A DNA stretch of 47,403 bases from IMG/VR virus record IMGVR_UViG_3300021976_000028, positions 1-47,403 of that record; one strand, 5' to 3'. The translations under genes and the position numbers were made by a program. The notes under the pieces are model-generated. The model was given only the letters and a program-made list of their open reading frames with translations, searched no databases and was not told the DNA's origin. Source of the stretch: a virus. Positions 1 to 47,403 of this stretch are shown piece by piece (the first letter of the stretch is position 1; the number at the start of each line of letters is the position of its first letter).

Positions 1-92
1 AATTAATTATTAGTAATTTTTTAATTTTTTTTTTTTTTTTTTTATTTATAACTATATTTTACAGTAGGATCTTGATGAAAAAAATAACCCGA
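1..92. other. AT-rich left end without genes
   Basis: The first 60 or so bases are almost pure A and T and include a long T run at about positions 27-43. This is unlike the mixed composition of the rest of the window. No gene is visible. It may be a genuine terminal or regulatory segment, or an assembly artefact at a contig end; the sequence alone cannot decide. Confidence 0.6.
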
Positions 93-162
93 GGGTCCTC
101 CACACTGCCTTAGGATTTCCATGTGTTACCTTGGATAACATCTTCCCCTTTGAAGGACCAAG

Positions 163-191
163 TTGACTTTCCGATCAGGATGCGATATAAT
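163..191 (+). promoter_or_regulatory. Promoter of the structural gene block
   Basis: A -35 box TTGACT (163-168) and a -10 box TATAAT (186-191) are separated by exactly 17 bp. This is a near-consensus promoter for the main vegetative sigma factor. It lies 35 bp before the first structural gene and probably drives the terminase and head genes. Confidence 0.8.
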
Positions 192-225
192 AAGAGAAGC
201 AGACGAGAGAGGAGGTGCGAGAGGA

Positions 226-543
226 ATGGCTTACAACGATCCGAACTGGGTTTCCGAAGATGCGCTGGCGGCTCTGAACATGGAGAAGCAGGTGCATAGC
301 GACGAGGACAATGCGGCACTGGCGCGGCGAATCTTTATGGAGCAGGCGCCACTTGCAGCTTCTCGAATCGCGCATCTGGCTGCCCATGCGAACAGCGAGC
401 AGGTTGCATTGCGGGCTGCGACGTACATCACCGATCGTGTGCTGGGCAAGATTGGCGAAGACACCGACGGGGTAGACCCGCTGGCGCAGTTCTTGGCCGA
501 CATGACCAGCAATGCAGAGCAGCACGCCAACAAGCGTGTCTAG
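226..543 (+). CDS. terS: Probable terminase small subunit
   Basis: This 105-residue protein is predicted to recognise phage DNA and bring it to the large terminase for packaging. It is acidic and mostly helical. The region around residues 35-85 has the pattern of small terminase subunits in which an alanine-rich helix ends in a 'DRVLGK' turn. The main argument is position: it is the first gene of the block and directly precedes the large terminase. The ATG at 226 is chosen because GGAGG lies at 211-215. An upstream in-frame codon at 163 falls on the promoter and is rejected. A perfect hairpin follows the stop codon. Identity is inferred from context and helix pattern, not from a strong motif. 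Confidence 0.6.
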   Translation: MAYNDPNWVSEDALAALNMEKQVHSDEDNAALARRIFMEQAPLAASRIAHLAAHANSEQVALRAATYITDRVLGKIGEDTDGVDPLAQFLADMTSNAEQHANKRV

Positions 544-544
544 T

Positions 545-600
545 ATTCCGGCCTAGCCTGATTGGGGATCCATGTCCATGGTGTCAGGCTAGGCCGGAAT
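545..600 (+). terminator. 17-bp perfect hairpin between terS and terL
   Basis: The arms 545-561 and 584-600 are perfect reverse complements (17 bp) around a 22-base loop, and the following bases contain a T-rich run (gtcttgttttt). This has the form of an intrinsic terminator or attenuator. It would limit readthrough from the small terminase gene into the large terminase gene. Confidence 0.65.
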
Positions 601-643
601 GTCTGTCTTGTTTTTCTCTTACCTAAAGTCAGGCACTAAGCAT

Positions 644-2089
644 ATGGCGGGCATTACGCAGGAAGCGTTCTTTGCCTCGATCGGGTACGAGCCGCACGCT
701 GAGCAGGTTCGCTTCCACCGATCGAAGGCACGCTTTCGGCTGCCGGTTTGTGGCCGACGGTTCGGTAAGAGTACTATGGCCGGCAGGGATTTGGAGCCTA
801 AGCTATTCCAGCCGAAGAAGCGCTTTTGGATTGTCGGACCCACGTACGACCTTGCCGAGAAAGAATTCCGTGTTGTCTGGGATGACCTGATTGTCGGTAA
901 AGCGTTGGGTCGAGACAAGCGGGTGAAAAAAGCCTACTCCAAGCGAGTGGGTGATATGTATATAGAGTTCCCTTGGGGTACACGGCTAGAAGTGAGATCT
1001 GCTGACCACCCGGAGTTTCTGGTTGGTGAGGCCCTTGATGGTGTCATTATGTCGGAAGCGGCGAAGCAGAAGAAGGAAACGTGGGAGCGGTTCGTCCGTC
1101 CCTCTCTCGCGGACCGCAGAGGCTTTGCCGACTTCCCGACGACGCCAGAAGGGTTTAACTGGCTGTACGATGAGTGGCGGTATGGGCAGAACCCAGACTT
1201 TCCCGACTACGAATCGTGGAAATTCCCCAGCTGGGCTAATAAAGTCGTGTACCCCGAGGGACGTACTGATCCGGAAATCATCTTGCTCGAACGTACTTTG
1301 ACCCCGGAGTACTTCGAGCAGGAGATCGGCGCCGACTTTGCTTCCTTCGTCGGTAAGATCTTTCCGGAGTGGGATGAGACAAGCCATGTCACCCAGGTGC
1401 CATTCATCCCTGAGCTGCCCAACTACATCGCCTTCGACTGGGGCTATACGAACCCTCTAGCGGCCATTGAGTTTCAAATCGGGCCGTGGGATACCATTCG
1501 GGTCTGGCGAGTACATTACAAGGCCTACACTCAACTGTCCGAACACGTAAGGATATTGAAGGCCAGAGAGCAGCCGGAAGGCTACCACCTGGATCTGGCC
1601 TTCGGAGATGCCGCAGACCCTGAGGCCGCCCAGTACATTAGCCAGAACCTGGTACCGTGTTGGGCTGACCCTGATGCCAAGTCTAACTGGCGGGATGGCA
1701 TCGACTTGATGCGATCCTTCATGAAGCCTGACTTGGAAATAAGCTTCGATGAATATGGCACGCCGACTTATGGTCCGCGGTTCTACGTCGACCATGCTTG
1801 TGCCCAGTTCATCAAGGAGATGTCGAACTACCGATCGAATGAACCGATCAAGGGTCGGAATGTGCCTGAGATGGGTCAGAAGATATCGGACCACGGTATC
1901 GATGCCCTCCGATACGGGCTAGTGCATCTGTTCCGGCTTGGTGCACACCACCTGGATGAAGTGTACGGACACATGCAGAACCATTCCAGTAGCATAGGCA
2001 TAGGGCAAGAAGACAAGACCTTCCCGACGAGCCCCGGTGGCCTGATAAAGGCTGAGGCTGGCCTCTTTACTCAAGGGATGAGTTTCTGA
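644..2089 (+). CDS. terL: Terminase large subunit
   Basis: This is the ATP-driven motor and nuclease that packages DNA into the prohead. The N-terminal ATPase has a Walker A motif 'GRRFGKS' at about residues 38-44 and a Walker B-like 'DGVIMSEA' near residue 130. The C-terminal RNase H-like nuclease shows the acidic motifs 'AFDWGYTNP', 'AFGDAADPE' and 'DHGIDALRYG'. Length (481 residues) is normal. An in-frame ATG at 599 exists but sits inside the arm of the preceding hairpin and has no ribosome site, so the ATG at 644 is preferred; its own site is weak. The stop codon shares one base with the portal start (TGATG), so the two are translationally coupled. Confidence 0.93.
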   Translation: MAGITQEAFFASIGYEPHAEQVRFHRSKARFRLPVCGRRFGKSTMAGRDLEPKLFQPKKRFWIVGPTYDLAEKEFRVVWDDLIVGKALGRDKRVKKAYSKRVGDMYIEFPWGTRLEVRSADHPEFLVGEALDGVIMSEAAKQKKETWERFVRPSLADRRGFADFPTTPEGFNWLYDEWRYGQNPDFPDYESWKFPSWANKVVYPEGRTDPEIILLERTLTPEYFEQEIGADFASFVGKIFPEWDETSHVTQVPFIPELPNYIAFDWGYTNPLAAIEFQIGPWDTIRVWRVHYKAYTQLSEHVRILKAREQPEGYHLDLAFGDAADPEAAQYISQNLVPCWADPDAKSNWRDGIDLMRSFMKPDLEISFDEYGTPTYGPRFYVDHACAQFIKEMSNYRSNEPIKGRNVPEMGQKISDHGIDALRYGLVHLFRLGAHHLDEVYGHMQNHSSSIGIGQEDKTFPTSPGGLIKAEAGLFTQGMSF

Positions 2090-3726
2090 TGGCTAAGACT
2101 GAGACCCCTGTGGTCAGTTCGAACGAGGGACCCGAGCGGACACTGTCCGAGGTCTTGGGCGATGGCTACGAGGTAGTGTCCGTTCACAGTCCAGATCGAC
2201 TGGCTGGCGATGGGGGAGTACCATATATAATTGTGGCCCCTACCGAACCGGCGACTGGGTTGTCTGCTGCCGCAATAACGGGCACAGCGACGAGGGAGAT
2301 TGGGTCGACGAGCCCGAGCCCTTTCACCTCCTGGACGAGGACGGAATACAACCGAGCCTTGATTGGGCTCAAGGGTCTCCAGAAGTACGACGAGATGCGT
2401 CGCAGCGACGCCACCGTCCGTTCAACCTTGAGAATGATCAAGACGCCTGTCCTGGCTGCCCGTTGGTACGTCGAACCAGCGAGTGACTCCACTCGGGATA
2501 AGAACGTTGCGGACTACGTCTGGAAGTGCTTCACCGAACACATGTCGATCTCCTGGCCTCAGCTTCTGACTGAGGCTCTGTTGATGGTCGACTTCGGCTA
2601 CTACATGTTCGAGAAGGTCTTTCAGGTTCGGCAGATCGAAGGCAAGCGGAAGATAGTCTGGAAGAAGTTGGCTCCGAGGCATCCGATGGATGTCAAGGAA
2701 TGGAAGTTCGACGAGAACGGCGGACCGAAGAGCGTCGTCATGTACGCTCCACAGGTGCAGGTTAAGAACGATACTTCCTGGCAGGGTGGCTTCATTCAAG
2801 GGCCGTTGCTCCAGGAGGTCGAGATCCCGATCGAGAAGTTGCTGGTCTTCACTTTCGATAAGGAAGCCGGTAACATCGAAGGGATTCCGGTTCTGCGTTC
2901 GGCCTTCAAGCACTGGTACTACAAGGACAACCTGTACAAGATCGATGCCATCCAGAAGGAACGGCACGGCATTGGTGTCCCGATCATCAAGCTGCCGCCG
3001 AACTTCAAGGACACCGACAAGACAATTGCCGACGAGCTGGGCAGAAACCTTCGAACCAACGAGCGGGCGCACGTGGTGTTGCCGCCGATGTGGGAGATCG
3101 AGTTCGCCAAGCTCCAGGGCCAGCCAGTGAATGCCCTCGAGTCGGTCGAGCACCATGACCGGGAGATCGAGAAGAACATCCTGGCTGCTTGGTTGGGTAG
3201 CACCAATGCTACCGCCGAAGAGGACCAGACGATGTTCCTCAAGGCTACAAGGTTCATTGCCGATATCGTCACCGATGTCTTTAATAAGTACGCCATTCCT
3301 CAGCTGTGCGACTTTAACTACTCGACATTGCGGACCGGGTATCCGCGACTCCGGGCGAGGCGCATTGGTGAGCAGGCCGATTGGCGTACTATGTCCTTCG
3401 CGGTTAGGAACCTTGTAGGCGCGGGAGTCATCACTCCAGATGACCCACTCGAGGACCTGCTCCGCGAAGAAATGGATCTTCCGAGACGTGATCCCGAGAC
3501 GGCGCGTGCCACACCCACCCCGCAAGGCGCGCCGGATAAGGATGCCGATGAAGGGGATCCTGCTGGAGGCGGGGATAAACCTGATGACGGCACTGAGGGG
3601 GGTCGTAAGAAGGCTCCCCGCCTCCAGCCAGCAAAGCCAGCTAGAGTAGGACCTCCAAGGCAAACCAAGCCCACAGCAAAGCCTCCTAAGAGCACTGGCG
3701 GGCAAGACCGATCAGGGGGCCGCTAA
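2089..3726 (+). CDS. Portal protein, DUF935 (Mu gp29-like) family
   Basis: The portal forms the dodecameric ring at the capsid vertex through which DNA enters and leaves. Residues about 85-440 match the DUF935 portal type known from phage Mu: an N-terminal stretch with 'KYDEMRRSD' and 'RSTLRMIKTPVLAARW', a central 'FGYYMFEKVF' and 'RHPMDVKEW', then 'LLVFTFDKEAGNIEGIPVLR'. The last 80 or so residues are rich in Pro, Gly, Lys and acidic residues and look disordered. The gene starts on the ATG that overlaps the terL stop. It carries a copy of the CCCTGTGGTC word at its 5' end. The Mu-like type agrees with the Mu-I-like protease and virion morphogenesis genes further on. Confidence 0.88.
   Translation: MAKTETPVVSSNEGPERTLSEVLGDGYEVVSVHSPDRLAGDGGVPYIIVAPTEPATGLSAAAITGTATREIGSTSPSPFTSWTRTEYNRALIGLKGLQKYDEMRRSDATVRSTLRMIKTPVLAARWYVEPASDSTRDKNVADYVWKCFTEHMSISWPQLLTEALLMVDFGYYMFEKVFQVRQIEGKRKIVWKKLAPRHPMDVKEWKFDENGGPKSVVMYAPQVQVKNDTSWQGGFIQGPLLQEVEIPIEKLLVFTFDKEAGNIEGIPVLRSAFKHWYYKDNLYKIDAIQKERHGIGVPIIKLPPNFKDTDKTIADELGRNLRTNERAHVVLPPMWEIEFAKLQGQPVNALESVEHHDREIEKNILAAWLGSTNATAEEDQTMFLKATRFIADIVTDVFNKYAIPQLCDFNYSTLRTGYPRLRARRIGEQADWRTMSFAVRNLVGAGVITPDDPLEDLLREEMDLPRRDPETARATPTPQGAPDKDADEGDPAGGGDKPDDGTEGGRKKAPRLQPAKPARVGPPRQTKPTAKPPKSTGGQDRSGGR
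2105..2115 (+). repeat. CCCCTGTGGTC repeat copy 1
   Basis: An exact copy of the dispersed word CCCTGTGGTC, here with one more C, inside the 5' end of the portal gene. Confidence 0.7.
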
Positions 3727-3727
3727 G

Positions 3728-4201
3728 ATGTTGTGGCAGTGTAGTAAGTGCCGCGAGATGAAGTCTCCTGAGTCATTCTACAAGGGTGAAGGTCGCTGCA
3801 AGAAGTGCAAGGCTAAGTACATGAAGGAGCTTCACGCGGATGGCAGGTACCATGACAAGCAGAGAGCTTGGCGTGCTGCTAATCCTGAGAAGCACGCAGC
3901 CAATGTAAAGAAGCATGGCGGCTGGACTACTACTCGGCAAGTGTACTGGGAGAAAAGAAATCGTCTTCTAGTGGAAGCCTTCGTAGAAGATATCGACCGT
4001 CAGGTAGTATGGGGACGAGACGAAGGTCACTGTCGCATTAAGTTGGTCTGTAATGGTGACTTCGTCCCCTTCGCGAAGATGGAGCTCGACCACATTATAC
4101 CCGTTGTAGCAGGTGGCGCCCATGCCTACTACAACGTACAGACAGGATGCCTCCCGTGCAATCGGGCTAAGGGCGCACGGCTACTAAGCATAGGAGGATA
4201 A
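3728..4201 (+). CDS. HNH endonuclease with zinc finger
   Basis: A 157-residue HNH nuclease, probably a free-standing homing-type endonuclease that cuts DNA at a target site. The N-terminus has a treble-clef-like zinc site (two CxxC pairs: 'CSKC' at residues 5-8 and 'CKKC' at about 23-26). The C-terminus has the HNH core 'ELDHIIPVVAGGAHAYYN' followed by 'CLPCNRAKG'. It sits between the portal and the next virion gene, a place where mobile endonucleases often insert. The start lies one base after the portal stop. No intron or intein signs were found around it. Both His and Asn residues of the HNH core are present, so it is probably active. Confidence 0.88.
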   Translation: MLWQCSKCREMKSPESFYKGEGRCKKCKAKYMKELHADGRYHDKQRAWRAANPEKHAANVKKHGGWTTTRQVYWEKRNRLLVEAFVEDIDRQVVWGRDEGHCRIKLVCNGDFVPFAKMELDHIIPVVAGGAHAYYNVQTGCLPCNRAKGARLLSIGG

Positions 4202-4203
4202 AA

Positions 4204-4728
4204 GTGACTACGGACGGAACTGGCCTGACTGGCCTAGTGCAGATTCAGCTGTTCGACCAGAACGGCGACATCAAGCTCGAAGAGGTTGTCAAGAACAAGA
4301 TCACCGATGTCGGTGACGAGTACTACGCCAAGATGGGCATCGTCGCCATCAATCCGGCGAATGCTTCGGCTCCCACTGAGGCCGATGGTATGAAGCTCGG
4401 CTCTGGCGCAACTGCGGAAACCAAGGCGGGTGCTGGCGCTCACCTGGTCACTTACCTCTCTGGCTCGAACGTTGCCTTCGATGCCTCGTATCCGCAGACT
4501 GCTAACCTCGGTACAGGTCTTGGGTGGAATATCATCTACCGGACCACCTGGAACGCTGGTGTCGGTACTCATGCAGCGCTGACCGAAGCCACGATCTGCA
4601 ACAACGTCGCCTCCAACCTCACAGGCACGGCTGCGAACACTATCAGCCGAGTCATCTTCTCGGCCATCAACAAGACCGCAACCGACGTGCTGGTCATCAC
4701 CTGGAACCACAAAATGCTTGGCGCCTGA
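4204..4728 (+). CDS. Probable virion protein, function unknown
   Basis: I do not recognise this 174-residue protein by a named family. It starts on GTG behind a strong AGGAGG site (4192-4197), only 2 bases after the HNH stop. The sequence is rich in Thr, Ala, Gly and Asn with alternating hydrophobic residues, as in beta-rich virion proteins. The N-terminal half has a conserved-looking 'KNKITDVGDEYYAKMGI' segment. Its place between portal and protease genes suggests a head or head-fibre component. The codon use fits its neighbours. Confidence 0.55.
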   Translation: MTTDGTGLTGLVQIQLFDQNGDIKLEEVVKNKITDVGDEYYAKMGIVAINPANASAPTEADGMKLGSGATAETKAGAGAHLVTYLSGSNVAFDASYPQTANLGTGLGWNIIYRTTWNAGVGTHAALTEATICNNVASNLTGTAANTISRVIFSAINKTATDVLVITWNHKMLGA

Positions 4729-4732
4729 TAGC

Positions 4733-4890
4733 TAAGTCTATCTAAGCGTCTAACTCGAGGATCAAGAGGGCTTAGCTAAGCTGCTCAAGCGATATGTTCC
4801 TAAGGTTAGACGCTTATAGACGCAGTCTAACTCAGAGTCTATATTATCGTGAGCGCGCGCGCTGAGTAGCGAGAGGACGGGTGACAGCCG
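4733..4890. promoter_or_regulatory. Intergenic island A with GTCTAAC words
   Basis: This gap is built from repeats. A perfect 12-bp inverted pair TAAGCGTCTAAC (4743-4754) and its complement (4805-4816) encloses a 12-bp palindrome GCTTAGCTAAGC (4770-4781). GTCTAAC appears at 4748 and 4834, and in inverted form at 4805. A GC-rich GAGCGCGCGCGCTGAG stretch follows at about 4852-4865. The 17-mer GTCTAACTCGAGGATCA (4748-4764) recurs inverted at 42277-42293. The island directly precedes the repeat-protein gene, so regulation of that gene, a structured RNA or an origin-like element are all possible. Confidence 0.6.
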
Positions 4891-7425
4891 ATGACTACAC
4901 TTAATGCGGTCGTCAACCCGAGTTTCGAGACTAACGCAGATGGATGGGAATCAGCAGGAGCCACTGTCTGGACTGCTGCTAGATCAACGACACAAGCTAA
5001 GTTCGGTTCGGCGTCATTAAGGATCCTTGCTGGGGCCGGAGTCGGTACTACATACAACCCGGCTACGTCGTACTCTCCGACACTTGGCATGGATGTAGTT
5101 GCTGCTGGCACACTAATCAAGGTCAGCTTCTGGCTCTGGATCCCTACAGCCCTGGATTTCTCTGCAGTCGCCGTAGCTGGGGCCGGCGACAACATCTTCG
5201 AATCGGCCCTTGACTTCACCTTCCTGAATCCTGTTGCCGGTGCAGTTACTCGTGACACTTGGCTACTGTACGAGCACGTAGGCACGGTTACCGCAGGTGA
5301 GCCGCTCCGAAGTATTCAGATCCAGATCTGGACTAATACGGATGTTGCTACTAGCACCGTAGTCTGTTACCTCGATGGCGTCAGTGTCACTCAGCTTGCT
5401 CCGTACACGAAGTCACAAACTCTAGGCCTGAGTGATACCACTGTCAGGTCATTGCAGAGTATCAGGTCGGTTAATGATACACTAGGCCTGAGCGACAACA
5501 TTACCATTCGGTTGCAGAAGGCTGTTACCGATGATGCAGGGCTTATCGACACTGTCATTAGAGCCTCGACTAACAATCGGACTCACAATGACGATGCCGG
5601 TCTAGTCGATAACTTCATTACGGATCTGCATCCTGCTGGGCCGACTATCGATGACAACGTAGGCCTCATTGATAGCTTCACCAAGACCAAGACGGCGTTC
5701 GTCAGTGAAGACGAAGATGCGGGACTAGATGATGACTTCACTAGAACAGTCACGTTCAACCGACCTGTCACAGATGCTGCTGGACTCATCGACTCAGCAA
5801 GTCTGGTCGTCCAGTATGCGAGAGTACCGACAGATGATACTGGACTTACCGACAATACCATTCGCGCCAGCAGCTTTGCCCGAGTGGCTAACGACGTTGT
5901 TGCCCTTACCGACTCCGTCATCAAATCTCTCCAACGTTCTGTCAGTGACTCCGTCGATCTATCTGACGAAGCTACTCGAGTCCTTCACCGGACCATCAAT
6001 GATAGCGTCGGACTTGTTGACGAATCTGCCAGCGAAGTCCTCTTCAATCGACTAGCAGATGATGATGCTGGACTAGCAGATGAAGTAAGCAAGCGTCTTG
6101 CACGTACCTTGGAAGAGAATGCCGGCCTAGTAGACCAGGCATTCTCTTCCCTAACGATGCCTCGTAGTCGCGATGAGTACCTTCCGATCGTCGACACAGT
6201 CATCACACAGACTTCGTTCAACAGGTCGAGAACCGATCCCGAGAGCTTGACGGACTCGATAGAGACCTCGCTCCGGTTCGCTCGGCCAATCACAGACTCC
6301 GTCGGGCTGACTGATAGTCTTACGAAGAGCCAGAGTCGATCTCTGTCCGACTCTGTAGCTTTGGAAGACGATGTCGTGCTGAACCTCTACCGCCTGGAGG
6401 TTATAGCTACCGATACGGTCAGCCTGACGGATCAATTTGACGTTCACCGCCGACGTCAGTTCGCTTGGACTGATGATACGGAGCTGGCGGAGAACGTCGT
6501 TACATCCCTGGTCAGCCAGCGATCGGTCACCCACAACAGTGGGCTGGCTGATCAGGTAATCATTTCCCTGTACCATATGCGGACAATAAACGATGCGGCA
6601 GGCTTGGCAGATACAATAACCAAGACCTTTGCACGCACGGTTGCAAGTTCAATCGGGCTCAGTGATGCAGTCAGCACCCCTGTGGTCTTTAGCCGAACGG
6701 TCACGGATGCCACCGGTCTTCGAGACAATACGATCAGGTCATCTTCGTTCAACCGTCTGTACAATGACTCAGCAGGGTTGACCGATCCAGTTTCATTTAC
6801 TATAAGGTTCAGTCGTACCTTCAACGATGCTCTATCAATGGTTGACAATGTTTCACAAGCACGAACGTGGTACCGTTCATACACTGACAATACAGGTATC
6901 ACTGATTTCTTTACCCGAGCTGCATCGTATACAAGGTTCGTTACGGACTCGACGGGTCTACGTGACCTTCCGAGTATCAAGGTTCCGACACAAGAAGAAT
7001 GGGACTTCGAGTTCGGTGACCTGAAGAAGTCATGGACTTTCTCCGATTCGAAAAAGGGTTGGAGAATTGGTGACCTCAAGAAGTCATGGAGGATGACTAT
7101 GGCCAACGATGTAATTGAAGTGACTGGTATAGCGTCAGAGGATATTGAAGTCACGGTCTCTGCCAAGGATTACGGAGTGCAGATCGATCCTCGAGTCGAT
7201 CCTGTGCACTTTGCTATCTTGCCTCAGTATACTGTTCCGGTTGTAGACACTACCTGGTCTGCAGGTGAATGGGGCGTACGAGACCAGCCTGGCGACATGC
7301 CCGATCTGTATCTGGCTGTGTATACTATCACAGGACTTTCTCCCGGTAGGTATTCTATCTGGGTTCGAGTTACCCATGGTGTCAAGACTCCAATGGACGA
7401 AGTAGGGACACTTATCGTTCGGTAA
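4891..7425 (+). CDS. Large repeat virion protein with carbohydrate-binding-like N-terminus
   Basis: This 844-residue protein is probably a virion surface fibre or appendage. Residues 1-165 look like a beta-sandwich carbohydrate-binding module: 'NPSFETNADGW' near the start and 'CYLDGVSVTQL' at the end are typical of the CBM4/9-like fold. Residues about 172-700 consist of some 26 degenerate repeats of 18-21 residues with the core 'D-(A/S/T)-x-GL-x-D-x-(V/I)-x(3)-L'. The C-terminal part (about 705-844) has charged 'DLKKSW' repeats and then an Ig-like beta domain ending in 'GRYSIWVRVTHG'. The ATG follows GAGAGGA at 4871-4877, about 13 bases upstream. A fibre-like protein between portal and protease genes is an unusual place. 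Function is inferred only. Confidence 0.65.
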   Translation: MTTLNAVVNPSFETNADGWESAGATVWTAARSTTQAKFGSASLRILAGAGVGTTYNPATSYSPTLGMDVVAAGTLIKVSFWLWIPTALDFSAVAVAGAGDNIFESALDFTFLNPVAGAVTRDTWLLYEHVGTVTAGEPLRSIQIQIWTNTDVATSTVVCYLDGVSVTQLAPYTKSQTLGLSDTTVRSLQSIRSVNDTLGLSDNITIRLQKAVTDDAGLIDTVIRASTNNRTHNDDAGLVDNFITDLHPAGPTIDDNVGLIDSFTKTKTAFVSEDEDAGLDDDFTRTVTFNRPVTDAAGLIDSASLVVQYARVPTDDTGLTDNTIRASSFARVANDVVALTDSVIKSLQRSVSDSVDLSDEATRVLHRTINDSVGLVDESASEVLFNRLADDDAGLADEVSKRLARTLEENAGLVDQAFSSLTMPRSRDEYLPIVDTVITQTSFNRSRTDPESLTDSIETSLRFARPITDSVGLTDSLTKSQSRSLSDSVALEDDVVLNLYRLEVIATDTVSLTDQFDVHRRRQFAWTDDTELAENVVTSLVSQRSVTHNSGLADQVIISLYHMRTINDAAGLADTITKTFARTVASSIGLSDAVSTPVVFSRTVTDATGLRDNTIRSSSFNRLYNDSAGLTDPVSFTIRFSRTFNDALSMVDNVSQARTWYRSYTDNTGITDFFTRAASYTRFVTDSTGLRDLPSIKVPTQEEWDFEFGDLKKSWTFSDSKKGWRIGDLKKSWRMTMANDVIEVTGIASEDIEVTVSAKDYGVQIDPRVDPVHFAILPQYTVPVVDTTWSAGEWGVRDQPGDMPDLYLAVYTITGLSPGRYSIWVRVTHGVKTPMDEVGTLIVR
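5400..6975 (+). repeat. Coding tandem repeats, about 26 units of 54-63 bp
   Basis: The middle of the large virion protein gene is an array of degenerate repeats encoding 'GLxD' units. Units differ at most third positions and in many codons, so the array is old or has been diversified rather than recently amplified. Confidence 0.8.
6677..6687 (+). repeat. CCCCTGTGGTC repeat copy 2
   Basis: An exact copy of the dispersed word, within the repeat-protein gene and followed by TTT. Confidence 0.7.
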
Positions 7426-7459
7426 ATTTGACCAACGTGAGAAGTCCAACGGTAAGCGC

Positions 7460-7465
7460 TATAAT
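7460..7465 (+). promoter_or_regulatory. Candidate -10 box before the protease gene
   Basis: TATAATAAGA follows GCGC at 7456-7459 and precedes the strong ribosome site of the protease gene. The same TATAATAAGA string occurs in the first promoter of the window. A TTGACC at 7428-7433 is 26 bp away, too far for a normal -35, so this call rests on the -10 and on its similarity to the other promoters. Confidence 0.45.
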
Positions 7466-7485
7466 AAGACAAGAAGGAGGTTAAC

Positions 7486-8625
7486 GTGGGCAATTTCGGG
7501 TTCTGGGTCGACATGGCGAATGTCAGGCTCGATGACAAGAATGTATCGACTATCCAGGCAATGCCACTCGGATCCTACGAACACCCCGTCCACGGGAAGA
7601 TCGACTTCACGCCAGACAAGCTCAAGCAGTTTGCGGACAACGTCAACAACAAGGTTCGCGGGCAGGACCTTGACATTGACTACGACCACAAGCAACAGAC
7701 TGCCGAAGCTGCGGGCTGGGTGCAAGCCGCTGAGTCCACCGACAAGGGCCTGAACTTGAAGGTCGAGTGGACGAAGAAAGCCGCTGAGCGGATTCGGAAC
7801 AAGGAGTACAGGTACTTCAGTCCGGAGTTCACCGACGAGTGGCAGCATCCCAAGACGGGCGCGAAGCACCAGAACGTTCTCTTCGGAGGGGCCCTGACAA
7901 ACAGGCCATTCCTGAAGGACATCCTTCCCGTTAATCTGTCCGAGCTTTTCTCGGACGACCAACCATCAGGAGGCCCCATGGACCCGAAGGAGCTCCGGAA
8001 GCTCCTGAAGCTGTCCGAGGACGCCACGGACGCGGAAGTTCGGGCGAAGCTGGAGCAGCAGAGTAAGGACCCGGAGAAGAAGGACCCGGTTGTTCCCCCA
8101 ACCGATCCTCCCGTCGATCCTGCCAAGGAAGAGGACGACGACAAGCCCGTTGAAGAGGACAAGGTCCTTGCTAAGCTGGCGGAGAGCAGCCCGGCGATCA
8201 AGGGTCTGCTGACCAAGCTGACCGAGACCAACAAGCGTCTTGACGAGGCTGACAAGCGCCTTCGCGAGTCTGAGGTTCGTTCCAAGATCGCCATGCTGTC
8301 GGACGGCGTTGCCGCCCTTCCGCCGTCGGTCGAGGAGCAGCTGGTTGCCGCTCTGGCCGGCGAGACTGTCGACGTGCCCAAGCTGTTCGAGGCCATGGGT
8401 ACGCTCAAGAAGACTGGTTTCGTCAAGCTGACGGAGACTGGCCGACAGGGTGGTCAGGACCAGAACGGTCAGGACGCTGACGATGCGTTCTCCAAGGCGA
8501 TCAAGGACCTGCAGGGCAAGGACGCTAACCTGTCCTTCGCCGATGCGGCCGAGCGGATCGCTCTCCACGATCCCGCCATGTACGAAGCGTACCGGCAGGG
8601 CTCCTACTCCTTCAAGGAGGCCTAA
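7486..8625 (+). CDS. Prohead protease with C-terminal scaffold (Mu I-like)
   Basis: This 379-residue protein resembles the Mu gpI protease, which cleaves scaffold and capsid proteins during prohead maturation. Residues about 10-160 carry the family pattern: 'GSYEHPVHGKIDFTPDKLKQF', 'DIDYDHKQ', 'RYFSPEF' and 'GGALTNRPFLKD'. Residues 165-379 are charged, rich in Lys, Asp and Glu, and predicted to be coiled coil, as for scaffolding proteins. The GTG start at 7486 is chosen for the AGGAGG at 7475-7480. The scaffold part also has its own in-frame start at 7978 (listed separately). Decoration and capsid genes follow directly. Confidence 0.85.
   Translation: MGNFGFWVDMANVRLDDKNVSTIQAMPLGSYEHPVHGKIDFTPDKLKQFADNVNNKVRGQDLDIDYDHKQQTAEAAGWVQAAESTDKGLNLKVEWTKKAAERIRNKEYRYFSPEFTDEWQHPKTGAKHQNVLFGGALTNRPFLKDILPVNLSELFSDDQPSGGPMDPKELRKLLKLSEDATDAEVRAKLEQQSKDPEKKDPVVPPTDPPVDPAKEEDDDKPVEEDKVLAKLAESSPAIKGLLTKLTETNKRLDEADKRLRESEVRSKIAMLSDGVAALPPSVEEQLVAALAGETVDVPKLFEAMGTLKKTGFVKLTETGRQGGQDQNGQDADDAFSKAIKDLQGKDANLSFADAAERIALHDPAMYEAYRQGSYSFKEA
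7978..8625 (+). CDS. Nested in-frame scaffolding protein
   Basis: An ATG at 7978 lies in frame inside the protease gene, with a perfect AGGAGG at 7968-7973 four bases before it. It would yield a separate 215-residue scaffold that shares the C-terminus of the protease. The same arrangement is established for Mu I/Z and lambda C/Nu3. The sequence is acidic and lysine-rich with heptad-like segments, and it begins just after the last protease-like motif. The nested start is read directly from the sequence; its use is inferred. Confidence 0.7.
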   Translation: MDPKELRKLLKLSEDATDAEVRAKLEQQSKDPEKKDPVVPPTDPPVDPAKEEDDDKPVEEDKVLAKLAESSPAIKGLLTKLTETNKRLDEADKRLRESEVRSKIAMLSDGVAALPPSVEEQLVAALAGETVDVPKLFEAMGTLKKTGFVKLTETGRQGGQDQNGQDADDAFSKAIKDLQGKDANLSFADAAERIALHDPAMYEAYRQGSYSFKEA

Positions 8626-8628
8626 GCC

Positions 8629-9024
8629 ATGGCTGACCACATCCTCACTAAGGGCTTCAAGGCCACTACGGGCAAGGCGTACATTCGCGGTCAGGTAGTT
8701 CAGATGACCGCCGCCTGGACTGTCGACGTGGCTACCGCTGGTACGCAGATCCTGGTCGGCGTGTGCATCGAAGACGTCGACCAGGTCAAGGTGGACACTG
8801 GTAAGGTCATCATCGGTGTCGACGTCGTCGGTATCACTCGATGCATTGCTTCTGCCGCGATTGTAGCCGGTGCTCGTGTCACTGCGGCTACAGGGGGTAA
8901 GATCGTCACGATGACCGCTGCGGCGGCCTTCCCCACGGTGAACTGCCTTGGTATTGCCATGGGTGCTGCCACCGCCAACAACGACGAGATCGACGTTCTG
9001 CTTACGCCAGGTGCGCGATTCTGA
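8629..9024 (+). CDS. Probable capsid decoration protein (DUF2190-like)
   Basis: A 131-residue protein rich in Ala, Val, Thr and Gly, with alternating hydrophobic residues suggesting a beta-barrel. It resembles the DUF2190/decoration type of phage head proteins: 'GFKATTGKAYIRGQVVQM' at the N-terminus and a repeated 'AGARVTAATGGKIVTM' pattern. It lies between scaffold and major capsid, the usual place. The ATG is 3 bases past the scaffold stop behind AAGGAGG. Its stop TGA overlaps the next ATG by one base. Confidence 0.65.
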   Translation: MADHILTKGFKATTGKAYIRGQVVQMTAAWTVDVATAGTQILVGVCIEDVDQVKVDTGKVIIGVDVVGITRCIASAAIVAGARVTAATGGKIVTMTAAAAFPTVNCLGIAMGAATANNDEIDVLLTPGARF

Positions 9025-9248
9025 TGGCAAGTGGCGACACTGTCTACCAGTGTGACAGCACACAGGTCCGGACCAACATGGACGGCAAGGACCCAGGTAG
9101 GAATACTGGCAACGGATTCCAGACGACACTTCAAGGGTCCGATGGAACCGTGGCGAGCATCTTCGACATCATTGGTGTGTCGAGCGGTTCGCTCAGTACA
9201 CCATTCGATGCATCCAAGACGTACGACGTCATCATCAAAGAACACTGA
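9024..9248 (+). CDS. Small head-region protein, unknown
   Basis: A 74-residue protein that I do not recognise. It is rich in Ser, Thr, Gly and Asp and starts on the ATG overlapping the previous stop. It ends 15 bases before the major capsid start. The setting suggests a small capsid accessory protein. Confidence 0.55.
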   Translation: MASGDTVYQCDSTQVRTNMDGKDPGRNTGNGFQTTLQGSDGTVASIFDIIGVSSGSLSTPFDASKTYDVIIKEH

Positions 9249-9263
9249 GGGGAGGGTACCTAA

Positions 9264-10274
9264 ATGCCGGGTTATGCACCGACTGGTTCTGGGAACGTTC
9301 ATTACGATCAGTTCCTAACCAACATTTCCGTCGCGTGGCCGAACATGGAATTGGTGGGCAACCAGCTCTTCCCTCAGGTCACGGTTCGGAAGCAGTCAGA
9401 CAAGTACTACGTCTTCAACGGTCGTGAGGCGTGGGTTCCTGAGGCCAGCGACGTTCGTGCGCCGGGCTCTGAGGCGCACGAAATCCCGGGCATGAAGGTG
9501 TCTCTGGACACCTACTACGCCCAGGAGCACTCGCTCCAGATCGCGGTCACGGATGAAGAGCGAGAGAACACCGACTCGCCCATGTCGCCTGACCGTGACG
9601 CTACGGAGCTCGTGACTTCCAAGGTCCTGCTGGCTCGTGAGATCGTCATGCGCGACATGGTCACCGCTACGGCTAACTACGCGACCGGCCTTTCGGTCAC
9701 CCTGCAGCTGGCAGCTGATACCGTCTCTGATGGTGTCACCTACGGCAGGCAGTGGAGTGAGGCTAACTCGACTCCGATCCGTGACATCCGTAGGGCTAAG
9801 GCTAAGATGCACGCTAAGTCGTGGATCCAGCCTAACGTCGCGGTAATCCCCTACCAGGTCATGACTGCTCTGGAAGACAGTGCGGACCTGATCGACCGTA
9901 TCAAGTACTCCGAGCGTGCCCTGCTGACGCCGGAACTGATCGCGACGATGCTGGGGCTGGGCAAGGTCATTGTACCTGGTGGCGGCTACAGCAACACCAA
10001 CATCGGTCAGGCTGTCGTGCCTGGCTACATCTGGGGCAAGGACGTTCTCCTGGCCTACGTACCGGACCGTCCGGGCCTTCGCACGCCGGCCTTCGGCTAC
10101 GAGTTCGTCTGGGGCTACGGTGGTGGTCTTGCACAGGCCGTCGACCGTTGGCGTGAAGAGCGGCGGAAGAGTGACGTCCTCCGACTCTCTCGCCGGTACG
10201 ACCTCAAACTCATTGGCGTCGACAGCAGCGGTGACACCCTCGCCGGGTTCCTGTTCAAGAATGCGGTGGCGTAA
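9264..10274 (+). CDS. Major capsid protein
   Basis: This 336-residue protein is predicted to form the icosahedral shell. The N-terminal part has 'NMELVGNQLFPQVTVRKQSDKYYVF', a pattern common in HK97-fold capsid proteins of the E-loop type, and the middle has 'LLAREIVMRDMVTA'. The C-terminal half holds the axial-domain-like 'AVIPYQVMTALED' and 'PGLRTPAFGYEFVWGY'. It has a strong GAGGGGAGG ribosome site and follows scaffold and decoration genes, as expected. The gene uses C-ending codons more uniformly than its neighbours, in line with high expression. Confidence 0.85.
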   Translation: MPGYAPTGSGNVHYDQFLTNISVAWPNMELVGNQLFPQVTVRKQSDKYYVFNGREAWVPEASDVRAPGSEAHEIPGMKVSLDTYYAQEHSLQIAVTDEERENTDSPMSPDRDATELVTSKVLLAREIVMRDMVTATANYATGLSVTLQLAADTVSDGVTYGRQWSEANSTPIRDIRRAKAKMHAKSWIQPNVAVIPYQVMTALEDSADLIDRIKYSERALLTPELIATMLGLGKVIVPGGGYSNTNIGQAVVPGYIWGKDVLLAYVPDRPGLRTPAFGYEFVWGYGGGLAQAVDRWREERRKSDVLRLSRRYDLKLIGVDSSGDTLAGFLFKNAVA

Positions 10275-10693
10275 TGACTGACAAGAAGGAAGAAGACGGC
10301 CGTCTGGTCGCAACCACTGGTATTAGCATCGACGGCGTCTCGTACCAGAAGGGCGAGTACGTCAACGTTTCTGGTCTCGACCAGGCCGAGTTCGACTACT
10401 ACGTCGAGCAGGGTATCTTCTGGACTGAGAGCCAGTGGGTCGGCAAGTACAAGGAGAAGCCAGTCGAGCACAAGGAGCCGAAGAGCTTCCCGCCGGTCGC
10501 TGGGACTTCAACGACGGCTCAGGGCGCTGCGGCTACGCAGACTGCTCAGCCGGCTCTTCGACGTGAGGGTGACACTCGTGTCGAGTCGACCACGAGTGGT
10601 CAGACTCCGGAAGAGCGCAAGGCTGCTACCACGCCGGCTCAGAGGCCTGCTCCGTCGGGCGACAGCCAGAAGGCTGTTCCGCCCAAGAAGTAG
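10274..10693 (+). CDS. Head-region protein with disordered tail
   Basis: A 139-residue protein of unknown function. Residues 1-65 look folded ('ISIDGVSYQKGEYVNVSGLDQAEFDYYVEQGIF'). The rest is rich in Ala, Thr, Pro, Gln and Lys and probably disordered. The ATG overlaps the capsid stop by one base. Such proteins after the capsid gene often serve head completion, but that is inference. Confidence 0.55.
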   Translation: MTDKKEEDGRLVATTGISIDGVSYQKGEYVNVSGLDQAEFDYYVEQGIFWTESQWVGKYKEKPVEHKEPKSFPPVAGTSTTAQGAAATQTAQPALRREGDTRVESTTSGQTPEERKAATTPAQRPAPSGDSQKAVPPKK

Positions 10694-10711
10694 GAGAGGA
10701 GGTTCAACCCG

Positions 10712-11164
10712 ATGGCACATGTTACTGAGTCCGATGTGCAAGCCTGGCTCGAAGAGTCTAAGCTTGAAGTTGGTACCCTGGAAGCGGAGTTTGAAGTTCA
10801 GATCGCGACCGAGGTCCTGGGTCGCATTGTGACAGCAGCGTATGATGTCACGGGTTGGACCGACTCCACTAACACGCCGGTGCTGGTCAAGAAGATCATT
10901 GCCATGCTGTACGCTGGTTGGTACTATGACAAGGTGTATAGCGAGACCAGTGAGACCAACCAATATGCACAGCGTCTAAAGCGGGCTGCCGAGACGCTGC
11001 TTCTAGGCATCATCGCAGGTACAACAGACCTCGGAGAAGTGCCTGGAATATCTGACCTAGGCAGCCCCGTGTTCTTCCCTACCGATGTTAGTAGTGCCCG
11101 GAGCCAGAATGAGTACGAAGTCGGCGATGGGCCTGCTGTGTTTGGTATGGGAGCTAGGTTCTAA
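10712..11164 (+). CDS. Head-tail connector protein
   Basis: This 150-residue protein is predicted to be an adaptor between portal and tail. Residues 1-105 are mainly helical with 'VTESDVQAWL' and 'KKIIAMLYAGWYYDKVYSE', the pattern of gp6/DUF1320-like connectors. A strong GAGGAGG site precedes the ATG. It ends in a one-base overlap with the next gene. The order connector, morphogenesis protein, tail terminator, tube matches standard siphovirus layout. Confidence 0.65.
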   Translation: MAHVTESDVQAWLEESKLEVGTLEAEFEVQIATEVLGRIVTAAYDVTGWTDSTNTPVLVKKIIAMLYAGWYYDKVYSETSETNQYAQRLKRAAETLLLGIIAGTTDLGEVPGISDLGSPVFFPTDVSSARSQNEYEVGDGPAVFGMGARF

Positions 11165-11715
11165 TGGCGACTCCTGAGAAGTTCCCAGTCAAGGGTCTTC
11201 GTATCGATGTCGGACTAAAGATGGAGTTTAGTCCGTCGATCGGTCTCCAGGCGAAGAACGTGGAAAAGTTCGGAATGGACATTCGCTCATTCCGAGAGCC
11301 ACTGAAACGTTCTATTCAAGAAGTCTTAGCACCCTCGTTCCGGAAGAACTTCGATGTGCAGGGGCGTCCCACTAAGTGGGCGCCTCTTGCTGAATACACT
11401 GTCGAAGTGCGAAGCAATTCAGGACCTATCCTGGAGCGCACGGGTCAACTGAAGAGGACGATTCAGCAGTTCAACATCTGGAGTGTTGACTCGGAGAAGG
11501 CAGCCATTACGAGGTTGCCATCTAAAATTTGGTACGGAACTCTTCACCAGGCTGGCCATATGGGATTGGGTGGCTCGGCTCCCCTACCTGCAAGACCGTT
11601 CGTCATGATTCAGGACCCTGAAGATTACGACGACATTGAGGAAGTGTTCGCTCGGTGGCTCCAGGAGCGAGCGATTGCCTCTGGCGCGTTCGTCAAGAAT
11701 CCTAGGGGGAAGTAA
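11164..11715 (+). CDS. Virion morphogenesis protein (Mu G/HK97 gp10-like)
   Basis: The 183-residue protein matches the phage virion morphogenesis or tail-completion family (Phage_tail_S type). Visible features are 'IQEVLAPSFRKNFDVQGRP' followed by 'KWAPLAEYTVEVR', 'ILERTGQLKRTI', and the C-terminal 'YGTLHQAGH' plus 'PARPFVMI' motifs. Members act at the head-tail junction during assembly. The start overlaps the previous stop by one base and the end overlaps the next start. Confidence 0.75.
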   Translation: MATPEKFPVKGLRIDVGLKMEFSPSIGLQAKNVEKFGMDIRSFREPLKRSIQEVLAPSFRKNFDVQGRPTKWAPLAEYTVEVRSNSGPILERTGQLKRTIQQFNIWSVDSEKAAITRLPSKIWYGTLHQAGHMGLGGSAPLPARPFVMIQDPEDYDDIEEVFARWLQERAIASGAFVKNPRGK

Positions 11716-12161
11716 TGTCCAATCTGACTGACGACCTCCAGCTAGTCACCACAGAAGTCCACAGGGTCTTTGAAGAGAATAAGGTCGCTCTCGGACTTCA
11801 AGACATCTGGTATGGTGACCAAGATAAGCTTCCCCGTATGCCATGTGCAACAATTGAGTCTGGCCCGAAGAACCGTGAGTACAATGGAGTGCCTCGTCGT
11901 ACACAGGTGGTAATGGATGTCTACGTTATCATCTATCACGGAAGAGTTGCCGACGGTCAGGTCAATCAGAAGAATGCGGAACAGCTGGCGGAGAAGGCTG
12001 AGAACCTCCTGCACCAGACCGAAGACCTAAACGGACTGGTAATCGATTGCCTGGTGGTTTCTAACGAGCCGGGCTACGTTGTTCGCGGCGGAGCACAGAC
12101 GAAAGCTTCTCGACTAACTCTTCGGTGCACATCCCAGAAGATGTTGCCCTACAGCGCCTAG
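11715..12161 (+). CDS. Probable tail terminator
   Basis: A 148-residue protein with the alternating helix and strand pattern of tail terminator (lambda gpU-like) proteins. The N-terminal helix is followed by 'MPCATIESGP', a middle strand 'QVVMDVYVIIYHG', and a long helix 'KNAEQLAEKAENLLHQ'. Position directly before the tail tube gene is the usual place. The sequence evidence is moderate; the gene order is the main support. Confidence 0.6.
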   Translation: MSNLTDDLQLVTTEVHRVFEENKVALGLQDIWYGDQDKLPRMPCATIESGPKNREYNGVPRRTQVVMDVYVIIYHGRVADGQVNQKNAEQLAEKAENLLHQTEDLNGLVIDCLVVSNEPGYVVRGGAQTKASRLTLRCTSQKMLPYSA

Positions 12162-12170
12162 GAGGTGCAC

Positions 12171-12473
12171 ATGGCATATAAGATAACTGTCGACCAGCCG
12201 AACATCGGTCCGGGCACGGAAGTGTTCATCGATGGGCTTGGGACGTTCAAGAACGGCGAGGCCACTGTCGTCGATGCAGACCAGGCAAACCACTTCCGTA
12301 ATGCTCATGGTCGTGTAAACGACGAGGGCAAATGGGAGCAGGGTCCGACTCTGGCTCAGGCGAAGCTTGTCGGTGTGACTGTAGAGAGAGTCTCCGATAA
12401 GGACGAGCCCGAGACTAAGGTCACTCAGACCTCTACGCCGCCGGCTCCCACTAAGAAGGATGGAGGTAAGTAA
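12171..12473 (+). CDS. Small tail-region protein
   Basis: A 100-residue protein of unknown function between the tail terminator and tail tube genes. The ATG at 12171 is 5 bases behind AGGAGG (12160-12165); an in-frame GTG at 12165 lies on that site and is rejected. The C-terminus is rich in Thr, Pro and Lys and looks disordered. Its stop overlaps the next ATG by one base. Confidence 0.55.
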   Translation: MAYKITVDQPNIGPGTEVFIDGLGTFKNGEATVVDADQANHFRNAHGRVNDEGKWEQGPTLAQAKLVGVTVERVSDKDEPETKVTQTSTPPAPTKKDGGK

Positions 12474-13408
12474 TGGCAGTCGGAATTGGTGCTGGCGGCT
12501 TCATGGGCATTGCCCTTGAGACTACGTCAGGCACTTACGAAGCTCCCACCAAGTACTTCGCCTTCGAGTCGGAGTCGCTGGCCTACACTCAGGAAACCAA
12601 CTTCCGCCGGCCGATCAGGAAGTCCGCTTCCATCATCGGTGCAGTCGATGGTAACTCTCGAGTCGAGGGTGACATCAGCATGGAAGCATTCGAAGACATT
12701 CTCCCATACTTCCTCTACTGCTCACGTGTCACCGTTGTTAAGACTGGAGTCGCTCCTAACTTCATCTACACGGCCACGCCGACAGCAGCCGCCGTTCCTA
12801 CGATGACGATGTCTGCAACGGTAGTTCGCAACGGGGTCGCCTTCGGCTATAGTGGCCTGGTAGTCGGCAGCTTCACTCTCACGGTCGAAGACGGCACGCT
12901 GAAGTTCAACCCGAGCCTGCTTGGTCGTGAAGAAGCTGACCAGAGCATTCCTGTTCCCATCTTCTCCATGACTACGCCGTTCGGTGCAGGCAAGTACCAG
13001 ATCCAGATTCCGACTGCCAGCCAGGTGTTCGATGCTGACGGCTTCGACTTCCAGGTCGACGACAGCGCCGAGGCTCAGTACCGTCTGAAGGACACGGGCC
13101 GGGGTGCCCAGTTCATCAGCTTCGGCGAGCGCACGGTCACCTTGTCTATGGAGCGTGACTTCGAGAGCCGCACCGAGTACGATGCCTACAAGGCTCTGAC
13201 GAGCCAGAGCATTACGCTCACGGCCACCAAGGGAACGAACAACCAGATCTCCGTTGTAATGCCCGCTGCTATCAAGGACGAGTACACTCTTGGCCTTTCG
13301 GGTCAGGGCGACTTGATCCGTGCGAGCATGACCTACAACGGTGTTATTGATGCTTCCGGCAACGACTACACTCTCGTAGTCAAGAGCCAGGAAGACATCA
13401 CCCCCTAA
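12473..13408 (+). CDS. Major tail tube protein
   Basis: This 311-residue protein is predicted to polymerise into the tail tube. It matches the phage tail tube family seen in actinophages: an N-terminal 'GGFMGIALETTSGTYEAPTKYFAFESESL', then 'RRPIRKSASIIGAVDGNSRVEGDISMEA', and a C-terminal 'LIRASMTYNGVIDASGNDYTLVV'. Residues about 100-180 may be an inserted surface domain rich in Thr and Ala. A terminator hairpin directly follows, consistent with a highly expressed gene. Confidence 0.82.
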   Translation: MAVGIGAGGFMGIALETTSGTYEAPTKYFAFESESLAYTQETNFRRPIRKSASIIGAVDGNSRVEGDISMEAFEDILPYFLYCSRVTVVKTGVAPNFIYTATPTAAAVPTMTMSATVVRNGVAFGYSGLVVGSFTLTVEDGTLKFNPSLLGREEADQSIPVPIFSMTTPFGAGKYQIQIPTASQVFDADGFDFQVDDSAEAQYRLKDTGRGAQFISFGERTVTLSMERDFESRTEYDAYKALTSQSITLTATKGTNNQISVVMPAAIKDEYTLGLSGQGDLIRASMTYNGVIDASGNDYTLVVKSQEDITP

Positions 13409-13415
13409 TTAGGAT

Positions 13416-13453
13416 CACGCCCCTGTGGTCTTAGTATACATCATAGGGGCGTG
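13416..13453 (+). terminator. Terminator-like hairpin after tail tube gene
   Basis: CACGCCCCT (13416-13424) pairs with AGGGGCGTG (13445-13453) over a 20-base loop. A copy of CCCTGTGGTC lies in the left arm and loop. A weak T run (aagtttt) comes shortly after. It probably reduces transcription into the tail chaperone genes. Confidence 0.6.
13421..13430 (+). repeat. CCCTGTGGTC repeat copy 3
   Basis: An exact copy, the only + strand copy in the left arm that is not in a coding region. It overlaps the hairpin after the tail tube gene. Confidence 0.7.
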
Positions 13454-13486
13454 TTCCCAAGTTTTACACTCTGAGGGAGAGTGCAA

Positions 13487-13978
13487 ATGCCAAGGGCAAC
13501 AGTTAACCTAGCCGACACGAATCGTATCGAACTCAAAACTCTTCCGGCAGCAGGTATGGAAGAGGGTGGCTTCGTCGTACTTCGGCGACTGACTTACGGT
13601 CAGAAGATCCAGCGTACGCAGATGGCTACCGAAGTCTCTATGCATCAAGATGGTAAGGGTGGTAAGAACTCCTCGCCTGAGATGCTCATGAAGATGACCA
13701 CCGAGAGGGTGGCTGTCTTCGACTTCGCTAGCTGCATCGTCGACCACAACCTCGAAGACGAGCACGGTCGGAAGCTGGACTTCAAGCAGCCGCAGTCTGT
13801 GTTCATGCTAGACCCGAGGGTGGGCGAGGAAATCGCCAACCACATGGACGAGATGAATAACTTCGAGGGTGATCTCCCAAACTCCGAGACCGGGTTCGGG
13901 CCACCGTCCTCGCCCGAAGAGAACCCGAGTCTGACGTCGAGGCACTCCTCCACGTCACCAGCCTATGCAAGCAGCTAA
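13487..13978 (+). CDS. Tail assembly chaperone, short form
   Basis: This 163-residue protein is the first of the two tail assembly chaperones that help tube subunits assemble around the tape measure. The support is its place between the tail tube and tape measure genes, its size, its acidic helical C-terminal half, and a -1 slippery site joined to a second open frame. The ATG at 13487 is chosen over the GTG at 13481 because the GAGGGAGAG site sits 8 bases before it. After the slip site the zero frame continues with low-complexity Ser/Pro residues to the stop at 13978. Confidence 0.75.
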   Translation: MPRATVNLADTNRIELKTLPAAGMEEGGFVVLRRLTYGQKIQRTQMATEVSMHQDGKGGKNSSPEMLMKMTTERVAVFDFASCIVDHNLEDEHGRKLDFKQPQSVFMLDPRVGEEIANHMDEMNNFEGDLPNSETGFGPPSSPEENPSLTSRHSSTSPAYASS

Positions 13979-14097
13979 AGTGTTTGCCTAAGGCCGGCGG
14001 TCTGTATGACCAGGACGCTCTCATGGTCTACGGTATGACAGTCGTCCTAGAGGCTCAGCAGGAGCTCGAGGAACGGGAATCGAAGAAGAAGAGGTAG
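13487..14097 (+). CDS. Tail assembly chaperone, -1 frameshift form
   Basis: A classical slippery heptamer C CCA AAC lies at 13876-13882 in the zero frame. Moving back one base there continues in a frame open from 13873 to the TAG at 14095-14097 and adds about 71 residues, with 'SDVEALLHVTSLCKQLKCLPKAG' in its middle and a lysine-rich end. The product would be read as 13487-13882 joined to 13882-14097, about 203 residues. Programmed -1 shifting in this gene pair is well established in tailed phages. The heptamer and open frame are seen directly; the efficiency cannot be told. Confidence 0.75.
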
Positions 14098-14101
14098 GCA
14101 C

Positions 14102-17100
14102 ATGGCCCTGGGCGCACGAGAGTTGCTCCTTGTTCTCCGCGCGAGAGACGAGGCTACTCGTACTGTGAATGCCCTTGGGCGTTCCATGCGGAACTTGGAC
14201 AAGGATGCGAAAGCAGCCATTACTGCCCAAGCTAACCGGGGCCAAGCGCTTTCCTCTGCCGGTGTTGGTATTGCTGGCATCGGTGTTGCTATGGCAGGTG
14301 CTCTAGCGCAGATGACCAATGCGGCAGTCGAGTATGAACGACAGTCAGCATTGACCTTCACTCAGCTTGACAATGTGAAGGGATCTGTCAAGGAGATTGA
14401 GGATATCGGCAAGCGAGTCGCTCGCGCCGTGCCCGCTCCTTTCGAACAGATGCAGGCTTCACTGTTCGACATCTTCTCCTCGATGGATGTCAACATGCAG
14501 GAAGCCGAAGTACTTCTGACCGCATTCAGTAAGGCTGCTGTTGCCGGTCAGGTCGACTTGCAGGAAGCTGCTCGAGGCACGATCGGCATTCTCAACGCCT
14601 ACGGTATGAAGGCTGGAGACGTCCACAAGATCAACGACGTCATGTTCCAGCTGGTCCGTAAGGGTGTTGGCACTTATGGCGAGTTCGCAAGGACTATCGG
14701 TAGAGCGGTCCCGTCAGCTGTCCGTGCTGGGCAGTCGATCGAAGACCTTGCCGGTATGATGGCCTTCCTGACTCGAAATGGTTTGAGTACGGCGATGGCA
14801 GCCGCGTCAGCTGGTCGAGCTCTGGATGCCATTTCGAATCCGAAGACGATTGAGAAGTTTGCCGACCTTGGAGTAAAGGTAGCCGACGCCAACGGTAAGT
14901 TCCGACCTATGGCCCAGATCATGAAGGACTTGGGCATAGCGTTGAAGGATCTTCCGCCGGCCGAGAAGGTTGAAGTACTGCAGGAACTCTTCAAGGGCTC
15001 CGGTGGTACAATTCAAGCAAGACGTTTCATCGACATTGCCATCAAGCAATACCCCCAGCTCATCGACCTTACCGAGTCTATGGGTAAGGCAACTGGTGAG
15101 ATGGATGAGGCCTATGGTGTAATGTCTAAGACAGGAGCCTCGTCTATTCAGGACTTGAAGAACAACTGGGAGATCTTGCAGGTTGAGATTGGCTCGGCCC
15201 TGATTCCCGTTCTCAAGGACCTGACTGTTTACTTGAAGCAAGCCTTCGACTGGTGGTCCTCTCTGTCTGATGGACAGAAAAAGGCTGTCGGGATTACTGC
15301 TGCCGTTGCAGCTGGGTTGGCTATCCTAGCCGGTATAGTCCTAGTGGTAGCTGGAGGCATTGCACTCCTAGCAGCTGCTGCTGCCGCAATCGGTATTGCA
15401 ATGGGCCCGTTCATTCTGATCATCGTCGGAGTCATTGCTGGAATCATCGGACTCGTTGCGGCGGTTAAGTCCTTCTGGGAAGCCGGTGGACCGGTTGTAG
15501 ACCTTGTCAAGACTCTCTTCCAGTGGATGGGCACACAGCTTAAGGGTGCCTGGGACGACCTTGTAGCAGCCATTCAACCCATTCTGCCAATCCTTAAGTT
15601 CGTCGGTATGATCATCGGTGGCGTAGTCATTGTAGCTCTGCTAGCCCTAGTCGGAGCAATTAGAGTTCTGGCTGCTGCACTTAAGATTGTCATCGACGTC
15701 TTGTCTTGGCTCGTCGAAGCAATCATTGGCGGAGCTGTCACTGCCTGGAATACCCTCTATGGCATCGTTGAAGGATTCGTCAATGGTGTTGTAGGGTTCT
15801 TCCAATGGCTATATGATGTCCTGATCGGGAACTCCATCATCCCCGATCTGCTTAATGGCATCATTCAATGGTGGAAGAATGGCGTTAAGTGGCTGACGGA
15901 TATCTGGAACAAAATCCGAAAGACTGCCATAGCCATTTGGGAAGGTATCAAGAAGTGGTTCATTAGTCATGTGAAGTCCATACTTAATGCCTTGGTCAGC
16001 TGGGCTGCTGACATGATGACCAGATGGAATAAGTTTTGGAGTACTGTCCGTGGCCTTTGGGACCTAGGCATTAAGTTCGTCAAAACCGTTTGGAACAACT
16101 TCCTCACTGGTCTTCGGACTGTTTGGGAAAAGCTGACCAAGCCCATCACGGACAGGATCAACACCTTCGTTGAGGGTGTCAAGAAAGCCTTCACGAATGC
16201 TAAAGAAAACGTCATACGGATCTGGCAGTCCCTTCAAGGGCCGTTGAAGGTTCCGGTTAACTTCATGATCGGAATTTACAACAACGGCATCAAGCGACTG
16301 GCAGACAACCTAGCCGGCTTTGTGGGAATCAAGGCTAGGCTTCCTTCCATCGGCAAGTTCGCTGCAGGTGGTGTGCTCCCCGGCTACACGCCAGGTAGAG
16401 ACCCATACGCAATGCCGATGGCGGCGTTCTCTGGCGGCGAAGCTATCATGAGGCCAGAGTTCACTCGTGCCGTGGGAAGCGGCTTTGTCGACAGGGCTAA
16501 CCTTGTAGCCAGACAAAGCGGAGTCGATGGCGTCCGTAAGTGGATGGCCCAGGGCAATCAAATGGGTGGCGAAGGAATGGCCTTCAAGAATGGTGGGATC
16601 ATTCAGCGATTCGCCAATGGAGGCATCTTCGAAAAGATCGGCAACTTCATCTCGGGCATCAAGGACTTCACGATCACCAATGTCAAGAAGGCCGCTGGCG
16701 CTCTACTGGACAAGATCTTTGCTGGCGCCATTCCTGGTGGAGGCATGATCAAGGATCTCATTACCAGGGTTCCGGTTTGGATGAAGGATGTTCTACTTAA
16801 GTGGATCGATAACAAGGTCACTAGTATGGGTGGTGGCGGCACCTGGAGTGGCAAGGGTTCGCCGGCTGCAATGGCATTCGCCAGAGCTCAGAATGGTAAG
16901 CCTTATATTTGGGGCGGTGCTGGTCCTCGAGGCTATGACTGCTCCGGCTTCATGGGCTCCATTCAGAATGTGATTCGCGGTAGGAACCCATACAGCCGAC
17001 TGTATAGCACACACTCATTCGGCGCCTCTGGTGGACCTGATGGGATGCAGCGTAACCTTCGATCCGGCTTCATGGTAGGTGTGACCAATGCCGGAGTCGG

Positions 17101-17431
17101 TCACATGGCTGGTACGCTCATGGGAGTCAATGTCGAGTCCCGAGGCAGTCGAGGAGTCATCGTCGGTGGTGGAGCCCGAGGCTTCAACAACGGACTCTTC
17201 CCGTATAGGTACGGTCTCAAGTTCGACAATGGTGGATATCTCCAGCCAGGGCTGAATATGGCAAGGAACCACACGGGTCAGAGAGAGCGAGTGCTAGACC
17301 CGGATGAGACTAAGGCCTACGAGCGTGGTGGAAGAGGTCAGCAGAACTTCTACATCTACACGCACGAGATCAATCCCCGATACCATGCCGCTCTGCTTGG
17401 TGCTGAGTATGAGAGGAGAAGTGCTCCCTAA
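14102..17431 (+). CDS. Tape measure protein with NlpC/P60-like domain
   Basis: This 1109-residue protein sets tail length and is probably released on infection. The N-terminus ('ARELLLVLRARDEATRTVNALGRSMRNL') begins a helical coiled-coil region typical of tape measures. Hydrophobic, Ala/Ile/Gly-rich membrane-like segments lie at about residues 390-545. Residues about 915-1065 look like an NlpC/P60 cysteine peptidase: 'YDCSGFMGSI' with the candidate nucleophile Cys947, and 'GHMAGTL' with His1001. Such a domain would cut peptidoglycan peptides during DNA entry. The start lies 4 bases after the frameshift product ends, behind AGAGG. The length implies a tail well over 100 nm. Confidence 0.9.
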   Translation: MALGARELLLVLRARDEATRTVNALGRSMRNLDKDAKAAITAQANRGQALSSAGVGIAGIGVAMAGALAQMTNAAVEYERQSALTFTQLDNVKGSVKEIEDIGKRVARAVPAPFEQMQASLFDIFSSMDVNMQEAEVLLTAFSKAAVAGQVDLQEAARGTIGILNAYGMKAGDVHKINDVMFQLVRKGVGTYGEFARTIGRAVPSAVRAGQSIEDLAGMMAFLTRNGLSTAMAAASAGRALDAISNPKTIEKFADLGVKVADANGKFRPMAQIMKDLGIALKDLPPAEKVEVLQELFKGSGGTIQARRFIDIAIKQYPQLIDLTESMGKATGEMDEAYGVMSKTGASSIQDLKNNWEILQVEIGSALIPVLKDLTVYLKQAFDWWSSLSDGQKKAVGITAAVAAGLAILAGIVLVVAGGIALLAAAAAAIGIAMGPFILIIVGVIAGIIGLVAAVKSFWEAGGPVVDLVKTLFQWMGTQLKGAWDDLVAAIQPILPILKFVGMIIGGVVIVALLALVGAIRVLAAALKIVIDVLSWLVEAIIGGAVTAWNTLYGIVEGFVNGVVGFFQWLYDVLIGNSIIPDLLNGIIQWWKNGVKWLTDIWNKIRKTAIAIWEGIKKWFISHVKSILNALVSWAADMMTRWNKFWSTVRGLWDLGIKFVKTVWNNFLTGLRTVWEKLTKPITDRINTFVEGVKKAFTNAKENVIRIWQSLQGPLKVPVNFMIGIYNNGIKRLADNLAGFVGIKARLPSIGKFAAGGVLPGYTPGRDPYAMPMAAFSGGEAIMRPEFTRAVGSGFVDRANLVARQSGVDGVRKWMAQGNQMGGEGMAFKNGGIIQRFANGGIFEKIGNFISGIKDFTITNVKKAAGALLDKIFAGAIPGGGMIKDLITRVPVWMKDVLLKWIDNKVTSMGGGGTWSGKGSPAAMAFARAQNGKPYIWGGAGPRGYDCSGFMGSIQNVIRGRNPYSRLYSTHSFGASGGPDGMQRNLRSGFMVGVTNAGVGHMAGTLMGVNVESRGSRGVIVGGGARGFNNGLFPYRYGLKFDNGGYLQPGLNMARNHTGQRERVLDPDETKAYERGGRGQQNFYIYTHEINPRYHAALLGAEYERRSAP

Positions 17432-18249
17432 TGGCCGTCCCATCTCTTGGCGACTATGAGTACCAATACGACGAAGCCTCTAATGGTGGCATACTCCTAA
17501 ACGATGATGCTGCAGGCATTGCAGCATCATTGCCCTTCATTGACATTACAAATGTCAGCGGACTAGACAGTGCTGAGTTTAGAACGGCCACCAGCCAGCA
17601 TGAAGGTGTCGACGGTAGTTGGATTGACTCCGACTTCATGCAAACACGGACCATCGTGATCGACGGAGTCATCTACGCTAGTCCGACCAACGCCGAGCCT
17701 ATCTGTGATAGCCTGAAGGGTAACTTCGAACCGGGAGGCGACAAGGCCTTCTACTTCAAGCATCCAGGAGCCAACCAAAGGTTCTGCTATGGCAAGTCGC
17801 AAGGTGTGAGATATGACATTGCAAGCTTGCGACGCACCGGACAGACAGCTATGCAGGCTACCATCGTCTGCGGTGATCCTTACATCTACGATGTAACCTT
17901 CACTAGCACTCGAACGGCTAACACTTCTGGGAACTTGAACCCTGGAGGCAATCATAATGCGTGGCCCATTGTTACGGTTACTGGCCCTTGCAGTTCTGGT
18001 TACACTGTGCGTAATAATACTTTGGGTCGAATCCTCACGCTGAACCAGTCACTAAGTGCCGGGCAGACTCTAGTCATCAACATGCGGAAGCGAACCGTTA
18101 TGTTGAATGGGACTGCTAACAGAAGAGGCATTGCTGCCGGTCAGTTTTGGTGGCTGAACAAAAACACTAACAACTCCCTGCAGTTCACTGTCAGTGGTAG
18201 CACTGGTGCCACTACAATGGTGACTGCAGGAAATGCGACGTACAACTAA
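17431..18249 (+). CDS. Distal tail protein (Dit-like)
   Basis: This 272-residue protein follows the tape measure directly and is predicted to form the hexameric ring at the tail tip. The N-terminal half carries the siphovirus tail-component pattern: 'FIDITNVSGLDSAEFRTATSQHEGVDGSWIDSDFMQTRTIVIDGVIY', then 'FYFKHPGANQRFCYGKSQGVRYD'. The C-terminal half is a beta-rich galectin-like region with 'AWPIVTVTGPC' and 'INMRKRTVMLNGTANRRG'. The ATG overlaps the preceding stop by one base. Confidence 0.8.
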   Translation: MAVPSLGDYEYQYDEASNGGILLNDDAAGIAASLPFIDITNVSGLDSAEFRTATSQHEGVDGSWIDSDFMQTRTIVIDGVIYASPTNAEPICDSLKGNFEPGGDKAFYFKHPGANQRFCYGKSQGVRYDIASLRRTGQTAMQATIVCGDPYIYDVTFTSTRTANTSGNLNPGGNHNAWPIVTVTGPCSSGYTVRNNTLGRILTLNQSLSAGQTLVINMRKRTVMLNGTANRRGIAAGQFWWLNKNTNNSLQFTVSGSTGATTMVTAGNATYN

Positions 18250-18258
18250 GGAGGTATC

Positions 18259-19359
18259 GTGGCTGCAGAATACTTCTACGTCGTTGCGGACCTCAGGAAC
18301 GACAACATCCTCGGCGAGATTCCTGTTGAGGGTGTTAGCTTCGACACCATCCTGAATAGTGCAGGCAACTTCCAGGGCGCTACGCACCTAGACAACCGAA
18401 TGCTAGACAATGACACTCTGATTGATATCACGCCTCCAGGTAGAACGTCGCTGTTCATTTACAAGGAGTCAGAGATCGTCTGGGGTGGAATCATCTGGGC
18501 ACGCTGGTATCAGTCACAAGGTAAGTCACTCCAGTTCAGTGCTCAGACATTCGAGTCATATGCATATCGTCGAGTACGCAGACCTCTGGTGCCTCAGATA
18601 TACACCCTGAAGCAGACAGAGATCATCGACGCTATGTGGGGCGACATGCAGACGCTCAACCCCTACAGTAGCATCGGAGTTGGCAACCCTGGATGGGCTG
18701 CTGGGTCTGATGTCGTTCGCACCGTGACACTCAACCCTTGGGACCTTAGAACCTATGGGGAGACGTTCGACGAAATCACGGGCTACGACAACGGATGCGA
18801 TTACCGCATTCGAGTCTACGAGGATAATGGCGTCCCGATCAAATACCTCGACTTGATGTACCCACGTCTTGGCTCAGGGAGCATTACCACGACACACAAC
18901 GTTCTGGACTATCCAGGCAACATCAAGAACTACTACTACACCGAGAACGCTTCCGAAGGTAACACGAAGTACTTTGCCGCAGGCGACGGAGATGGCAAAG
19001 GCAAAGTTATCGGTACGGCAGAAGACACAGCGAAGATGGTGTCGGGTTATCCCCGTCTTGACAAGGTCATTTCTGTCCAGGGTGTATCAATTCTGGCTTC
19101 CGCGACTCGTAAGGCACAAGCGGCTCTGTTAAAGGGTCCCGTACCTCAGGAGAAGTGGCAGTTCGAAATCTCAGGCAGTGACGCTCCGGTCTTCGGATCG
19201 TACACTCTGGGAGATAGCTTCCAAGTCAACATAGAAGACCCTCGCTTCCCAAGCGGAAGACAGACAACCATTCGAGTAGTAGGTTGGACTGTTAGTCCTC
19301 CTACTTCCAACAGCACCGAAGAAATTAGCCTTATCCTGGAAGAACAGGAGAATGTCTAA
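18259..19359 (+). CDS. Tail-associated baseplate protein (Tal/gp37-like)
   Basis: The 366-residue protein is predicted to sit at the tail tip next to the distal tail protein. The pattern 'VSFDTILNSAGNFQGATHLDN' followed by 'LFIYKESEIVWGGIIWARWY' and 'FSAQTFESYAYRRV' is common in minor tail proteins of actinophages that follow Dit. It starts on GTG behind AAGGAGG. The stop overlaps the next ATG by one base. No lytic motif is visible in this protein. Confidence 0.75.
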   Translation: MAAEYFYVVADLRNDNILGEIPVEGVSFDTILNSAGNFQGATHLDNRMLDNDTLIDITPPGRTSLFIYKESEIVWGGIIWARWYQSQGKSLQFSAQTFESYAYRRVRRPLVPQIYTLKQTEIIDAMWGDMQTLNPYSSIGVGNPGWAAGSDVVRTVTLNPWDLRTYGETFDEITGYDNGCDYRIRVYEDNGVPIKYLDLMYPRLGSGSITTTHNVLDYPGNIKNYYYTENASEGNTKYFAAGDGDGKGKVIGTAEDTAKMVSGYPRLDKVISVQGVSILASATRKAQAALLKGPVPQEKWQFEISGSDAPVFGSYTLGDSFQVNIEDPRFPSGRQTTIRVVGWTVSPPTSNSTEEISLILEEQENV

Positions 19360-19850
19360 TGGTTCAGTATAGGAGACCTGCCGATAATGTGCGTGTACAG
19401 GTAGAACAAGATCGTCGCCTTCTGAACCTGGAGCTTGATGCTCGGGGTTCTGTAATGTACACTTACTCTCCTGCCTGGGATGCGGCTACTACTAATCCAT
19501 CAATTGGCAATGGTTCATTGACTGGTGAGTATCGTCGTGTAGGTACTCTAGTCATGCTAAACATTCGCCTCGTGATTGGAAGCACGACCAACGTAGGCAC
19601 AGGTGCTTGGAACTTTCAAGTACCATTCGAAGTCGATCCTGGGTATTGGATCGGATCGGCTGCAGGCTACAACGATGATCCCGGCGAATGGTGGGCAGGT
19701 ATATGTATGATTGAGCCTACAGGGGATGCAACTAAGAAGGTCGTTGCTGCTCTAGGTCAGGCCACTCAACGTTGCCGGCTTGATGTACCATTCAGTTGGG
19801 ATGTTGATTCCTCGTTAAGTATGAGCATATGGTACAATACGACGGAGTAA
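19359..19850 (+). CDS. Minor tail protein, probably tail tip
   Basis: A 163-residue protein with a short N-terminal helix and a beta-rich remainder: 'SVMYTYSPAWDAATTNPSIGNGSLTGEYRRVGTLVMLNIRLVIG'. This resembles small receptor-binding or tip proteins encoded at the end of actinophage tail operons. The C-terminal Cys and Trp-rich strands may bind a surface ligand. It is the last tail gene before the membrane and lysis genes. Function is inferred from place and pattern. Confidence 0.6.
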   Translation: MVQYRRPADNVRVQVEQDRRLLNLELDARGSVMYTYSPAWDAATTNPSIGNGSLTGEYRRVGTLVMLNIRLVIGSTTNVGTGAWNFQVPFEVDPGYWIGSAAGYNDDPGEWWAGICMIEPTGDATKKVVAALGQATQRCRLDVPFSWDVDSSLSMSIWYNTTE

Positions 19851-19854
19851 ATTA

Positions 19855-20289
19855 ATGACTGCCTTCCTGCGAGCGTGGAGCCAATACCAGTTCGAGCTGT
19901 TCGTTGCCGCACTGTGCATGTTCGTGGGTTTGCCACTAGCTTTAGGAGTTGCTCCTGCCCCCACTTCAATAGCTGCGACGTTACCCGATTGGACACTCTT
20001 CTTCTGGGGGGCTTCATTGTCTCTTGGCGGAGCGTGTACCGTAACCGGAATTCTCTGGCGTGCCTACAACAGGTTGCAGTTCGTTGCTGGACTACTTGTT
20101 GAGAAGGCCGGCATGCACTTGCTGGGAGCGTCTTCTGTAGTACTGGCCTTAGCAATAGGGGTCTATGCAGGAGACATTGGCATACTCACAAGTGGCATTT
20201 TTGGTGCCCTCTTCTGTGCATGCGTGTCGAGAATTCGGACGATCAACAAGGAGGTTGCAGTTGTCCGGGAGCATGGTGAAGGTCAGTGA
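19855..20289 (+). CDS. Membrane protein in lysis region
   Basis: This 144-residue protein has three or four predicted membrane helices, at about residues 14-36, 47-66, 70-90 and 94-125. The C-terminus is charged and probably cytoplasmic ('RIRTINKEVAVVREHGEGQ'). It directly precedes a coiled-coil membrane protein and the endolysin, so it may be a holin-like or antiholin-like protein, but the two-helix protein after the endolysin is the better holin candidate. The last four bases overlap the next GTG start. Confidence 0.6.
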   Translation: MTAFLRAWSQYQFELFVAALCMFVGLPLALGVAPAPTSIAATLPDWTLFFWGASLSLGGACTVTGILWRAYNRLQFVAGLLVEKAGMHLLGASSVVLALAIGVYAGDIGILTSGIFGALFCACVSRIRTINKEVAVVREHGEGQ

Positions 20290-20678
20290 CTACTGATCTA
20301 TTACCTATCATTATATCTGCCATCGTTGGCGGAGGCTTCGCAACAGGCTTAGCGTCACTGATAGGTGCCTTTGGTGAAAGAAAAAAGGTACCTGTCGATA
20401 TCACCATGACCTCCTTGGGTGGCGCCGAGAAGGCTTTGCTGGTAATGAAGACTTTTCTAGACGAAGCCGAACAAAAGATCGCGGCCCTCAAAGAAGAGAT
20501 GGCCGAGGATCGGGCTAAGTATAGGAACGAACTTATAATCAAGGACAAGGAGATAGCTGACCTGCAGACTAGTATTCAAACCATTAGACACCAGTTCAAT
20601 GAATTGGCGGCTCAGCTAGACCGGATCCAACGACAAGCACAGGCGGTGCGAAATGACAACAATAATCATACCTCGTAA
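20286..20678 (+). CDS. Membrane-anchored coiled-coil protein
   Basis: A 130-residue protein starting at GTG with a four-base overlap on the preceding gene. Residues 5-28 form one membrane segment ('LPIIISAIVGGGFATGLASLIGAF'), and residues about 50-122 are a long, strongly charged coiled coil. The topology recalls holin-associated or spanin-like proteins, but actinobacterial hosts lack the usual outer membrane, so a scaffold or regulator of lysis is as likely. The end overlaps the endolysin start by 26 bases. Confidence 0.55.
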   Translation: MTTDLLPIIISAIVGGGFATGLASLIGAFGERKKVPVDITMTSLGGAEKALLVMKTFLDEAEQKIAALKEEMAEDRAKYRNELIIKDKEIADLQTSIQTIRHQFNELAAQLDRIQRQAQAVRNDNNNHTS

Positions 20679-21663
20679 GTCCTGGGGCGCCCAGCGTCTC
20701 GGCAACGACTTCGGGCAGATGCGTGACATCCTCGGAGTTACCATCCACTGGAATGGTCCCGGGATGAGGAACTATACTCACGGGTCGTGTGATGACCGTC
20801 TTCGCAACATGCAGCGGTATCACATCCAGGGCAACGGATGGAACGACATCGGCTACAACTTCATCGTGTGCCGACACGGTTCTATCTACGAGGGTCGTGG
20901 TGACCGCGCTGTCGGTGCTCACGCCGGTGCGTCTAACATCGGGGGAAACAGTCGCTGGTATGGCATCCAGGCCATGATCGGAACCGGCGACGTAATCACG
21001 AACGAGCTTCTCGAGGGCCTGAAGAAGGCTGTCGAGTACTGCCGCGCTAAGGGTGGAGCCGGCAAGAAGGTCAACGGACACCGAAGCCACCACGCCACTG
21101 ATTGTCCAGGTGACAAGCTGTACACCTGGGTTCAGAGGGGGATGCCGATCAATTCGGAGCCCAAGCCCCCTACACCGCCCAAGCCGAAGCCCCCACAGGA
21201 GGAAGAGAAGATGGACTACTCTCACTTCGCCAACAGCCCGCAGAGCTCGAAGGACGTTCCGTCGGACGAGTGGGTTGATGTTCCCTTCGACACCGAGCAC
21301 GCTGACCCGACCGGCAGCCACCTCGATGGTGGTGCCAACCCGACGATCCTGCTGGGGGATCGGGAATACAACGTGGCGGCGTTCGTCGCGCTCGAGGGCA
21401 GCAACCTCGCGGGCACGGTCGTTCAGATGCGGGCGGCCGAGTACAAGTTCGTCAGGGCCACCGACACCCAGCCGGCAAGGGATGAACTCGTCTCCGAGGG
21501 TCAGCCTGTCACCACAGTGCTGAGCTCTGACGGTACCGCGGCCATGAGTGACATCGGGCACTGCAACGATGGCCTCAAGCTTCGCATCCAGGTCCGGCAC
21601 AACAACGCGGGTGTGCTGAAGATGGTCGGGGCGAGCGCTCGGCTGTTCAGCCAGGAATCGTAG
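20653..21663 (+). CDS. Endolysin, N-acetylmuramoyl-L-alanine amidase
   Basis: The enzyme cuts the bond between muramic acid and the peptide stem of peptidoglycan to release progeny. Residues about 1-160 form an Amidase_2/PGRP-type zinc domain: 'VTIHWNGPG' supplies the first His ligand, 'MQRYHIQGNGWNDIGYNFIV' the central motif, and 'GHRSHHATDCPGD' the second His and the Cys ligand. A Pro/Lys linker (about 170-190) leads to a beta-rich C-terminal domain (about 195-336), probably for cell-wall binding. The holin candidate follows 8 bases later. Length and domain order are normal for actinophage lysins. Confidence 0.9.
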   Translation: MTTIIIPRKSWGAQRLGNDFGQMRDILGVTIHWNGPGMRNYTHGSCDDRLRNMQRYHIQGNGWNDIGYNFIVCRHGSIYEGRGDRAVGAHAGASNIGGNSRWYGIQAMIGTGDVITNELLEGLKKAVEYCRAKGGAGKKVNGHRSHHATDCPGDKLYTWVQRGMPINSEPKPPTPPKPKPPQEEEKMDYSHFANSPQSSKDVPSDEWVDVPFDTEHADPTGSHLDGGANPTILLGDREYNVAAFVALEGSNLAGTVVQMRAAEYKFVRATDTQPARDELVSEGQPVTTVLSSDGTAAMSDIGHCNDGLKLRIQVRHNNAGVLKMVGASARLFSQES

Positions 21664-21671
21664 GAGGAGAC

Positions 21672-21935
21672 ATGACACTCAGCAGCGACGGGCCGGTCGA
21701 GAAGAAGGTCATGGCCGCTACGGCCACGGCGTTAATCACCAGCTTCATCCTGGCCTACCTGATGAAGGAGTGGCCCTGGCTCATGCAGTTCAACGATCTG
21801 CTGGAGGTCGCCATCTCCGCCGTCATCGTGGCTGCCCTAACCTGGGTCGTCGCGTTCTACTCCAAGCATACGGCTCGCAACGACGTTGGTACTCGTCGCA
21901 CGGGCACGAGCGACTCGATTCCCCCTACTGGCTAA
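21672..21935 (+). CDS. Holin
   Basis: An 87-residue protein with two membrane helices (about residues 15-33 and 42-63) joined by a short loop, a charged N-terminus and a positively charged, Thr/Arg-rich tail. This is the usual plan of a small class II holin that opens the membrane for the endolysin. It has a GGAGGA ribosome site and is the last gene of the + strand block, followed by the bidirectional terminator. Confidence 0.8.
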   Translation: MTLSSDGPVEKKVMAATATALITSFILAYLMKEWPWLMQFNDLLEVAISAVIVAALTWVVAFYSKHTARNDVGTRRTGTSDSIPPTG

Positions 21936-21951
21936 TTTAGCCACACAGACC

Positions 21952-21992
21952 GCCAGCCAGCACCTACGCCCATCCCTCAGGTGCTGGCTGGC
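21952..21992. terminator. Bidirectional terminator between converging gene blocks
   Basis: GCCAGCCAGCACCT (21952-21965) and AGGTGCTGGCTGGC (21979-21992) are perfect complements over a 13-base loop. It lies exactly where the + strand structural block and the - strand block meet. The T tract is weak on both sides, but the 14-bp GC-rich stem and the place make a shared terminator the best reading. Confidence 0.85.
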
Positions 21993-22003
21993 AATCTCTT
22001 TGC

Positions 22004-22510
22004 CTAAACTAGTAGACCAAGTTGGAGCTGCCTCATGATAGGCGGGTACTCCATAGTCTTGATCAGATAGGTCAGCAGGTGTTGTGCCGCTGCCCTAGCA
22101 TCCTTTCGGCCGTTGGTCAAAGACCACAGGTTGAAGATTTCCATTTTCCGTTTGTCGGCGAACTTACGTTCGTGTGGCATCTGGCTGACGAGATTCAGAG
22201 GGCCTGGTCGTAGCGCGGAGGCCAGCTTGATGGCGCCGATGTACTCGGGTGCCATGAAGTCTAGCCCTTCTCTTTCCGAGCCGTCATCCTTCTTCTGAAG
22301 GTGCCACCGCTCGAAGCCGACTGTGTAGTCGAAGTCGCTATGCTGGATGCCTATGAGTCTTTCGATGGTTGTATGGTGGTCAGGGTGTTCGATCTGACCA
22401 ATGGCGAACTCCATGTTGTAGTACTCGATACCGTCGGGTCCTTCTACTTCTCGTGCTGAGAAGGTGGCCCAGCCGGTAACGCCTCCTGGATCAAAGAAGA
22501 TTATCTTCAT
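22004..22510 (-). CDS. RuvC-like Holliday junction resolvase
   Basis: This 168-residue protein has an RNase H-like fold typical of phage RuvC-type resolvases, which cut branched DNA before packaging. Acidic residues are in place: 'FFDPGGVTGWA' at the N-terminus, 'VGFERW' in the middle and 'KDARAAAQHLLTYL' near the end. The ATG at 22510 is chosen because AGGAG lies 9 bases before it; ten extra upstream residues in frame look unnatural. The gene is the last of the - strand block and overlaps the gene before it by 20 bases. Confidence 0.75.
   Translation of the reverse strand: MKIIFFDPGGVTGWATFSAREVEGPDGIEYYNMEFAIGQIEHPDHHTTIERLIGIQHSDFDYTVGFERWHLQKKDDGSEREGLDFMAPEYIGAIKLASALRPGPLNLVSQMPHERKFADKRKMEIFNLWSLTNGRKDARAAAQHLLTYLIKTMEYPPIMRQLQLGLLV
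22122..22130 (-). repeat. CCTGTGGTC partial repeat copy
   Basis: The - strand reads CCTGTGGTC without the extra leading C, followed by TTT as in other copies. It lies in the resolvase gene. Confidence 0.5.
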
Positions 22511-22736
22511 CCGTGAGTACTCCTCTTGCCTTGAGCACATGCAGCCAAGCTAGCACCTGTGCGTGAGGGTAGCCGCTAACCCAGATCAGTCGGCACGGTC
22601 CTATACCTCTAAGCTTTACCTCATGGTACGATTCTTCTCCGATCCAGATGAGGCTCGGGTCCCTTGGATTGATCTCCTGGACGTTGCACCAGTGTTCGAA
22701 GCCTCGATGGGTTCGTGCGACTACGATCTTCTTCAT
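22491..22736 (-). CDS. Small unknown protein
   Basis: An 81-residue protein that I do not recognise. It has 'VVARTHRGFEHWCNVQEINPRDPSLIWIGEESY' and a C-terminal helix. The ATG overlaps the end of the gene before it by four bases (ATGA), which supports translation in the operon. It could be a small fold related to nucleotide or DNA handling, but nothing decides this. Confidence 0.6.
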   Translation of the reverse strand: MKKIVVARTHRGFEHWCNVQEINPRDPSLIWIGEESYHEVKLRGIGPCRLIWVSGYPHAQVLAWLHVLKARGVLTDEDNLL

Positions 22737-23164
22737 GCCTGAGGGTAGTCCTTGATCGGACGCGGTAGCGGACGGTCGGGATGACCCATCGGCAGCTCTT
22801 CGGCGTACCGACGGTGATCGTGATGGCTCATCGGAGTCTCGGCGTGCTTCGGGTCGGGCGGGATGGAGTCGTAGGGGTTATCTTCTGCTATACGAACGGT
22901 GGAGGAGTCCTCGACGATGAAAGGCTCTACTACCGTGCGGGCGTACTTCTCCGGGTCGAACGGCTCGTCTGGCCTGTCCTTGTTTCGGTAGATGGCGACG
23001 ATCTCGTCGGCGCTACGATCCCAGTCGACGTTGACGCACTCGTAGGTACGGCCGATGTGTTGGAACGTCTCTCCGATCACAGGAGCCGAATCCCCCTGGA
23101 GAACGAAGTCCTGTAGGTGCTGCTGGAACTCCTGAGCGTTCCCCTGCTGCTCATCCTCTGTCAT
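22733..23164 (-). CDS. Unknown acidic protein
   Basis: A 143-residue protein, acidic, with a His/Pro-rich C-terminal third ('MSHHDHRRYAEELPMGHPDRPLPRPIKD') that could bind metal. The central part 'TYECVNVDWDRSADEIVAIYRN' looks like a small beta domain. It is the first gene after island B, so it may be transcribed from a signal in that island. A CCCTGTGGTC copy lies 20 bases before the ATG. No family is recognised. Confidence 0.6.
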   Translation of the reverse strand: MTEDEQQGNAQEFQQHLQDFVLQGDSAPVIGETFQHIGRTYECVNVDWDRSADEIVAIYRNKDRPDEPFDPEKYARTVVEPFIVEDSSTVRIAEDNPYDSIPPDPKHAETPMSHHDHRRYAEELPMGHPDRPLPRPIKDYPQA

Positions 23165-23345
23165 TGTACACTCGCCTTCTCGACCCTGTGGTCTCTATGT
23201 CTCTTCTTGTGTGAGTCTAACTTGCGATCTAACTCGCGGATCTTGTGAGCTACAGTAGCTATCGCAGAGCGCTCGTCCTCAAGTCTAACAGTAGATCTAT
23301 AAGGTCTAACTATCAGTCTAAAGAACGAGCGAGCTCAGCGCTAAC
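23165..23345. promoter_or_regulatory. Intergenic island B with GTCTAAC words
   Basis: The 181-bp gap repeats the vocabulary of islands A and C. It has (G/A)(G/T)CTAAC at about 23215, 23228, 23283 and 23304, plus AGTCTA and GATCTA variants. A palindrome GAGCGCTC lies at 23267-23274. GGATCTTG (23238-23245) is complementary to CAAGATCC (23347-23354) across the whole island. GAGCGAGCTCAGCGC follows at about 23327-23341. No open frame is visible. Regulator binding sites, an origin or a folded RNA are possible. Confidence 0.6.
23184..23193 (+). repeat. CCCTGTGGTC repeat copy 4
   Basis: An exact copy at the edge of island B, 20 bases from a - strand start codon. Confidence 0.7.
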
Positions 23346-23693
23346 TCAAGATCCGTTTTGTACGTCTAGTTCGGCGTCGATGACTTCGAGCTGGGCCTTA
23401 AGTTCCTCGAGTCGGGATACCAGCAGAGCACGACGCCGACGGAGACTAGTCTGCCCTCGCTTCTTGACGATGATATTACTAGGGTCCAGATTCGACCTAT
23501 CGCCATCCACGAACGAAGCAAATTCGTCCGGACCGAGAGGGCGCCCAAGTTTCTTCTCCGCCACAAGACGGTGCGTAGCCACCCAGGCACCGTCCACCCG
23601 AGTGTGATGATACCCGTTCTGGTTGACAAAGGTAGCTCCGTCGTCGGCTGACTTACCTCGACTCACCCGGATTCCCCTCAGCGAGTATGTCAT
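23346..23693 (-). CDS. HNH-type homing endonuclease, altered active site
   Basis: This 115-residue protein has the frame of small phage HNH endonucleases: 'NGYHHTRVDGAWVATHRLVAEKKLGRPLGPDE' then 'VDGDRSNLDPSNI'. In active relatives the segment before 'DG' usually reads V-H-H; here it is 'FASFVDG', so the catalytic His pair seems lost. A C-terminal Arg-rich helix follows. It overlaps the next upstream gene by 41 bases. It may be a degraded homing endonuclease or a DNA-binding protein derived from one. Confidence 0.65.
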   Translation of the reverse strand: MTYSLRGIRVSRGKSADDGATFVNQNGYHHTRVDGAWVATHRLVAEKKLGRPLGPDEFASFVDGDRSNLDPSNIIVKKRGQTSLRRRRALLVSRLEELKAQLEVIDAELDVQNGS

Positions 23694-23838
23694 GGATGTG
23701 CTGGGAAGCGAGATGAGGGTCTCTACACTCCGTGGCTGCCCGCAGGTGCGTAGGCATCGAGCACACGCTCATACCGTTGACGACGTATTGTGCGTCTTGT
23801 GTGCCAGCTCCTCTGAGCCAGCAGAGGATGCACTTCAC
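23653..23838 (-). CDS. Small zinc-ribbon-like protein
   Basis: A 61-residue protein with 'MKCILCW' at the start and 'YVVNGMSVCSMPTHL' in the middle, so C-x2-C and C-x4-H could hold one zinc ion. It starts within the last base of the polymerase gene. Similar small Cys-rich proteins are common in actinophage genomes and their role is unknown. Confidence 0.55.
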   Translation of the reverse strand: MKCILCWLRGAGTQDAQYVVNGMSVCSMPTHLRAATECRDPHLASQHIHDILAEGNPGESR

Positions 23839-26183
23839 TAGACATCACCCCAATTGTCCCCGATGGTGACATCACAGGCGAAGTTAACATAACCTTCGAC
23901 TAGCTTGTCGGCATGTGCAATCATCGTTGACCGCATCATCTCCCCTACTTCTTCGGCATCTCTTTGATGGCACTCTGCCATAAGAGAGTCATGAACGAGG
24001 TTCCTGAAGACCGCCTTACCTCTCAGGGCTGGTCGTAGCTCCGTAAACGAAGAGAGGCAAATGTCGCTGGAGGTACTCTGGGGAAGGAAGCTGAGTCCTT
24101 CCTTGATGGTACTCTTCCTGTTGTTGTCGGTAATGAGCCAGAAGCGACGATGACGGCCGAAGGGTGTAACCAGGTCTTCGCCGTCCAGAATACGTCTCTC
24201 GACGTCCTTCTGGAAGGCCACGATACTTGGGATAACGTCAAAGAACGCTCCCATGCCTCGCCTAGCCTCGGCGACAGAGATCTTAAACTCCTCGGCGATA
24301 CTGTACTCTTCTCGGCCGTAGGCAAGTCCGTAGACATACGCCTTGACTCGAATCCGGAGCTCCTTGAGCTCAGGAGCCGATAGAGTCGATACATCACCAT
24401 AAAGCACGGGTCGGAGTTCAGTGAACAGGTCACGAGTTGGATCATTGAAGATACTGCGGAAGTATTCGTCCTTGGCGAGGAAGGTAAGCACACGCAGTTC
24501 AGCTTGAGAATAGTCCACGGAGACGAAGACGTTGTCAGGCTTGGAGGGAACGAATTGTCGTCTAATGATCGACTCTCGAGGGATGTTTTGCAGGTTCGGA
24601 TTTCTGCACGCCAGACGTCCAGAAGTTGTTCCGTGAACAAGGAAGTTGGGGTATACCCTGCCCCGATACATACGCTTGCGGATGCCCTTGACGTAGGTGC
24701 CGTAGAGCTTTGCCTCGCGACGATGGCGAAGGAGCGTACTGCAGAACGCCAGGAGTCCATCCTTGCCTTGCTTGGCTGCACGCTCGACAAGGCCTGTGAG
24801 AGTCTCTTCATCCGTCGAGAGAACCTTGACACCATACACCTCCTCCAGCGCTTCCTTGACCTGCTTGGGGGACCGAGGGTTGAAATTGAGGTACTCCGGG
24901 TCAGCAAGGATGGTACGGATCTCATCCTCGATGACAGCGAGACTGTCGAGGTATCCAGTCATGAGCTGGGTGTTGTACTTCAGGTCAATGGTGATGCCGT
25001 TGAGCTCGACGAACTTGAGCTCGTTGGCGGCAGCCACTAGCCTGTCATGCATGTGCCGGAGACCCTCTTTCTCCAGCCTCTCCATCCAGTACTCGGCAGC
25101 CTCCCAGGTGATAGCGCAGTCATAGGCGTTGTACATGTCGAGCTCGTCGACCGGAATGACTCCGTAGCCCAACGTCTTCGGGTTGTACTTGTCTAGTGCG
25201 TGCTTCCAGTCTGGTGTGCCCAGGATCTCGGTACCCATGTAGCCGAGCGAATGGATTCCCGGACGCTCGTCACAGACGTAGGAAGCGATCATCGTATCGA
25301 ACCAGATGTCGACGTTACCTATCTGGGGATACATTCCGCTAGCGTCGTACTTGCCGTTCTGTGCAATGACATTCTTCTTACGGAAGAGTCTGAGCAGCGC
25401 CTCCCACACCCTGTGGTCTTTGAGGGCCTCCCGCTCGATGACGACTACCTTGCCCTTAGCGTAGCAGACGCCGACGCACAGGATCTCGTAGTTGTTCGGA
25501 TGGTCGAATGCCGTATCCTTCTCGGTGTCCGTCTCGATGTCGACGACGATCCGATCGGTGGGATAGTCTATGAGCTGTTCGATGACTAGTAGAGAGTCTT
25601 CGACATGATGGTACACGACGTACTGCGGAGGCTCCCAGGTACGAACCTTCAGGTTAACCTTTCCGACATCCGTAACTAGATGCGGAAAGAAGTCCCCTGA
25701 TCGGAGGCATGCTGCCGGGTGAAACGTAGGTATGACCCGGACTCCATCCAGATACGGCGACGTCCTCCCGAGTCCAGGTCGGAGCTTCGTAACACCATCA
25801 CTAGTCGCCAGTAGCGACTGTGAGGCAGTGTTACCCATAGTGACCACATTCGTAACGCCTCGCTCTTGTAGCTCCGCCAGTAGACGGGGCCTACATGCTT
25901 TGACTGCCGCAGCAGGCGGTGTTGCGTTTTCCGGAGGGCGGCAGTTGACTGCATTGGCGAGGACTGATTCACTTCGTTTAATGCCGTGGTGTCGAAGTAC
26001 TGCATCCAGGAGCTGTCCACTGACCCCGGTGAAAGGCTTACCTCCCTTGACTTCGTTGGCGCCGGGTGCTTCTCCGACGAATGCTGTAAGAGCCTTTTCA
26101 GGTCCATCGCTGCCTACGTAGTGACCGACGTCGAATAGAGGGCAGCGTTCACACTCTGCCGAAGGATGTTTACGGTCGGACAT
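23838..26183 (-). CDS. DNA polymerase I (family A) fused to uracil-DNA-glycosylase domain
   Basis: A 781-residue replicative polymerase. Residues about 1-185 match family 4-type uracil-DNA glycosylases: 'GEAPGANEVKGGKPFTGVSG', the 'HPAA' motif, and four Cys (11, 14, 81, 97) spaced like the 4Fe-4S ligands of that family. Residues about 205-355 are a 3'-5' exonuclease with 'DIETD' and 'YDCAITW'. Residues about 390-781 are the polymerase: motif A 'DYSQAELR', motif B around 'RVKAYVYGLAYG', and motif C 'VHDSLMAE', in which Ser replaces the common Glu. It lies directly downstream of dpdA with a 14-base overlap. The fusion could excise uracil at the fork or act as a uracil sensor. Confidence 0.9.
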   Translation of the reverse strand: MSDRKHPSAECERCPLFDVGHYVGSDGPEKALTAFVGEAPGANEVKGGKPFTGVSGQLLDAVLRHHGIKRSESVLANAVNCRPPENATPPAAAVKACRPRLLAELQERGVTNVVTMGNTASQSLLATSDGVTKLRPGLGRTSPYLDGVRVIPTFHPAACLRSGDFFPHLVTDVGKVNLKVRTWEPPQYVVYHHVEDSLLVIEQLIDYPTDRIVVDIETDTEKDTAFDHPNNYEILCVGVCYAKGKVVVIEREALKDHRVWEALLRLFRKKNVIAQNGKYDASGMYPQIGNVDIWFDTMIASYVCDERPGIHSLGYMGTEILGTPDWKHALDKYNPKTLGYGVIPVDELDMYNAYDCAITWEAAEYWMERLEKEGLRHMHDRLVAAANELKFVELNGITIDLKYNTQLMTGYLDSLAVIEDEIRTILADPEYLNFNPRSPKQVKEALEEVYGVKVLSTDEETLTGLVERAAKQGKDGLLAFCSTLLRHRREAKLYGTYVKGIRKRMYRGRVYPNFLVHGTTSGRLACRNPNLQNIPRESIIRRQFVPSKPDNVFVSVDYSQAELRVLTFLAKDEYFRSIFNDPTRDLFTELRPVLYGDVSTLSAPELKELRIRVKAYVYGLAYGREEYSIAEEFKISVAEARRGMGAFFDVIPSIVAFQKDVERRILDGEDLVTPFGRHRRFWLITDNNRKSTIKEGLSFLPQSTSSDICLSSFTELRPALRGKAVFRNLVHDSLMAECHQRDAEEVGEMMRSTMIAHADKLVEGYVNFACDVTIGDNWGDV
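25409..25418 (+). repeat. CCCTGTGGTC repeat copy 5
   Basis: An exact copy inside the polymerase gene, followed by TTT. Confidence 0.7.
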
Positions 26184-26934
26184 TTGCTATCCAGTGATCC
26201 ATCGTTCGGACGTTCTCACTGATGATCTCGCCGATGGAATCGTTCTCTGGCACCCATCGGAAATAGGATTTGGGTCGGCGGAGGTTCAGAGGAGCGTTCT
26301 CGAACAGGTGACCGTACATTGCCAGGTAGTACGGAAGGCTCGTGTCCATGCCTCTGATGTACGGATTGGAAGCCACGACGTAAGCTTCGTTGTACCACAG
26401 GGGGTGAGAGCCGAGGAGGTGGATGTCGATTGGCCTTTTGAAGTTGTTCTTGATGATGCTGGCCAGATGCCCTCGGAGAGCTGCACCGAACCGATTCTGC
26501 TCGATGGTGTCGAAGAGCAGCCGAGGAAGTCCGATACAGGTGACCTGCTCGAACTGTTGGGCATACATGGCCCGCTTGAGAATGCCAGCGAGCGTCCTAC
26601 CGTGGACGACGTACATGTGATTGAAGCTGGGATTGAATTCCCAGGAGTCCAGGATAGCCTGGGTGGTGTCACCTTCGCCCATGCGGTCAGTGATGACCAC
26701 CTCGTGAGCTGAGGCCTTCTCTGCCACCTGGTAAAGAGCTGCCGGGGCGATGTGATCACCCTCTGCGGCTCCGTTGTCCATGATGCGGTACTGTTCGACG
26801 AGAGAGTCCGAGTGCAGTTCGGCGTACCGCTCGTCGTTCATGAGCTGAGGCAGGAGAAGCTGGTAGTCCCGGAAGAAGGTATCTTCTGCCAACTTCAGTG
26901 GTGGGATGGTGGCTAACTTCATGAGCCATTCCAT
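26170..26934 (-). CDS. dpdA: DpdA-like DNA 7-deazaguanine transglycosylase
   Basis: This 254-residue protein resembles phage DpdA, a relative of tRNA-guanine transglycosylase that replaces guanine in DNA with preQ0. It has 'YRIMDNGAAEGDHI' near residue 50, in which the Asp is the expected catalytic or base-binding residue, then 'HEVVITDRMGEGDTT' near residue 78, and 'GRTLAGILK' and 'LIGLPRLL'-like segments later. The gene lies within a folE-queE-queD-queC set, which strongly supports the call. The start may be the ATG at 26934 (GGAG four bases before) or at 26922, which forms an ATGA overlap with the upstream stop. It lacks the extra C-terminal PUA domain of tRNA enzymes. Confidence 0.82.
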   Translation of the reverse strand: MEWLMKLATIPPLKLAEDTFFRDYQLLLPQLMNDERYAELHSDSLVEQYRIMDNGAAEGDHIAPAALYQVAEKASAHEVVITDRMGEGDTTQAILDSWEFNPSFNHMYVVHGRTLAGILKRAMYAQQFEQVTCIGLPRLLFDTIEQNRFGAALRGHLASIIKNNFKRPIDIHLLGSHPLWYNEAYVVASNPYIRGMDTSLPYYLAMYGHLFENAPLNLRRPKSYFRWVPENDSIGEIISENVRTMDHWIANVRP

Positions 26935-27158
26935 TCTGCTCCGACGGCCTTGAAGGCTGCAGGACCGAGGTCATGGATTTCATCCTCGCCGAACTTCTTG
27001 TCGAGGTAGTCGTTCATCAGCATCAGCCGGATGAACGTGTAGCGAGCGTAGTTGGAAAGGTCGATGATCTCCTGCATCGCCTCTTCGAGGGTGTTGACCT
27101 GGAGGAACTTGCCCTCGCCGTACTTCAGCGAGCCTAGCGTATGCCTCTCCTGACACAT
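26919..27158 (-). CDS. dATP/dGTP diphosphohydrolase N-domain-like protein
   Basis: The 79-residue product has 'RHTLGSLKYGEGKFLQVNTLEEAMQEIIDLSNYARY', a pattern like the N-terminal all-alpha domain of phage dATP/dGTP diphosphohydrolases and MazG relatives. Such enzymes remove or reshape dNTP pools. The ATG at 27158 is chosen since AGGAG lies 9 bases before it and just after the preceding stop; a longer frame starts at 27236 but would overlap the MazG gene by 62 bases. Its link to the modification genes is notable: it could lower dGTP or purge unwanted nucleotides. Confidence 0.6.
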   Translation of the reverse strand: MCQERHTLGSLKYGEGKFLQVNTLEEAMQEIIDLSNYARYTFIRLMLMNDYLDKKFGEDEIHDLGPAAFKAVGAEWNGS

Positions 27159-27174
27159 GCGGTCGAACTCCTGG

Positions 27175-27492
27175 CTATACCGCTCGACGGCTTCCGTGAC
27201 CGAATCGGGCTTGGTTGAATCGACGCTTGTCATCATATACCCTTTCGATGTTGATGCCCATGGCTGCGGCGGCGTTCATCCAGTAGATCAGGATGTCGAC
27301 CATCTCTTCGTGCAGTTGAGGAGTGGCGTCGGCCATAGTGATGGAGCCGCGCATGACCTTCTTCATGACGTTGCAGGCTTCTCCCATCTCGCCCATCATG
27401 GCGAGCATCAGGAAGAAGGGATCTCGTGCGTGTTCTGGGAACCACTCCTCACTATCCTGGAGGCACTGTTCTGACATCTCCTGCAGTTCCAT
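27175..27492 (-). CDS. MazG-like nucleotide pyrophosphohydrolase
   Basis: A 105-residue all-alpha NTP pyrophosphatase. The motif 'GEMGEACNVMKK' supplies the E-x2-E pair and 'LHEEMVDILIYWMNAAAAMGI' the E-x2-D pair that bind magnesium; 'KRRFNQARFG' closes the domain. MazG enzymes cleave NTPs or (p)ppGpp. The ATG at 27492 has an AGGA site; ten more in-frame residues upstream look like readthrough. It is the second of three MazG-type genes in this window. Confidence 0.8.
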   Translation of the reverse strand: MELQEMSEQCLQDSEEWFPEHARDPFFLMLAMMGEMGEACNVMKKVMRGSITMADATPQLHEEMVDILIYWMNAAAAMGINIERVYDDKRRFNQARFGHGSRRAV

Positions 27493-27667
27493 CTTCGATC
27501 CTTTCGACTGGAAGGACAACAACGATGTATGAATGTCGTTGATGCCCAGTTATGACTTGTGCAGCCACCTTGTGAAAGGTTTCTGCTTCCCCGCTGTCGT
27601 ACACGAGGGTGACCCGATCCAATGTCAGGTCACCCCGCAGCACGGGCTCACATTCAGTGTCGCCCAT
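27452..27667 (-). CDS. Small unknown protein in modification operon
   Basis: A 71-residue protein, beta-rich: 'LTLDRVTLVYDSGEAETFHKVAAQVITG' then 'YIVVVLPVERIED'. The ATG at 27667 overlaps the folE stop by 14 bases; its end overlaps the MazG start by 41 bases. No family is recognised. The tight packing and ordinary codon use suggest that it is real. Confidence 0.5.
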   Translation of the reverse strand: MGDTECEPVLRGDLTLDRVTLVYDSGEAETFHKVAAQVITGHQRHSYIVVVLPVERIEDGTAGDVRTVPPG

Positions 27668-28268
27668 TGAGTCCGGCAAGAAATTCAGCCTTTGCAGTTC
27701 GGTCGTGATCGGCGAAGACGCCCTTCACCGAAGTCGTACGTGTCTTGGTACCCGGACTGTGCACGCCTCTGATCGTCATGCAGAGGTGTTCAGCCTCCAT
27801 GACTACGATGAGACCCTTCGGGTCCAGATGCAGCTCCAGCCACTTTGCTACCTGACTGGTAAGCCGCTCCTGAACCTGGAGGCCTGCAGCGTGCCACTTG
27901 ACGACGCGGGCGAACTTACTAAGTCCTGCTTCCAACTTCTCGGGCACGTAGCCGATGTGTGCTAGGCCTATGAAGGGAACGACGTGATGATTGCAGAGGC
28001 TGACGAATGGGATGTTGTAGACCGACACCATCTCGTCACCGCTTGCAGGGAAGACCTTCCACTTGATGTCTTCCGGAGTAGTCAGTTCACGAAGCATCTT
28101 GACGAATCGTTTGGGAGTATCCATCCCGTGCTCATCCGTCTTAAGCCCTGTGGTCTCTGTGAGCAGGTGTCGCGCGCTTTCCAGAACGGAAGCTTCGTGG
28201 TGCATCTCGATCTGAGTCACGCCAGGACCTTTCTTGAAGAAGCCATCGGCTCCGATGTAGTCGCTCAT
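27654..28268 (-). CDS. folE: GTP cyclohydrolase I
   Basis: FolE makes 7,8-dihydroneopterin triphosphate from GTP, the first step to preQ0. The 204-residue protein has 'FVSLCNHHVVPFIG' (zinc Cys and catalytic His pair), 'LSKFARVV', 'QVQERLTSQVA' and 'EHLCMTIRGV' (second zinc Cys). The ATG at 28268 overlaps the queE stop as ATGA; 39 additional in-frame residues upstream belong to the queE reading region and are rejected. It works with QueD, QueE and QueC encoded next to it. A CCCTGTGGTC copy lies in the gene. Confidence 0.93.
   Translation of the reverse strand: MSDYIGADGFFKKGPGVTQIEMHHEASVLESARHLLTETTGLKTDEHGMDTPKRFVKMLRELTTPEDIKWKVFPASGDEMVSVYNIPFVSLCNHHVVPFIGLAHIGYVPEKLEAGLSKFARVVKWHAAGLQVQERLTSQVAKWLELHLDPKGLIVVMEAEHLCMTIRGVHSPGTKTRTTSVKGVFADHDRTAKAEFLAGLNGRH
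28146..28155 (+). repeat. CCCTGTGGTC repeat copy 6
   Basis: An exact copy inside folE. Confidence 0.7.
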
Positions 28269-29017
28269 CGTCCACGCTCCTGCGGGTCCCAGATCATGTT
28301 GTGGAGTTGCACGTTCAACTTCCAGTTCAGTTTGTTCTGGAGGACGAAGTCGACGATCTCGGCGTTCGTCAGAGGACTGTCCCATACTCTGCCGACGAAG
28401 ATTGAAGGTAGACCAGGAGCTTGCTCGAGGTCGTAGTTCTGTGCAAGCTGAAAGGCCTCATTGAGGTCCTTCATCGTCTTGCAGGTGAACTTGATGACGT
28501 GGTTGTCTGGATGAATACATCCGTACAGGTTGTCGATGTTTTTGATTCGTACCGTGTCGAGAGGGTCTTCTCCACTGTCGGAGAGCTTCCAGTCCACGAC
28601 GAAGTTTATGACGTCCAAGAGCGGCTCGGGGTAATGAATCGTTCCGTTGCTAAACATCTCTACCGTGAAGTGCCAGTTGTCCACTAGGGACATAGCCAGG
28701 TCGGTGAGCTCCTTGATTGGCTGGAGCATCGGCTCGCCACCAGTGAGGCAGACATTGCTTGCTCCAGTCTCGGCACGCATGTCAATGATCTTACCGATAA
28801 GACCATTCGTATTGCGAATGTCATGATCCGTAGCATCACGAACCGGAACAAGCTTCTGTTCCTTACGGTACAGCTTCGGGTCGATGGCGTGCGGAGTGTC
28901 GCAGGGCCAGCCTGGGCACTTAAGGTTGCAGCCGGCGAATCTAACGAACTGCGTGGGCACCCCTACCCTTGGGCCTTCTCCTTGAACGGAAGGGTAGTGT
29001 TCCATTAGCCTTAGCAT
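28265..29017 (-). CDS. queE: 7-carboxy-7-deazaguanine synthase, radical SAM
   Basis: QueE converts 6-carboxytetrahydropterin into 7-carboxy-7-deazaguanine. The 250-residue protein has the QueE N-terminus 'SVQGEGPRVGVPTQFVRFAGCNLKC' and a glycine-rich 'CLTGGEPM' SAM-binding motif. The cluster cysteines read C-x3-C-x4-C ('CNLKCPGWPC') and not the common C-x3-C-x2-C; this is seen directly. 'VDWKLSDSGE' is near the middle. The start at 29017 is behind AAAGGTGG; a second ATG in frame lies 15 bases later. The folE start overlaps its stop. Confidence 0.88.
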   Translation of the reverse strand: MLRLMEHYPSVQGEGPRVGVPTQFVRFAGCNLKCPGWPCDTPHAIDPKLYRKEQKLVPVRDATDHDIRNTNGLIGKIIDMRAETGASNVCLTGGEPMLQPIKELTDLAMSLVDNWHFTVEMFSNGTIHYPEPLLDVINFVVDWKLSDSGEDPLDTVRIKNIDNLYGCIHPDNHVIKFTCKTMKDLNEAFQLAQNYDLEQAPGLPSIFVGRVWDSPLTNAEIVDFVLQNKLNWKLNVQLHNMIWDPQERGR

Positions 29018-29216
29018 CGTCCACCTTTCGATGTGATAGGACTACAGTGAGCTCGCCGGTTGTTTCTTTTATGCCGAAGTTACGAAACCAGGCTTCGGTT
29101 TCCTTTTCGGAAGTCTTATCCCGAATGATGTATGAGAGGAGGTATCCTATGATGGATAAGAACATCACCACTGCCATGATGCTGAGCAGACTGGCTACCA
29201 GCCTAGTGATCTCCAT
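28941..29216 (-). CDS. Small single-span membrane protein
   Basis: A 91-residue protein with one strong membrane segment at about residues 7-31 and a charged remainder with an Arg-rich C-terminus. It begins inside the last codons of queD and its last 77 bases overlap queE. The long overlap casts some doubt on the end, but the hydrophobic segment and the ribosome-like GAAGGGGA make it credible. Function unknown. Confidence 0.5.
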   Translation of the reverse strand: MEITRLVASLLSIMAVVMFLSIIGYLLSYIIRDKTSEKETEAWFRNFGIKETTGELTVVLSHRKVDDAKANGTLPFRSRRRPKGRGAHAVR

Positions 29217-29676
29217 CCGATTCCCCTTCGAAGATGACTCCGGCTCCGTTCACCGATGTCTCTGAGACATGAACGGTGAGGGTAGGAATAGCGAAATGGT
29301 TCTGTGACCACTCTGCGATCCAGAGAGCCAGGTTCTCTGTCGTCGGATCTCCGCCTACGGCGATGAGTCCTGGCAGGAAGTTGACGTGGATATTGCCAAT
29401 GTCGACGCCCAGCGGCCCTGCGAACGGGTCATTCCTGTTCAGCAGGAGGTGGTGGTCGTACTGTGTGTCTAGGTAGTTTCGGAAGCTGTGCTTGACCTGG
29501 CCGAACTCCAGTGCCTTGCCGAAATGGTTCTGGAGCATACCCTGACCATTGACCGTACCGTAAATCTTCAGGGAGACCCACATCGAGTGGCCGTGAATGT
29601 TCTCGCACTTACCGGGGCTCTCGAAGAGGCGATGTGCTACTTCGATGTTGTGACGTACTTCGATATACGCTTTCAT
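29203..29676 (-). CDS. queD: 6-carboxy-5,6,7,8-tetrahydropterin synthase
   Basis: QueD turns dihydroneopterin triphosphate into 6-carboxytetrahydropterin. The 157-residue protein has the zinc ligands His near residue 15 ('NIEVAHRL') and the 'NIHGHS' pair, the catalytic Cys in 'GKCENIHGH', 'YDHHLLLN' with Asp and His of the active site, and 'VHVSETS' at the C-terminus. The second of two ATGs (29676) is taken, since GAGGAGG is then at a normal distance and the start overlaps the previous stop as TGATG. It belongs to the preQ0 pathway with folE, queE and queC. Confidence 0.92.
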   Translation of the reverse strand: MKAYIEVRHNIEVAHRLFESPGKCENIHGHSMWVSLKIYGTVNGQGMLQNHFGKALEFGQVKHSFRNYLDTQYDHHLLLNRNDPFAGPLGVDIGNIHVNFLPGLIAVGGDPTTENLALWIAEWSQNHFAIPTLTVHVSETSVNGAGVIFEGESDGDH

Positions 29677-29825
29677 CATTCCTCCTCATCCGTTCCCTGA
29701 GCTGCAGCCCAGTATGCTAGTAACTTGAGAGCCTGCTCTTCTGTGAAGCCAACTGCTATGTAACATGTAAACAGCTCATGCTGATGCCGTGCTAGTGACA
29801 TTAGGGGAGTAGTAAATTCGTCCAT
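29676..29825 (-). CDS. Small helical protein before queD
   Basis: A 49-residue protein beginning at the ATG at 29825 behind AAGGA. It is mainly helical: 'MSLARHQHELFTCYIAVGFTEEQALKLLAYWAAAQG'. The 'GFTEEQALKLL' part recalls a short UBA-like or phage helical domain. A longer frame with a TTG start is rejected. It is coupled to queD by a TGATG overlap. Confidence 0.6.
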   Translation of the reverse strand: MDEFTTPLMSLARHQHELFTCYIAVGFTEEQALKLLAYWAAAQGTDEEE

Positions 29826-29925
29826 GGATTTCCTTATGTGCGGGGTACCCCTCCCGCTCCCGACGCGAGCTAGTCTCCTCAAGGCCCTACAGCATTCAGT
29901 GGGCAATGGTCGGCCCTCATGGGTA

Positions 29926-30645
29926 CTAGACTACTTCAGGGGACTGAACGACCGTCTTCCAGTACTCCTTGTCAGCGTACTCGGTCTGGTCGTACTGGGT
30001 GTAGCCGGAGATGTCGATGGCCTCGAGCCGCTCGACGCAGGTTCCGCACTTCCCGCAGTGGACTTCGCCACCCTCATAGCAGGACCAGGTCTCGTGGAAC
30101 ACGACGCCGCTCTGGAAGGCCAGATAGGCTATCTGGGCCTTCGTCATACGAGCGAAGGGGGTGAAGACTTCGAGGTAAGGGTTGGAGAGACCCTCGTTGC
30201 CGAGCCGGACGGTCTTCTGCAGAGCGTCGATGAACTCGGGGCGACAGTCCGGGTATACGAAGTGGTCGCCTCCGTGAACACCTGTGCCGATCATGGCTGC
30301 GCCATTAGCTACGGCTACGCCAGCAGCGATGCTCAGCATGATCATGTTCCGGTTAGGAACAACCGTTTGAGTCATTGTCGCTTCGGCGTAGTGACCCTGA
30401 GGTACGGGCATCTTGCTGCTGGTGAGCGACGAGACGGCGATGAGGGGAGTGATCGAGGACAAGTCGATCGTGTGATGCTGGATGCCTCGCTTGCCGCAGA
30501 ACGCGGTAGCGAACCAGAGTTCCTTCTTGTGCCGCTGTCCGTAGTCGAACGAGAGGGCGATAACTTCTTTCCCGTCGTTCATCAGGTGCTGGACTAGCGT
30601 ACATGAATCAAGCCCACCCGAGAGGATGGCAACTGCCTCAGCCAT
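29926..30645 (-). CDS. queC: 7-cyano-7-deazaguanine synthase
   Basis: QueC uses ATP and ammonia to make preQ0 from 7-carboxy-7-deazaguanine. The 239-residue protein has the PP-loop 'SGGLDS' at residues 9-14, 'FDYGQRHKKE', 'VPNRNMIMLSIAAG' and the zinc motif 'CYEGGEVHCGKCGTC'. There is no GAT domain as in Gat-QueC fusions, so the product should be the nitrile preQ0. The ATG is behind GAAGAGG, immediately after the primase stop. About 100 bases without a gene separate it from the next gene downstream; those bases hold a palindrome GGGGTACCCC and nothing else I recognise. Confidence 0.95.
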   Translation of the reverse strand: MAEAVAILSGGLDSCTLVQHLMNDGKEVIALSFDYGQRHKKELWFATAFCGKRGIQHHTIDLSSITPLIAVSSLTSSKMPVPQGHYAEATMTQTVVPNRNMIMLSIAAGVAVANGAAMIGTGVHGGDHFVYPDCRPEFIDALQKTVRLGNEGLSNPYLEVFTPFARMTKAQIAYLAFQSGVVFHETWSCYEGGEVHCGKCGTCVERLEAIDISGYTQYDQTEYADKEYWKTVVQSPEVV

Positions 30646-32847
30646 TTAAACCTCTTCCTTGATTGCAGTGTATATGGTTGTTTGTCCCATTTTCACGGAG
30701 CTGACCATGCCTCGCTGCTCGAGGGTGGTGAACACTTGGTCCGCCATCTTGGCATCGAGATGGTAGTTCGACATGAGGGCGGCTCGGGAAAGGCCAGACC
30801 CTCCACTCCGTCTGATCTGCTTGAAGATGATGTCTAGTTGCTTCTCGTTCTTTCCCTTTCCGACATTCAGGATAATTTCCTTGGCATACGCACGCCACGA
30901 TTCCCCGTAGTATGCTGCATGGATAATGTCACTGGCTTCGACTTGCAGATCACCTTCTGGCCTCTGACGAGAGGCGGCAATCAGCATTGCGACCTTCAGT
31001 ATGGACTTACCCAAACGGTCATACAGAGGGGTGTAGATTTCCGGGGCAGTACTTTGAACTCCCAGTCTGTTAAGGAGTCCTTCAAGCTTGTTGTACCGTA
31101 CCCAAGCATCTTCGGTTAAGACGGTATCCCAGACCTTAGTGCCGGCCGGGACTTCGATACCGTTCAGCTTGATAACGTCTACGCGCCGATACCATTGACT
31201 AATATCCAGGAGCTCTGCCCTAATGGCATCACGTCCTGTGTTGTCTCTGGCTTGAGGGGGACCTAGGGGCTTGACCTTGGTGATGTCTGACTCTGCTGTG
31301 ATGAACAAGAAGCGGGGCAGGAAGCCAGAAGCAACCTGTTCATAGGTGAGGATCTCCTGTGTCTTGGACTTGATCCCACCCGCGTAGATAATCAGGCGAG
31401 GGTCTTTGACCTCCAGGGTCTCCCTCCTCAGGACTCTCTTCTGTACCTTCCCATCGTACAACTTCGTCAGCATCTCCGCCATGCCCGCCAGATAGTCTCT
31501 CTTGCCCATCTGATCGAGCAAACCAGAAAACTCGTCGCGAAGGAATACCGATGGCTTCCCCGGCCTCGTCGTCAGGCCAACGAAGAGACCCTCCAGTGAG
31601 CCATCCGTTGCCAGAAGAATATCCTCGTCGACCTCGCTTATCAGGTCCATAGCGATGTCCATAGAGGTACTCTTCCGTGTCAGTGTGGTGTCCGCTAGGA
31701 TCATAAACCAGACATTCGGGCTCATAATCCCAAAGGAAGTAGGCAACCTCACATTCCCCGATAGGATAGATGACAAGGCTACAAACGCACCCGCAACATG
31801 ATACTGCGGTGCTGCATCGCCAAGGCCAGATGCCCAGGTGATGTATCTCTCGACCCAGGTTTCCTGAGTCTTCGCCCACGTCTTTTCTTCTTCCGTAACC
31901 AGGTCTGGTTCATCATGTACCTGGATGTGCATACGGCTAAGGTTATCTACTTGCCGTGCGTGAGCTCGGCAGACATCCTTCCAGAGATGAATGTCTGGTC
32001 TCTGGTCACGCGTGTACTTATTGCACGCGGCTGCCTTGGAGACGACGAAGATTTCTTCCCGACTCATGCCGGCCTCGAGGCACAGCATCATCAGGTTCCA
32101 GAGTGGCTCACTCCAGCTTGCCCCTGTCTTAGGCTCTTCGCCGAACAGCCCCCACACCTGTGGGTTGATACGCATCTTGTACTTTGCAATGATCTCGTCA
32201 GCAGGCTCGTGGGGTAGCGCTGTGACGGGAAAAGGTAATTCCTCCTTTGCATATCCGGCAACTGCAGGATACCGTCCGAAGTCTGCCGGACGGAAACGCC
32301 CCTTGGTTGCACGCAGCGGTTTGACCACAGGGGCTTCACCTGCTGTTGTGCCGTACTTGTAGTTGTTCGTTAGGGGGACACGAAGCAACTGGGTAAGGTC
32401 CCAACCGCTTTTATCTGCACCTTGTGGTGCATGGTAATATGCAATGCGGCGGCTGATCTCCTCCGCATCCTCTGGGGCTTGTGTCTCCTCGAACACCCAG
32501 AAGGCTTGGAATCGTCCAGGAGATGACTCAAGGACGAATGAAGGCTGTACTAGTAGTAGGTCCGGATTGCAAGTATCTAGGTCAGCCCAAGCTACTGGGC
32601 ATTCATCGACATCCTCCTTCGTCCGAGATTCCTTTCGGAGGATCTGCGGACAGAAGTAAACGTTGTTGCCAGGAATCAGACGCTGAATATGTTCCAGCAT
32701 CTGATCGAGCTGTGACGGGTACTCCCAGAAGGTTTCGTTGAACACCCGCTTGTTGGCTGCCAGAGTAGCGATCGAGATGAACCCACGGGCGGGGCCAAAG
32801 AGGGACCTGAAGAAGGTCTCCCGGCTGCCGGTGAAGTCATCAATCAT
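30646..32847 (-). CDS. Primase-helicase-like protein with DUF3987-type ATPase
   Basis: This 733-residue protein is predicted to prime and assist replication. Residues about 60-210 recall RepB/AEP-type primases: 'VAWADLDTCNPDLLLVQPSFVLESSPGRFQAFWVF' with paired acidic residues. Residues about 330-540 recall DUF3987 ATPases with 'ADTTLTRKSTS' as Walker A-like loop and 'VFLRDEFSGLL' as Walker B. The Walker A glycines are replaced by Ala and Arg, so nucleotide binding must differ. A winged helix ('GLSRAALMSNYHLDAKMADQVFTTLEQRGMV') closes the protein. It is the first gene after a - strand terminator and lies just upstream of queC. Confidence 0.78.
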   Translation of the reverse strand: MIDDFTGSRETFFRSLFGPARGFISIATLAANKRVFNETFWEYPSQLDQMLEHIQRLIPGNNVYFCPQILRKESRTKEDVDECPVAWADLDTCNPDLLLVQPSFVLESSPGRFQAFWVFEETQAPEDAEEISRRIAYYHAPQGADKSGWDLTQLLRVPLTNNYKYGTTAGEAPVVKPLRATKGRFRPADFGRYPAVAGYAKEELPFPVTALPHEPADEIIAKYKMRINPQVWGLFGEEPKTGASWSEPLWNLMMLCLEAGMSREEIFVVSKAAACNKYTRDQRPDIHLWKDVCRAHARQVDNLSRMHIQVHDEPDLVTEEEKTWAKTQETWVERYITWASGLGDAAPQYHVAGAFVALSSILSGNVRLPTSFGIMSPNVWFMILADTTLTRKSTSMDIAMDLISEVDEDILLATDGSLEGLFVGLTTRPGKPSVFLRDEFSGLLDQMGKRDYLAGMAEMLTKLYDGKVQKRVLRRETLEVKDPRLIIYAGGIKSKTQEILTYEQVASGFLPRFLFITAESDITKVKPLGPPQARDNTGRDAIRAELLDISQWYRRVDVIKLNGIEVPAGTKVWDTVLTEDAWVRYNKLEGLLNRLGVQSTAPEIYTPLYDRLGKSILKVAMLIAASRQRPEGDLQVEASDIIHAAYYGESWRAYAKEIILNVGKGKNEKQLDIIFKQIRRSGGSGLSRAALMSNYHLDAKMADQVFTTLEQRGMVSSVKMGQTTIYTAIKEEV
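32323..32333 (-). repeat. CCCCTGTGGTC repeat copy 7
   Basis: An exact copy on the - strand in the primase gene. Confidence 0.7.
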
Positions 32848-32870
32848 ACCTACTCCTTAGGCGAACAGAA

Positions 32871-32911
32871 AGGGAGAGAGCAGAACCATGCTTCTTTGCT
32901 CTGCTCTCCCC
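32871..32911 (-). terminator. Terminator after the DUF669 gene
   Basis: On the - strand GGGAGAGCAGA pairs with TCTGCTCTCTCCC, with a two-base bulge, over a loop of about 17 bases. TTTCTGTT follows. It lies 9 bases after the stop of the ssDNA-binding protein gene and before the primase gene. Confidence 0.7.
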
Positions 32912-32919
32912 CAGCTTTG

Positions 32920-33375
32920 TTACGGCAGCATCGACTTGCTGGCCGTCTTGCTCGTACCTTCTGGGTTGGCCCACCCGGAGATGTCGTTACGCTCCGGGTA
33001 TTCGCCGTTCGCCGGCCGCACACGAACCTTGATCTTGACCGTCTTGCCGATGAGGGCCTGCGGGTTGAGGTTGTAGTCCGCGTCCACCTTCTCGTTGAGG
33101 GAGGACAGCAGGTTCTTCAGCCTGCCCATTCCGCCACCATAGAGGGTGGTGTTGGTCCAGACCTTACGGTCCGCAAACTTGTCATGCGTGGCGTTCCCGG
33201 TCGCCTGGATGGTGAACTCCCAGTTGACCATCTGGGGGTTCGCCGGAGCGTCGTCCTTCGGATTCTTGACTTCCTTGACTTCCGCCCCGGTAAGAATGGT
33301 GGTGTACTCGCCAGCCGGAATGGTCTCGAAGGACTGCTCTTTGACCTCGGCGAAGTTAAGCTTGAGTCCTGGCAT
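32920..33375 (-). CDS. DUF669-like ssDNA-binding protein
   Basis: This 151-residue protein resembles the DUF669 family of phage single-strand DNA-binding or annealing accessory proteins: 'FETIPAGEYTTILTGAEVKEVKNP' then 'MVNWEFTIQATGNATHDKFADRKVWTN' and 'GRLKNLLSSL'. It lies between the Sak4-like ATPase and the primase, where such proteins usually occur. A C-terminal Ser/Lys tail replaces the acidic tail of classical SSBs. A - strand terminator follows it. Confidence 0.75.
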   Translation of the reverse strand: MPGLKLNFAEVKEQSFETIPAGEYTTILTGAEVKEVKNPKDDAPANPQMVNWEFTIQATGNATHDKFADRKVWTNTTLYGGGMGRLKNLLSSLNEKVDADYNLNPQALIGKTVKIKVRVRPANGEYPERNDISGWANPEGTSKTASKSMLP

Positions 33376-33394
33376 ATTGGTTTGTCTCCGGGTT

Positions 33395-34222
33395 CTAGAT
33401 TCTGGTGATACTGGTCACTGGGTTCTGGGTCAAGACACCGTAGATGCTTGCCATCGTAGGGTCTTCGACTATAAGAGGCAGTCGGCCTGTTCGGTCCTTG
33501 GCTACCTGCATGTCCGTTGAGGAAGTCAGCAGCAGACGCTTGGCTTCAATCTCATCCCCTACCTGTACGTTCTTCACGTACATATACGCTACGATGTCCA
33601 GGAAGCCAGGAATTTCCGCCGCGAGCTGACCAGAGAGCTTAGGCCTCATGGTGACTACGCCCGTGCGTTGGTTCTTGTCTTCCTTGATCAGGGCCGTGAT
33701 GATGGTGTGCATATCAAGGTCCCTGAACGCTCTGACCAGCCTACGGATCTGCTCCGTGTTAATGCCCCATTCCTTTAGACCAGGAATGCCATCGGGCATC
33801 AGGTTCATCAGACCCGCGCTAGTGACGTGCATGATGTGATCCATGCCAAGCTTCTGCAGCTCGGACAATGAGTCCAGGATCACAGTACGGTATTTGGTAC
33901 GGCCGGAGTGAAGTTCGTCGTAGAGGTCCTGCAACTCCTGGAAGGAGGTAATGCGGACGACGTCTACGTTCGGATAGTGCTTGTCGAGGCTCAAGGTTCC
34001 GCCCTCAGCGTCGATCAGGAGCACCGGGCGCATCTCAGGCACTTCATCGGCCGAGCCCGCAAGAATGGTTTTCCCCGCTCCGGACTCCCCATAGACGAGA
34101 ATGTTTACCTGGTCACGACGGCTCTCTGGCTTGGTGATGTTCAAGCCAGCGACCGTCTTCGTAGTGAACTCGTTCAGTGTTTCGATTGTAGACATGTCGC
34201 GACCAAGATCGGCGAGAGTCAC
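33395..34222 (-). CDS. RecA-like ATPase (Sak4/AAA_24 type)
   Basis: A 275-residue ATPase for single-strand annealing or strand exchange. The Walker A 'GESGAGKT' lies at about residues 45-52, the acidic 'LLIDAEGGTLSL' follows, and Walker B 'TVILDSLSEL' is at about 117-126. 'IITALIKEDKNQRTG' fits the sensor region. The GTG start forms a GTGA overlap with the nuclease stop. It stands with the ssDNA-binding protein and Cas4-like nuclease as a recombination set. Confidence 0.8.
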   Translation of the reverse strand: MTLADLGRDMSTIETLNEFTTKTVAGLNITKPESRRDQVNILVYGESGAGKTILAGSADEVPEMRPVLLIDAEGGTLSLDKHYPNVDVVRITSFQELQDLYDELHSGRTKYRTVILDSLSELQKLGMDHIMHVTSAGLMNLMPDGIPGLKEWGINTEQIRRLVRAFRDLDMHTIITALIKEDKNQRTGVVTMRPKLSGQLAAEIPGFLDIVAYMYVKNVQVGDEIEAKRLLLTSSTDMQVAKDRTGRLPLIVEDPTMASIYGVLTQNPVTSITRI

Positions 34223-35451
34223 AAGTTACCCCTAGAGTCGGTACTGGGCTTGAGGTAGTATGGAGGTTCCCTTGTGAAGAGGGTGTCCAGAGTGTAAACG
34301 TAGTCTTCGCCTCGTTGCTTGCCCATACAGGGCTGCTTGTAGGCACACCAGTTGCACCCGAACATACTAGGGTTGGGATAGATTTTAAGGTTCGGGTCCG
34401 TAAGGTCCAGTGCCTCGAGGTAGATGTTCTCGTGAACGTTGTTCAGTTCCTCGAGAGTCTTGCCGATCTTGTGCCGCTTGTGAAAGACGGCACCTTCGTC
34501 TGACTGCAGCCACTCCAGGAAGTCGTCATAGCATCCTGAGGCTAAGGCGTTAGCATCATGCTGCTCGACGTGCTTGTAGTAGGTGGGGTAGTCAGTCGGC
34601 TGAGCCTTGCTGACAGAGAACTTGCAACCCTTACGAGTCGTCTTGTTCTCGTTGGGTGCCATCGGATAGCCCTTGTACTGTTCGTGGTAGATGAACCCAC
34701 GGATGGGGAGTCCAAGCACTTGGATGAGCGCCCAGCAGTAGCTGGCGATCTGGTCGTCGAGATAGAGCCAGCTGTCGTCCTGCATGAAGCGTGCGCATGT
34801 TTTCCAGTCGTACACCCAGTAGTCGCCATACTCGTCTCGCATGAGACAGTCGATTCGACCTTTGTATGCAACTGGAAGACCTTGCCAAAACACTTCCTTG
34901 TAGTCGTCGAGACGGTCGTCGAACTGGACCTGGAGGCCGTCGTGGTGGAGGATACCCTCTTCAGAGGTTCTCCACCGCTTCCAGCAGACATCGCACTTGC
35001 AACGTAGCTGGACGTTTGTAACAGGGTCGGTTACCGGAACGGTAAAGGAGATCTCGACCTTAACGGGAGTAAGTCCTCTGTCCATCTCCGGAATGAGTGA
35101 GGCATAATACCTGATCATGCCCTTGCCGAGTTCGACTCTCTCTGCATAGTCCTTCGCGGACTCATCGTCCAGGTAGCCTTGAGGACTTTCCAGTTCGTAG
35201 GTAGCACGTTGCTCTTCGCAAACGTCCAGGAACCTTTGGACCGCGAGCTCACGAACAATGTCTCGAGCCCATCCCCAAGTGTCAGGGTTGTAAAGGACTT
35301 CCATGCCTGCGTGATAGGCAATGCCGAACTCAAGCGGCTTGATGGGCTTCTTGGGCTGATACCAATCACGGTATCGCCAGGAGGCACGGCGGCGACAACC
35401 ACGCCATGCTTTTCTTTCCGACGTGTGAATTTCATGGAAGAGTTCATTCAC
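34219..35451 (-). CDS. Cas4/RecB-like PD-(D/E)XK nuclease
   Basis: A 410-residue exonuclease. The N-terminal 'SERKAWRGCRRRASWRY' and 'PLEFGIAYHAGMEVLY' are typical of the AddB/Cas4 group. The active site reads 'YKGRIDCLM' and 'WVYDWKTCAR', giving D and D-x-K. C-terminal Cys residues ('FGCNWCAYKQPCMG'), with the Cys of 'GCRRR', could hold an iron-sulfur cluster. The GTG at 35451 is chosen for AGGAG 7 bases upstream; the frame runs on for another 180 bases but through a promoter and terminator. It probably resects DNA ends for the Sak4-type ATPase. Confidence 0.82.
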   Translation of the reverse strand: MNELFHEIHTSERKAWRGCRRRASWRYRDWYQPKKPIKPLEFGIAYHAGMEVLYNPDTWGWARDIVRELAVQRFLDVCEEQRATYELESPQGYLDDESAKDYAERVELGKGMIRYYASLIPEMDRGLTPVKVEISFTVPVTDPVTNVQLRCKCDVCWKRWRTSEEGILHHDGLQVQFDDRLDDYKEVFWQGLPVAYKGRIDCLMRDEYGDYWVYDWKTCARFMQDDSWLYLDDQIASYCWALIQVLGLPIRGFIYHEQYKGYPMAPNENKTTRKGCKFSVSKAQPTDYPTYYKHVEQHDANALASGCYDDFLEWLQSDEGAVFHKRHKIGKTLEELNNVHENIYLEALDLTDPNLKIYPNPSMFGCNWCAYKQPCMGKQRGEDYVYTLDTLFTREPPYYLKPSTDSRGNL

Positions 35452-35514
35452 AAGCGTACTCCTACTGACTGGGCGGTAGTGGCTTTGCGAGTTCTTTGCT
35501 TGTTCGTTACTATA

Positions 35515-35544
35515 ATTATAGCGCAGACCCTCTCGGAGGATCAA
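35515..35544 (-). promoter_or_regulatory. Promoter of the recombination genes
   Basis: On the - strand TTGATC (35539-35544) and TATAAT (35515-35520) lie 18 bp apart. The -35 falls in the loop and arm of the hairpin at 35520-35557. GCGCTATAAT is shared with the -10 before the protease gene. It would start transcription about 60 bases before the nuclease gene. Confidence 0.65.
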
Positions 35545-35561
35545 GAGGGTCAGCGCTTTTT
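35520..35561 (+). terminator. Intrinsic terminator facing the + direction
   Basis: The arms 35520-35533 and 35544-35557 pair over 14 bp with one T-T type mismatch, around a 10-base loop, and a run of five T follows on the + strand. This is a textbook terminator for + strand transcription, although the genes here are on the - strand. It may block antisense transcripts. The string GAGGATCAAGAGGG at 35536-35549 also occurs in island A. Confidence 0.7.
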
Positions 35562-35573
35562 CCCGCGTGTTAA

Positions 35574-35975
35574 TTAGTCTTGCATTTTCGTCCTGGCAGT
35601 AACCACCTTTCCATTTTCGTCGAAGAGCCACTTGACGCTAAGGTTCATCTCCTTGTTCCGAGTAGGAACTCCCTCAGGGTCAAGCATGTTGGGAAGCACT
35701 TGACCCATACGAGGCTTCGGACGTTTACAGTCCGGACAAACCCACCATCCGAACTTCTTACCTCTGACCGAATCCTTGGTCTGTGCTTCACACTTACACA
35801 GACCTCCCGGCTTGGAGAAGACAGCAGTGACTGTCGAGTGAGCGGCCGCGATCATGCCGGCTTCGAAGTCACGATCGACGCCACCATCAGTACCTTCCTG
35901 AGCCATCTGCAACGACTCAACGAACTTATCGGCGGCAACGTTATCGTCGAACTCGAGTAGGACGTATCTTCCCAC
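35574..35975 (-). CDS. Zinc-ribbon protein, unknown
   Basis: A 133-residue protein. The N-terminus 'GRYVLLEFDDNVAADKFVESLQ' resembles that of the 52-residue protein at 39820-39978. The middle has 'CKCE' and 'WWVCPDCKRP', two Cys pairs for one zinc ion. The GTG at 35975 is preferred, with GGGGGAA just before; the frame extends to another GTG at 35999. It overlaps the membrane protein gene upstream. Confidence 0.6.
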   Translation of the reverse strand: MGRYVLLEFDDNVAADKFVESLQMAQEGTDGGVDRDFEAGMIAAAHSTVTAVFSKPGGLCKCEAQTKDSVRGKKFGWWVCPDCKRPKPRMGQVLPNMLDPEGVPTRNKEMNLSVKWLFDENGKVVTARTKMQD

Positions 35976-36177
35976 GCTTCCCCCAGACGAATAGTACACA
36001 GTAGATGTATGCGCCGACGACCATGATGAGGCCTATGATGGCGGCGACGTTGTAGGTGGTAAGTGTCATGTACGTGAAGTAGATAGTCCAGCCGAATAAC
36101 CAGAGCTCCGTCAGAACTCTAGTCAGAAGCATGCCCGTCTTACCTGTTATGCCTGTCTTACCTGTCATTGCTCTCAT
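35941..36177 (-). CDS. Two-helix membrane protein
   Basis: A 78-residue protein with membrane segments at about residues 22-40 and 45-65 and a basic C-terminus ('GKRGKIRPTRVRR'). The N-terminus 'TGKTGITGKTG' comes from an 18-bp tandem repeat at 36131-36166. The start may be 36177 (GAGGAA upstream) or the ATG at 36132 after the repeat. Function unknown. Confidence 0.55.
   Translation of the reverse strand: MRAMTGKTGITGKTGMLLTRVLTELWLFGWTIYFTYMTLTTYNVAAIIGLIMVVGAYIYCVLFVWGKRGKIRPTRVRR
36131..36166. repeat. 18-bp tandem repeat, two copies
   Basis: ATGCCYGTCTTACCTGTY occurs at 36131-36148 and 36149-36166. It lies at the 5' end of the membrane protein gene and encodes two 'TGKTG' units. Confidence 0.75.
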
Positions 36178-36700
36178 CCCTATTCCTCATGCACTGCAGG
36201 CAGATGTGCCGCCCTTCGCTATCGTTCGTCATCTCAGCATGGTCAGAATGACGAAGCGCTCCGCACCAGGTACTACGCCGAAGGGAATATGTGCTCGTGT
36301 ATGGATACCACCAGAGCTCGGTCTTCTCGGGTCGGAGCAAGTGAGCTGCCGTAGCGTTCTTGGCTCGTGACAGAACGAACGTCATCTTGAACTTGGCCCT
36401 GAGAACGTAGTAGGCCGGTCTGTTAGCTATCTGCAGACGAGGACGACGCTCGAAGGGATCCACTTGCACCAGAGGCTTCTGTTCAGGCAGCTTGCTCTGT
36501 ACGGTCGGATCGACTCGCATACAGTTGAGGACTGCTCGAGCTAGTGACACGTTGAGGGAGCCACCACCAGCCACGAGATCTCTACAGCCCTGTACGAAGT
36601 CGAAGCTTCCCGTGTAGTTGAAGCAGTACTCTTCAGCTATCCGAATCAGATCGTAGTCGGCTCGAATGTCGGCGTCGGTGTACTTCCGGTCGTTCTGCAT
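36158..36700 (-). CDS. Unknown protein with C-terminal zinc site
   Basis: A 180-residue protein not assigned to a family. The N-terminal half is helical ('DYDLIRIAEEYCFNY'), and the C-terminus has 'WCGALRHSDHAE' and 'HICLQCMRN', so Cys and His residues could bind zinc. The start overlaps the previous stop (TGATG). It is part of the long run of coupled small genes. Confidence 0.6.
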   Translation of the reverse strand: MQNDRKYTDADIRADYDLIRIAEEYCFNYTGSFDFVQGCRDLVAGGGSLNVSLARAVLNCMRVDPTVQSKLPEQKPLVQVDPFERRPRLQIANRPAYYVLRAKFKMTFVLSRAKNATAAHLLRPEKTELWWYPYTSTYSLRRSTWCGALRHSDHAEMTNDSEGRHICLQCMRNRDESNDR

Positions 36701-36963
36701 CAGTAGTCCTGCGTCCGTGCGAGGCGAAGCTCCTCCCGAAGCTCGAGCAACTCCTGTTCACTAATGCTCAGAGTACTAGCACCCGTGGGCAGAAGACTAA
36801 AGGTCTGCAGTGCTAGCTCCACCACCTTCTGCAGTTCAGTGTACTCCTTTCCAGTCAGAGTTAGTGTGTACGTGGTCTCGATTTCCTTCTCGATCTGCAC
36901 CTGTGGAGCCTTTCTGTCCGTCGAAGCGTGTGTTACTATGAGTGAGGTAGCCAGCTTTGACAC
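36700..36963 (-). CDS. Small helical protein with hairpin over start
   Basis: An 87-residue protein with a helical C-terminal half rich in Glu and Leu. The GTG start at 36963 is the edge of a perfect 9-bp hairpin (36946-36954 with 36963-36971), which could hide it from ribosomes. No family is recognised. Confidence 0.55.
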   Translation of the reverse strand: MSKLATSLIVTHASTDRKAPQVQIEKEIETTYTLTLTGKEYTELQKVVELALQTFSLLPTGASTLSISEQELLELREELRLARTQDY

Positions 36964-36971
36964 TGGCTACC
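36946..36971 (-). promoter_or_regulatory. Hairpin covering a start codon
   Basis: GGTAGCCAG and CTGGCTACC form a 9-bp perfect stem with an 8-base loop. The GTG start codon of the 87-residue gene lies at 36961-36963, partly in the stem. This could control translation. Confidence 0.55.
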
Positions 36972-36978
36972 CCAGCTG

Positions 36979-37239
36979 TCAGATACCTAGCCTCTTCAGG
37001 CACTCGATGAATTGACCGAGTACAGCTGCGGCCTGAATGGCTTCTGTGCGCATGTCCTGCGAGTGTGTCGAGTGCAGATCTTTGCCGAAGTGGAAGGCTA
37101 GCACTGACTCACAAAGCTCTCCGACTTCCTCCATCAGGATAATCATCCACCATTCAGGAGGGTGATCGGTGATCCCCCACTTAACATCTTGTCGGAGAGC
37201 TTCCGCATGGATAGCTCTTATTGTTTCCTCGCCAATCAT
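36979..37239 (-). CDS. MazG-like protein
   Basis: An 86-residue all-alpha protein: 'AEALRQDVKWGITDHPPEWWMIILMEEVGELCESVL' followed by 'TEAIQAAAVLGQFIECL'. This is the MazG-like pattern with an E-x2-E pair in 'EEVGE' and a later acidic helix. It is the third nucleotide-hydrolase-like gene of the window and probably acts on dNTPs. Confidence 0.7.
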   Translation of the reverse strand: MIGEETIRAIHAEALRQDVKWGITDHPPEWWMIILMEEVGELCESVLAFHFGKDLHSTHSQDMRTEAIQAAAVLGQFIECLKRLGI

Positions 37240-37305
37240 TCCCGTGATCCTTTACCACAGGAGGGGGTTTACGAAGTAAGAGCCTGGCGCTTGAGGATCT
37301 TCTTC

Positions 37306-37716
37306 TTAGGCCTTATCCCAGACACAGTTGCCTGTGAATTCGATGAAGCTGTCGCCCTTGCTGACACTCATGATGCCAGGGCCCTCGATGTTGTTGTTGG
37401 CTAAGATGCTGTCCAGACCACCATCGAGGTTCGCCAGCTTGGCGTAGTAGCAAGTATCGCCACCAGGATTGCCGGTGCGATACTTGCCCGCCTTGATGTC
37501 GACTCCTACCTGGTACACACCAGCAGAGAAGCCAGACGGTGCTGGCTCTTCGGTCTCTTCGACCGTAGGAACCTCCACCTCCTTATGGGTCTCGATGACA
37601 GTTTTGATCGCTGTCGGAGTATTGGTGGAGCCAGAGCCGCCTCCAGTTGCATATCCAGCTGCGTAGATGATGACGCATCCGGAGACGAGGAGAACTGCCT
37701 TAACGACTCTACTCAT
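37306..37716 (-). CDS. Membrane-anchored exported protein
   Basis: A 136-residue protein. Residues 5-23 form one hydrophobic segment; the segment contains 'LLVSGC', but more hydrophobic residues follow the Cys, so an anchor is likelier than a lipoprotein. An extracytoplasmic Thr/Glu/Pro-rich spacer (about 28-60) leads to a domain with 'FSAGVYQVGVDIKAGKYRTGNPGGDTCYYAKL' and 'EFTGNCVWDK', a pattern found in exported actinobacterial proteins, with a probable disulfide. It overlaps the previous stop as ATGA. A role in blocking superinfection or altering the surface is possible but unproven. Confidence 0.65.
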   Translation of the reverse strand: MSRVVKAVLLVSGCVIIYAAGYATGGGSGSTNTPTAIKTVIETHKEVEVPTVEETEEPAPSGFSAGVYQVGVDIKAGKYRTGNPGGDTCYYAKLANLDGGLDSILANNNIEGPGIMSVSKGDSFIEFTGNCVWDKA

Positions 37717-38309
37717 GACAGGGTATCCCAGTTCTCCACGAAGCTGACCTTCATCTCGGGCAGCTTGTGCTCGGGGTCGGTCTCCATGAGCCAGAGCAGC
37801 AGCTCGTGCCAGATGACGCCCTTGGGAGCCTTCGGCCCACTAGCATACCAGAGACCGAGGCCGGTGTCCTGAGTGATCTTGATGGCAGCATACTTGTAGA
37901 CTCTGCCGAAGTTGGGGAACGACTTCTCGAAGTAGACCACAGGGGTGAGGCTGTTGTCTTCGTTGTCGTTGCCCGGCTCCTTGGGCAGCTGCTCGAGGAA
38001 CTCTCTCTGCCTCTTGACATCCTCGAGCTGCCTCTGCAGTTCCTCGATCCTGCGACCGAGGTGATTGCCTGGCTGGGGCTCCTGGGTAGCAACGTAGGTG
38101 TTGTCGAAGTACTCGTCCATGTTACTCTCCTTAAAGTATATACGACTCGTGCGGGTTCCCTTGTAGATGTTCTTTAACGCCTTCTCCTTGAGCTCCTGGC
38201 GAGTGGTGCCTCCATGCATCTCCCTCCAGTCATTGTCTAGTTCGATGGGCTTGTTGTACTTGGCCTGCTCCTCCCAGAAGGCATCTTCGGCCTTTTCCAT
38301 GTAGCTCAT
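37713..38309 (-). CDS. Unknown protein with central coiled coil
   Basis: A 198-residue protein. Residues about 80-115 are a coiled coil ('GRRIEELQRQLEDVKRQREFLEQL'). The C-terminal part has 'YKYAAIKITQDTGLGLWYASGPKAPKGVIWHELLLWL' and is Trp-rich. The ATG at 38309 overlaps the upstream stop as ATGA. An internal in-frame ATG at 38120 has a very good AAGGAG site, so a shorter 135-residue product may also be made. Function unknown. Confidence 0.6.
   Translation of the reverse strand: MSYMEKAEDAFWEEQAKYNKPIELDNDWREMHGGTTRQELKEKALKNIYKGTRTSRIYFKESNMDEYFDNTYVATQEPQPGNHLGRRIEELQRQLEDVKRQREFLEQLPKEPGNDNEDNSLTPVVYFEKSFPNFGRVYKYAAIKITQDTGLGLWYASGPKAPKGVIWHELLLWLMETDPEHKLPEMKVSFVENWDTLS
37935..37945 (-). 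repeat. CCCCTGTGGTC repeat copy 8
   Basis: An exact copy on the - strand within the coiled-coil protein gene. Confidence 0.7.
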
Positions 38310-38590
38310 TTCTTCCTCATCGGGTCTGCGACCCCCCACATCGTGTACCCGTCGTCGACGAACACCTTGTCGGTGGTCTTCTGGTCCTGGTGGGTGTAGA
38401 CCGTGTGCTCTCGGTCAATACACCGGATGTTGCTGCCGTGGTGGTGGACGACGGTGGACTCGCGGTCTGCTTCGATTCGGTTGCTCATCCTGTCACGCGC
38501 CTGACGGTGGATGACTTCCGCGTCGACGTAGGTTCCGAGATACGAGTGATGGCCGATGTGTTGGGCTGCCGTAGTGACGCTCGTGCTCAT
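38306..38590 (-). CDS. Small His-rich protein
   Basis: A 94-residue protein with many His and Asp residues ('HIGHHSYLG', 'VVHHHGSNIRCIDREHTVYTH'), perhaps metal-binding. The ATG at 38590 overlaps the upstream stop as ATGA. The longer frame to 38638 is rejected. No family recognised. Confidence 0.6.
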   Translation of the reverse strand: MSTSVTTAAQHIGHHSYLGTYVDAEVIHRQARDRMSNRIEADRESTVVHHHGSNIRCIDREHTVYTHQDQKTTDKVFVDDGYTMWGVADPMRKK

Positions 38591-38904
38591 AAGGCTTCTC
38601 CATCCTTTGGACCGTGGAGGTGCATGAACAGGGACCACCAGTAGCGGGCGGCCTTGAGATCATCATCCTTAGCGTGGACGATAGCCTTCTTCGCCCAGCT
38701 CTCGATGAGGTTGTTCAGGTCTTGCATTGCGGGCAGCGCTTTCTGAACCTGGTAGCTGTCCATCCCAGACTGGTTCACCATGCGCTGCAGGTTGATTGCC
38801 CACCACTTCACCATCACGGAGGGCAGCTGTTGAGCTCGGTGTAGTACGGAGGGCAAGTCGACAGGCTCATCGACACTAGCCTCGTACAGTTCGTTGTCAT
38901 CCAT
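38587..38904 (-). CDS. Small helical protein
   Basis: A 105-residue, mainly helical protein with aromatic residues: 'VMVKWWAINLQRMVNQSG' and 'AARYWWSLFMHLHG'. AAGGGG precedes the ATG. No family recognised. It is coupled to its neighbours on both sides. Confidence 0.6.
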   Translation of the reverse strand: MDDNELYEASVDEPVDLPSVLHRAQQLPSVMVKWWAINLQRMVNQSGMDSYQVQKALPAMQDLNNLIESWAKKAIVHAKDDDLKAARYWWSLFMHLHGPKDGEAL

Positions 38905-39253
38905 TATGTAGCCCCTTCCATATCCTCTTGTACCAAGGAGTAGTAGTTTTCCTCCTAAGATGCCGACGAGTGATGACGGATTGATCTACTGTCCTTACTG
39001 CCACGATCGATACCACTTCGGGTGTCGACACCTTCACAGGTGCCTCGATAGCCCGGAAGCTTTGGGTCGTCTCTGCCGGCGGCTCATATAGCCTAGCGTC
39101 CCGATCGTCCAGGTACCTGATCAGATCCAGAACAGCATTGCTTCCTGCTTCGACCGACTCATGAAGAAGCCGATCGAGGATGGGTGCGCCCGTATATTCG
39201 ACGCGTGCCACAATGAGCTTTGGATCCAGGTGGGTACCTAGTAGGGGGCTCAC
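38897..39253 (-). CDS. Unknown protein
   Basis: A 118-residue protein: helical N-terminal half ('APILDRLLHESVEAGSNAVLDLIRYL') and a basic C-terminus ('RRHLRRKTTTPWYKRIWKGL'). The GTG start overlaps the upstream stop (GTGA). The basic end might bind nucleic acid or membrane. Function unknown. Confidence 0.55.
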   Translation of the reverse strand: MSPLLGTHLDPKLIVARVEYTGAPILDRLLHESVEAGSNAVLDLIRYLDDRDARLYEPPAETTQSFRAIEAPVKVSTPEVVSIVAVRTVDQSVITRRHLRRKTTTPWYKRIWKGLHNG

Positions 39254-39678
39254 CGCTCTTTTCCCATCGGTATCATCTGCTGGGCCTTGAGGGTACGTAG
39301 TTCAGTAAATCCGTTGAGGATGACCTTGTCGATCGTCTCCTCATCGGGACTCGGCGCGGCTTCGATCAGGACCTGGACATTCTTCTGGCCGATGATCGGA
39401 GCGGACTGGACCAGAACGATGTTCCAGGCCAGTTGCATGCTCCCCTGATTGGGAGTCCAGTTGAGAGAGACAGCCCAATCAGTGGACTCTCCCATCTTGT
39501 ACTTCTCGACCGCTTTGCCGACGAAGTTCTTGACCCTGATCTCGATGTCCATGTCGCTCCAGTAGATAGGATAGGCTGGGAATCCATCTTTCCAGACAGT
39601 GTACCAGTGAGGAGGTGGATGATTCTCTTCCCGCTCGCACTTGCCATCAGGGCAAGGAACCATCACCTCCCAGATCAT
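39250..39678 (-). CDS. Unknown protein with N-terminal Cys/His motif
   Basis: A 142-residue protein beginning with 'CPDGKCEREENHPPPHW', which may bind zinc. The rest alternates strands and helices ('WAVSLNWTPNQGSMQLAWNIVLVQSAP'). The ATG overlaps the upstream stop as ATGA. No family recognised. Confidence 0.6.
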   Translation of the reverse strand: MIWEVMVPCPDGKCEREENHPPPHWYTVWKDGFPAYPIYWSDMDIEIRVKNFVGKAVEKYKMGESTDWAVSLNWTPNQGSMQLAWNIVLVQSAPIIGQKNVQVLIEAAPSPDEETIDKVILNGFTELRTLKAQQMIPMGKER

Positions 39679-39830
39679 TTGTCCTGTCTCTCACTAATGA
39701 GGATCCTGTAGTGCAGGACCATGTTTCCGTCGGCAGTGATTTCTACCGTGACCGTGGTAGGATACACTCCGGGTGGGATCTCTCCTGGTACTTCCGAAAA
39801 GATCGAGTCGAGCTGATGTCTAATTCTCAT
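39675..39830 (-). CDS. Small beta-rich protein
   Basis: A 51-residue protein from the ATG at 39830: 'PPGVYPTTVTVEITADGNMVLHYRILISE' forms alternating strands. The start overlaps the stop of the 52-residue gene upstream by 11 bases, behind AAAGGTGG. Longer frames upstream would run through that gene and are rejected. Confidence 0.55.
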   Translation of the reverse strand: MRIRHQLDSIFSEVPGEIPPGVYPTTVTVEITADGNMVLHYRILISERQDK

Positions 39831-39978
39831 CGTCCACCACCTTTGCATTGCCTCTACGAACCATGGGGTCCATGAACTGATCGAACTCGATGATGACTTC
39901 ATCGTACTCAGTGACCATCTGCCTGAACTCTGCAGCGTCTGCTTCCGACTCGAACTCGAGTATGACTCTGGTGCTCAC
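39820..39978 (-). CDS. 52-residue protein upstream of the beta-rich gene
   Basis: A short gene from a GTG at 39978, behind GAGGAGGAG, to the TAG at 39820-39822. The product begins 'MSTRVILEFESEADAAEFRQMV' and is acidic. The start resembles the N-terminus of the zinc-ribbon protein at 35574-35975, which suggests paralogy. It fills an otherwise empty stretch just after the helicase gene. Confidence 0.6.
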   Translation of the reverse strand: MSTRVILEFESEADAAEFRQMVTEYDEVIIEFDQFMDPMVRRGNAKVVDDEN

Positions 39979-39987
39979 GACTCCTCC

Positions 39988-41385
39988 TCATCTGTCATCG
40001 CCGAGCAGTGCTCGAAGCCAGGTGTGTTTGAGGTCGATCTTAACCTTACGGTCAGGATCGATTGTATTCCGTGCCATAAGGTCAATAACCTGGACAGCGT
40101 TCTTCTGTCCCACACGGTGACATCGATCCTCAGCCTGAAGATTTGCATTCGGCTTCCATGCACGGTCCAAGAAAACAACGGTGCTGGAGGCGGTAAGGGT
40201 GATGCCCTCACCACCAGCCGCAATCGTACCAGCGAAAATCTGGATGTCGCCTGCTTGGAAACCTTCGACAGTTCGATCCTTATCGACCTGTGCTTGGTCA
40301 CCCGTATACAGACCATGACTAACCTTCATAGCTTGGAGGCGCTTGCTGAACAAGTTCATGATAGCCCGACTCTGGCTGAATACTACCAGCTGCTCGGTCG
40401 GATTGTCAGAGATGATATCGCACAGTACGTCCAGCTTGGCAGAAGGATCGGTCATGATCCACTTGCCATTCTTCTTGGGGTCGGGATGCGGCTGCATGTA
40501 TCCCAAAGCGAACTGCTGCAACCGAACCAGCTGAGCTACCACGACGCCTGCGATCAGTGGACTAGTAATGTCCTGATGATCCAACCAGGCAATCATGTCT
40601 CGCTTCATCTGGTTGTACGCCACTCGTTGCTTGGGATCTAGCTCAACCCAGACAGTGTCGTAGTACTTATCTGGTAGCTCTTGGAGCACGTCTTTCTTGA
40701 GCCGTCGAATGTACCAGGGGTCGATCTCAGCATGCAGGCTCTCTACGTTCTTGACACCCGTGACCTTGGTAGGCTTTCGAGCGGTAAGACCGCCTGTCTC
40801 GACGACCTCCTCGACGCAGTAGTGCTTCCTGAACTTCCAGTAGCTCCGGTAGTACTGAGGCCAGAGCCAGTTCAGAACGGACCAGAAGTCATCAGGCTTG
40901 TCGTCAGCGGGCGTACCACTCAGACCGGTCTTGTGCTTGGTCTTCAGGTACTTGAATGCCTGTGTCTGCTGCGCCTTTCGATTCTTAGCCCTGTGGACTT
41001 CGTCGCCGATGATGTGGAACCAGCTGACGTCCTTCAACTCCGGGATCAGCCTTAGTGCCTGCCAGTGGATGATATAGAACCCGTTGATCGGAGCCTTCAG
41101 TTTGTTCACGAAGGCAGCGCGGTTCTTCGGGTCAATTCTGACCACAGTTGCGTTGAGAAGCTCTTTGATATGCTTCTCCCAGCCATCGTGTACGGCTAGG
41201 GGAGCCACGATCAGAGTCTTCATTCTGCACTTGCCGTGCTCGGCTATGTACTTGTGCCGGAGATCACGGTCACGCCAGACACCGAAGGGAGTCTTCCCAA
41301 GACCCATCTCGTCACCACAAAGGAAGTTATCCTGAAGTGCTGCCTTGTCGAGGGCCTCCTGCTGGAACTTGTATGGCTCCTTCAC
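39988..41385 (-). CDS. SNF2-type helicase
   Basis: A 465-residue DEAD/SNF2 superfamily 2 ATPase that remodels DNA or moves forks. Motifs: 'FQQEALDKA' (Q-like), Walker A 'GDEMGLGKT' at about residues 24-32, 'GDEVHRAKN' (DExH) at about 127, 'LSGTPADD' (III), 'LVVFSQSR' (IV), and 'AEDRCHRVGQ' (VI). The GTG start forms GTGA with the stop of a 31-residue membrane peptide gene. Small SNF2 proteins are common in phage replication blocks. Confidence 0.9.
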   Translation of the reverse strand: MKEPYKFQQEALDKAALQDNFLCGDEMGLGKTPFGVWRDRDLRHKYIAEHGKCRMKTLIVAPLAVHDGWEKHIKELLNATVVRIDPKNRAAFVNKLKAPINGFYIIHWQALRLIPELKDVSWFHIIGDEVHRAKNRKAQQTQAFKYLKTKHKTGLSGTPADDKPDDFWSVLNWLWPQYYRSYWKFRKHYCVEEVVETGGLTARKPTKVTGVKNVESLHAEIDPWYIRRLKKDVLQELPDKYYDTVWVELDPKQRVAYNQMKRDMIAWLDHQDITSPLIAGVVVAQLVRLQQFALGYMQPHPDPKKNGKWIMTDPSAKLDVLCDIISDNPTEQLVVFSQSRAIMNLFSKRLQAMKVSHGLYTGDQAQVDKDRTVEGFQAGDIQIFAGTIAAGGEGITLTASSTVVFLDRAWKPNANLQAEDRCHRVGQKNAVQVIDLMARNTIDPDRKVKIDLKHTWLRALLGDDR

Positions 41386-41477
41386 TTACTTCCCTTCCTG
41401 TCTAGTATCGCTGGGAGCAGACTTACTACTATCCCTCCTCCGATTAGAATTCCGACAACCATCTCAGCTAGTGTCAC
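41382..41477 (-). CDS. 31-residue membrane peptide
   Basis: A GTG at 41477, six bases behind AGGAG, opens a 31-residue frame: 'LAEMVVGILIGGGIVVSLLPAIL' is one membrane helix, followed by 'DRKGSK'. Its stop overlaps the helicase GTG as GTGA, and its start overlaps the previous gene by 14 bases. It may be functional or serve mainly as a leader that couples translation of the helicase. Confidence 0.55.
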   Translation of the reverse strand: MTLAEMVVGILIGGGIVVSLLPAILDRKGSK

Positions 41478-41682
41478 CAACTGCTCCTAGAATGTGCTTG
41501 TGCTTCGGACATGCCCAGAAGAATAGCCACCTGCCCTTGTAGCGCTCCGATTGCAGGAGTAGCTTCCCAGGGCCATTATAACCGTGTCTCTTCGAACACC
41601 GCCGGCAATACAGACCGGTCTTGCTGTCTGTAATTGTCGGCGGCTTCCAGGAGACACCGTCATGCGAGCGACGGCGTACCAT
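41464..41682 (-). CDS. Small zinc-binding protein
   Basis: A 72-residue basic protein with 'YCRRCSKRHGYNG' and 'FWACPKHKHILG', so C-x2-C and C-x2-H could hold zinc. It overlaps the end of the DUF397 gene by 23 bases. It may bind nucleic acid. No named family. Confidence 0.6.
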   Translation of the reverse strand: MVRRRSHDGVSWKPPTITDSKTGLYCRRCSKRHGYNGPGKLLLQSERYKGRWLFFWACPKHKHILGAVGDTS

Positions 41683-41896
41683 CCTTCTGCTCCTTGTAGT
41701 TGTCGAACTCGCCCTTCTTCACGCCGTCGACGAAGGCATCCCACTCGTCGAACGTGTAGCCGAGAGTGCCAGCGTTACGGTTCTTGGAGTCGCGGATCAG
41801 CACGATCTGCAGGTCACGATCGACGAAGACCTCGACGCAGTTGCCGCCGCTGCCACTCGCACTAGCCTTCTTCCAGATCATCTTCCACTGGCTCAT
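41660..41896 (-). CDS. DUF397-family protein
   Basis: A 78-residue protein with the whole DUF397 pattern: 'WKKASASGSGGNCVEVFVDRDLQIVLIRDSKN', then 'LGYTFDEWDAFVDGVKKGEFD'. In Streptomyces such proteins usually stand next to XRE-type WhiJ-like regulators and modulate them. Here it directly follows a different helix-turn-helix gene, overlapping by 35 bases. The start may be at 41896 or at the ATG at 41881. This is the strongest single host clue in the window. Confidence 0.85.
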   Translation of the reverse strand: MSQWKMIWKKASASGSGGNCVEVFVDRDLQIVLIRDSKNRNAGTLGYTFDEWDAFVDGVKKGEFDNYKEQKDGTPSLA

Positions 41897-42140
41897 CCAG
41901 CTTCACCTTTCCCTTGTTCCTCTTCTTAGCCAGGTCGGCAAAGAAGTCATCAGCCTCCTTGACGTCGATGCATTTCCTGCCGCACTCACAGGTTGTGACG
42001 TCAAGGTGCTTGGCCTTGATATGGTAGTAGATCAACTGAGGGGCGATGCCCTTGCTCTTGCCATACTGTACAGGCGTAAGCTTGCTCGCTCCCTCAAGGT
42101 CGTCCTTTTTCATCTGGGCGATCAGGTCATCTGTATTCAC
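41862..42140 (-). CDS. Helix-turn-helix DNA-binding protein
   Basis: A 92-residue protein: 'KLTPVQYGKSKGIAPQLIYYHIKAKHLDVTTCECGRKCIDVKEADDFF' looks like an excisionase or MerR-like helix-turn-helix with a Cys knuckle. The C-terminus is charged. The GTG start is behind GGAGGCGCAGGG. The gene follows island C directly, so it may bind the repeats there and control itself and the DUF397 gene. Confidence 0.65.
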   Translation of the reverse strand: MNTDDLIAQMKKDDLEGASKLTPVQYGKSKGIAPQLIYYHIKAKHLDVTTCECGRKCIDVKEADDFFADLAKKRNKGKVKLDEPVEDDLEEG

Positions 42141-42305
42141 TAGAACCCTGCGCCTCCTAACGGATCTTGTTGTGCTGAGCGCTCGCGAGCTCGCTAAGTC
42201 TAACTCGCGGTCTAACTAAGTCTATATGAGTCTAAGCTCGGTTTCACGCGTGCTGAGCACTATTACTAAGGCTTCATGATCCTCGAGTTAGACTTCAAGA
42301 GAGAC
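42141..42305. promoter_or_regulatory. Intergenic island C with GTCTAAC words
   Basis: GTCTAAC occurs at about 42198 and 42210, GTCTAAG at 42229, and the inverted form at 42287-42293. A palindrome GAGCGCTC lies at 42177-42184, followed by CGCGAGCTCGC. TGATCCTCGAGTTAGAC (42277-42293) is the exact complement of a 17-mer in island A. GGATCTTG at about 42162 recurs in island B. The island lies between a 43-residue gene and the helix-turn-helix gene. Confidence 0.6.
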
Positions 42306-42437
42306 TCAGCGCTTGTAGCCCATGCCTCGGAGCTTGTAGTACTTCCGAAGTATGACTCGCCACGCTCTTCCTGATCGGGTGCATGAGCACCTATGCACGA
42401 AGACATGCTGGAAGTGATCCCGTAATCGCTCGATCAT
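42306..42437 (-). CDS. 43-residue basic protein
   Basis: The frame from the ATG at 42437 to the TGA at 42306 gives 43 residues: 'MIERLRDHFQHVFVHRCSCTR' then 'WRVILRKYYKLRGMGYKR', very basic. The ATG overlaps the upstream stop as ATGA and GGGAGGAGG lies 11 bases before it. A small nucleic-acid-binding protein is likely. Confidence 0.55.
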   Translation of the reverse strand: MIERLRDHFQHVFVHRCSCTRSGRAWRVILRKYYKLRGMGYKR

Positions 42438-42763
42438 CGACTAGTTTCACCTCCTCCCGGACGTTCCATCTGCTGGTTGGACGCCCTCAGAGCTTCGCGT
42501 ACCTGCTCGAAGTCATCGTTGGACCCGAAGACCGCATTGTCCTGAGCCGGAAACGCCTTCTGACCCGTGGGTTCAGGGTCGGGGATGGTTCCATCAGCCC
42601 TAACCTGAACCAGGAAGCGCTCGTGAGTCTCGCCCCAAGCGCATTCATCGTTGTGGCACTCGAGGATGATGACCTTACCTCCGCCGCCATCCTTCTGCTT
42701 GCCAACTTCCTTGCCGGAAGCAAAGCAGCGAGGACACCTACTGGCTTCATCCCAACTTGCCAC
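42434..42763 (-). CDS. Zinc-ribbon protein
   Basis: A 109-residue protein with 'CPRCFASGKEV' and 'ILECHNDECAWGE', giving two Cys pairs of a zinc ribbon. The C-terminus is acidic and Gln/Pro-rich. The GTG at 42763 is chosen for the GGAAGG site; a longer frame from a TTG at 42826 would overlap the previous gene by 80 bases. It could act in transcription or DNA binding. Confidence 0.55.
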   Translation of the reverse strand: MASWDEASRCPRCFASGKEVGKQKDGGGGKVIILECHNDECAWGETHERFLVQVRADGTIPDPEPTGQKAFPAQDNAVFGSNDDFEQVREALRASNQQMERPGGGETSR

Positions 42764-42947
42764 TGGAGCCTTCCCTTCCGAGGAGGACGGCGTTAACCCC
42801 ATCGACGGATTCGGATTCGCCGACAAGAAGTTTGCCGCTCCAGACTCCGATGCAGTCGCAGCCTTCCAACTCGATGATCAGTTCCGATCCTTGAGTCAGC
42901 TCCTTGATCTCCTGCAGCTTCGTGATCAGCTCATCCAGGTTCGCCAT
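42747..42947 (-). CDS. Small acidic protein
   Basis: A 66-residue protein: helix 'NLDELITKLQEIKELTQG' then strands 'ELIIELEGCDCIGVWSGKLLVGE'. The ATG at 42947 has GGAG before it and overlaps the winged-helix gene by 17 bases. No family recognised. Confidence 0.55.
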   Translation of the reverse strand: MANLDELITKLQEIKELTQGSELIIELEGCDCIGVWSGKLLVGESESVDGVNAVLLGREGSSGKLG

Positions 42948-43386
42948 TGGCATCTCCGTTCTTGAGAGCCTGCATGATCGCTGCTTGCCACTCTTCCAGA
43001 TCATCGACTCGACCAGTGAGGTCGGAGATCATCTGTTCGGCCACTGACTGCTTAGACACGGCAGGCAGCTTCCGATCGATCTGAACTGCGGCGGCCTCGT
43101 AGTCAAGGAAGTTAGGTTCCTTGATCACTTCCCACCTAGACATAGCTGAGCCGCCACCACGACGGAGCTGCTTCACGCAACTCATTGCCTTCAGATGCCG
43201 AAGCACCTTGGTGTAGTACGGAATGCTCAGCTCGAGCTCGTTGAAGAGGGCCGTGGTGAACCCTTCGTAGACGAGAATGTCTTGTCCGTCATCCGTCTTC
43301 TGGAGTACGGCGCGCTGTTGCATTGCTTGAAAGACACGACATACATGTTCAAACAGTGTAGGAGGCGCGCTGTCGTGTTCTAGCAC
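42931..43386 (-). CDS. Winged-helix protein
   Basis: A 151-residue protein. Residues about 40-90 ('FTTALFNELELSIPYYTKVLRHLKAMSCVKQLRRGGGSAMSRWEVI') look like a winged helix-turn-helix, and residues 105-145 a coiled coil. The GTG start overlaps the previous stop by seven bases, behind AAGGAGA. A regulator or DNA-binding replication factor is likely. Confidence 0.6.
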   Translation of the reverse strand: MLEHDSAPPTLFEHVCRVFQAMQQRAVLQKTDDGQDILVYEGFTTALFNELELSIPYYTKVLRHLKAMSCVKQLRRGGGSAMSRWEVIKEPNFLDYEAAAVQIDRKLPAVSKQSVAEQMISDLTGRVDDLEEWQAAIMQALKNGDANGEPG

Positions 43387-43580
43387 AGCTTCTCCTTAAT
43401 GGATTCTAGTGACTTCGCCGTCTCAGTATAACCAGACATGAGGTTATTGAGCTGATCCGCCGTAGCGATGGCTCGGTCTTGGATAGTCATTTCTCGAGCG
43501 TCATGTATTCCCTCCAGCTCCCTTTCCAGGATATCATGAAGGAGTACCTTTTCTGAGACACTCAAGCTTGCTTCACACAA
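43380..43580 (-). CDS. Small coiled-coil protein
   Basis: A 66-residue helical, charged protein. The TTG at 43580 is chosen since AAAGG lies 7 bases before it and since all longer frames begin within the terminator hairpin at 43606-43660. No family recognised. Confidence 0.5.
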   Translation of the reverse strand: MCEASLSVSEKVLLHDILERELEGIHDAREMTIQDRAIATADQLNNLMSGYTETAKSLESIKEKLC

Positions 43581-43605
43581 TCTGTTACCTTTCCTCGCCC
43601 AAAGG

Positions 43606-43660
43606 GAGGCCCTGCTAAGCCCGACAGACATTTGGGACGTCATCCACTTAGCAGGGCCTC
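43606..43660 (-). terminator. 14-bp perfect hairpin, probable terminator
   Basis: GAGGCCCTGCTAAG (43606-43619) and its exact complement (43647-43660) enclose 27 bases. On the - strand CCCTTTGG follows. It lies after the structured element downstream of a probably abundant protein gene. Confidence 0.65.
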
Positions 43661-43663
43661 TAG

Positions 43664-43792
43664 GTGAGGGTGGGTACTGGTATCTTCCCGTCGCACGGGG
43701 GAAGTGAACGGATTATCTGAGGCTCGACCTCAGCCACGCCCTCACAGCTAGCGGAGCTGGCCCGAGCAGGAGGATAGGATGCTCGGACCAGC
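43664..43792 (-). ncRNA. Structured non-coding element with four stems
   Basis: The gap after the gene at 43799 folds well on paper. A closing stem pairs 43664-43673 with 43734-43745 (GTGAGGG with CCCTCAC, then TGG with CCA past a two-base bulge). Inside are hairpin CTTCCCGT/ACGGGGGAAG (43684-43704) and hairpin CTGAGG/CCTCAG (43717-43733), the latter stacked on the closing stem. A further stem GCTGG-C-CCGAGC with GCTCGG-A-CCAGC lies at 43756-43792. No protein frame is needed to explain it. Which strand is active, and whether it is made as RNA, cannot be told; the - strand is likelier. Confidence 0.5.
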
Positions 43793-43798
43793 CCACGA

Positions 43799-44278
43799 TT
43801 ACTCAGCCTCGGTGAAGTCGTGCTCGGTGTCGTCGACCTCGACAACCTCGTCGACCTTCTTCTTGGAGCCGCGAGCCTTCTTGGCCGGCGCAGCAGGCTT
43901 CGCAGCCTCTTCGGCCTTCTTCGTGGCCTTCTCGGCCTGGCGGGTCTGCTTCTCGTCCCACCAAGCGAGCGCCTCATCCAGCACGACAACCGGACGGCTC
44001 TCGTCGCCGGCGTCAGCCTGGTTGTCGAAGACGTTGGTGCCGTCGGTCCACTTCACCGGGAAGGGGTTGGTCTTGCCGGGGCTCTTGACGTAGGCGTAGA
44101 CTAGCTGCGGGCGGTAGTCGGCGTCAACCCGCTCGGTCTCGACCAGAGCATTCTTGAACCCGATCGGGCTGACGTAGCCCTCGGGGATGCCGACTCGCTT
44201 CGACTTGGGCGCCTTCTCCTCGGCGGCCGGAGCCTCAGTGGTCTCTTCGGTGTCGTTCTCGTACGCGGTGTCCGTCAT
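43799..44278 (-). CDS. Lysine- and alanine-rich protein, probably abundant
   Basis: A 159-residue protein with an acidic N-terminus (about 1-25), a folded core (about 28-105: 'IPEGYVSPIGFKNALVETERVDADYRPQLVYAYVKSP' and 'WTDGTNVFDN') and an Ala/Lys/Glu-rich tail. It has its own promoter region, a strong AAGGAG site and a terminator-like region, so it is likely highly expressed. A nucleoid or host-takeover protein is possible; no family is recognised. Confidence 0.65.
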   Translation of the reverse strand: MTDTAYENDTEETTEAPAAEEKAPKSKRVGIPEGYVSPIGFKNALVETERVDADYRPQLVYAYVKSPGKTNPFPVKWTDGTNVFDNQADAGDESRPVVVLDEALAWWDEKQTRQAEKATKKAEEAAKPAAPAKKARGSKKKVDEVVEVDDTEHDFTEAE

Positions 44279-44316
44279 CGTCTTGCTCCTTACTAGGTGG
44301 CATTAGGCCGGGTGGC

Positions 44317-44427
44317 AATTGAATCTAGGCGATTCTGCTTGCTTCTGATTCAATTATAGTAGCGGTCGAGCGGACATAGCAAGGCCCTCTCTCAAGGGAT
44401 TTTGAAATGTTTTTGTTCCGCTCGACC
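44317..44427 (-). promoter_or_regulatory. Promoter region with two inverted repeats
   Basis: On the - strand TATAAT lies at 44353-44358 with TTGCTA 18 bp upstream. AATTGAATC (44317-44325) is the complement of GATTCAATT (44347-44355), so one repeat overlaps the -10 and start point. A second pair GGTCGAGCGGA (44364-44374) and TCCGCTCGACC (44417-44427) flanks the -35 side, with a small CCCT/AGGG hairpin in between. This looks like an operator-controlled promoter for the gene at 43799. Confidence 0.6.
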
Positions 44428-44437
44428 ACACTATGAC

Positions 44438-44620
44438 TCAATCAGTAGATCGGACTTCGCACACATCCTTGTCCAGGATATGAACAGCAACAGGTTCTCC
44501 GTTACTGTCTATGCCTCGGAGCATCCAGGCCTGATGTAAGCGGGTGGCCTTCATCAGCCTGAACTTGAAGGTGACCTGGATTTCCTGGTTCACCATGTCT
44601 TTGACTTTTACAGGTTCCAT
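44438..44620 (-). CDS. Small beta-rich protein
   Basis: A 60-residue protein with alternating strands ('QVTFKFRLMKATRLHQAWMLRGID', 'EPVAVHILDKDVCEV'). The ATG overlaps the membrane protein gene by 13 bases. It is the last gene before the inverted repeat region. No family recognised. Confidence 0.5.
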   Translation of the reverse strand: MEPVKVKDMVNQEIQVTFKFRLMKATRLHQAWMLRGIDSNGEPVAVHILDKDVCEVRSTD

Positions 44621-45000
44621 GGTTTGACGGTGTCCTCGTCTAATGGTCTGTCTCGTTCATACCAGGCAGTAACCTTCTTAGCATGTCGCTCAAGAAGGAG
44701 ATGCAGAGGTAGACAGGAAGCCATCATGAGAGGAATACCTACTGGAGCGAAGACGACAGTCAGGCACAGCGGGATCCCAATGGCGCAGCCCGCCATACCT
44801 ATAACAAACGCCCCTGTGGTCAGTAGCCAAGGCCTTCGGGGTTTCCTCTTAGTACGCGAGGGAGTTCTGACGATGAACGTCGGCTCTCGCCATGCGTACT
44901 CAAGAGCCGGAGGAACTGGCTTCTGAGGCGTCGGCTGAGGAGAAGCCGGAAGCTGGAATTCAACCTCCGGCTCCTCCCCATATGCAGATACGTCGATCAC
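44608..45000 (-). CDS. Two-helix membrane protein with Pro-rich N-terminus
   Basis: A 130-residue protein. The N-terminal 55 residues are rich in Pro, Glu and Arg; membrane helices lie at about 60-78 and 82-104; a charged C-terminus follows. The GTG start overlaps the previous stop (GTGA). A CCCCTGTGGTC copy lies in the gene. Function unknown. Confidence 0.6.
   Translation of the reverse strand: MIDVSAYGEEPEVEFQLPASPQPTPQKPVPPALEYAWREPTFIVRTPSRTKRKPRRPWLLTTGAFVIGMAGCAIGIPLCLTVVFAPVGIPLMMASCLPLHLLLERHAKKVTAWYERDRPLDEDTVKPWNL
44811..44821 (+). repeat. CCCCTGTGGTC repeat copy 9
   Basis: An exact copy inside the membrane protein gene. Confidence 0.7.
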
Positions 45001-45407
45001 GTAAGCTTGGTGGCCTTGTAGAAGATGCCGAACCTATCCTGACAGATCAGGGTTCCGTCCACGGAGCTGCCGATGATGGCGAGCATCTCCTTCGTAGGCT
45101 TCGTAGGCTTCGTAGGCTTGGCGACCTTCTTCGGTGTTCCGTTGGAGGGAGGGAGGATCAGGTCCTCCACCTCGAAGGGTCCGTTGTCGTGCTTCGCTGG
45201 ATTGTAACGCCAGACCTGCCCATTGATGATGGACTCGATGTTGGTAGCAAATTCCGGCTGCTCGCGACGGAGATTGTTCATTCCCGTCTGAACTTGCTTC
45301 ACCGTTAGGCCAGTACCATCGGCGACCTTCTCGACCTGGAGTAACTGTCCCGGGTGCTCGTCGAAGTAAGACAGAAGACGGGCCTTGACTCGAGGGCGCT
45401 CATTCAT
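44997..45407 (-). CDS. Winged-helix DNA-binding protein
   Basis: A 136-residue protein. Residues 5-65 ('VKARLLSYFDEHPGQLLQVEKVADGTGLTVKQVQTGMNNLRRE') form a winged helix-like domain. A 'TKPTKPTK' linker, from a 9-bp tandem repeat at about 45094-45121, joins it to a small beta domain ('AIIGSSVDGTLICQDRFGIFYKATKL'). The ATG overlaps the upstream stop as ATGA. A transcription regulator is likely. Confidence 0.65.
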   Translation of the reverse strand: MNERPRVKARLLSYFDEHPGQLLQVEKVADGTGLTVKQVQTGMNNLRREQPEFATNIESIINGQVWRYNPAKHDNGPFEVEDLILPPSNGTPKKVAKPTKPTKPTKEMLAIIGSSVDGTLICQDRFGIFYKATKLT

Positions 45408-45703
45408 GACAGCCGCCCCACGATCTCTTCGGTCGTGAGACGGAAGTCGTCTTCGTCAGGAGCGAAGATCTTGTCCTGACAGTCCTGGCAGAAGCCGGAG
45501 ATAGTGTATTCCCTCTTGGACAACTCGTCCCTGAAGACGCCGTCGCCGCCGGTGGACTTGGCGAAGTCGGAGTCCTGCAGTGCTTTGCCACAACCGATCG
45601 GCACTTGCACACAGGTCAGTTTGTTGATCGCCGTACTCCGGCCCGCCAGTCCCTCAAGGACTGCTTCGAGCTCGGGAGCCTTTGGGGTAGGCTCAATGCT
45701 CAT
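45404..45703 (-). CDS. Zinc-binding-like small protein
   Basis: A 99-residue protein with Cys at about 31 and 38 ('CVQVPIGCGK') and 'FCQDCQDKIF' near residue 72, forming a possible four-Cys zinc site. AGGA precedes the ATG. Similar small 'C-G-x-C' proteins occur in many actinophages; function unknown. Confidence 0.6.
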   Translation of the reverse strand: MSIEPTPKAPELEAVLEGLAGRSTAINKLTCVQVPIGCGKALQDSDFAKSTGGDGVFRDELSKREYTISGFCQDCQDKIFAPDEDDFRLTTEEIVGRLS

Positions 45704-45712
45704 TGCCTGTTC

Positions 45713-45994
45713 CTAACGATTGATGGAGATCTTCTTGTCACTGAACAGTTGACGAAGCTCGATGCCTCGTACTTGGGTGATTGGTAGAATCTGTCCGCCA
45801 CGTGAAAGGGCGTTCAGGTAGTTCAAGACCTGAATTTCCTTCATCGGCAGCGACGAGGTTGTGAAGATGTCATCGAGGTACTGGTGGAGTCGCTTTAGCT
45901 TCTCCTTAGTCGCCATTCCCTTGAGGCTGATTCGAAATTCCTGCCAGCCCTCGTCAGCGACCGCGTCCTCGATCTCTTTCTTGGACAGCCCCAT
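45713..45994 (-). CDS. Unknown helical protein
   Basis: A 93-residue protein: 'KEIEDAVADEGWQEFRISLKG' then 'KEKLKRLHQYLDDIF' and 'EIQVLNYLNALSRGGQI'. All helical with charged faces. The start overlaps the stop of the 40-residue gene upstream as TAATG. No family recognised. Confidence 0.55.
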   Translation of the reverse strand: MGLSKKEIEDAVADEGWQEFRISLKGMATKEKLKRLHQYLDDIFTTSSLPMKEIQVLNYLNALSRGGQILPITQVRGIELRQLFSDKKISINR

Positions 45995-46116
45995 TAAGGG
46001 GACTCCTTACTCGATTCCTCACGAAGCTTGTTGAAGTAGACCTTGACACGTAACTTGTACGCTGCCTCGGTCTCATCCTTCCGCTTCTTAGGCATACTAT
46101 GCCCGAAGAGCTTCAT
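45994..46116 (-). CDS. 40-residue basic protein
   Basis: The frame from the ATG at 46116 gives 40 residues including 'MPKKRKDETEAAYKLRVKVYF', mostly helical and basic. The ATG overlaps the upstream stop as ATGA and the end overlaps the next ATG. A second ATG in frame lies 21 bases later. It fills the gap between two coupled genes. Confidence 0.5.
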   Translation of the reverse strand: MKLFGHSMPKKRKDETEAAYKLRVKVYFNKLREESSKESP

Positions 46117-46268
46117 TCCTCTCCCACGGTGCTGCTGATGTCCACCACGGCATAGTCGTCTTCACTCTTGAAGCCGAGAGTCCGAGCGAACTCCTTCGGG
46201 TCCTCATCGAAAGGAACCGGCTCAGATGTGCTGGTGTTGCTCTTACGCAGGTCGAGAATTGCTTCCAT
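46113..46268 (-). CDS. Small acidic protein
   Basis: A 51-residue acidic protein from the ATG at 46268, which has a perfect AGGAGGTG site. It reads 'MEAILDLRKSNTSTSEPVPFD' and 'FARTLGFKSEDDYAVVDISS'. A longer frame upstream lacks a site and is rejected. Function unknown. Confidence 0.6.
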   Translation of the reverse strand: MEAILDLRKSNTSTSEPVPFDEDPKEFARTLGFKSEDDYAVVDISSTVGEE

Positions 46269-46335
46269 TTTTTCACCTCCTAGTCGGATAACAGGACACA
46301 CAGATCGTCCGCAACCTGCGTATCCTGCAAAGCGA

Positions 46336-46389
46336 CTAGTACTCGTCTATGTACCACTTCTTCTGTTCTTGGAGAGCTTCCCAGGTCAT
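46336..46389 (-). CDS. Possible 17-residue micro-ORF
   Basis: An ATG overlapping the upstream stop as ATGA opens 'MTWEALQEQKKWYIDEY'. It has no ribosome site of its own and would depend on coupled translation. It may be chance. Confidence 0.3.
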   Translation of the reverse strand: MTWEALQEQKKWYIDEY

Positions 46390-46670
46390 TTCGAGGGGAA
46401 GAAGGCGCTCTCGGCAACTCGATTCAGAACCTTCGTAACCAAGTTCGTTTTGATCGACCAGTACAGCTGGAGCTGCTTCGACTCCTCCCTCAGCTCCTGC
46501 TCGTCCTTCCACTGGTTCTCCCTGATGCTCTCCGGGTAGTTGCCGTAAGCAACATGGAGAGCGTACTTGTGACTGTACTGCCGGAGCTCCTCGTCACTGA
46601 AGACCATAATCTGGAGCCGTTCAACAACTTCGACGAACTGATTCTCGTCCCACCTTACTTGACCTTGCAA
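46386..46670 (-). CDS. Unknown helical protein
   Basis: A 94-residue protein, helical and charged, with many Gln and Glu residues. It begins on TTG at 46670 behind AGGAG. A TATAAT box on the - strand lies about 35 bases before. No family recognised. Confidence 0.5.
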   Translation of the reverse strand: MQGQVRWDENQFVEVVERLQIMVFSDEELRQYSHKYALHVAYGNYPESIRENQWKDEQELREESKQLQLYWSIKTNLVTKVLNRVAESAFFPSK

Positions 46671-46700
46671 TGCCGCTCCTCCGATTTTGCTCTTTCTTTC

Positions 46701-46711
46701 TTATTATATAG
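46701..46711 (-). promoter_or_regulatory. Candidate -10 box TATATAATAAG
   Basis: On the - strand TATATAATAAGA follows CGC, as in the other promoters of this window. No good -35 is seen at the usual distance, so it may rely on the -10 or on a phage-specific factor. Confidence 0.4.
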
Positions 46712-46729
46712 CGAACCTCAAAGGACCTT

Positions 46730-46999
46730 CTAGCCTCCTTCTTCAAAATCTTCTACGCGGACCTTTGGGACACTAGGAAGTGTGAACCTGGCATCCTTCT
46801 TCAGTCGCTTGTAGCTGGCCTGTGACAGCCAGACCTTACGGTAGTCGAAACTTGTGTCGGTAGTAATGGCGAACGAGGAACCATTGATGCAGTACTCGTC
46901 ACCCTCGATCAAGAGGCCAACTATGACCTTGACGTCGTCGATGTGAGCCACCAGACAGATGAATCCTGCCTGCGGCAGAGCGGTATCGTAGATTGACAT
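46730..46999 (-). CDS. Small beta-rich protein
   Basis: An 89-residue protein with strands 'FICLVAHIDDVKVIVGLLIEGDEYCI' and a basic segment 'SQASYKRLKKDARFTL'. GAGGGG precedes the ATG. No family recognised. Confidence 0.55.
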   Translation of the reverse strand: MSIYDTALPQAGFICLVAHIDDVKVIVGLLIEGDEYCINGSSFAITTDTSFDYRKVWLSQASYKRLKKDARFTLPSVPKVRVEDFEEGG

Positions 47000-47000
47000 G

Positions 47001-47243
47001 CTACCCCTCGTAGAACTCGACGATGACTTCCTTGACGGTGAGGATGATGTTGATGCGAACCACGTCCCAGTTGACTTCGTCGTACTCCTGGACGAACTTG
47101 ATCTTGGCGGCGTAGACGGCGGCCATTATGTTGGCCATCTTAACCGAGGTCTGCTTGATGTCACTGGATAACAGGTGAGTGTAGGAGGCGAACTTCGTTC
47201 CGGGGACGAACGTGTAGGTGAGCGTCTTGTTGAGGACGGGCAT
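47001..47243 (-). CDS. Unknown small protein
   Basis: An 80-residue protein: 'LTYTFVPGTKFASYTHLLSSDIKQTSVKMANIMAAVY' then 'INIILTVKEVIVEFYE'. AAGGGAA precedes the ATG. No family recognised. Confidence 0.55.
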   Translation of the reverse strand: MPVLNKTLTYTFVPGTKFASYTHLLSSDIKQTSVKMANIMAAVYAAKIKFVQEYDEVNWDVVRINIILTVKEVIVEFYEG

Positions 47244-47306
47244 GTTGTTCCCTTCTGAGCGGACAAGAATGCCGGCCTCCGCCCCTGCAGGAGACCGACA
47301 AACTTG

Positions 47307-47402
47307 CTAGTTCAGACTGGCAAGGACCTTGAAGGGAGTAAGGACGTGAGCCTCCCCGCAGCCTAACTCGTGCGGACAGTCGAAGACGATGAGGCCGTCG
47401 TT
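47307..47402 (-). CDS. C-terminal fragment of a gene cut by the window edge
   Basis: The last 31 codons before a TAG at 47307-47309 read through the right edge of the window: '...FDCPHELGCGEAHVLTPF...'. Two Cys and two His suggest a zinc site. The start lies outside the window. Confidence 0.45.
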   Translation of the reverse strand, partial: NDGLIVFDCPHELGCGEAHVLTPFKVLASLN

Positions 47403-47403
47403 G

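Follow-up and report, generated by a model that had tools for sequence, protein, structure and literature searches.

The uncultivated phage IMGVR_UViG_3300021976_000028 carries, within the 47,403 nt stretch of DNA analysed here (the window), a block of co-directional genes encoding FolE, QueD, QueE and QueC together with a short DpdA-type guanine transglycosylase, and the whole is best explained as a self-contained phage DNA hypermodification operon. The phage DNA very probably carries a 7-deazaguanine, and it is probable, at a lesser degree of confidence, that preQ0 is made and inserted into this DNA by the short transglycosylase.

As originally predicted, folE, queD, queE and queC lay within positions 26170 to 30645; all four were intact, and they are on the minus strand, as are all genes of the block described below. 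These limits were too narrow, however, as the operon-like block runs on upstream to a primase of 733 aa (30646–32847), in which Pfam recognised RepB-primase and DUF3987 domains (PHROG DNA primase 1e-90); it is the first gene of the conserved block and was found in 48 of 61 related loci. Downstream, the block ends with a family A DNA polymerase whose N-terminus carries a uracil-DNA glycosylase (UDG) domain (Pfam DNA_pol_A 5e-57, UDG 2e-22; 23838–26183). The original prediction was therefore borne out in part: gene content and fold hold, whereas gene starts, the number of hydrolases, the number of small genes and the block limits have been corrected. Neither an Rfam match nor a tRNA gene was detected in the window, and promoter and terminator scans of it gave counts at chance level.

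Pfam and PHROG matches to all four enzymes supported the claim of a complete preQ0 pathway, and FolE, QueD, QueE and QueC are the gene set of group 2 of the phage preQ0 DNA-modification systems (PMC6884629). FolE (GTP cyclohydrolase I, 27654–28268; Pfam E=4e-49, PHROG GTP cyclohydrolase 9e-49, PDB 4uqf 2e-36) has an ORF open to 28385, the start first assigned to it, but most likely begins at 28268, where an ATGA overlap with the QueE stop gives a protein of 204 aa. The closest PDB entries to QueD (158 aa, 29203–29679; Pfam PTPS 4e-21, PHROG QueD-like 2e-25) were 6-carboxytetrahydropterin synthases. QueE (250 aa, 28265–29017) matched Pfam Fer4_12/radical SAM (9e-8), the QueE-like phrog_2076 (9e-33) and PDB 6nhl; its cluster motif is an unusual CX3CX4C, rather than CX3CX2C, in the window protein and in 31 related loci, and the function as a radical SAM 7-carboxy-7-deazaguanine synthase is probably preserved, since outside this motif the sequence lines up with QueE. 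Apparent loss of QueE from relatives proved to be relocation in all four loci checked (L069, L070, L071 and L079). Judged by the families to which they belong and by their intact active-site motifs, the four enzymes would turn GTP into the free base preQ0.

Within this pathway, QueC (239 aa, 29926–30645; Pfam QueC 3e-63, PHROG QueC-like 3e-69) would convert 7-carboxy-7-deazaguanine to preQ0. A motif check showed that it keeps SGGxDS, YxQxHxxE, VPxRN, YPDC and the Cys4 zinc site, the canonical QueC signature of PF06508 cluster 1 (PMC13329287), with a first cysteine spacing of 7 residues against the published 8. It has no N-terminal GAT domain, in agreement with the original prediction, and a scan of the window genes, taking in all but a few small ORFs, revealed no QueF, ArcS, amidotransferase or GAT-QueC. 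Because every canonical motif is present and neither QueF nor an amidotransferase was found, preQ0 stands as the predicted final base and is likely to be the main modified base. It is unlikely that the final base is instead 7-amido-7-deazaguanine (dADG), as in Campylobacter phage CP220, where 100% of dG is dADG (PMC8306585): CP220 holds the best characterised relative of the window transglycosylase and the QueC route to preQ0 does pass through ADG (PMC13329287), but the CP220 QueC has lost YxQxHxxE and YPDC, both present in the window protein, and the QueC of the dPreQ0 phage CAjan is also canonical at the motifs tested.

Two nucleotide hydrolases and one small gene of unknown function had been placed inside the operon, and only one of the hydrolases was upheld. 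The MazG-like nucleotide pyrophosphohydrolase (27175–27522, with an alternative ATG start possible at 27492) matched phrog_3301 (4e-6) and phrog_229 (2e-5); its Pfam MazG match (score 19.6, E 0.0012) fell under the 22-bit cut-off, and the metal-binding quartet expected of MazG, E35/E38/E63/D66, was invariant in nine relatives. This enzyme may trim the competing dNTP pool. The second supposed hydrolase, a 105-aa protein (26919–27236) conserved in 35 of the 61 loci, gave no recognisable hydrolase match when searched against Pfam, PHROGs and PDB sequences or compared by fold, and a hydrolase identity was not supported; its AlphaFold2 model is all-helical (pLDDT 72). The small genes number two rather than one: a 76-aa protein with a TTG start (29676–29906) and a weak match to phrog_9855 (0.003, unknown function), and a 91-aa orphan with a hydrophobic N-terminal stretch (28941–29216), for which no relative was found in the IMG/VR loci compared.

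The 250-aa protein at 26170–26922 (ORF open to 26934, probable start 26922), originally described as DpdA-like and as the known inserter of the base, had no Pfam, PHROG or NCBIfam family match from its sequence alone. Its AlphaFold2 model (pLDDT 90.9, pTM 0.89) is a TIM barrel with eight barrel strands, the TGT-type (beta/alpha)8 barrel of the TGT/DpdA superfamily, and the best 43 PDB fold matches to this model (Foldseek) were all tRNA-guanine transglycosylases; the check for a missing transglycosylase fold thus found the fold present. The top PDB profile match was the DNA-guanine transglycosylase 7ui4 (E=0.006), profile-profile comparison gave 88% with Sour DpdA with the motifs in register, and the motifs follow the DpdA order. 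On fold and profile evidence the protein is a transglycosylase of the TGT/DpdA fold, and the window also has the DpdA-type transglycosylase of group 2 preQ0 systems; the enzyme belongs, however, to a different and much shorter family than classical DpdA, and its subfamily differs from those of the DpdA phages compared.

A motif survey of this family identified D79, R150, H168, G171, R190 and D193 as invariant (D79 and D193 in 84 of 84, and likewise D49, although D49 lay inside the search pattern), and the conserved, putatively catalytic aspartates lie at strand ends in the AlphaFold2 model. The window protein, which is 19–33% identical to its relatives, has H in the VxQG motif where most of them have Q. 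By analogy with TGT, whose motif order it matches, the short transglycosylase would swap guanine for preQ0 in phage DNA with D193 as the aspartate nucleophile, D49 as the acid/base and D79 recognising the base; dPreQ0 in place of dG would then protect the DNA from host restriction. preQ0 is also a shared precursor, and phages that have the pathway and lack DpdA have been suggested to supply queuosine for host tRNA (PMC6884629), yet it is extremely unlikely that the genes serve this end (or raise host preQ0) and leave the phage DNA unmodified: a relative of DNA-guanine transglycosylases lies in the same block, adjoining polA, its sequence has no TGT-like cysteine zinc site, and the scan of window genes gave no QueF, the enzyme on which preQ1 and queuosine depend.

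Viral contigs searched with the window transglycosylase as a single query gave no relative, and the group was reached via QueE; the 61 viral loci were retrieved by the transglycosylase's own sequence and then scored for neighbours. preQ0 genes lay beside the transglycosylase in 55 of them (all four in 37) and none were found in the other six; polA was present in 51, in 44 of which no more than 200 nt separate it from the transglycosylase ORF, and a MazG-like gene in 42; 48 of the 49 long co-directional loci were colinear with the window. The short family (~250 aa) extends to at least 80 IMG/VR loci and to Bacillus, Weizmannia, Cellulophaga and Campylobacter phage isolates, including Cellulophaga phage phiST and CP220, whose members are each annotated 'hypothetical protein'. 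Searches against Pfam, PHROG and NCBIfam libraries missed the family almost wholly. Weak matches to DUF6610 and to DpdA models were seen in a few relatives. A pattern scan of 84,980 bacterial and archaeal genomes found no relative, the family profile found no member in HVTV-1 (reported to lack DpdA), and isoelectric points gave no useful separation from classical DpdA. Loci with no QueC, with GAT-QueC and with canonical QueC all occur in the family, as natural variants for which different bases are predicted.

The frequency of MazG-like and polA genes in these loci would also suit a route at the nucleotide level, in which the transglycosylase acts on dGMP/dGTP, the MazG-like enzyme removes dGTP and the family A polymerase incorporates dPreQ0-TP, leaving a genome essentially without guanine, with preQ0 throughout. 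In phiST, BSTP8/Youna2 and CP220 the transglycosylase has kinase-like or HD-phosphohydrolase genes as neighbours, the transglycosylase model is a bare barrel without an added nucleic-acid-binding domain, and a modified dGTP has been put forward for phages of Campylobacter (PMC6884629). The window yielded no dNMP kinase, however, and its only plausible P-loop protein is Sak4-like; known DpdA works on nucleic acid, with fold and motifs here matching such transglycosylases. Both this route and a guanine-free genome made by it are judged highly improbable, though if real they would constitute a guanine counterpart of the Z-genome. Insertion of preQ0 into DNA by the short transglycosylase remains the preferred reading. 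Many environmental phages, forming a large group that is for the most part unannotated, probably swap guanine for 7-deazaguanines through this one family, and such hypermodified genomes bear on sequencing bias and restriction resistance.

Like the window, the classical systems (9g, CAjan, Rosebush, Sour and Dp-1) combine FolE, QueD, QueE and QueC with a transglycosylase, but classical DpdA is longer (311 aa in Dp-1 and 357 aa in Sour, against 250 aa). First comparisons with the Sour and Dp-1 DpdA were negative, the Sour link emerging only from a larger alignment; HMMER gave no direct link between the families, and the family profile had no match in 9g, nt-1, Dp-1 or Sour (at E<=1 for 9g, Dp-1 and Sour). 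Assignment to classical DpdA (9g type) was rejected, as ordinary profile searches fail and only profile-profile comparison reaches Sour, and so was DpdA2 (nt-1 type, without the DpdA histidine), with no match in nt-1 and an invariant H168 in HLLG; H168 lines up with the histidine in the HGWG motif of Sour DpdA and would correspond to His196 of the published DpdA. The short family is probably the DpdA3 of Cui et al. 2023, a subfamily that reportedly permits complete guanine replacement and is said to cover Campylobacter phages, and the family membership common to CP220 and the window is suggestive of DpdA3.

Very extensive, possibly complete replacement is expected because the family is that of the fully substituted CP220 and not classical DpdA; with CP220 as the single analogue from which extent is argued, the chances of near-complete replacement of dG by dPreQ0 appear evenly balanced. 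That preQ0 takes the place of only some guanines, about one in three and possibly guided by sequence, is a more doubtful prospect. It would resemble replacement by classical DpdA in Rosebush and CAjan, which have the same four genes without QueF or an amidotransferase and in which dPreQ0 makes up 28% and 32% of G, respectively (PMC6884629), but the window transglycosylase is from the shorter family, the characterised relative of which sits in a fully substituted phage and the profile of which finds nothing in 9g, nt-1, Dp-1 and Sour.

The CP220 homologue (E=3e-21), from the CP220/CPt10 dADG system, shares the DN, E, PD, HLLG and LDTS motifs with the window transglycosylase over its full length, and CP220 likewise encodes QueC and QueE; it differs in its scattered genes, with kinase/HD genes flanking, in its family B rather than family A polymerase and in its base, dADG as opposed to the predicted preQ0. 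The best viral structural match to the window transglycosylase was that of phiST (TM 0.81), which adjoins kinase-like, MazG, FolE, QueE and QueD genes; QueC was found nowhere in the phiST record, and the predicted base is therefore 7-carboxy-7-deazaguanine. The transglycosylases of Bacillus phages BSTP5, BSTP8, BSTP10 and BSTP12 and Weizmannia phage Youna2 are 24–25% identical to that of the window; these phages have a kinase-like gene where the window has the MazG-like gene, a CX3CX2C rather than a CX3CX4C QueE, and a UDG encoded by a separate gene rather than fused to PolA. A literature search found no DNA-modification data for them; how far replacement goes can be tested directly in the isolates BSTP8 and Youna2, which are already in hand. 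BSTP8 shares with the window the order queD-queE-folE..transglycosylase-polA, which in Youna2 extends to queC..queD-queE-folE..transglycosylase-polA.

The modification system in the window is real, and its gene content, together with the fold, conserved residues, linkage and family membership of its transglycosylase, is established by computation; what needs correcting in the original prediction is the type of transglycosylase, which is not classical DpdA. The 250-aa transglycosylase (26170-26922, minus strand) gave no family match by itself. An AlphaFold2 model built from the alignment with its relatives (pLDDT 90.9, pTM 0.89) has eight strands in barrel order, and the best 43 fold matches in the PDB were all tRNA-guanine transglycosylases (TGT; best E 4e-6, highest TMq 0.65); the first non-TGT TIM barrel appeared at E 3e-4. 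The sole plausible PDB relative by sequence profile was 7ui4, a DNA-guanine transglycosylase (E=0.006), and, once the alignment was enlarged to 89 family members, profile-profile comparison matched Gordonia phage Sour DpdA (88%, 155 columns), where the family motifs DNG, PDxxGD, GLPR, HLLG and MDTS align on or near DSG, LDVIGD, GLGG, HGWG and VDSS. The check for a missing transglycosylase fold thus found the fold present, given the predicted barrel and the 7ui4 and Sour DpdA matches. Residues D79, R150, H168, G171, R190 and D193 are invariant (84/84), as is D49 (84/84), although the latter lies inside the search pattern.

The "DpdA-like inserter" originally proposed therefore holds as to fold and fails as to classical type, since the family profile had no match at E<=1 in phages 9g, nt-1, Dp-1, Sour and HVTV-1. 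The same profile found the hypothetical protein CPT_0056 of Campylobacter phage CP220 (3e-21, almost full length). Further family members are CGPG_00065 of Cellulophaga phage phiST, which gave the best structural match among viral proteins (TM 0.81), proteins of Bacillus phages BSTP5/8/10/12 and Weizmannia phage Youna2, and one of BSP7, added by tblastn with other members. In Bacillus phages of this group (related locus L027, 3480-4268, and its homologues in BSTP5/10/12) the transglycosylase region bears the labels hypothetical, polynucleotide kinase, NadR-like or integrase, which look like misannotations. DpdA3 was reportedly defined by Cui et al. in 2023 as permitting complete guanine replacement, and we take the window family to be, probably, DpdA3. 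Because the transglycosylase is of a different type, much more extensive guanine replacement is expected than in classical DpdA phages.

All reading frames originally listed were present at their coordinates in our ORF calls for the window, which spans the complete virus record (47,403 bases). Structural genes (terminase, portal, major capsid, tape measure, endolysin) lie on the plus strand and replication genes (primase, Sak4-like, exonuclease, SSB-like, UDG-PolA) on the minus strand, the preQ0 and transglycosylase genes sitting within the minus-strand block. Between the convergent blocks, at 21932-22012, lies an inverted repeat (34 nt, loop of 13 nt) that is a possible bidirectional terminator, and non-coding stretches at 42172-42340 and 4731-4816 have in common the repeated and inverted boxes CTAAGTCTA, TCTAACTCG and CTCGAGGATCA, possibly regulatory or origin elements. 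The family A polymerase is fused to a uracil-DNA glycosylase (UDG) domain (23838-26183, minus); BSTP8 and Youna2 have a small separate gene close to polA that is hit by the same query and probably carries the UDG part.

Used as the query against IMG/VR, the transglycosylase retrieved 80 loci, and the phiST protein four further ones; requiring 4 kb upstream left 61 for the linkage count, several contigs being near-duplicates, so that the locus counts are not fully independent. preQ0 genes occurred in 55 of the 61 loci (all four in 37), polA in 51, the MazG-like gene in 42 and the 105-aa gene in 35. Gene order was colinear with the window in 48 of 49 loci carrying at least five of the genes on one strand, and polA began less than 200 nt from the end of the transglycosylase ORF in 44 of 51. 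QueE and FolE were also absent from the contigs of the six loci without preQ0 genes, several of them short fragments. A transglycosylase subgroup (L118, L119, L122, L123 and L130) has neither preQ0 genes nor polA nearby; whole-contig scans of four of these found no QueE or FolE.

The predicted full preQ0 gene set was borne out by Pfam and PHROGs (FolE, QueD, QueE, QueC), with solved relatives in the PDB further backing the first three. The likely start codon of FolE, at 28268, shares an ATGA with the stop codon of QueE. QueE (28265-29017) has the cluster motif CNLKCPGWPC, i.e. CX3CX4C as against the usual CX3CX2C, and the two additional residues are clear in the alignment with PDB 6nhl. CX3CX4C recurs across this phage clade, but spacing between the second and third cysteines varies among the related loci surveyed: CX3CX4C in 31, CX3CX2C in 12 and neither pattern in 8, several of which have a longer insertion there. 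Some relatives carry, between queC and queD, small proteins whose N termini resemble signal peptides (L018, 8914-9324; L019, 5157-5666). In locus L008 (6619-9528) a single 969-aa open frame matches primase plus QueC, either a natural fusion or a sequencing artefact.

The window QueC carries SGGLDS, YGQRHKKE, VPNRN, YPDC and a four-cysteine zinc site, the signature of canonical preQ0-forming QueC (PMC13329287). As anticipated, it lacks a GAT domain, and a scan of window genes turned up neither QueF nor an amidotransferase in those covered; with a canonical QueC and no later enzyme found, preQ0 in DNA is predicted. In phiST (NC_020842) and four related IMG/VR contigs (L005, L050, L052, L126; these contigs may be fragments), the whole records contain transglycosylase, QueE and QueD, with FolE in all except L126, and no QueC, so 7-carboxy-7-deazaguanine is predicted. 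In L009 a 483-aa fusion of QueC and a GAT-like domain (9969-11420), as read from sequence, adjoins a diverged transglycosylase (9186-9968; DSD replaces DNG), and a G+ or ADG type base is therefore predicted. The CP220 QueC has lost two canonical motifs, consistent with a pathway ending at ADG. It is this series of QueC variants that argues most strongly for the inferred base assignment.

preQ0 would be the substrate of the transglycosylase, exchanged for guanine on DNA. A mechanism at the nucleotide level is possible, with kinase-like or HD-phosphohydrolase genes adjoining the transglycosylase in phiST, BSTP8/Youna2 and CP220, although no such kinase was found in the window. Of the two nucleotide hydrolases on which the original suggestion of guanine-nucleotide pool control drew, one is supported, the MazG-like gene (27175-27522, minus); the 105-aa gene (26919-27236, minus) matched no known hydrolase in any search. 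Guanine replacement would be extensive and would guard the DNA against restriction; restriction protection has been shown for dpdA of phage CAjan (PMC6884629).

Among known systems, the DpdA of Sour is reached from the window family by profile-profile comparison and not by the family profile. In CP220 and CPt10, dADG replaces 100% of dG (PMC8306585), and Hutinet et al. (2019) described the dADG Campylobacter phages as having preQ0-pathway genes without DpdA, allowing for undetected enzymes (PMC6884629); CPT_0056 of CP220 belongs to the same short transglycosylase family as the window protein.
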